DNA from: Spirochaetia bacterium
GTDB taxonomy: Bacteria > Spirochaetota > Spirochaetia > Sphaerochaetales > Sphaerochaetaceae
DNA: 34,305 nucleotides
NCBI GenBank assembly: GCA_009929055.1
Contig: SABI01000003.1
Coordinates: 1 to 34,305 of the forward strand
Reading direction: 5' to 3'
How positions within the stretch are numbered: position 1 is the first letter of the stretch; each line of letters starts with the position of its first letter. The notes under the pieces are model-generated. The model was not told the DNA's origin and made no database searches. It was given only the letters and a program-made list of their open reading frames with translations. Of the stretch, positions 1-34,305 are shown piece by piece. Made by a program: the position numbers and the translations under genes.

Positions 1-994
1 TATCAAAATCGCCAGCATCAACATAGATTTTTACATCATTGAGGATAACAGAGAACGTAGTTGGTGGATCTGTATGAGTTCTCACCTCGGTTGGAATCAA
101 TTTATTATTTGCTGAAATTAATACAGATGAAAGATAGTTCACAAGGTCTGAAAGTTTAGCCTCTTTTCCTGTGTCTTGTAATAAAGGAGCCATGGTTTCG
201 TACCCACTACGTATTAACCCATATTGTCCAGAAATGTATTTTACTTCTTCTGGTGTTACTGTCCCACTATTATCTGTATCAATAACATTGAAGTACATAT
301 TAAATAAAGGTATCACAATATCAATTATTTCTTGTTCTGTTGGACCTTCACCACCTTCTCTACTACTCATACGTCTCATTGCACTACGATTGAGCATATC
401 TTCTAATAAATCAGTAAGAGCTGAGGTAACATCGATATCACCAACACCACTTACCTTTTTCACAAATTCAATAGCAACTCGAGCTTCTTCAACAAGTTCT
501 TCTTTTTGTTGATCTGTTGGCTCTGGTGGTAGAGCATCTTTTTTCTTTTTAAGATCCGCTAACAATATTGCTGCTGCAAGGTCTCCTTTTGTTTTAATTT
601 CTAAGGCTCCATCTTCGAGACCAAGCTCGTCCTCTAAATCATTCATTTTACCTTGCAACCCAGATGGGATTTTATCTTCTTCAACATCGCCACCAAGAAG
701 TGCTTTAGCAGCTTCTGTCTCCCCATCTGATTCTAGAATCTTCTTTACAGATTCTCTGACAGCTTCAACTTCTTCAGGAGAAGCTTCTACATCTTCATTA
801 GAAGTTCCCCCTAAAGTATCACCTAGGGCATTAATATTCTTTGTGGGAACTGACACAATTTCTCCATCAATTAAGACGTTTGTTGAAGTACCTCCCATAA
901 AGTTGCTTATTTGTTGAAATATATCGCCTTCACATGAAACAAAAGCAAATATGATTATTAGCGACATAACTAGTAACATACCTTTCTTTTTCAT
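1..994 (-). CDS. Putative lipoprotein with an EF-hand loop; 3' end truncated by the window edge
   Basis: My own reverse-strand translation from ATG at 994 (SD AAGGAGGAG) gives MKKKGMLLVMSLIIIFAFVSCEGDIFQQISNFMGG..., open to position 1. Lipobox-like FVSC. EF-hand loop DTDNSGTVTPEE. The track lists only the antisense ORF 171..512 here. Confidence 0.8.
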   Translation of the reverse strand, partial: MKKKGMLLVMSLIIIFAFVSCEGDIFQQISNFMGGTSTNVLIDGEIVSVPTKNINALGDTLGGTSNEDVEASPEEVEAVRESVKKILESDGETEAAKALLGGDVEEDKIPSGLQGKMNDLEDELGLEDGALEIKTKGDLAAAILLADLKKKKDALPPEPTDQQKEELVEEARVAIEFVKKVSGVGDIDVTSALTDLLEDMLNRSAMRRMSSREGGEGPTEQEIIDIVIPLFNMYFNVIDTDNSGTVTPEEVKYISGQYGLIRSGYETMAPLLQDTGKEAKLSDLVNYLSSVLISANNKLIPTEVRTHTDPPTTFSVILNDVKIYVDAGDFD

Positions 995-1176
995 AGATTC
1001 TCCTCCTTAATATGTATCCTTTACATATCTCGTATCTCTATATTAACACATAGTCTATCAATCGACTACATTTTTTCAACTTATGTCATATTATATGACA
1101 CAAAATTAAACTCTCTATTTGTAATAACAATTAGAAGTACTAAAACGATACAATATTTTTTATATAAGATGTTTGC

Positions 1177-1205
1177 TTGACTCTTATCGTTTGATATAGT
1201 ATTTA
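1177..1205 (+). promoter_or_regulatory. Candidate sigma70-type promoter TTGACT-N17-TATTTA for the DUF454-fur pair
   Basis: -35 at 1177-1182, -10 at 1200-1205, 17-bp spacer, ATG at 1233. Confidence 0.45.
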
Positions 1206-1208
1206 AAC

Positions 1209-1223
1209 TAGTAATGATTATCA
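1209..1223. promoter_or_regulatory. Fur-box-like 7-1-7 element
   Basis: TAGTAAT-G-ATTATCA matches 12/14 positions of the Bacillus-type Fur consensus TGATAAT-N-ATTATCA. It sits just downstream of the candidate -10 and upstream of a Fur-family gene. Confidence 0.45.
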
Positions 1224-1232
1224 ATTAATATT

Positions 1233-1664
1233 ATGAAAAAAGAACAAAGAGAAAAGAAAACAATAAAATATCTCATTCTTTCAAGCATTGCTTTTACTTC
1301 CCTCTTTCTTGGACTTATAGGTATTTTCCTTCCAGTATTGCCAACTACTCCGTTTGTGATCCTCGCTGCAGGATTGTTTTCAGTAAGTGACCCCTCTCGC
1401 GCAAAGAAATTAGAGCAAAGTAAAATATTTGGCTCTTACTTACGCCATTGGAGGACTCGACAAGGAATCCCTCTAAAAACGAAGATGAGGGCAATTATCT
1501 TTTTATGGATTGGGCTCCTTATTTCAATGTGGCTAGTAAAACAAACATTAGTGAGTATAATATTAGCTACAATTGGTTTGATTGTTACTGTTCACTTAAT
1601 TCTTATTAAAACAGACAAGGAGGCGCAGAGTGAGGTTCTCAAAGCAACGTCAACTCATCCTTGA
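1233..1664 (+). CDS. DUF454 (YbaN-like) inner-membrane protein
   Basis: 143 aa; GIFLPVLPTTPFVILAAGLFS core motif of DUF454 plus hydrophobic segments. Confidence 0.8.
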   Translation: MKKEQREKKTIKYLILSSIAFTSLFLGLIGIFLPVLPTTPFVILAAGLFSVSDPSRAKKLEQSKIFGSYLRHWRTRQGIPLKTKMRAIIFLWIGLLISMWLVKQTLVSIILATIGLIVTVHLILIKTDKEAQSEVLKATSTHP

Positions 1665-2019
1665 TACACTTAAAATTTTCCCAGTTCACCCTACTGCAGA
1701 GCAACTCTATGAGAAGGTGAGAATAGAGATGCCCTCTATCTCACTTGGAACAGTATATAGAAACTTAGCACTATTAGTTGAACAGAAAGAAATTCGTCGT
1801 TTTGATTCTCCAGGAGAAACAAGTGTTCGTTACGATGGGAGAAATGATGATCACTCTCACTTAGTGTGTACTTCATGTAACAAAGTATTTGATGTAGATA
1901 GTGAAACATTCAAAGAACTAGATGACACCCTTACCCACCTTACCGGCTTTATAGTAAAACAGCACGATATTGTGTTAAAGGGTGTATGCAAAGAGTGTAG
2001 TGAGAAGACTAATCTTTGA
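1630..2019 (+). CDS. Fur-family transcriptional regulator (Fur/PerR type)
   Basis: GTG start overlapping the DUF454 gene; RQLILDTL..HPTAEQLYEKVR winged helix, DDHSHLVCTSCNKV and CKEC structural-zinc cysteines. Confidence 0.85.
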   Translation: MRFSKQRQLILDTLKIFPVHPTAEQLYEKVRIEMPSISLGTVYRNLALLVEQKEIRRFDSPGETSVRYDGRNDDHSHLVCTSCNKVFDVDSETFKELDDTLTHLTGFIVKQHDIVLKGVCKECSEKTNL

Positions 2020-3946
2020 AGAATAAGTTCTTAATTACCTCAATATTCAACTTTTCATGCTCTTTATGACCATACATCTGTTCAACTCGTTCACTATAGT
2101 ATTCAATCACTTTATAACGAACTAACTTCATTGTTGAGTTTACTAACTTGTCTGCCTCACTAAATGGTTTTTCAATAATAGCAAAGGTAGAAGGCATCCA
2201 TTGACCTGGAATACTTAATTTACTCCCCTCTTCATATTCTTTAAGAAGTTCAAGTATTTTCTTGTATGCTTCTTGGGGAGTTTTAATATTCTCTTCTTTT
2301 AAAAGTGTGGAAACTTTATCTTCTTGTAAGGTAACAAGGGCTGCTGTATAAGGAGAGTGATCGTTATACACAAGGAGTTGATTGACAATATCACAGGTGT
2401 TAATAATTGCTTCTTCAACTTCTTCAGGAGAATATTTCTCCCCATCTTTAGCAATAAGAAGGGCTTTAGCTCTTCCTGTAACTACTAAAAATCCATCTTG
2501 ATCATAATAACCTAGGTCTCCAGTAAATAGCCACGTTTCTCCATCAACGACTTTCAAAACTTCATCTGAGGCATCTTTGTTCTTAAAATACCCCTTCATG
2601 ACGTTTTCACCCTTTATGACGATTTCACCTCTTTCGCCTGTTTTAGCTTCTTCTGTTTCACTTTTCATAATCTTACAGGTAACAGTAGGGGCTACTCGAC
2701 CACTAGTGCCAAACTTGTAGCTTGATGGACTATTACTACTAATAATAGGGGCAGCCTCAGTTAATCCATACCCTTGGTATACAGGGACTCCGATAGCGGC
2801 AAAGAAGTGTTGTTGTCTCGCTTCTAACAGAGCTCCCCCTCCTACACAGTATTGAATGTTGCTACCAAAGACTTTTCTTAATTTAGGAAAAATCAGAAGG
2901 GAAGCTAATGTGTAAGGAAAGAATGTTTTCACCTTTACCCACGTACTTGTTGGATGAAAGCCATCCCCATTACGGGCAATTCCAGCTTCTAATCCTTTAG
3001 TGAAGATTCCATTAAGAAATTTTCCTTTTGCTAATATTCCTTGACTCATCTTCTTCATGAAATTTCCACTAATGGAAGGAACTGTCATTAAGAAAGTAGG
3101 ATTCACTTCTACTAAATTCTTGGGAAAATTTCTAATAATTGCTGAGTTAGATCCTCTCGCATCAACAAAGTGGAGGGTAATCCCTCGAAGCATCGAGGTA
3201 TAAATTCCAACAGTATGGGCAAAGGAGTGGTCAACTGGGAGCACTATAAGTGTTTCAAACACATTTTCAGGAATATTAAAAAGCTCAACAGCGTCATGGG
3301 AGTTAGCCCAATAGTTTAAGTGAGTGAGCATTATCCCTTTAGGATTCCCTGTTGTTCCAGAAGTATAACAGATATTAATCGTATCATTTTCTTCTATAGT
3401 AGCTTCAATAGAAGAGACGATATCTTTCTTTTTCTCTATGGCTTTCTTTCCTGTTTCAATTAAAAGAGACCAAGCAATATACTCCACTCCCTCTTTCCAC
3501 TTATATTTTTTTGCATATGAGACGAGTTTTTCATCAATTTCATCTAAGTAATAGAGGACTGGCTTATCTCCTTCCATGAGAAGAAAAGCTTTTACAATAT
3601 TATCGAGGGTATTACTACTAGCTATGATTCCAACAGCTTCACTATGGGTGAGTCTAAATGCAATTTCTTCTGGGGTGAGTTTGATAGAGAGGGGAACTGA
3701 AATCGACTTATGTTTAATCACTCCCATTTCTGCAATAATCCACTCTGGTCTCCCTTCTGCAAGAAGGCCAAATGTACTTTGACTTTTTATCGCCTTACTT
3801 GCTAAAGCTGCACACACATAATCACTTTGTTCGTCTACTGCCGTATACGAATACTCAATCCACTGCCCGTCACCTTTTTTGGTTGCATATGCTCTGTTAG
3901 GGAATTTTTGGGATGCTTGGTGAAGCATGCTCACTATTGTTCGCAT
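2009..3946 (-). CDS. Long-chain fatty-acid-CoA ligase / AMP-binding protein
   Basis: ICYTSGTTGNPKGIMLTH P-loop, YGLTEAAP, LFTGDLGYYDQDGFLVVTGRAKALLIAKDGEKYSPEEVE. An SD (AGGAGAG) supports the start at 3946 over the track start 3961. Confidence 0.9.
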   Translation of the reverse strand: MRTIVSMLHQASQKFPNRAYATKKGDGQWIEYSYTAVDEQSDYVCAALASKAIKSQSTFGLLAEGRPEWIIAEMGVIKHKSISVPLSIKLTPEEIAFRLTHSEAVGIIASSNTLDNIVKAFLLMEGDKPVLYYLDEIDEKLVSYAKKYKWKEGVEYIAWSLLIETGKKAIEKKKDIVSSIEATIEENDTINICYTSGTTGNPKGIMLTHLNYWANSHDAVELFNIPENVFETLIVLPVDHSFAHTVGIYTSMLRGITLHFVDARGSNSAIIRNFPKNLVEVNPTFLMTVPSISGNFMKKMSQGILAKGKFLNGIFTKGLEAGIARNGDGFHPTSTWVKVKTFFPYTLASLLIFPKLRKVFGSNIQYCVGGGALLEARQQHFFAAIGVPVYQGYGLTEAAPIISSNSPSSYKFGTSGRVAPTVTCKIMKSETEEAKTGERGEIVIKGENVMKGYFKNKDASDEVLKVVDGETWLFTGDLGYYDQDGFLVVTGRAKALLIAKDGEKYSPEEVEEAIINTCDIVNQLLVYNDHSPYTAALVTLQEDKVSTLLKEENIKTPQEAYKKILELLKEYEEGSKLSIPGQWMPSTFAIIEKPFSEADKLVNSTMKLVRYKVIEYYSERVEQMYGHKEHEKLNIEVIKNLFFKD

Positions 3947-4061
3947 AGATACTCTCCTCATATTACTCGCTTAATATTGGTTTATCATAACACAAAAAAC
4001 CCCTCTGTCAAAATTAAAAAGATAGTCAAGTGAGGTTTTGGATAAGAAAAGGTCAATTATA

Positions 4062-4808
4062 CTACATTGCCCCGATTGGGGGATTTTTTGCGTCAATAGT
4101 GACAGAAAAATCGAATAAATTACCATCATATACTGCATAATTTATTGCAATTGGTTCATCTTGCTCTCCCATCGCAATACTTTTCATCCAAAGATGAGCA
4201 GTATTAAGTCTTGTAGCAAGCAACGCACAGGTCTCATTGTCTGGAATTACTGCAGAAAATGAGCGATGAATTGTCTTGATGGAACAATTAGTTGATTTTT
4301 CATATGTATCAAGGAAAGAACTGTTTCTTAAAAATGATCGGTTTATCTGTTTTGAGAGAGAAGTTGGTAAAAAGATATTCATCACAGCATAAGGGACATT
4401 TCCAACATATCGTACTAAATGTAAACGAGTAATGGTCTCTCCACTATCGAGCGGAACCTTAAACTGAGGGAGCATAGTTTGTACAAGCTCACTCTCCTTA
4501 CTATATTCTGTATCACTAAGTATTTGATTTAATATCTCATTATTAGTTTCAACACCATCTTGGCTAATGAGACCATTATAATACTCATTATATTGTTTTA
4601 CTTGGCAAACAAACGTCCCTTTACCCCTAGACCTACGTATTAATCCTGATTGAACGAGTTCATCAAGTGCTCGTCTTATTGTTATTCTACTTACTTTATA
4701 CTGGCTACATAATTCAAGTTCTGCTGGAATCATGATATTTTCAGGCCAAATACCTGATAATATTTTATTTTGTAATTCCATCAGAACTGCTTGGTATTTA
4801 AGTTGCAT
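4062..4808 (-). CDS. GntR-family transcriptional regulator with UTRA domain
   Basis: N-terminal wHTH (MIPAELELCSQYKVSRITIRRALDELVQSGLIRRSRGKGTFV) followed by a UTRA-like ligand-binding region. Confidence 0.88.
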   Translation of the reverse strand: MQLKYQAVLMELQNKILSGIWPENIMIPAELELCSQYKVSRITIRRALDELVQSGLIRRSRGKGTFVCQVKQYNEYYNGLISQDGVETNNEILNQILSDTEYSKESELVQTMLPQFKVPLDSGETITRLHLVRYVGNVPYAVMNIFLPTSLSKQINRSFLRNSSFLDTYEKSTNCSIKTIHRSFSAVIPDNETCALLATRLNTAHLWMKSIAMGEQDEPIAINYAVYDGNLFDFSVTIDAKNPPIGAM

Positions 4809-4950
4809 CAGGATTATCCCCTATTAGTAGGCTAAATTGATATAAAAAATAGATAAAAACATCTCATTATTTCAAAAATAGAATAATACACATAGCTATT
4901 TTCTAAAACCAAAAGAAAAAAGAAAGGCGTAAAGCAATAAAACATAGGAT

Positions 4951-4989
4951 AAAAAAAACTATGATATAACATATTCTATCATATCATAG
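4951..4989 (-). terminator. Rho-independent terminator of the UxaE-like gene
   Basis: Minus strand: CTATGATAT-N13-ATATCATAG (9-bp perfect stem) followed by a T8 run, just downstream of the stop at 5040. Confidence 0.75.
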
Positions 4990-5039
4990 CAAAATAAGTA
5001 CATAGTTTTTTTAAACTCATTTCAAATTAGTGTAATATA

Positions 5040-6524
5040 TTACCCCTTTATGTTTCTGTAGAGCTGATACAGGTGTCTCTTAATATGTCCAAACAGAAGA
5101 TCACTATACTGATCTTCATATACACTCCATAAATCATATAAACGATCTTTGAACATAAACGATCCATCTTCATTTTTCTTATTAAGGATAGGACCATAGG
5201 TAATATGAATTAATTGTCTACTATCGTTGTGTTCAAATAATTTTACTAATTCCTGGTCACTAAGAGTTGAAATATCTGGTATTCGAGTAATATCTGTTGA
5301 AACATGGTAATACTGAGTTACTTCATCAAAAGCTGAGAGGGCAAATGTGTGAAGCTCTCTATAAAAAGAAGGGTCTCTTAAAGCAACTAAACGCATTGCT
5401 TCAAGGTAGTTTGTCCCTGCAGTTTTCACATGGAACTTCCCTTTTGTAATTCTTCCAAATATTTCAAATACTTTAAATTTATCACTACCAGAGTGGAGAG
5501 ATAATTTATATCCAAAGTGTGTTGCAATAGCTTGGTGGATAATGAGCTCTTTTTCAAACTGAGCAACATCTCCAATATAATCGACCCCTTTTTGGAATTC
5601 ACCACAGAAACGAGGTGCTAAAGTAGCAAATTCAACTCCTCTCTTGGTTAATTCATTAGCAATAAAGAAGTGCTCATCGGGAGTTGTAGCAGTACTTGTT
5701 TCATCAATACTGATTTCTAAATCAGCATCATAAGTGCCATCTTTAAAATATGTTTCATAAATAGAAGTAGCAAAATCAAGTACATCTTTATAGGTCATCA
5801 CCATTCTCTTAAAAGAAATTTCATCAAAATGGACAGAGACTCCATTAGCAACTTCAAAACTCTTATTCATATACTCTTTTTCAAGAGCTGCATCACACAC
5901 ATATGAGGATTGTAATTTTTCCTCACTCATTGATTCAAATTCATTGTGCATATGTTCGCTACAATCGAGTGTTATCATGGTGAAACCAAGCTCTAGTGCC
6001 ATCTTTACTTCTTCATATTTCTTTAAGTGATCCCCATCAGCTCCATATCCTTTTTTAAACCCTTCTTGAAAAACAGCAAAAGTTGCAGCATCAAGAACAT
6101 CTCTATAAGTTCTATTGGTTAAAAAAAGTTCTCTAATTGATTGTTGAGCAAGTATAGGAAAGGCATCAAATTCTTTAAACACTCTAATATGACCAGGACT
6201 AGCTATTCCGAGACGATCTCCAACTCCTATTGTCCTCTCTTTTTTAAGGACTCTTCTAGGGGCTGTAAATGGAAATACTTTTTTAAGAACATCAGCATTA
6301 GCTGCATTCAATTCACCAATAACCACCTGTTTCCCATCAATGGCAGTTTGTTCTCCCTCTAGGCCAACAGATGGACCAACACTTACTAAGACTTTTTTCT
6401 TCTTGTCTTTAGCAATAAAGAGAGTTGTCCCTTTCGATGTATGAATCGAGAGGGGATATACCCCATACAAGAGAGGGTCAACTTTTGCATGTAACAATGG
6501 AATGAAATCTTTAAAACTTTTCAT
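5040..6524 (-). CDS. uxaE: UxaE-like tagaturonate/fructuronate epimerase family protein
   Basis: 494 aa; pattern resembles the UxaE family (LDCSEHMHNEFESM, LEISIDETSTATTPDEHFFIANEL, LSLHSGSDKFKVFEIFGR...FHVKTAGTNYLEAMR). Confidence 0.7.
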   Translation of the reverse strand: MKSFKDFIPLLHAKVDPLLYGVYPLSIHTSKGTTLFIAKDKKKKVLVSVGPSVGLEGEQTAIDGKQVVIGELNAANADVLKKVFPFTAPRRVLKKERTIGVGDRLGIASPGHIRVFKEFDAFPILAQQSIRELFLTNRTYRDVLDAATFAVFQEGFKKGYGADGDHLKKYEEVKMALELGFTMITLDCSEHMHNEFESMSEEKLQSSYVCDAALEKEYMNKSFEVANGVSVHFDEISFKRMVMTYKDVLDFATSIYETYFKDGTYDADLEISIDETSTATTPDEHFFIANELTKRGVEFATLAPRFCGEFQKGVDYIGDVAQFEKELIIHQAIATHFGYKLSLHSGSDKFKVFEIFGRITKGKFHVKTAGTNYLEAMRLVALRDPSFYRELHTFALSAFDEVTQYYHVSTDITRIPDISTLSDQELVKLFEHNDSRQLIHITYGPILNKKNEDGSFMFKDRLYDLWSVYEDQYSDLLFGHIKRHLYQLYRNIKG

Positions 6525-6647
6525 GCTACTTTCCTTTTACGTATTTTTTTTATAAAAAAGAGTTTCAAGTGGTAGAATAGGACAATTTTGTATATTTCTC
6601 ACACAAGCCCCTTTTTATCAGACAATGTTTATGCTTATATAGTACAT

Positions 6648-7547
6648 ATGACTCTCAAACAATTCAATCGAATAATTGAGTTACGTACTAAAATTATTAG
6701 TATGGGGACTTTTCTTAGTGGAACTATCTACTCTTTAGTACTTTTGAATGAATTTTCATATACTCGTTTCTTTTTAATGATGACAGCAGTTCTTTGTGTT
6801 GATATGGGTACTACTGGATTTAACTCCTATTTTGATTTTAAAAATGGTACCGATAAGGCCTCTTTAAATTATGAAAAAGATAAAGTCCTTGTTCACGAAG
6901 GAGTATCTCCCCTCCTTGCTTTATTAATTTCATTATCCCTTTTCATGATGGCAGGAGTACTTGGATTAATATTAGGATACTTAACTCATTTTTATCTTAT
7001 TATCGTAGGTGCTCTATGTATGGCAGTTGGGTTTATCTATACAGGAGGGCCCTACCCAATTAGTAGAACTCCATTTGGAGAACTCTTTGCTGGGGGCTTT
7101 CTGGGGCCAGTTCTCTTTCTTATTAGTTTCTATGTACAATCTCTTACACTCACCTGGATGAGTGTCATTGTCTCATTTCCTCTTCTGTTACTTGTTGGGA
7201 TGATACTCACCATCAACAACACATGTGATAAAGAGAGTGATCTAGAAGCTGGACGAAAAACTCTTTCTATAGTGTTATCAGAAAAAGCTAATAACAAACT
7301 TATTTTTATTGAATTCTATGGGGCATATATATATGCAATAGTGTTGGGCTTTAGTCCAATACTACCTATCTATGTCTCTTTTACCCTCTCTGTTGCCCTT
7401 CTTTTTGGTCATAGAGAGTTTAGAAAGATGAAAGAAGAGGGATTCTCTCTTCATACTAAGGGGACTTCTATTGGGCATGTTTCAAAGCTTTTCTTATTCT
7501 ATGTAATAGCCTTTTGTGTAGGAATTATCCTTTCTCTTCTTTTTTAG
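6648..7547 (+). CDS. UbiA-superfamily prenyltransferase, MenA-like
   Basis: Two Asp-rich motifs, NSYFDFKNGTD and NNTCDKESDLEAGRKTL, plus multiple TM segments. ATG at 6648 preferred over the TTG at 6588. Confidence 0.82.
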   Translation: MTLKQFNRIIELRTKIISMGTFLSGTIYSLVLLNEFSYTRFFLMMTAVLCVDMGTTGFNSYFDFKNGTDKASLNYEKDKVLVHEGVSPLLALLISLSLFMMAGVLGLILGYLTHFYLIIVGALCMAVGFIYTGGPYPISRTPFGELFAGGFLGPVLFLISFYVQSLTLTWMSVIVSFPLLLLVGMILTINNTCDKESDLEAGRKTLSIVLSEKANNKLIFIEFYGAYIYAIVLGFSPILPIYVSFTLSVALLFGHREFRKMKEEGFSLHTKGTSIGHVSKLFLFYVIAFCVGIILSLLF

Positions 7548-8130
7548 AACTTTTACATGAACAGATATACCAAGATGAATTTCCCCCCACATTCACTTTA
7601 GTGATTGTGGGAAAGAATGAATTAAGTTCTTCATCAACAACCTCGATGAATGAAAAATAATCCCCTTTTTCTAATGTTTCAAGGATATCTGTGATGAGGG
7701 TTCTTCTCTTATTATAATCATGAATTACTACATAAGAAGTAGCTACTCGACTTAGCTCTTTATACAAAGCGAGTCTCATCTCTTTTTTCATCCCATGAGC
7801 AACAAAAGAGGCAAATACGATATCAAATTGTTTGTTATCATAAGGGATTTTTCCTGTAGCATCTCCAACTTCATAAGTAATGTTGTGCTTCTTCGTTTTC
7901 TTCTTAGCTACTTCAATCATCTTAACTGAAGAATCTATCCCTGTTACTTCACAGCCTATTTTGGCTAAGGTTGCACATAGGGCGCCAGTACCACAACCCA
8001 CATCTAGAATTTTTGATTCTTTAGTGAGTTCGATATAGTGGGAAAATAAAGAGATCATCTTTGTAAAGTTTTTTACTTGAGAAGTGTAAAACCATCCATA
8101 TACCCAAGCTATACTATCAAACACATTCAT
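7525..8130 (-). CDS. Class I SAM-dependent methyltransferase (UbiE-like)
   Basis: ILDVGCGTGALCATLAKIGCEVTGIDSS motif I and following Rossmann motifs. Confidence 0.85.
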   Translation of the reverse strand: MNVFDSIAWVYGWFYTSQVKNFTKMISLFSHYIELTKESKILDVGCGTGALCATLAKIGCEVTGIDSSVKMIEVAKKKTKKHNITYEVGDATGKIPYDNKQFDIVFASFVAHGMKKEMRLALYKELSRVATSYVVIHDYNKRRTLITDILETLEKGDYFSFIEVVDEELNSFFPTITKVNVGGNSSWYICSCKSSKKEEKG

Positions 8131-8183
8131 ACACTTCTCCTCTTACCTCACAGTATACAGATGAATTATATAAGTAAAGCAAA

Positions 8184-8212
8184 TTGCTTATTTTTACAAT
8201 TATTAATACTAT
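8184..8212 (+). promoter_or_regulatory. Candidate promoter TTGCTT-N17-TACTAT upstream of the antiporter
   Basis: -35 at 8184-8189, -10 at 8207-8212. The -35 forms half of the 13-bp palindrome AAGCAAATTGCTT (8177-8189). Confidence 0.55.
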
Positions 8213-8238
8213 GAGACCAGTCTATTAAGGAGCCCCTC

Positions 8239-9441
8239 ATGGCAATCAACCTTGCAGAAATTATTATATTGTGTCTTGTAGCCGATTACGTGTGTAAAAA
8301 GTTTAACATCCCAGGTCTTGTTGGTATGCTGATCATTGGAATACTCCTTGGTCCTTCCTTTATGAATCTATTACACAACGAAACAATGGTAGTAGCATCT
8401 GACCTTCGTCTTATTGCCTTAATAATCATTCTCCTAAGAGCTGGGTTAGAATTAAAGAAAGAAACATTACATAAAGTAGGATATAGAGCCCTTCTTCTCT
8501 CTTTCTTTCCAGCCTTTATTGAAGCCTTTGTCATCACTCTTTTAGGGCCATCTCTATTGGGGCTAACTCGACTTGAATCAGCTATCTTAGGATCTATCCT
8601 TGCAGCCGTTTCTCCTGCTGTAGTAGTCCCTATGATGGTAAAATTCCAAAAAGAGAAAAGGGGAACAGAGAAAGGAATTCCTACTCTCTTACTCGCAGCT
8701 TCAAGTATTGATGATGTTGTCGTTATTGTGGGCTATAGCATCCTCTTAGGAATCTATACTGGAGGGAAGGTCAATGTAGCCTATGCAATAGTGAGTGTCC
8801 CACTCTCTATTATTATAGGAGCTCTCTTTGGTCTGTTAGTTGGATTTATCCTCTATCACTTTTTTGATCGTTACAATCCAAGGGCAACAAAAAAAGCCCT
8901 CTCTGTAATAGGAATTTCTATTATAAGTGTCCAACTCGGCTCTTTTGTTGAATCCTTCCATATCCCTTATGCAGCCCTTATAGCTGTTATGGCTCTTGGG
9001 TTCATCTTAGTGGAAAAGAGAGAAAAAAGTGCTCATGAGATTTCAAGAAAATTAGAAAAAATTTGGGTGTTTGCTGAAATAATACTCTTTTCATTAGTTG
9101 GAGCAAGTGTTGATGTGAGAGTTGCTCTTCAAGCTGGATTAATGGGAGGCTTCTTAATTATTCTAGGTCTTATTGGTCGCTCTATTGGAACTTGGAGCTG
9201 TTTAATCAAATCAAAATTCACCTATAAAGAGAGACTCTTTATTGTAATTTCATACCTCCCTAAAGCTACTGTTCAAGCAGCTATAGGAGCTGGCCCCCTC
9301 ATTGCTATGAAGAGTAATAATATGGATAGTGGTCCTGGTGAAATCATCCTTGCAGTAGCAGTCCTTTCTATTATTATCACAGCAGCTCCAGGAGCATACT
9401 TTATTAACAAAGCTGCTTCTTTATTGGAAGTAGAGAAATAA
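8239..9441 (+). CDS. Cation:proton antiporter (Na+/H+ exchanger family)
   Basis: About 11-12 TM segments, ILAAVSPAVVVPMM, acidic pair in LLAASSIDDVVVIVGYS; SD AAGGAG. Confidence 0.85.
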   Translation: MAINLAEIIILCLVADYVCKKFNIPGLVGMLIIGILLGPSFMNLLHNETMVVASDLRLIALIIILLRAGLELKKETLHKVGYRALLLSFFPAFIEAFVITLLGPSLLGLTRLESAILGSILAAVSPAVVVPMMVKFQKEKRGTEKGIPTLLLAASSIDDVVVIVGYSILLGIYTGGKVNVAYAIVSVPLSIIIGALFGLLVGFILYHFFDRYNPRATKKALSVIGISIISVQLGSFVESFHIPYAALIAVMALGFILVEKREKSAHEISRKLEKIWVFAEIILFSLVGASVDVRVALQAGLMGGFLIILGLIGRSIGTWSCLIKSKFTYKERLFIVISYLPKATVQAAIGAGPLIAMKSNNMDSGPGEIILAVAVLSIIITAAPGAYFINKAASLLEVEK

Positions 9442-9510
9442 AACAGGCAATTTTCCCCTACTTTTTTTAGTGTTGAGAATTTATAATTTATTTTGTACTA
9501 TTATAATCAA

Positions 9511-10677
9511 ATGAAATATAAGAAAAAAATATATTGTCTCTTGTTGCTTCTCATCTCTTTAACCCCCTCTCTCTTTGCAGAGTCAATTATGTATGAGCCT
9601 TCTGGGGTAGATCTTAGCAATTATTATGTTGATGAAGCAGATTCTAATAATCCTAACTCTTTTAATAACTCAACTCTTTATACTAATCATTATGGATATA
9701 TGGGAAGGCTTTGGTATAAAGGAGAAGAAACTACTCTTACATGGAATGATTTGTCAGATAGGTCGGGTGGCAATCCAAACAATCGCTTCTATTTCACCAA
9801 TTCCGATGATAATTCGAGATGGAGGGAAGTGTTCTTTGTTACAAGGGTAAGAGGAAAAAAACGGGGCAGTAGTACAATTGAAAATATTAACAGTACCAAT
9901 ACTGTCATAGCCAATTCTGGCAATACGATGACCATCCCAGGAGCAGGTAATGATATTTTAACAGAAAATGGCCCTGGATTTAATTATAACGGAAATAGTG
10001 GAACCTATAATGGGAGTAATCAATATAGTTATAAGTATAAATATGAATATGTGATTATAGAAATTACTATTATAAGAACTTCCAATACCTACAGATTCTC
10101 AACAGGTTGGCGTGATAATTATCAATCATTCGTGAGTGTTACAGGAGGTGGGGTAGATATCAACCTCACTTTTATAGGAATAACTTCAAGGTGGTGGTGG
10201 GTGTTTGGTGGTACTCTTCCTGATCAGTATATGTTTTCTGTTGAACGAACTGTAGGAGAAGTAATCCCATTAGAGACTCTTTTAATAAAGAATGATAAAA
10301 ATAATGCCCTTGATGTAGGGATTCTTAGATATCATTCTTACTTTAATGATAATGGAACTGTCTCTTTTTCTTCTTTAAGTACAAGTGTTAATACTAATTT
10401 CTTCTTTAGTAGAACAGTAGGATCTACGACCTACACATTCCCCTATAAAGTAGCATTTGAATCGACCAAACCATCTAGTACGATTAAAGATATTAATCTT
10501 ACTAATAGTTTTTCCTCTACCTCAGATTCAATTCAATACCCAAACGGGGGTGGTTCAGGAACAATACAAGTTCTTGAAGGAATAATAAAAGTCTTCGTAA
10601 CTAATCCAAATGTAATTGATGGAAAACCCCCGGGGGAATATTCTTCTACTATTTATTGTTTGCTTAGTGTGAATTAA
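9511..10677 (+). CDS. Secreted hypothetical protein
   Basis: MKYKKKIYCLLLLLISLTPSLFAES Sec signal peptide; Asn/Ser/Gly/Thr/Tyr-rich body, no recognised domain. ATG at 9511 preferred over the TTG at 9493. Confidence 0.75.
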   Translation: MKYKKKIYCLLLLLISLTPSLFAESIMYEPSGVDLSNYYVDEADSNNPNSFNNSTLYTNHYGYMGRLWYKGEETTLTWNDLSDRSGGNPNNRFYFTNSDDNSRWREVFFVTRVRGKKRGSSTIENINSTNTVIANSGNTMTIPGAGNDILTENGPGFNYNGNSGTYNGSNQYSYKYKYEYVIIEITIIRTSNTYRFSTGWRDNYQSFVSVTGGGVDINLTFIGITSRWWWVFGGTLPDQYMFSVERTVGEVIPLETLLIKNDKNNALDVGILRYHSYFNDNGTVSFSSLSTSVNTNFFFSRTVGSTTYTFPYKVAFESTKPSSTIKDINLTNSFSSTSDSIQYPNGGGSGTIQVLEGIIKVFVTNPNVIDGKPPGEYSSTIYCLLSVN

Positions 10678-10687
10678 TAGGTATCTA

Positions 10688-11374
10688 TTACCGATTAAAG
10701 TGATGGACATGAACCCAACCAACAACGCTTCCAAGAATTGTGAGCTGTGGGTCATCTAACTTGGTCGTGATAGTTGTGTAGCGAGGATTTTCACTCATAA
10801 TAGAGACTTCATTTTTTAACATCATAAATTCTAATCTTCTCACAAAAATACCACTTCCTATTGCTATAGCATAAAGTCCATTAGAGGAACGATGTTCTTT
10901 TGCAAAGATGACAATATCGTGTTCAAAGAGTTGAACACCTATCATTTCATCCCCTTTTACATGTACTCCTATTAAATCAGTTGGGTTAAAACCTTTTGCC
11001 ATATCTTTAAGGATTCTAATAGAACCAATAAAGTTCTTTGAAGAAAGAATCTCACTCTCGTCTTTATATTTAACATGAGTTGAGGTAAGGGGAATTAGGT
11101 AACTAGGGACTTCTTTTTCTAGGAAAAGGGAAAAGTCATGTTCACCAACTTCATCTGTATATGAAGAAAAGCTCTCATTGCTAAATAAAGCAGCCATTGA
11201 AACGCCTAACACTTCAGAGATTTTAAGGGCAATATCTGCTTTGGGAATAGTATTTCTCGTAATCATCATCGATAAATTGCTTGGTGAAATACCTACTTTC
11301 TTAGCAAGCCATTTCTGGTTCAAATCTCCAGTGAGAAATGATTTTACGTTACTCCAAAATGATAATTTATACAT
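10688..11374 (-). CDS. XRE-family repressor with S24/LexA-like C-terminal domain
   Basis: HTH (QKWLAKKVGISPSNLSMMITRNTIPKADIALKISEVLGV) plus VKGDEMIGVQLFEHDIVIFA...GLYAIAIGSGIFVRRLEF...GSVVGWVH. Confidence 0.85.
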   Translation of the reverse strand: MYKLSFWSNVKSFLTGDLNQKWLAKKVGISPSNLSMMITRNTIPKADIALKISEVLGVSMAALFSNESFSSYTDEVGEHDFSLFLEKEVPSYLIPLTSTHVKYKDESEILSSKNFIGSIRILKDMAKGFNPTDLIGVHVKGDEMIGVQLFEHDIVIFAKEHRSSNGLYAIAIGSGIFVRRLEFMMLKNEVSIMSENPRYTTITTKLDDPQLTILGSVVGWVHVHHFNR

Positions 11375-11438
11375 TTCACGAAGATATTACACTAATAAAC
11401 ATAAATATCACAGACGTGTATTATTTTTTCTTTTATCA

Positions 11439-11468
11439 ACAAATTTGTACTTGACTTCACAATTTGTG
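11439..11468. promoter_or_regulatory. Paired palindromic operator candidates flanking a -35 (TTGACT)
   Basis: ACAAATTTGT (11439-11448) and CACAATTTGTG (11458-11468), both perfect, with TTGACT (11451-11456) between them, in the divergent region of the repressor and the RHH-like gene. Confidence 0.5.
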
Positions 11469-11547
11469 TATTATAGCATTCTTAGAAATCACGTTGTTAC
11501 TTTTCTTAATAGAAAATAAGAAGATAATTTTAATGTAAAATAAACAT

Positions 11548-11763
11548 ATGAGGGTACTTATGAAACCGGTTAGACTGTGGGCAACAACAACCCCCGAAGT
11601 ATACAAAGAACTCCTTACCTACTTAGCAACTACTGTAAATATTCGTAGTGGCGCCAAGGTTAAACTTGGAGACTTCATTGAAATGGCCGTTATTGAAAAG
11701 TTAGAGAGAGAGAACAAACGACTGCAAAAAGAACAAGCGAAGAAAGGAACTGTAGTAGAGTAG
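11548..11763 (+). CDS. Small protein, possibly ribbon-helix-helix DNA binding
   Basis: 71 aa; beta-like VRLWATTTPEVYKELLTYLA then KVKLGDFIEMAVIEKLERENKRLQKEQ. An alternative ATG lies at 11560. Confidence 0.5.
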   Translation: MRVLMKPVRLWATTTPEVYKELLTYLATTVNIRSGAKVKLGDFIEMAVIEKLERENKRLQKEQAKKGTVVE

Positions 11764-11773
11764 GAAGTTCATC

Positions 11774-12196
11774 TTACTCACACCCCTTTCTACAAAGAGA
11801 GATAGGTAGAGCAGTATTCACTCTCTTCTGTGGATTAATTGCACACTCTATCATGGTGATAATACAGGGCATACTGATAGAGCACATAACCTGTGTTCCA
11901 CTCTTTTTCATATCAATAACTCCAACTTTTTTTAATTGAGCCAAATGCTTTGAAGTAACTGATTTATTTAATCCCAAGTCTGATGCTATTTCACATACGC
12001 ACTTGGGATTTTCCTCAAGGAGAGAAATTATTTGTAATCGAGAAGGATGCCCTACAACACGAAATAGAGAGGCAATAGAAGTTAAGTTCTGGTATGTGAT
12101 TTCATTCATACTCATACTCTTAAACAAAACGGATGCTCTGTCAAGAAGTGAATACAAACATTTTGGGTCAATACATTTTCTCGTGGGATTCTCCAT
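11774..12196 (-). CDS. ArsR-family metalloregulator
   Basis: FRVVGHPSRLQIISLLEENPKCVCEIASDLGLNKSVTSKHLAQLKKVGVI wHTH with a CVC motif; extra Cys near the C-terminus. ATG at 12196 preferred over the TTG at 12265. Confidence 0.85.
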   Translation of the reverse strand: MENPTRKCIDPKCLYSLLDRASVLFKSMSMNEITYQNLTSIASLFRVVGHPSRLQIISLLEENPKCVCEIASDLGLNKSVTSKHLAQLKKVGVIDMKKSGTQVMCSISMPCIITMIECAINPQKRVNTALPISLCRKGCE

Positions 12197-12550
12197 ATTG
12201 AAAAGTAGTAAAATAAAGCTCAATGCAGAATTCTGTGGGATTTGTACTATAGGTATACTCTTCAAAAAGAAGTATTAAGTATTAAGAATCTAGTAAGAAT
12301 TGCTTTTTGCGACCTTAATGATGTTGTTAGTGCTCTTATTTATTTCTGGAAGGGAATGGACCCTTTTTTCAATCTTATGGCTTGCATATGTATGCTTAAA
12401 TTACCAAATATCTCTACTCTCTCTTTAGAATTATTTTGGATTAATCGTCGTCATTAAACACTCATCTTGTCATCAGGTGATGAAACTTTTATAGGATTAA
12501 ACAGGGTGTAATTTTTTATATATATTTTCAAAAAAAGTATTTACAATTTA

Positions 12551-12621
12551 GCGTCTGAAGGGAATCGAACCCTCGTCACGAGCTTGGGAAGCTCGGGTAA
12601 TAACCATTATACGACAGACGC
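12551..12621 (-). tRNA. tRNA-Gly(CCC)
   Basis: Minus strand GCGTCTGTCGTATAATGGTTATTACCCGAGCTTCCCAAGCTCGTGACGAGGGTTCGATTCCCTTCAGACGC; 7-bp acceptor stem, CGAGC-TTCCCAA-GCTCG anticodon arm, TTCGATT T-loop. Confidence 0.93.
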
Positions 12622-12634
12622 AAAGACAAGTGTG

Positions 12635-12663
12635 ATATTATCTAATTGCTCTTAATCTTTCAA
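12635..12663 (-). promoter_or_regulatory. Promoter of tRNA-Gly: TTGAAA-N17-TAATAT (minus strand)
   Basis: -35 at 12658-12663, -10 at 12635-12640, 14 bp upstream of the tRNA 5' end. Confidence 0.65.
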
Positions 12664-12848
12664 GTCCTTTTTTTATAAGCTCCTTCCTCTTTTTACATCT
12701 AGACTCTTATTATTTCTATGGTATAGTTATCCTCATAATTAATTGTACATCATTTTTATTGTAGGATTAATAAAAACCTTCTATTGCTGATTTATAAGCT
12801 ATAGAAGAAAATATAAGATGAGTTAAACATATTTAGGAGGAAAAAAAT

Positions 12849-13904
12849 ATGAAAAAAATTGTAGCAGTATTACTGATTGCTCTTGTTGGATTCTCTGTTG
12901 CCTTTGCTCAAGGTTCAAGTGAAGCTCCACAAGCACAACCAGCACAAGAAGTAGCAGTTACAGGTGGGTCTGTAGGTGCATATACCACATTAGAAGAACC
13001 TCTTGCAGCAGCTTTGTTTGCAATGTTCGAACAAGAAACTGGTATCAAAGTTAACTTTGTTCGTTTAAGTGGTGGAGAAGCTGTTGCTCGCCTTGAAGCA
13101 GAATCAACAAATCCACAGGTTTCAATTTGGGTTGGAGGAGTCGGACTAGACCACATCACAGCCAAATCAAAAGGATTAACAACCCCTTACGTTTCTCGTT
13201 TTGCATCAAACACACCAAGCCAATATCGCGATAAAGAAAACTTCTGGATTGGTTTGTATGTAGGACCACTCACATTTGTTACAAACCTTGACAGAGCAAA
13301 AGAACTTGGCCTCGCTGTTCCAAAAAGTTGGGCAGATTTAACAAAACCTGAATACAAAGGGTATATTAGAATGGCTAACCCTAACTCATCAGGGACAGCT
13401 TATAACGTTCTCACTACCATGCGTTATGTCCTTGGAAGTGAAGATGCAATGCTCGACTATATGAAAAAGCTCGACAAAAACATCGACCAATACACCAAAA
13501 GTGGTTCAGCTCCTGGTAAAAGTGTAGGTATCGGAGAAATTCCAGTAGCTATTGGATATGCTCACGACCAAGTAAAGATCAAAGATGCTGGTGCCAGCAT
13601 TCAAATTACCGCTCCTACAGAAGGAACTGGATTCGAACTCGCTTCAATGTCTATGGTAAAAGGTGGAAAAGAAGCCGTTAATGCAAAGAAATTGTATGAC
13701 TGGATCCTCTCTTCTCCTAACGCACAAAAAGAATTTACTAAATGGTATGTTGTATTAGTAGCAAAAGGTGCTGAAAAACACCCACAAGCTCTAAGTATCG
13801 ACGAAATCAAAACCGTTGACCAAGACTTTACTTGGGATGGTGATAAAGTTAACAAAACTAGATTGCTTGATGCATGGACAAATGCAATAGGTCAATATCG
13901 ATAA
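12849..13904 (+). CDS. ABC transporter substrate-binding protein, ferric-iron type (FbpA/AfuA-like)
   Basis: Signal peptide MKKIVAVLLIALVGFSVAFAQG; type-II SBP features (GLYVGPLTFVTNLDRAKELGLAVPKSWADLTKPEYKGYIRMANP); SD TTAGGAGG. Ligand not determined. Confidence 0.82.
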   Translation: MKKIVAVLLIALVGFSVAFAQGSSEAPQAQPAQEVAVTGGSVGAYTTLEEPLAAALFAMFEQETGIKVNFVRLSGGEAVARLEAESTNPQVSIWVGGVGLDHITAKSKGLTTPYVSRFASNTPSQYRDKENFWIGLYVGPLTFVTNLDRAKELGLAVPKSWADLTKPEYKGYIRMANPNSSGTAYNVLTTMRYVLGSEDAMLDYMKKLDKNIDQYTKSGSAPGKSVGIGEIPVAIGYAHDQVKIKDAGASIQITAPTEGTGFELASMSMVKGGKEAVNAKKLYDWILSSPNAQKEFTKWYVVLVAKGAEKHPQALSIDEIKTVDQDFTWDGDKVNKTRLLDAWTNAIGQYR

Positions 13905-13925
13905 GAACCAATAAAAAGAGACAAT

Positions 13926-16142
13926 ATGTTTAGAAAAAAACAATTGATTCATTTTATCCTTGCTGCGGTGATTTTTATCACCGCAGATATTTGGATATAC
14001 CACACTCTCACTACATCTTTTGATACCTATGTAGAAAAAAGAGATTTCAATGAAATATCCTTATTTGTACAAACAGCACCAAAAGAAATAGAAGAGATAC
14101 CTAGTTGGCTTGAAGAAGTCTCCTCAATCATACCCGGATCGAAAGCCCTCTACCTTGCATTTGACAACAATAGTGGATTTTTCGTCCCCTATGCGAGTTC
14201 TGATGCTAATGTAGAAAAATTTTATAATGAACAAAAGACTAATAGCGATTTTATTACAGCCCTCGATAGCGCCTATTACTTAGAAACAGTAAAACTCCCA
14301 CAAACCTATTCAATTCAATTAGAAAATGAAATGGTAAAAACCCGTATCTTCGCTTCTCCTATTATTGCAGAAAATGGATATGAAGCTACTGGTGCTCTCT
14401 TTATTGTAGTTCCAGTTAGTAGTGCTTCCTCATATTCTCGCCTCATAGGAACTTTTGCACTACTTGCGGCTATAGGATTCTTACTCATTGCATGGGTGGT
14501 AAGTTTCTCTCGTGATCCTATTACAGGATTCATGGTGTTAGGACTTTTTCTTATGGTGGGAGTATTTGTAGCCTACCCTCTTATTGAAGCGCTACGACTT
14601 TCATTTATGAAAAATGGCAGTTTCTCACTTGATACGTGGGCTCTGGCCCTCTCCCCCTCTTATATCGTAGCCCTATGGGGTTCATTAAGGTTAGGAGTTT
14701 CGACGGCAACGGTTTCAACCTTAATAGGATTTATGATTGCATTCTTAGTTGAAAGAACGAGTTTTAAAAACAAAAGAGTTGTTTCAACCCTTGCAACTAT
14801 GCCAGTTATCTCTCCCCCATTCTCACTCTCCCTCTCTATTATTCTATTATTTGGAAATAATGGATTAATTAGCAAACAACTGTTACACCTTCAGCACACT
14901 TCAATCTATGGGTTAGGTGGACTTACTGTTGTCCAAACAATCAGTATGTTCCCCATAGCTTTCCTCACTATTAGTGGAGTCCTTAGACAAATTGACTCAA
15001 CTGTGGAGGATGCTTCCTTAGACTTAAATGCAACTAGATGGCAAACATTTAAATCAATAACACTACCACTGACTATTCCAGGAATACTTTCAGCATGGAT
15101 GCTTGTCTTTACTAACTCCCTAGCTGACTTTGCAAACCCATTATTGCTAAGTGGTAACCTACGGGTTCTTTCTACTGAAGCCTATATGATGGTTACAGGG
15201 AGAATGAACGACCTTGGTGGTGGTGCAGTCCTCTCTTTCTTATTACTCCTTCCTACAGTAAGTGCCTTTATGGTACAGCGGTTCTGGGTAAGTCGAAAGA
15301 GCTTTGTTACCGTTACAGGCAAACCTTCTACGACCCTTACTGAGCTCACTACTGCCCCTGTTAGAAAGACCTTAACAGTTCTTACATGGGCAATTCTTGG
15401 TTTTATTTTAATGCTCTATTTAACAATTATTGCAGGAGCCTTTGTGAAGAACTGGGGAATTGACTACACCTTTACCCTCTCTAACTGGAAAGCTATTCCA
15501 GATAGTTGGGATTCAATCGTCTCTACCCTTACCTTAGCCTTAATATCTGCTCCTTTAGCAGGAATTATTGCAATGGCTGCAGCAATGCTCATAGTAAGAA
15601 AAAAATTCCCAGGCAAAAGATTCTTGGAAGTATTAATGATGACTCCGTATGCAATTCCTGGAACCTTAATAGGTATTGCGTATGTTATTGCATTTAACAA
15701 GCAACCCCTTATCTTAGTAGGAACAGGGGCAATTATCGTGATTAACTATGTAATAAGAGAACTTCCTGTTGGCCTTGAAAATGGAATAACAGCCCTTCAT
15801 CAAATAGACCCTTCAATAGAAGAGGCCGCTCAAGACTTAGGGGCAGATGTCCCAACAGTATTTAGAACAATTGTCTTACCATTAGTAAGACCAGCTTTCT
15901 TAAGTAGTATGACCTATACCTTTGTAAGATCAATGACAGCAGTAAGTGCAATTATCTTCCTCATCTCTGCCAAGTGGTACCATCTTACTATTAAGATACT
16001 TTCATACTCAGAAAATTTACGATTTGGACTTGCCAGTGTCCTTTGTACGATGCTTATCGGTGTCGTCCTTGGAGTATTCGGCCTTATGAACCTCCTCGTA
16101 AAAGATGACAAACTTACCCAAAAGACGATTTCGAGTCGATAA
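13926..16142 (+). CDS. ABC transporter permease with two fused permease domains (Fe3+ type) and an extra N-terminal extracytoplasmic region
   Basis: 738 aa; two EAA-loop-like segments (VEDASLDLNATRWQTFKSITLPLTIPGI and IEEAAQDLGADVPTVFRTIVLPLVRPAF); N-terminal TM, about 130-aa loop, TM. Confidence 0.88.
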   Translation: MFRKKQLIHFILAAVIFITADIWIYHTLTTSFDTYVEKRDFNEISLFVQTAPKEIEEIPSWLEEVSSIIPGSKALYLAFDNNSGFFVPYASSDANVEKFYNEQKTNSDFITALDSAYYLETVKLPQTYSIQLENEMVKTRIFASPIIAENGYEATGALFIVVPVSSASSYSRLIGTFALLAAIGFLLIAWVVSFSRDPITGFMVLGLFLMVGVFVAYPLIEALRLSFMKNGSFSLDTWALALSPSYIVALWGSLRLGVSTATVSTLIGFMIAFLVERTSFKNKRVVSTLATMPVISPPFSLSLSIILLFGNNGLISKQLLHLQHTSIYGLGGLTVVQTISMFPIAFLTISGVLRQIDSTVEDASLDLNATRWQTFKSITLPLTIPGILSAWMLVFTNSLADFANPLLLSGNLRVLSTEAYMMVTGRMNDLGGGAVLSFLLLLPTVSAFMVQRFWVSRKSFVTVTGKPSTTLTELTTAPVRKTLTVLTWAILGFILMLYLTIIAGAFVKNWGIDYTFTLSNWKAIPDSWDSIVSTLTLALISAPLAGIIAMAAAMLIVRKKFPGKRFLEVLMMTPYAIPGTLIGIAYVIAFNKQPLILVGTGAIIVINYVIRELPVGLENGITALHQIDPSIEEAAQDLGADVPTVFRTIVLPLVRPAFLSSMTYTFVRSMTAVSAIIFLISAKWYHLTIKILSYSENLRFGLASVLCTMLIGVVLGVFGLMNLLVKDDKLTQKTISSR

Positions 16143-16153
16143 AAGGATAGATC

Positions 16154-17254
16154 ATGGAGAAAAAAAGCGTTTCAGTAACCCTCGAGCATGTCACAAAAAG
16201 ATTTAAAGATGTAAAAGGGAAATCAGATGTTATAGCAGTAAAAGAGGCTGAATTTGTGGTGAAGGGTGGTGAATTAGTAACCCTACTTGGCCCATCTGGT
16301 TGTGGAAAAACAACAACTCTTCGAATGGTAGCAGGATTCGAACTCCCTACAGAGGGGAAAATCTTTATTGGCGATAGTGATGTAACATTCCTCCCTCCAA
16401 ATAAAAGAGATACTGCAACAATGTTCCAAAGCTATGGTCTTTTCCCACACATGAGTGTGTATGACAATGTTGCATATGGATTAAAACTAAGAAAAGTTGA
16501 ACCAGTTGAAATTAAAAAAAGGGTTCAAGAATCTCTTGATTTAGTAGGACTTTCTACCTATGGAGACAGAGCTCCAGGAAAACTCTCAGGTGGTCAACAA
16601 CAACGTGTTGCCCTTGCACGGTCTCTTATTGTCACACCATCAGTATTACTCCTTGATGAGCCTCTATCAAACCTTGATGCCTTATTAAGAGAACAGATGA
16701 GAATTGAAATAAGAAAAATTCAAAAATCACTCTCTATTACAGCAATCTATGTTACTCACGATAGAGTAGAAGCTATGAGTTTATCAGACAGGGTCATAGT
16801 GATGAAAAATGGGGTAATTAGACAAATGGGGCCTCCTGATGAAATATATGAAGCCCCTAATTCTCGCTTCGTTGCAGGATTTGTTGGAAAAGCAGCATTC
16901 CTCCCTGTTACCGTAAAAGAGAAAAGAGGTGATATGTGGGTCTGTCTACTCAAAGAGAGAGAAGTTCTTGTAAACCAATCTGCAGTAGAAATGAAAAGTG
17001 GAGAGGAAGCAGTACTCATGGCTCGTCCTGAATCCTTAAGACTTGATGAGAAAGGAAAAGGCTATATTGATGGAGTTGTAAGGATGAACGTCTATTTAGG
17101 AAATAGCCTTGAGTCTTTCATTCAAACTCCTTTTGGAGAAGTCTTAGTACAAATTGATGACCCTCATTCTAAAAAAGTCTTTGCTGAAGGAGAACATGTT
17201 TCAATTTCATTTACTCCTGACAGAGTGCGACTGTTACATGTCGGAGAAGAATAA
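16154..17254 (+). CDS. ABC transporter ATP-binding protein (FbpC/PotA-like) with TOBE-like C-terminus
   Basis: Walker A GPSGCGKTT, signature LSGGQQQRVALARSL, Walker B VLLLDEPLSNLD, then HDRVEA. Confidence 0.92.
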   Translation: MEKKSVSVTLEHVTKRFKDVKGKSDVIAVKEAEFVVKGGELVTLLGPSGCGKTTTLRMVAGFELPTEGKIFIGDSDVTFLPPNKRDTATMFQSYGLFPHMSVYDNVAYGLKLRKVEPVEIKKRVQESLDLVGLSTYGDRAPGKLSGGQQQRVALARSLIVTPSVLLLDEPLSNLDALLREQMRIEIRKIQKSLSITAIYVTHDRVEAMSLSDRVIVMKNGVIRQMGPPDEIYEAPNSRFVAGFVGKAAFLPVTVKEKRGDMWVCLLKEREVLVNQSAVEMKSGEEAVLMARPESLRLDEKGKGYIDGVVRMNVYLGNSLESFIQTPFGEVLVQIDDPHSKKVFAEGEHVSISFTPDRVRLLHVGEE

Positions 17255-17307
17255 CTTGTGATTTAGCTAAAGTAAGCAAATTATATATGAGAATATTTTT
17301 TTAAGTT

Positions 17308-17350
17308 AAGCCAATACTTCTTTACTCATTGTAAGGATACGTATTGGCTT
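17308..17350. repeat. Stem-loop: 10-bp perfect inverted repeat with an inner 6-bp stem
   Basis: AAGCCAATAC (17308-17317) / GTATTGGCTT (17341-17350), with inner CTTTAC-TCATT-GTAAGG. The long T run precedes it rather than following it. Confidence 0.6.
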
Positions 17351-17426
17351 TATACATAAAGTATAGGTGAAATAGTGCCCATTATCATATTAAACAACTT
17401 TTACCTCTCCTTAGGGGCATTCAACA

Positions 17427-17455
17427 TTGACATATGAGTAAACCCCTATTACAAT
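17427..17455 (+). promoter_or_regulatory. Sigma70-type promoter TTGACA-N17-TACAAT
   Basis: -35 at 17427-17432, -10 at 17450-17455, 30 bp upstream of the 17485 ATG; RBS AGGGGG. Confidence 0.75.
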
Positions 17456-17484
17456 TTTAACTATAAAATAAACAGGGGGCTATT

Positions 17485-18579
17485 ATGGCAACAGTCCAAT
17501 TAAAAGACATTTGCAAGATTTATGACGGCAATGTTAAAGCGGTTGATACGGTTAATATCGAGATCAAAGATAGAGAATTTGTAGTTCTTGTAGGACCTTC
17601 AGGATGTGGTAAATCTACCACTTTAAGAATGGTTGCTGGACTCGAAGACATCTCAAGTGGGGAATTATACATCGATGGACGATTAGTAAACGATGTTCCA
17701 CCAAAAGATAGAGATATTGCAATGGTATTCCAAAACTATGCTTTATATCCACACATGAGTGTATATGACAACATGGCATTTGGATTAAAGATTAGAAAAT
17801 TCCCAAAAGAAGAAATTGATCAACGTGTAAGAGAAGCTGCAAAGATTCTTGACATTGAACAGCTTCTAGACAGAAAGCCAAAAGCACTTTCTGGTGGACA
17901 GCGACAGAGAGTTGCTGTAGGAAGGGCAATTGTAAGAAAACCAAAAGTCTTCTTATTTGACGAACCTCTTTCTAACCTTGATGCTAAACTTCGTGTTCAA
18001 ATGCGTGCTGAAATTTCTTCACTTCATAATCGTCTCAAAGCGACAATGATTTATGTTACTCACGACCAAGTAGAAGCATTAACCATGGCGGATAAAATTG
18101 TTGTTATGAAACTTGGTATCATTCAACAAATAGGTGGACCATTAGAACTCTACAATGAACCAAACAACAAATTTGTTGCTGGCTTTATTGGGTCTCCTCC
18201 AATGAACTTCTTAGCAGTAGATGTTGTGAAAGAAGGAACAGATATTTTTGTCGATGAAGGAACATTTAGAATTAAACTTAATGCAAAGAACAAAAAACTT
18301 CTCACTTCCTATGTTGGTAAAAAAGTCACATTTGGTGTTAGACCTGAAGACCTTATCTTTAGTGATAATCCAATAGAAGATACTACTATGAATGGGATAG
18401 TAAGTGTGGTAGAACCTCTTGGTTCAGAAACTCATATCTATGTAATGGTAGGCAAACACCAAGTAATTGGTAAAATTGAACCACAAATTCGATTAACTGT
18501 AGAGCAAAAGATTTCTTTAATTCCGGATTTAGAAAAACTCTCATTCTTTGATTATGAAACAGAAATAGTTATTCGCTAA
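17485..18579 (+). CDS. Sugar-type ABC transporter ATPase (MsmX/MsmK/UgpC family)
   Basis: GPSGCGKSTTLRMVAGLEDISSGELYIDGRLVNDVPPKDRDIAMVFQNYALYPHMSVYDNMAFGLK; LSGGQRQRVAVGRAIVRKPKVFLFDEPLSNLDAKLR; TOBE C-terminus. Confidence 0.93.
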   Translation: MATVQLKDICKIYDGNVKAVDTVNIEIKDREFVVLVGPSGCGKSTTLRMVAGLEDISSGELYIDGRLVNDVPPKDRDIAMVFQNYALYPHMSVYDNMAFGLKIRKFPKEEIDQRVREAAKILDIEQLLDRKPKALSGGQRQRVAVGRAIVRKPKVFLFDEPLSNLDAKLRVQMRAEISSLHNRLKATMIYVTHDQVEALTMADKIVVMKLGIIQQIGGPLELYNEPNNKFVAGFIGSPPMNFLAVDVVKEGTDIFVDEGTFRIKLNAKNKKLLTSYVGKKVTFGVRPEDLIFSDNPIEDTTMNGIVSVVEPLGSETHIYVMVGKHQVIGKIEPQIRLTVEQKISLIPDLEKLSFFDYETEIVIR

Positions 18580-18600
18580 TCTATTCTCTAAGACAAAAAT

Positions 18601-18629
18601 TCCCCAGTTTTATGCTGGGGATTTTTTTT
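18601..18629 (+). terminator. Rho-independent terminator
   Basis: TCCCCAG-TTTTATG-CTGGGGA followed by T8, downstream of the MsmX-like gene. Confidence 0.92.
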
Positions 18630-18646
18630 GTCTCTTACAATTCTCT

Positions 18647-19957
18647 TTAACGAAACAGTAAATCATACAGAGTATGAATAACGCTGTTTGTTTGTTCTTC
18701 TTTAATTCCAAATAGGGCTGTTATTGGAGAAGCACCAAGTTGAACGAATTCAACATCTAATCCTTTCTCAAGAAGAGAAGAAGCAACAAGAGAAATCTTC
18801 TTCTTTTCGTGGCCTAGACCAACTCCGGTAACAGCTGCAATAGCGAACCCCGAAGTAATTTCCATCTCTTCAAGAAGATGAGTTTGAGTAAGATTATTTA
18901 TTAATTGAGTAATAGTCTCTTCTGCAACGTCCTCTCCTTGGGCATAATAGGTAAGATCATCTATTCCTCTTAGGATGAATTCAAGAGAGAATCCAGCTTC
19001 AATGAGCTTAGCCTCAATTTCGACCTTAACCTGAGGTTTTTTAAGGATAAATAGTTTGTGAATAGCTATCTTGAAATACCCCTTCTTTGCAGTAAGGCCT
19101 ACAATGGGAACAACTAGGGGGTCACGGGAGGCAACAATACTTGTCCCCTTATCTTCTGGTTTATTAGTATTCTTTACTTGTATAGGGATTCCAGCCTCCC
19201 TTACAGGGGCAATTGCCTCTTCATGAAATACATTAAACCCAACACTTGCAAGCTCTCTTACTTCATTATAAGTAAGTTTGTCGATAACTTTAGCATCACT
19301 AATAATTCTTGGGTCTGCTTTTGAAATCCCTGACACATCAGTCCAGTTCTCATAAAGGCACTCTCCAAGAGACCTCGCAACAATAGCACCGCTGATGTCA
19401 CTACCACCCCTAGAAAAAGTTTTTACTTTCCCATTCGTGTCTCTTCCGTAAAATCCTGGAAAAATATAATGTTCTTTTGGATTAATAGCTTTTTTTAGAT
19501 CAACATAAGTTTGTTCATTTACCGTACCATCTTGTTCAATTAATACTACATCAGAGGCATCAATTAAATTCCATCCTAAATACTGACTAATAATTACCGC
19601 ATTTAAATATTCACCACGAGAAGCTGCATAATCTTTTCCAGCTCCTTTACTAATGTTGTCATACACTTCATCAAGGGCAGAAGCGATATTTCCCTTTACA
19701 CCGAGATCTTTTGCAATTGTGAGGTAGCGTTCTCTTATCACTTCAAATTCATCTTTACAGGAAACTCCAGTTGCTACTAATTTTTCACATCGATACAAAG
19801 CATCTGTAATTTTTGTATCTTCTTTATTTCTCTTTCCTGGAGCAGAAACTACTGCTACAACTCGAGAAGAATCACTCTTTAGTATCTGGGCAACCTTTTT
19901 AATGTGAGTTGCATCACAAAGAGAACTCCCTCCAAACTTACTAACAATCATATTCAT
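18647..19957 (-). CDS. Aspartate kinase (monofunctional, with ACT region)
   Basis: MIVSKFGGSSLCDATHIKKVAQIL; FSRGGSDISGAIVARSL; GFNVFHEEAI..V.EAGIPIQVKNT. Confidence 0.92.
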   Translation of the reverse strand: MNMIVSKFGGSSLCDATHIKKVAQILKSDSSRVVAVVSAPGKRNKEDTKITDALYRCEKLVATGVSCKDEFEVIRERYLTIAKDLGVKGNIASALDEVYDNISKGAGKDYAASRGEYLNAVIISQYLGWNLIDASDVVLIEQDGTVNEQTYVDLKKAINPKEHYIFPGFYGRDTNGKVKTFSRGGSDISGAIVARSLGECLYENWTDVSGISKADPRIISDAKVIDKLTYNEVRELASVGFNVFHEEAIAPVREAGIPIQVKNTNKPEDKGTSIVASRDPLVVPIVGLTAKKGYFKIAIHKLFILKKPQVKVEIEAKLIEAGFSLEFILRGIDDLTYYAQGEDVAEETITQLINNLTQTHLLEEMEITSGFAIAAVTGVGLGHEKKKISLVASSLLEKGLDVEFVQLGASPITALFGIKEEQTNSVIHTLYDLLFR

Positions 19958-20039
19958 ATAACACCCCTTTATATCTATTTCCCCATTAAAAGACTTTTAT
20001 ATATAAAATTAGTGTAACATATTTGTCTTTAGACAAGGA

Positions 20040-20061
20040 AGCAGGTGCTTTAACACCTGCT
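20040..20061 (-). terminator. Hairpin downstream of the hydrogenase operon (probable terminator or attenuator)
   Basis: AGCAGGTG-CTTTAA-CACCTGCT, 8-bp perfect stem between the hydA stop (20088) and the aspartate kinase start (19957). The 3' U run is weak. Confidence 0.5.
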
Positions 20062-20087
20062 CTACATTTTAAATAATTCGTACGTGA

Positions 20088-21839
20088 CTACTTCTTATAA
20101 ATTGGTCGTTCAGTATAAGTAGTATGCAATAAATGGTGAGCTTTTTCTGATAAAGGTGCCCCAAGATAATCAGCATAAAGTTGTTGAATTTCTGGGTTTT
20201 GATGTGAACATCTCACTGTGCTTCTTTCATCATCTGTATAAAGACCAGCAATTCTCTGTGCTCTCACATCATCAGTTGAAGCATAAGGTTGGCCACCACC
20301 ACTTACACATCCACCTCTACAAGCCATAACTTCAATAAAGTGGTATGGAGGTTCTTTTCCAGCAGCTTTTGCCTCTCTGATTTCTTCTAATAGGGAACTT
20401 ACATTCGCCATTCCATGAGCTATAGCAACTTTGAGTTTCGTCCCTTTCACATCTACAACTCCACTTCTTACCCCTTCTAACCCACGAACAGCTTCAACGT
20501 TAACATCTTTAAGGTCTTCACCTGTCATGAGGTTGTAAGCAGTTCTAATAGCTGCTTCCATAACACCACCAGTGTTACCAAAGATTGTTCCAGCACCTGC
20601 ATAGGCTCCAATAGGAGAGTCAGCTTCTTCGTCTTGAAGTGACAAGAAGTCAATTCCACTTGCTTTGATTAATCTTGCAAATTCTCTTGTAGTAAGAACG
20701 AGGTCAACATCGTTAAATCCTGAAGCATGCATATGCTCATCACGCCCAATTTCATACTTCTTAGCGGTACAAGGCATGATTGCAACTGAGTAAATAGTAG
20801 CGGGATCAATTCCTGCTTTCTCAGCATAATAGGTCTTTGTAATAGCACCTTGCATCATCATTGGAGATTTTGCTGTTGAGAAGTGGGGAATCATATCAGT
20901 ATAATATTTTTCCATATAGTCGGTCCATGCTGGACAACAACTTGTAATTTGAGGAATAGCACCAACACCTGTTGTAAGGCGTTTCACTAATTCAGATCCT
21001 TCTTCCATAATTGTTAAGTCAGCTGCAAAGTTGGTATCGAACACTTTAGCTACACCAAGGCGTCTAAGGGCAGCATAAATCTTTCCAGTAGTAATTGTTC
21101 CAGCTGGGAGATTAAATGCTTCACCAAGGGCTACACGAACTGCAGGGGCAATTTGGGTAACAACATGGTTCTTAGGATTACCTACAGCACGTACAAAGTC
21201 TCCAATTTCATCCTTCTCATAAATAGCTCCAACTGGGCAGTGTGCAGAACATTGGCCACACTTAATACATGGGCTATCATTGAGTGGTAAACAAGCTGCA
21301 GGAGACATCATTGTAAGATCCCCTCTGCCTATAAACTCAAGGGCAAATACACCTTGTTGATCTTGGCAAACTTGTACACAACGACCACATTTAATACATT
21401 TTGAAGGGTCTAGTACAATTGAAGTAGTAGAAGTATCTTTTGGAAGATCCATTATTCTTACTTCATAAGGTTGATGTCTTACACCGAATTCAGCAGCGAA
21501 TCTTTGTAATTCACATGTACCATTACGGGCACAGGTTAAACATTCATTAGGGTGTGTACTTAAAATCATCTCGATGACTGTTTTTCTAATTTGATAAAGT
21601 TCAGCATCGTGAGTTATAATACTTAAATTCTCTTGTACAGGAGCTGCACATGCTCTAAGGAGCTTTGGAGAGTTTTCTTGTTTTACGACACACATCCCAC
21701 ATGCTGCCCAAGCTGGTAAGTCTGGGTGGTAACAAAGGGTTGGGATGTTAATATTTACTTTTTTGGCTGCAGCTAAAATATTGCTTCCTGCCTCAATCTC
21801 AACTGGCATGCCATTTATTTTCATATGAACGGTATTCAC
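20088..21839 (-). CDS. hydA: [FeFe]-hydrogenase catalytic subunit (HydA/HndD-type, NAD(P)-linked)
   Basis: H-cluster motifs ITSCCPAW (L1), IMPCTAKKYE (L2), EVMACRGGCVSGGGQP (L3); N-terminal 2Fe-2S and CxxCxxC 4Fe-4S motifs. Confidence 0.96.
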   Translation of the reverse strand: MNTVHMKINGMPVEIEAGSNILAAAKKVNINIPTLCYHPDLPAWAACGMCVVKQENSPKLLRACAAPVQENLSIITHDAELYQIRKTVIEMILSTHPNECLTCARNGTCELQRFAAEFGVRHQPYEVRIMDLPKDTSTTSIVLDPSKCIKCGRCVQVCQDQQGVFALEFIGRGDLTMMSPAACLPLNDSPCIKCGQCSAHCPVGAIYEKDEIGDFVRAVGNPKNHVVTQIAPAVRVALGEAFNLPAGTITTGKIYAALRRLGVAKVFDTNFAADLTIMEEGSELVKRLTTGVGAIPQITSCCPAWTDYMEKYYTDMIPHFSTAKSPMMMQGAITKTYYAEKAGIDPATIYSVAIMPCTAKKYEIGRDEHMHASGFNDVDLVLTTREFARLIKASGIDFLSLQDEEADSPIGAYAGAGTIFGNTGGVMEAAIRTAYNLMTGEDLKDVNVEAVRGLEGVRSGVVDVKGTKLKVAIAHGMANVSSLLEEIREAKAAGKEPPYHFIEVMACRGGCVSGGGQPYASTDDVRAQRIAGLYTDDERSTVRCSHQNPEIQQLYADYLGAPLSEKAHHLLHTTYTERPIYKK

Positions 21840-21865
21840 ATTTATCCTCCTAGGCTATCGAAGCC

Positions 21866-23653
21866 CTAACGTACTTCGATTGCTCCGAATTTACAGGTAT
21901 CATAACATGCACCACATTTGATACATGCAGCTTGGTCTATCACGTGCACAGCTCGTCTTTCTCCACTAATTGCAGAAGTAGGACATTTCCTTGCACATGC
22001 AGTACAGCCAATACATTTATCTGCTAAAATGTTGTAAGTAATTAAACTTTTACACTTTCCAGCTGGACATTTTTTATCATTAATATGGGCTAAGTACTCT
22101 TCTTCAAAGAAATTCAGGGTAGAAAGAATTGGGTTTGGTGCTGTTTGTCCAAGAGCACAAAGTGAAGCTCTTTTCATTGCAGAACCAATTTCTCTCATTT
22201 GCTCAATATCTTTTAATTCCCCATTTCCCTTGGTTATTTTCTCAAGGAGGTTCATCAGAGATCTTCCACCAATACGACAAGGGGCACATTTCCCACAAGA
22301 TTCTTCAACACTAAAGGTAAGGTAGAATTTTGCTACATCAACGATACAATCGTCTTCATCCATAACAATCATACCACCTGAGCCCATCATCGAACCAAGT
22401 TTTGTTAATGAACCAAAGTCAATTGGGGTGTCGAGGAATTCTTTAGTAATAACTCCACCACTAGGACCACCAGTTTGAACTGCTTTAAATGCTCTGTCGT
22501 TTGCAATTCCACCACCGATATCATAGATAATTTCTCTTAGAGTGGTTCCCATTGGAACTTCTACTAATCCAGAGTTTCTTATTTTACCAGTGAGGGCAAA
22601 TACTTTTGTTCCAGAACTATCTGGGGTACCAATTTGAGAGAACCAGTCTCCCCCTTTTAGAATGATTACAGGGATATTAGCCCATGTTTCAACGTTGTTG
22701 ATAACAGTTGGCATCCCCCATAATCCTTTTACAGCTGGGAACGGAGGGCGAGGAACAGGCATTCCTCTTTTTCCTTCAATACTAGCTAAAAGGGCAGTCT
22801 CTTCACCACAAACGAAAGCTCCAGCACCAAGTCTAATTTCAATATCGAAATCAAAATCTGTACCAAGAATTCCTTTTCCAAGTAAGCCGTATTCTCTTGC
22901 TTGTGCCATTGCAATTTCAAGACGTTTAATTGCTAAAGGATATTCTGCTCTTATGTAGATATACCCTTGGTTTGCACCAACAGTGTGTCCTGCAATTGCC
23001 ATTGCTTCAAGAACTGAGTGGGGATCTCCTTCTAAAGTAGATCTATCCATATAGGCACCAGGGTCACCTTCATCAGCATTACAAACTATATATTTCTGGT
23101 CTCCCTTGGCCCCTTTTGTAAAGTTCCATTTCATCCATGTAGGGAACCCAGCGCCACCTCGACCTCGTAGTCCTGCTGTTTTCATTTCAGCAATAACATC
23201 ATCAGCTGTCATGTCAAATAAGACCTTTTCAAGGGCCACATATCCTTCACGAGCAATATATTCATCAATATTTTCTGGATCAATAAATCCACAGTTTCTA
23301 AGAACAATTCTAAATTGCTTTTGATAGAAATCAATATCTTCTACTTTCGCATGTTTTCTTGATTTCTCTTTATTATACAAAAGACGAGTTACTTCACGTC
23401 CTTTAATAATATGTTCTTCAAAAAGTTCTTTTGCATCTTTAGGGGTAACTTGTACATAAAAAGAATCTTCAGGAAGTATTTTTACAATTGGACCTTGTTC
23501 ACAAAATCCAAAACATCCAGTCTTGATTACCTGAACTTCATTTTCAAGATTATGAGTTTTGCATTCAGTATTTAACGCTTCAAAAATGGCATTAGCCTTG
23601 CTTGATTCACAAGCAGTACCGCCACAGACAAGAACATAGCTTCTATATGCCAT
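21866..23653 (-). CDS. hydB: NADH-binding NuoF-like hydrogenase subunit (HydB/HndC)
   Basis: GLRGRGGAGFPTWMKW..KYIVCNADEGDPGAYMDR; GAGAFVCGEETALLASIEGKRG; EESCGKCAPCRIG; C-terminal 2x[4Fe-4S] (CIGCTACARKCP, CIKCGACYDTCKF); N-terminal thioredoxin-like 2Fe-2S. Confidence 0.95.
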   Translation of the reverse strand: MAYRSYVLVCGGTACESSKANAIFEALNTECKTHNLENEVQVIKTGCFGFCEQGPIVKILPEDSFYVQVTPKDAKELFEEHIIKGREVTRLLYNKEKSRKHAKVEDIDFYQKQFRIVLRNCGFIDPENIDEYIAREGYVALEKVLFDMTADDVIAEMKTAGLRGRGGAGFPTWMKWNFTKGAKGDQKYIVCNADEGDPGAYMDRSTLEGDPHSVLEAMAIAGHTVGANQGYIYIRAEYPLAIKRLEIAMAQAREYGLLGKGILGTDFDFDIEIRLGAGAFVCGEETALLASIEGKRGMPVPRPPFPAVKGLWGMPTVINNVETWANIPVIILKGGDWFSQIGTPDSSGTKVFALTGKIRNSGLVEVPMGTTLREIIYDIGGGIANDRAFKAVQTGGPSGGVITKEFLDTPIDFGSLTKLGSMMGSGGMIVMDEDDCIVDVAKFYLTFSVEESCGKCAPCRIGGRSLMNLLEKITKGNGELKDIEQMREIGSAMKRASLCALGQTAPNPILSTLNFFEEEYLAHINDKKCPAGKCKSLITYNILADKCIGCTACARKCPTSAISGERRAVHVIDQAACIKCGACYDTCKFGAIEVR

Positions 23654-24054
23654 TATTTGCCTCCATCTTTAATGATATCTGTTGATGGTTTGTCAAAAAC
23701 ATATTCACTTACCATTTTTTTATTCAGGATATGGTCAACTACAATTTGTTTTGCAATTTTAGCATCAACTTTTCCATAAATAACTGAAGGCATTCCTGGG
23801 CTCATTACCTCAACAGTAGGCTCTACATAACAAAGACCCATACATCCAGTTTGTGTTACTGATACCGATGTGAGATGTTGAGCTTCAAGTTCTTCTAAAA
23901 ATGCATCGAGCACAGTTTTAGCCCCAGCTGCTATTCCACAAGTTCCCATTCCAATAATCACTTGGGTATCCTTATCATGAATATCACGCTTCTGGATCTC
24001 TGATTTTTTGGTGTCACGAAGTTCGCGTAACTCCTGCAACGTCATCTTTGCCAT
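23653..24054 (-). CDS. Thioredoxin-like [2Fe-2S] ferredoxin (HndB-like)
   Basis: VIIGMGTCGIAAGAKTVLDAFLEELEAQ...VTQTGCMGLCYVEPTVEV. Confidence 0.88.
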   Translation of the reverse strand: MAKMTLQELRELRDTKKSEIQKRDIHDKDTQVIIGMGTCGIAAGAKTVLDAFLEELEAQHLTSVSVTQTGCMGLCYVEPTVEVMSPGMPSVIYGKVDAKIAKQIVVDHILNKKMVSEYVFDKPSTDIIKDGGK

Positions 24055-24080
24055 TCCAGCCTCCTGTTTGGGGTTATCTA

Positions 24081-24650
24081 CTACACCCGCTCTAATAGTT
24101 CTTCTATAGCAGCCTCTTGAGACTGCAAAAATGTTTTCATCAACATCATTTCACTTACTCGTGTTACTTCTTGTAGCACTTCAAGCAATTCACCCTTACT
24201 CACTTCATACTCTTCTCTTTTTCCAGCCCTTGTAGCGCTGCGATTAATAATCATCTCAGCAGTACTAGGATAGGAAAAAAGGGTACTAAAGGTGGAAGGA
24301 ATATCTCCTAGGGGAGGAGTATCAATATGAGAGAGGGGAATCTTGCACGAAACAATTGTCCCTTTTCCCTTTTCTGATGAGATGGAGAATTCTCCATCTA
24401 TTGCCTCAATCATTTGTTTTAGAAAAGGCAATCCCAATCCGACCTTTCTTTTTTTATGCTTAGTTCCATCACTAAAAAATGGATCTAGTGCCCTCTTTAG
24501 ATGATCTATAGTCATCCCCTTTCCATTATCTTGTACAATAAAATCGAAAAAATCTTCTGTTTGTTCAATAGTAAGTCTAACTTCGCTAGAAGCTGCTTCA
24601 AAACTGTTTTGTACGATATCGGTAAGGAAATCACAAATCGAGGCATGCAT
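24081..24650 (-). CDS. Orphan HATPase_c (histidine-kinase-like ATPase) protein in the hydrogenase operon
   Basis: N-box DIVQNSFEA, G1 VQDNGKGM, G2 KVGLGLPFLKQM, KGKGT; no N-terminal phosphoacceptor His domain. Confidence 0.85.
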   Translation of the reverse strand: MHASICDFLTDIVQNSFEAASSEVRLTIEQTEDFFDFIVQDNGKGMTIDHLKRALDPFFSDGTKHKKRKVGLGLPFLKQMIEAIDGEFSISSEKGKGTIVSCKIPLSHIDTPPLGDIPSTFSTLFSYPSTAEMIINRSATRAGKREEYEVSKGELLEVLQEVTRVSEMMLMKTFLQSQEAAIEELLERV

Positions 24651-24671
24651 AAATGAGCACCTACACTTCTG

Positions 24672-25148
24672 TTAAGTAAACTTTGCAATAATTCCTGGAA
24701 GTTGGTCTTTTGTTACTTTTCCATATACCTCACCACCAACGGTAAGAACAGGGGCAAGACCACAACAACCAACACAACGAACACCTTCTAAAGAGAATTT
24801 TCCATCTGCAGTGACTTCATTTACTCCAATACCTAACAAGTGTTGAATCTCATCAACAAGGGCATCTCCACCTTTTAAATAACATGCAGTACCTAAACAA
24901 ACTTGAATATTATGGTCACCTGGTTTAGTTGTTTTAAAGAAATGGTAAAAGGAGAGTACTCCATAAATCTTTGCCAATGGGAAGTCGAGCATGTAAGCAA
25001 CTTCATCTGCTGACTCTCTGGAAACATATCCAAATTCTTCTTGCACTCGGTGCAAGATCATAATCAAGTTGCCTTGTTTTTTACTCCATTTCTCTATAAA
25101 GGAAATAAGTTCACTTGGAAAAACATTATTGTGTTTTATCGTTGACAT
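24672..25148 (-). CDS. hydC: NuoE-like [2Fe-2S] hydrogenase subunit (HydC/HndA)
   Basis: VQEEFGYVSRESADEVAYML...VCLGTACYLKGGDALV...GVRCVGCCGLAPVLTV. SD GGAGG sits before ATG 25148; the track start 25208 coincides with the -35. Confidence 0.92.
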   Translation of the reverse strand: MSTIKHNNVFPSELISFIEKWSKKQGNLIMILHRVQEEFGYVSRESADEVAYMLDFPLAKIYGVLSFYHFFKTTKPGDHNIQVCLGTACYLKGGDALVDEIQHLLGIGVNEVTADGKFSLEGVRCVGCCGLAPVLTVGGEVYGKVTKDQLPGIIAKFT

Positions 25149-25179
25149 GGAAACCTCCGGAAGCAGTATTCTCTGTACC

Positions 25180-25208
25180 ATAATAGGTGGTAAGAAGAAT
25201 ATTTTCAA
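25180..25208 (-). promoter_or_regulatory. Promoter of the hydrogenase operon: TTGAAA-N17-TATTAT (minus strand)
   Basis: -35 at 25203-25208, -10 at 25180-25185, 31 bp upstream of the hydC start codon. Confidence 0.7.
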
Positions 25209-25267
25209 CCTCTTTTGCTATAACTTTATTAATTTTTAATTCTTTTATTCACTTTATTTTTTAAATA

Positions 25268-25296
25268 TTGCTGTTTTTGTTGTTTTATTATATAAT
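25268..25296 (+). promoter_or_regulatory. Promoter of rex: TTGCTG-N17-TATAAT
   Basis: -35 at 25268-25273, -10 at 25291-25296. The track's TTG start for Rex is this -35. Confidence 0.7.
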
Positions 25297-25321
25297 ATTT
25301 CACATTAATGAGGATTTTATT

Positions 25322-25957
25322 ATGAATAACGACATGGTTATTAGGATTACACGCTACTATCGAATACTCAACCGGCTCAAATCACTTGGATTAGAAAAAG
25401 TATTTGCCCATAACCTAGCTGATGCCGCTGGTGTTTCTGCAGCTATTGTACGAAAAGATTTCTCTTTACTTGAAATTTTTGGACAAAAAAGGGGGGGATA
25501 CGAAATTCTCGACCTTATCGCTTCATTGGGAAAAATACTAGGAAAAACTGATGAACCACAAACTGTTATTATTATTGGATGTGGGAGAATCGGAAAAGCC
25601 CTTATGCATTATAATGGATTTGAACCAGATGGGATAAAAATAGTTGCAGGGTTTGATTCAGACCCTTTAGTCTATAATGACAACATTCATCCAGTTCCTA
25701 TCTATCCAATTAATCGACTTGAAGAAATTGTAAAAGGACATAATGTAGATGTTGCTATTATTACCGTCCCAGAGTCGGCAACAGGAGATAGTTATCAACG
25801 CCTGGTACATGCTGGCATTAGAGGAATCTTAAATTTTTCTCCTATTACTTTAAAACCAACTCCGTTAAAAGATGGGACTGTTCCTGTAATTCATAATGTT
25901 AATATTGCCCTTGAACTTGAACAATTATTTTATGAATTACAATTTCCAAAAAGGTAA
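25322..25957 (+). CDS. rex: Redox-sensing transcriptional repressor Rex
   Basis: ITRYYRILNRLKSLGLEKV; VSAAIVRKDFSLLEIFGQKRGGYEI; IIIGCGRIGKAL NAD(H) fold. ATG at 25322. Confidence 0.94.
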   Translation: MNNDMVIRITRYYRILNRLKSLGLEKVFAHNLADAAGVSAAIVRKDFSLLEIFGQKRGGYEILDLIASLGKILGKTDEPQTVIIIGCGRIGKALMHYNGFEPDGIKIVAGFDSDPLVYNDNIHPVPIYPINRLEEIVKGHNVDVAIITVPESATGDSYQRLVHAGIRGILNFSPITLKPTPLKDGTVPVIHNVNIALELEQLFYELQFPKR

Positions 25958-27010
25958 TTATTGTTTAAACTCAAAAACTACATATACAGGTAGATGATCA
26001 GAGGCCCCTTTATTGTTACTTCCTTGGTATCGATAAGGGGTTCCTTTTTTATTGAGTAAGGTAGAGTTACTCACAATACCCCCTTTAACAAACTCAAGGC
26101 CAATGTTATCGAAAAACTTTTCTGACAATAGTATATGATCAAACCCTTCCCATAGCCCCCCATAGTAGTACGAGCCATCTACGGCTTGATTCATCATCTG
26201 ACGAGGGTCAAGATAAAATGAATACCACGAACCATTCTTTGGAATTTCCCCTGTTACTAACAAAGAGCCTTTTTGATTAAACTCAATAGATTTTTCATGA
26301 CTCTCTATCATTAAAGCTGTCTGAAAATCTTCCCCTTCTCTATAATAGGCATCGCTACTCTCATTAAAGTCCCCTGCGATAATATAGGGAATATCATAAT
26401 AGGTGCCATATTGGGTTCTTTTAATATCTTGAAGAGCTTTTAGAGAGGCAAGGCGCTGAAGTTCACTCATTTCTACCCCAATTCTTTTTGATGGAAGATG
26501 AAGGGCAAACAAAATAACTCGCTCTCCTTTAATGTCGAGCATAACCTCAACAATAGGTCGCATATTCTCTACTGAATGAATACGAGCTTCAATAATAGGG
26601 TATTTCGATATTACCCCAATTTCAATGGGACTAGTGGAAGTATCACTCACTACATAATAAGAAAATCCCCTCTTACCCAAATGACGATCAATGAGATCTT
26701 TAACCACTTTCTCCCCTTCAATCTCTTGTAAAACAAGAATATCGACAGGAGGTGAATTGTGTTGAGTAACTGTATAAGAGAGAGTTCTCAATCTCTCATG
26801 ATAAAGAGACTCAGACCACCCTTCTTCTAGGGTGAAAGGAGAATATTCATCACCATCATCTACTTCATCAAAGAGGAGTTCAACGTTATAACTCATTACG
26901 ACTATTTCTTCACGTGTATCCCTACTAGTAATGGAACACGAGCAACTACTAAATAAAGTAAGAGATAATAAGAAGGTGATGATAAGAGGGGAAAAAGTAC
27001 TAGCTTTCAT
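25958..27010 (-). CDS. Endonuclease/exonuclease/phosphatase-family lipoprotein
   Basis: Signal MKASTFSPLIITFLLSLTLFSSC with lipobox-like Cys; VMSYNVELLFDE, LVLQEIEGE, IIAGDFNESSDAYYREG, ASDHLPVYVVF. Confidence 0.87.
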   Translation of the reverse strand: MKASTFSPLIITFLLSLTLFSSCSCSITSRDTREEIVVMSYNVELLFDEVDDGDEYSPFTLEEGWSESLYHERLRTLSYTVTQHNSPPVDILVLQEIEGEKVVKDLIDRHLGKRGFSYYVVSDTSTSPIEIGVISKYPIIEARIHSVENMRPIVEVMLDIKGERVILFALHLPSKRIGVEMSELQRLASLKALQDIKRTQYGTYYDIPYIIAGDFNESSDAYYREGEDFQTALMIESHEKSIEFNQKGSLLVTGEIPKNGSWYSFYLDPRQMMNQAVDGSYYYGGLWEGFDHILLSEKFFDNIGLEFVKGGIVSNSTLLNKKGTPYRYQGSNNKGASDHLPVYVVFEFKQ

Positions 27011-27034
27011 ACTGATAGATACGTAAGAGAGATG

Positions 27035-29248
27035 TTATTTGCTTCTCTTTCTCACTTGATAAGCAAAGTAAAGAACAGCAAGGGCATCATCACCATCTGT
27101 TTGAGCTCGTGGCATCACCTGTGCTCCGTTAATAGCTTCATTCAAGTATTGCCATCGTGGGCTATCTAACTTTAAGGACCTACACATTGCAAAACTGATT
27201 GCCCAGATACGAGACCACTCTCTATGCTCAAAAGCACTTACAATTGCAGTTCGCTGTTGTTCAATATCACCAACATCTCTCGCTTCATCTAAGAATTCAA
27301 TAAGAAAATCTTCTTGTAAGAGATTCTTTTGTTCATATAATTCACTTAAAGAAGGGGTACAACCTAGTAGATAGGCAATGAGTGCGTAACGAGTTTGTCT
27401 AAATGGAGCATTCTTGCCAATTTCTGCAGAGATGAATAATTCTTTAAGAAAAGCTCCATCTTTATCCATAATATTTCGAGCAATTAGGAAGTTTAATTCA
27501 TCTAAAATAGTATGAGAGGCATCTGATAGGGCATTTACCCTTTGCAAGTAACGATTACTTCGTGTCACTCTTGCAATAGATTTAGCTGCAGCGGAACGAA
27601 CAGCCATAGGTCCACTATCGAGTAAATATGCGAGAGCTTGCTCTGCCCTTTCATTATGAACAAGGGCTCCTAGAGCAAATATCGATTCAAGTTGGGTGTA
27701 TGAGTCAAAACAGAAGGCATCTTGGACAAGTTCATTTACGAGCGAAACACGAGGACGGTCAAACAAACCTCTAATGACTTCTGCTTTATCATTACTAAAA
27801 GGGTTAGCTAGATTAGACCTAATTTCACTCGTTGCTACTCCTGTAAGATTTTTTCCTAAACTCAAAAGGAGAGATTTTCTTTTTATTGGGTCTGTTGCTT
27901 TTTCAAGTCGGTCAATATTAATAAAAGCCCTTATCCCATGAAGAGAAAACATGAGTTGAGTTGCATCCTTTGTTGATAAACTCCCCTTCTCTTTCATTGA
28001 AAGGGTGAAAATGAGGGCGAGAATAGAAAAAAGAAGGGCAAGAGTGAATGTTAAGAAATATGAATTTCCTAAGGTGATACCCAATATATGTATTTCGTGG
28101 GGAATAGCAGAACCGAAGGTAACTAAAGCACCCCCACTTAATCCACTAAAGAGGGCTAAGAAGGCAACAACAAAGTTAGTCATTGAATTAAACCCTACCC
28201 CTTCATCATCAGGAATTACTGAAGCAAGGACTCTCCTAATAAGAATACTCACTACAGCAAGGAAAAAGTTAGTAAGAAACCCAAGGGCAAAATACCAAGG
28301 AATTCCAAAATTTACTGGAATAATCACCCAGAAGATGAGAGTAACAACGAGGGCAATACCATTAGCAATAATCAGGGGGCGAGAGCCAAGACGGTCACTA
28401 AAGAATTTACAAAAAGATCCTGCTAAGACAACAGCAATTGAAATCCCAATAGTGTATAGAAAGATAATATTCGACTTCAAGGCAACTTCACGGGTTAAAA
28501 ATACAATACTCATCCCCATGACTACCGTTACACTCATATAAGCCCAGAATATAAGAAGCCTAATTCTTGAAACCTTATCTATCATTGCTTCTTTGAAAAT
28601 AATAAAAAGAGTTCTCCCCTTCTTATATTCAATAACAGCTCTACAAGGGATTTTTGATAAATATACTGATGCAATAGTATTTGTCACGACTCCAAACATC
28701 TGCAGCCCTACAAGACCAACAACACCTGCTAAGCTTTGGATGGAGGTTACAATTACATTGAGAAATTTAGCTACAATAGTAGAAGATTGAAACACCACGT
28801 TTGCGTTTCCAATAACCCTTCCCCTTGTTTTATTACTTGTAATAGTTTTGAAGGTATAATCATACAGGACAACTCCAAGCATTCTCATTAAACAAAAGAG
28901 AGTATAGACAACAAGAAGGATAACAACAGCAGCACTCCCTTTTACCCATAACAATGGAAGGTATCCTAAAGAGACTAATCCTCTAAGAACCCAGGTGACT
29001 GTTTGTACCTTTACTACGTTTTTATGGCGAAATACAGAGGCCATGAGGGGAAGGACCACCCCCACGATATACATAGCTGAAGCAATATAACCAAGGGCTA
29101 GGTTGCCCGCATTGAACTGAACAGCAAGAATGTAGACAATGGTATCTCCGAGCATACTAAAGCCAAGGCCATTATAGACTTCAGAATGATAGAGGTATCT
29201 CTGCCCCTCTCTCTTTTCAGAGTCAGAGAGGTATTTAGTTAATACCAT
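27035..29248 (-). CDS. MFS-like membrane protein with a C-terminal HEAT-like cytoplasmic region
   Basis: About 12 TM segments (aa 1-410), then a soluble alpha-helical region of about 310 aa (ALGALVHNERAEQALAYLLDSGPMAVRSAAAKSIARVT). Confidence 0.75.
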   Translation of the reverse strand: MVLTKYLSDSEKREGQRYLYHSEVYNGLGFSMLGDTIVYILAVQFNAGNLALGYIASAMYIVGVVLPLMASVFRHKNVVKVQTVTWVLRGLVSLGYLPLLWVKGSAAVVILLVVYTLFCLMRMLGVVLYDYTFKTITSNKTRGRVIGNANVVFQSSTIVAKFLNVIVTSIQSLAGVVGLVGLQMFGVVTNTIASVYLSKIPCRAVIEYKKGRTLFIIFKEAMIDKVSRIRLLIFWAYMSVTVVMGMSIVFLTREVALKSNIIFLYTIGISIAVVLAGSFCKFFSDRLGSRPLIIANGIALVVTLIFWVIIPVNFGIPWYFALGFLTNFFLAVVSILIRRVLASVIPDDEGVGFNSMTNFVVAFLALFSGLSGGALVTFGSAIPHEIHILGITLGNSYFLTFTLALLFSILALIFTLSMKEKGSLSTKDATQLMFSLHGIRAFINIDRLEKATDPIKRKSLLLSLGKNLTGVATSEIRSNLANPFSNDKAEVIRGLFDRPRVSLVNELVQDAFCFDSYTQLESIFALGALVHNERAEQALAYLLDSGPMAVRSAAAKSIARVTRSNRYLQRVNALSDASHTILDELNFLIARNIMDKDGAFLKELFISAEIGKNAPFRQTRYALIAYLLGCTPSLSELYEQKNLLQEDFLIEFLDEARDVGDIEQQRTAIVSAFEHREWSRIWAISFAMCRSLKLDSPRWQYLNEAINGAQVMPRAQTDGDDALAVLYFAYQVRKRSK

Positions 29249-29294
29249 ATATCACCTCATCAGAATTAATCATCGTGTATCCTTAAGATAGTTT

Positions 29295-29861
29295 TTAGAG
29301 ATTCTCTCTGTGTTCAATAATTTTGTCAATTAAGTGGTACTCAAGGGCCCCTTGAGCATCAAGCCAATAATCTCGATCTGTATCACGGGTGATAATCTCC
29401 AATGGCTGCCCTGTTTGTTCACTAATAATGAGGTTTAATCGATCTCTTGTTTTTTCAAGTTGTTTTGCATAAATTTCAACATCAGTTGCTACCCCTTCCA
29501 TCTTACTCATAGGTTGATGGATTAAATAGGTAGAATTAGGGAGTCCAACTCGATATTTACTGTCTACTGCTAATAAAATAAGAGTTGCAGCACTCGCAAC
29601 AAGACCCATACCAATCATATATACTTCATTTTCAATAAAGCGAACCATATCAAAAATGGCTAAGCCTGCTTCTACATCTCCACCGGGACTGTTGATAAAC
29701 ACCTTAATAGGTTCTTTACTTTCATGCTCTAACACGAGAAGTTGCTTTATAATCTTCTCAGCAGATTCTTTATTTATCTCTCCTGTTAACATTACACTTC
29801 TTGTTTGGAGGAATTTATCTTGAGAGACGTCATTTACTTCATTTTTATTGTTTTCTGCCAT
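29295..29861 (-). CDS. clpP: ATP-dependent Clp protease proteolytic subunit (ClpP-like)
   Basis: FINSPGGDVEAGLAIFDMV; Ser in GLVASAATLILLA; His in YLIHQP; DTDRDYWLDAQGALEYHLIDKI. Confidence 0.9.
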   Translation of the reverse strand: MAENNKNEVNDVSQDKFLQTRSVMLTGEINKESAEKIIKQLLVLEHESKEPIKVFINSPGGDVEAGLAIFDMVRFIENEVYMIGMGLVASAATLILLAVDSKYRVGLPNSTYLIHQPMSKMEGVATDVEIYAKQLEKTRDRLNLIISEQTGQPLEIITRDTDRDYWLDAQGALEYHLIDKIIEHRENL

Positions 29862-29987
29862 ATTAGTCCAACTTTTTTACATAAGATAAAGTAAGTATAG
29901 CAAATGATTGAAGTAAATGAAAAGAGTATCTCACTGCGTAACTCAAAGTGTTTACCTTTTTACCTTTTTAAGTCTATTCTTTTCATT

Positions 29988-30869
29988 ATGAAATGTGCAA
30001 CAGTATCAATAATAGGTAGACCATCTAGTGGGAAATCAACTCTCGTAAATACTATTTGTGAGAGAAAAATATCCATCACCGCCAAAACTCCCCAAACAAC
30101 CCGCAATGCAATACGAGGAATCTTCACCGATGCAAGGGGACAATTAATTCTCACCGATACACCGGGGTATCACCTCAATGACCAAAAGATGAATCTTAAA
30201 CTTCAAGAGACTACTCGTAGCACCTTAAGTGAAGCTGATATGATTCTCTATGTCATAGATTCAAAACGGGAGGGAGGAGTTGAAGAACTTGCTATCATTG
30301 ATATTATTAAGAAAAGCAGAGCCCCAATAGTCATCGCAATTAACAAGCAGGATATTGCAAAAGAAAAAGAATTAGAAAGTACAAAAGAGTTTATCATATC
30401 CCACTTTCCAACAAGTCCTATCTGCCTAATTTCTGCTTCTTTAGATACAGGGGTAGATGAGCTTCTTATTGAGCTCTATAAATTAGCCCCAGAAGGGCCC
30501 CTTCTTTATGGAGATGAAGAATTTACCGATCAACCTCTTGAGTTTCGTATTGCTGAAATCATTAGAGAGAAAGCTATTATTGGGGTAACTGAAGAAATTC
30601 CTCATGCTATCTTTGTTGATATTGTAGATATGGAGCACAATGTTGAAGAAAACAGCATCTGGATAAGAGCTTCTATCAATGTTGAAAAAGAGAGCCAAAA
30701 AGGGATTATTGTAGGTCGAGGAGGAGAGGGGATAAAAAAAATCCGCCAAGCCTCTTTTAAAGAGATTAAACGGATATTTCCTGGAATGAAAGTTCAACTC
30801 GACTTAAGGGTAAAAGCTGTTAATAAGTGGCGAAAGAAGCAGTCAATCCTCGATCGCCTATTAAATTAA
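29988..30869 (+). CDS. era: GTPase Era
   Basis: SIIGRPSSGKSTLVNTI (G1), PQTTR (G2), DTPGYH (G3), NKQD (G4); KH domain GIIVGRGGEGIKKI..KRIFP..KVQLDLRVKAVNKWR. In-frame ATG at 29988 preferred over 29904. Confidence 0.93.
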   Translation: MKCATVSIIGRPSSGKSTLVNTICERKISITAKTPQTTRNAIRGIFTDARGQLILTDTPGYHLNDQKMNLKLQETTRSTLSEADMILYVIDSKREGGVEELAIIDIIKKSRAPIVIAINKQDIAKEKELESTKEFIISHFPTSPICLISASLDTGVDELLIELYKLAPEGPLLYGDEEFTDQPLEFRIAEIIREKAIIGVTEEIPHAIFVDIVDMEHNVEENSIWIRASINVEKESQKGIIVGRGGEGIKKIRQASFKEIKRIFPGMKVQLDLRVKAVNKWRKKQSILDRLLN

Positions 30870-32440
30870 TACCTTTGTAATATAGGAAGGACTTTCTCTT
30901 TACCAATAATCTTAATAAAACCAGCTAGTTTTGGTCCTTTGTCTTTAGATATCAATATTTGATAAGCTAGGGCAAAGAATTCTGGTGGGTGTATTTCTAA
31001 TGAATTGGCAATACGGTAAATTTCTTCACTTAACTCTTTTTCACTAAAATCATCTAAGTGTTCTACTGCTACTTTTAATTCATCGATAGCTTTCTTTTGT
31101 AGCTCACTAAGGGAAACAAGAGGCTCTCCCTCTCGAGTGAGATTCCATCTAAAGTCTTCTGGTGAGAAAGTGGTAATCCATCTGTAGGCACATACACATC
31201 TCTCTGTTAATCTTTCAACCTGTTCAGGAAGGACATCTTCTAATGAAGCAATAACTGCTTTTGCATCTCCACTATGAACTTGGAGAAGATTACACAGGTG
31301 TCTAAAAGGTATTTGATATGAAGCGCAAGAAGGAATTCCATCAACTTGAGAGAGTTCATAAATTCTTTTCTCTTTTTCTTTTCTTTTCGCGTTTACTTCA
31401 GTAATACCAAAATAAATTCTTTCGCAGCTGTCGTAATCTTCATAAATTTTGAGGACATCTAAATCAAATGAGATAGCAAACTCTGTATTTGGACGAGTGC
31501 CAGCAAAGAGGTAACGAGTTACTTCTGGGGTATAGACTTCTAGGACATCTGGAAGGGAGACAACTTCTCCACTAGAAGAGGAAATCTTTCCCCCTCTTCC
31601 TTTGATACTAATAAAGTCGTATTGGAAAGAAACAGGAGGCTCGGCATCAAAGAGACGAACTATATCTTTTGAGGTATCAAAAGAGCCCCCTTCACTATGG
31701 TGGTCTTTTCCTGCTGGTTCAAAATCGACTCCTTCATAGGCCCATCTCATTGGCCAGTCAATTCTCCAAGGGAGTTTAGCAATTGTAGTTTCTCTTATAT
31801 CAATAGTCTCTTCTTGAAGGGTCTCATCATCTCTGTAGGTAATAGACCAATCTCCATCCCAAGAAAGGACTGTTGTCGTATCTTTACCAGTAAACCCACT
31901 AAAGACAGAGACAGGGAACCAATCATCCCCTAATGGTTCTGTTCTAAAGGCATTTAATATTGCTTTAATTTCTTCTTTCTTCTCTAAAGCACGTTTCATT
32001 CCTTCTGCATAGGTGCCATCTTGGTAACGTATAGCTTGGTGGAGGTACTCAGGGACAATTCCAACTATAGGAAGAAGTGCTTCTACTGCTTTTTCATTAG
32101 CCTCGGCGTAGTTAGCCCAGTTTCCATTAGTATCAGGAACTGATGTGATAGGTTTTCTAAGGTAGGTAGCAAGGAGTTCAGGGTTCTTCATATTCTTAGG
32201 AACTTTACGAAATACATCATAATCATCCCAAGAGTAGATAAAACGAACTTGTTTTCCTTTATCTCTTAAAGCGCGTACAACAAGGTCAACAGAGATCATT
32301 TCTCTGAAGTTTCCAATGTGTACAGTTCCTGAAGGGGTAATACCACTAGCACAGGTATAGACCTCTTTATCACCCTTCTCTCTCACAATTTTGTCAGCGT
32401 AAATATCCGCCCAATGTATCGATATACTTTGATTACTCAT
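30866..32440 (-). CDS. lysK: Class I lysyl-tRNA synthetase
   Basis: ASGITPSGTVHIGNFREMISVDLVVRAL (HIGN); KDHHSEGGSFDTSKDIV; KISSSSG (KMSKS-like). ATG at 32440 preferred. Confidence 0.93.
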   Translation of the reverse strand: MSNQSISIHWADIYADKIVREKGDKEVYTCASGITPSGTVHIGNFREMISVDLVVRALRDKGKQVRFIYSWDDYDVFRKVPKNMKNPELLATYLRKPITSVPDTNGNWANYAEANEKAVEALLPIVGIVPEYLHQAIRYQDGTYAEGMKRALEKKEEIKAILNAFRTEPLGDDWFPVSVFSGFTGKDTTTVLSWDGDWSITYRDDETLQEETIDIRETTIAKLPWRIDWPMRWAYEGVDFEPAGKDHHSEGGSFDTSKDIVRLFDAEPPVSFQYDFISIKGRGGKISSSSGEVVSLPDVLEVYTPEVTRYLFAGTRPNTEFAISFDLDVLKIYEDYDSCERIYFGITEVNAKRKEKEKRIYELSQVDGIPSCASYQIPFRHLCNLLQVHSGDAKAVIASLEDVLPEQVERLTERCVCAYRWITTFSPEDFRWNLTREGEPLVSLSELQKKAIDELKVAVEHLDDFSEKELSEEIYRIANSLEIHPPEFFALAYQILISKDKGPKLAGFIKIIGKEKVLPILQRY

Positions 32441-32530
32441 GAAGCGGATTATAGCGAAGGGAGGTATTAAAAGCAATATCTAACGAGAAATGGTGGAATA
32501 TCTGGTACTTTAGGCTATACTATTGTTGAT

Positions 32531-33148
32531 ATGAAAAAGACAATACTACTGATCATACTTTTCCTTTTAATCACTTCAATACTCTACAGCGAAACAGGAA
32601 TCGCTTCTTGGTATGTAAGTGATACCCCCGGTGCCTTAACAGCTAATGGAGAAGTGTATGATGAGACCACATACAATGCAGCTCATAAAACACTCCCCTT
32701 TGGGACGATTGTGGAAGTGAAAAACATTGATAATAACAAAGTAACAAGAGTAAGAATTAACGACAGAGGTCCTTTTGTTGAAGGAAGAATCATTGACCTT
32801 ACCCCCTATAGTGCTAAAGAAATTGATATGTACATCAAAGGAATTCAAGAAGTAGAGCTTACTATTATCTCCACCCCTGAAGTTCCAGAGACAAAGTATC
32901 TACGACTTGGAGAGACAGAGTGGTATACTATCCAACTTGGTGCTTTTAGTAACAGACAAAAGGTGTATGACAATTACTTAAAACTGTGGGCTTTAGGGTA
33001 TTACCCACACGTAGAACTCACACAATCATCCCTATTAAGGCTTAGTATTAGGTGGGTAGAAGAGAGACAAAAAGAATATACTCTAGGAATATTAAAAGAA
33101 TTAGGATTCATTTCTCCCCTCATAAAAGCCTCCTTACCACCACAATAA
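32531..33148 (+). CDS. rlpA: RlpA-like (DPBB) septal protein with SPOR domain
   Basis: Signal peptide; GIASWYVSD..GALTANGEVYD..AAHKTLPFGTIVEVKN...RINDRGPF..GRIIDLT; C-terminal YTIQLGAFSNRQKVYDNY. Confidence 0.9.
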   Translation: MKKTILLIILFLLITSILYSETGIASWYVSDTPGALTANGEVYDETTYNAAHKTLPFGTIVEVKNIDNNKVTRVRINDRGPFVEGRIIDLTPYSAKEIDMYIKGIQEVELTIISTPEVPETKYLRLGETEWYTIQLGAFSNRQKVYDNYLKLWALGYYPHVELTQSSLLRLSIRWVEERQKEYTLGILKELGFISPLIKASLPPQ

Positions 33149-33159
33149 AGATGAACTTA

Positions 33160-33188
33160 TTGACATACTCATCAATTATCCTTATTAT
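33160..33188 (+). promoter_or_regulatory. Consensus promoter TTGACA-N17-TATTAT for tRNA(CAU)
   Basis: -35 at 33160-33165, -10 at 33183-33188, tRNA begins at 33200. Confidence 0.82.
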
Positions 33189-33199
33189 CGTGTTTTATC

Positions 33200-33274
<75 letters not shown>

Positions 33275-33278
33275 TAAG

Positions 33279-33304
33279 AAACTCCTTGTTATGCAGGGAG
33301 TTTT
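33279..33304 (+). terminator. Terminator of tRNA(CAU)
   Basis: AAACTCCTTG-TTATG-CAGGGAGTTT, 10-bp stem with one G-U, then a short T run. Confidence 0.75.
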
Positions 33305-33669
33305 GTTATATCAAAGTGTTCTCTCCTATTAAAGCAAATATTTCTGATGAATCTACTGATGAATTACAATTTCTTCTTGATAATGTTGCTTTTAAAATTG
33401 ATATTGATAGGAAAAACCGTGAGTTAGCGACTGAAGCCTGGTGATTCGTTCCTTTATAACCACCCAAAAGATCTTATCTATTGCCAATGAACGCTGCTTT
33501 TTACTCTAAATACATAAAATAGGTATCTTCTGCTTGTGGGGAATATCAGAGATACTCCCCAGTGATGGAGTTCTTCACCGGCTCATCCCCAAATAGATCT
33601 TTGTAATTCACTAGAGTCAGCATATTCATAGCTATGGCCTCTTATCAGGTATGCTAAACACATACCAGT

Positions 33670-34305
33670 CTATTGTTTGTCCCGTTTATTTGGATCAAAT
33701 AAACTCCACCAGCTGCTAAAATCAGCATCATCGTCTTCATTTCCAAATTCCTCTGCATCATCCATTGTTCGGAGTAAGGATCCTCCTGAAAATTGATGAA
33801 CAGATCCATACCAGGCTTCTTTAATTACTCTATAAAGATCCTTCTGGTACCGCTCTTCTACAACCATATCCCACCAAGTGAGAAAGTTTGGGTTCTTCGA
33901 CGAAGAGATGGGGGGAACAACATTAACAATTTCCGGAAATTCAATTGGTAACTCCTCATATCCATCTTGAATGCGTTTAAGCATCTCACTTAATTGCGGT
34001 GTCGCCTTCCAGAAGTCAGATCCATACTTTCTAATCTTGTCTACCTCACCTTCTAACAAAGTCTCTGCATGTTGAAGAAGATAGGCAAATCCTTCTTTTG
34101 TACCGATTGAAAATATACTGGACTTATCAACAAGAACCCCCGTAGGAATAGAGCCAATCAGTTCATGAGCCCACAGATCTTTACTCGCTCTAGTGGTAGC
34201 ATTATTTCCAATGAATATTTTAGTAATCCTCATAAGGTATTTACAAAATTTTTTAATATCACCACCATAATCAGGAACCATCGAAAGCACTTGGTTCTTC
34301 TCCTG
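33670..34305 (-). CDS. Hypothetical protein, 5' end truncated by the window edge
   Basis: The frame stays open upstream of the track's GTG start (QEKNQ-VLSMVPDYGGD...) to 34305, so the listed 206 aa are probably a C-terminal part. Trp-rich acidic tail; no family recognised. Confidence 0.6.
   Translation of the reverse strand, partial: QEKNQVLSMVPDYGGDIKKFCKYLMRITKIFIGNNATTRASKDLWAHELIGSIPTGVLVDKSSIFSIGTKEGFAYLLQHAETLLEGEVDKIRKYGSDFWKATPQLSEMLKRIQDGYEELPIEFPEIVNVVPPISSSKNPNFLTWWDMVVEERYQKDLYRVIKEAWYGSVHQFSGGSLLRTMDDAEEFGNEDDDADFSSWWSLFDPNKRDKQ

Follow-up and report, generated by a model that had tools for sequence, protein, structure and literature searches.

A conserved extension of predicted Cache fold on the permease of an ABC importer

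Cache-type sensor domains are expected on receptors and kinases, so what is such a fold doing on the membrane channel of an importer? The question is raised by a 738-aa permease encoded in a contig of a Spirochaetia bacterium, analysed here as a single stretch of 34,305 nucleotides (the window). The initial annotation took the protein for an iron-type ABC permease with a Cache-like region fused to its N-terminus. A 2016 survey of Cache domains lists outputs that all belong to signal transduction, except SMP_2 (PMC4822843); neither transporters nor permeases came up in a text search of that survey. The system described below is in most respects an ordinary importer; unexpected is a conserved domain of predicted sensor fold. 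This architecture is absent from the literature searched: neither the open-access papers nor the family libraries that were searched describe a Cache domain fused to an ABC permease. If a Cache-fold domain is wired to an ABC importer, transport would join the outputs of Cache domains, the largest class of extracellular sensors in bacteria.

The importer operon and its probable substrate

Genes for a binding protein, the permease and an ATPase lie head to tail, with intergenic gaps of 21 and 11 bases (Table 1). The permease core matches Pfam BPD_transp_1 in two stretches (4.8e-21), each half has an EAA loop, and the operon supplies both partners that a type I ABC importer needs. The operon is thus a complete type I importer, consisting of a binding protein, a double permease in one chain and an ATPase. 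The nearest homologues come from Sphaerochaetaceae MAGs; one reaches 85% identity along the entire permease. The best NCBIfam match of the permease is PhnU2 (TIGR03262; 261 bits versus a cut-off of 593). Elsewhere in this part of the window are a gene for a 394-aa secreted-type protein rich in Asn and Ser (9493–10677), upstream of the operon a divergent gene (11774–12265) for an ArsR/SmtB-type regulator that contains a PKCVCEIA motif, and a second ATPase gene, of MalK/UgpC type and without a permease of its own, 3′ of the operon (17485–18579). The ArsR gene stands beside the operon in none of 80 relatives' loci and, lacking this conservation, was rejected as a partner of the permease.

Table 1. 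Features of the importer operon and of its permease (window positions; aa numbering of the permease)
Feature	Position	Strand	Evidence
Substrate-binding protein, AfuA/P5PA/PhnS2-like, 351 aa	12849–13904	+	SBP_bac_6, 2.6e-27
Permease with N-terminal Cache-fold module (predicted), 738 aa	13926–16142	+	ORF and translation
First added TM helix, aa 5–29	13938–14012	+	Hydropathy; single helix aa 4–48 in AlphaFold2 model
Extracytoplasmic domain of predicted Cache fold, aa 30–168 (~139 aa)	14013–14429	+	AlphaFold2, Foldseek, Synergistota replicate
Second added TM helix, aa 169–194, into permease core	14430–14507	+	Hydropathy; AlphaFold2 helix 165–194
R-D-P motif at junction, aa 196–198	14511–14519	+	D197 invariant, R196 98%
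Two-half type I ABC permease core, aa 205–738	14538–16139	+	Two BPD_transp_1 stretches
First EAA-type coupling loop, aa 361–387	15006–15086	+	Sequence EDASLDLNATRWQTFKSITLPLTIPGI
Second EAA-type coupling loop, aa 632–658	15819–15899	+	Sequence EEAAQDLGADVPTVFRTIVLPLVRPAF
Operon ATPase, PotA/PhnT2/FbpC type, TOBE_2, 366 aa	16154–17254	+	ABC_tran, 1e-31; neighbouring gene in nearly all homologous loci

The 'iron-type' label is not supported by the binding protein, whose best solved relatives are 8x1a (1e-58), AfuA (4r72, 5.9e-56) and P5PA (6wce, 1e-41), the latter two being the nearest functionally studied ones. AfuA residues H205, D206 and E229, and the phosphate-site residues S148-G149-T150, S184-G185 and Y103, show no variation among 67 binding proteins of this group, that of the window included; AfuA Q269, S37 and T60 are replaced in the window protein. 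Mutating AfuA H205, D206 or E229 abolishes glucose-6-phosphate binding (PMC4546632), and the window protein has all three of these marks of the AfuABC sugar-phosphate importer. P5PA has alanine at the equivalents of D206 and E229 (PMC8427247), which places the window's binding protein nearer the AfuA pattern; it also falls short of the phnS2 NCBIfam equivalog cut-off (210 bits versus 393). Because the sugar-phosphate residues of AfuA are kept, 'iron' is probably wrong and an inherited annotation, a judgement made from these residues and from the nearest relatives. Judged from sequence, the most likely substrate is a sugar phosphate or a comparable organophosphate. Inositol-monophosphatase genes lie beside related operons of Shinella (L137, 5151–6008) and Pantoea (L138, 5277–6077), hinting at phosphorylated sugars or inositols. 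These comparisons suggest that many annotations as 'iron ABC transporter permease' are wrong, across a large group.

A Cache-type fold predicted for the extension

Ahead of the core, hydropathy places a TM helix (aa 5–29), a loop of ~139 aa with no hydrophobic segment, and a second hydrophobic TM segment (aa 169–197), followed by the core helices. This agrees with the arrangement first described, a TM helix, a loop of about 130 aa and a second TM helix before the double-permease core; the residues quoted for it are present and its coordinates are correct. The loop (aa 30–168) contains 9 K+R and 20 D+E, and the added module is acidic outside the membrane and basic inside. Its two extra TM helices preserve the topology of the core, and it ends at about aa 194 (nt 14507), immediately ahead of the R-D-P motif.

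Attempts to detect a Cache domain by sequence alone yielded nothing significant. Searches with the 205 N-terminal residues matched no Pfam family and gave no convincing NCBIfam match, and a profile of 63 orthologues found no solved relative of the extension among PDB sequences. Single orthologues come near Pfam Cache (dCache_1, E 0.03; sCache_3_3, E 0.14), which is a hint only. No Pfam Cache model passes its cut-off for the window protein or for single members, and we therefore call the domain 'Cache-fold' and do not assign it to a Pfam Cache family.

Structure prediction is more informative. An AlphaFold2 model of the extension built on the 63-row orthologue alignment (pLDDT 95, pTM 0.83) begins with a helix (4–48), short helices, two strands (73–80 and 85–91) and two helices (94–103 and 107–117), and ends with three strands (122–132, 135–147 and 154–163) and the TM helix (165–194). 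This succession of long helix, strand-strand-helix-helix, three strands and TM helix is the topology of the Cache superfamily, and the predicted extracytoplasmic position between two TM helices is likewise typical of it. Foldseek returned 33 PDB matches at E ≤ 1e-3, nearly all of them Cache, PAS, LOV or GAF-type folds. The best is WalK in a WalK-YycH model (9a5d, 1.8e-6, TMq 0.68), a full-length match whose TM-score gains from the long flanking helices; the isolated WalK domains that also match score moderately (TMt ~0.6), and further matches are TlpA, KinD, TlpC and McpU. A second model was built from a homologue in Synergistota, which shares 17% identity with the window protein in this domain; it has the same order of elements (pLDDT 91), again with WalK and KinD among the best Foldseek matches. 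The Cache-type fold of the extension is established at the level of prediction. The Cache-like region of the initial annotation is borne out by both independent models, whose matches are mostly Cache/PAS-type sensors; the fold that might have emerged from AlphaFold2 and Foldseek as something other than Cache-like did not. ORF and fold prediction together likewise uphold the fusion of this domain to a transport permease.

Distribution, conservation and origin of the module

Among the 80 best loci in GTDB genomes, every full-length permease carries the module, and this conservation leads us to reject chance or artefact as its source. The sole apparent exception, Marinitoga lauensis (L077), has the module behind a frameshift that separates it from the core (4200–5000), possibly a long-read assembly error; the supposed absence was rejected, the gap being this frameshift. 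A profile of the module matches 46 of 121 Synergistota genomes and 31 of 101 Thermotogota genomes, mostly within frames of ~730–790 aa, and the module is therefore fused to the permease there too. One weak profile match (G044, L112) is spurious and belongs to a GAF/AAA regulator. A whole-protein search was positive in 8 of 41 genomes (the window's own and its relatives). Across a broad Spirochaetota sample the module is almost confined to the window genome, which has one copy, and in each of two other phylum samples it occurs in the starting genome only. The fusion thus recurs in Spirochaetota, Synergistota and Thermotogota. The suggestion that it might be a common extension of all Fe3+ permeases holds in part: it is universal in one orthologous clade that spans three phyla, and absent from sister permeases, so that it is neither a one-off nor shared by all 'Fe3+' permeases.

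Identity to the window copy is 17–69% in the domain and 62–92% in the core, a much faster divergence of the domain. Most of it is poorly conserved, and a handful of residues in the soluble part (W61, Y118, P145, P52 and G156) are invariant or nearly so. The extension might be a passive structural appendage that stabilises or assembles the permease and has no regulatory role. Its weak overall conservation would fit, as would the relatives that function without it and the other homologues in which additional TM helices occupy this end instead. We nonetheless consider this unlikely, as all full-length best orthologues in three phyla have retained the module together with its invariant residues.

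In a tree of the core alone, a single branch (SH-aLRT 100) separates all 31 Cache-bearing permeases from the rest; presence and absence of the module require one change on it, versus 14.3 with shuffled labels. The tree was built by a quick method, and some of its domainless rows have long branches. Domainless permeases annotated as iron ABC transporter permeases (L018, L019 and L021; Haliovirga, Cetobacterium) are 41–47% identical in the core, the sisters of the Cache-bearing clade 44–47%, and lack the TM-Cache-TM module; those of Haliovirga and Cetobacterium lie in the same operon as in the window. The nearest ones, L018, L019 and L021 at about 45–47%, start with a short tail and a D-P motif, followed by the first core helix. 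Since D-P precedes the core in these proteins and follows the module in the others, the cassette is most simply placed once before an existing permease. The module has a single origin, having most simply been added in front of a D-P motif that the core already possessed. Presence and absence of the domain at 45% core identity offer a clean system for testing extracytoplasmic control of importers.

Other additions occur among related permeases. Those of E. coli (AfuB; L110, 2271–4349), Pantoea (L138, 1982–4204) and a spirochaete (L113) have extra N-terminal membrane helices without a soluble domain. In a relative (G022), a different permease of 685 aa (L114, 844–2898) has its own seemingly beta-rich insert of ~150 aa, which sits between the first two membrane helices in a position like that of MalF-P2.

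Role in the importer and comparison with known systems

In the 80 loci, the recurrent neighbours are the binding protein (57), the permease (73) and the ATPase (64); the next true gene occurs in 8. Two gut-treponeme loci (L049 and L052) have the Cache permease without an adjacent binding protein or ATPase, and both have the same secreted-type gene downstream. That only the binding protein and ATPase recur, and that the ArsR gene is not conserved, argues for a role in cis. We think it very improbable that a histidine kinase or chemoreceptor receives a report of transport from the domain or from its helices. Cache domains elsewhere do feed signal transduction outputs (PMC4822843), but across the 80 loci the permease has no recurrent neighbour of the kinase, response regulator or chemoreceptor type, it has no HAMP or output domain, and the divergent ArsR gene (11774–12265) is missing from all relatives. 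It is unlikely that the domain feeds a signalling pathway separate from the importer.

On balance we lean, by analogy, towards a periplasmic Cache-fold module that acts in cis on its own importer by docking the binding protein, gating the channel, or both. The domain would contact the binding protein of the operon and/or pass a periplasmic cue through helix 165–194 to the first core helix, and so adjust docking or opening, in the manner of MalF-P2 in the maltose importer. MalF-P2 contacts MalE and reportedly informs MalK whether substrate is available (PMC3150292; Grote 2009, cited in PMC3328499). As this is the best precedent for the role, we prefer docking or gating in cis; its main rival is true sensing of a ligand. 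A partial mirror-tree comparison gives r 0.33 for the domain with the binding protein and r 0.32 with the ATPase; it does not discriminate, because the first link is no stronger than the second. AfuB and other relatives that transport without a Cache domain count against the proposal, as do the gut-treponeme loci in which no binding protein adjoins the permease and the lack of a significant match to a Pfam Cache model.

A true sensor gate, in which the Cache domain binds its own small ligand (substrate, product, ion or pH) and switches the transporter allosterically, is possible but doubtful. The closest folds are sensory domains, the fast divergence of the domain against the core would fit changing ligands, and the few invariant or near-invariant residues of the soluble part, listed above, also speak for it. 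The domain, however, shows no recognised ligand motif, and its top match, WalK, was modelled with a protein partner, YycH (9a5d). Sensor domains are, moreover, usually dimeric. Since both permease halves share one chain, there should be a single Cache domain per transporter, beside the first half, so that the dimer signalling of kinases and chemoreceptors would be unavailable within a single transporter. That permeases of three phyla are one-chain sensor-transporters, with uptake gated by a periplasmic ligand and no signalling relay, is a reading that we hold tentatively at most.

The permease differs in some respect from each known system that it resembles. The extracytoplasmic Cache domains of WalK, KinD and TlpA share the predicted fold, the long N-terminal helix and a TM segment on both sides; their output goes to a kinase or to chemotaxis, whereas the domain of the window is joined to an ABC permease. 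AfuABC and P5PAB (PMC4546632, PMC8427247) share gene order and the one-chain double permease, and the AfuABC binding protein has H205/D206/E229 and the phosphate-site residues in common with that of the window. E. coli AfuB is 34% identical to the window permease over aa 210–738. Unlike the window permease, it is extended at the N-terminus by additional membrane helices and lacks a soluble domain, and on this ground we rejected the idea that the two extensions are the same. MalF-P2 of MalFGK2 is likewise a folded domain in the periplasm that belongs to one half of the permease and touches the binding protein during the cycle. It is internal to MalF (residues 91–271), whereas the module of the window precedes the core. 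The fold of MalF-P2 differs from the Cache fold. A Cache domain associated with a transport channel is also found in the alpha2delta subunits of voltage-gated calcium channels; alpha2delta is a eukaryotic auxiliary subunit, whereas the Cache-fold domain described here is fused to the permease itself.
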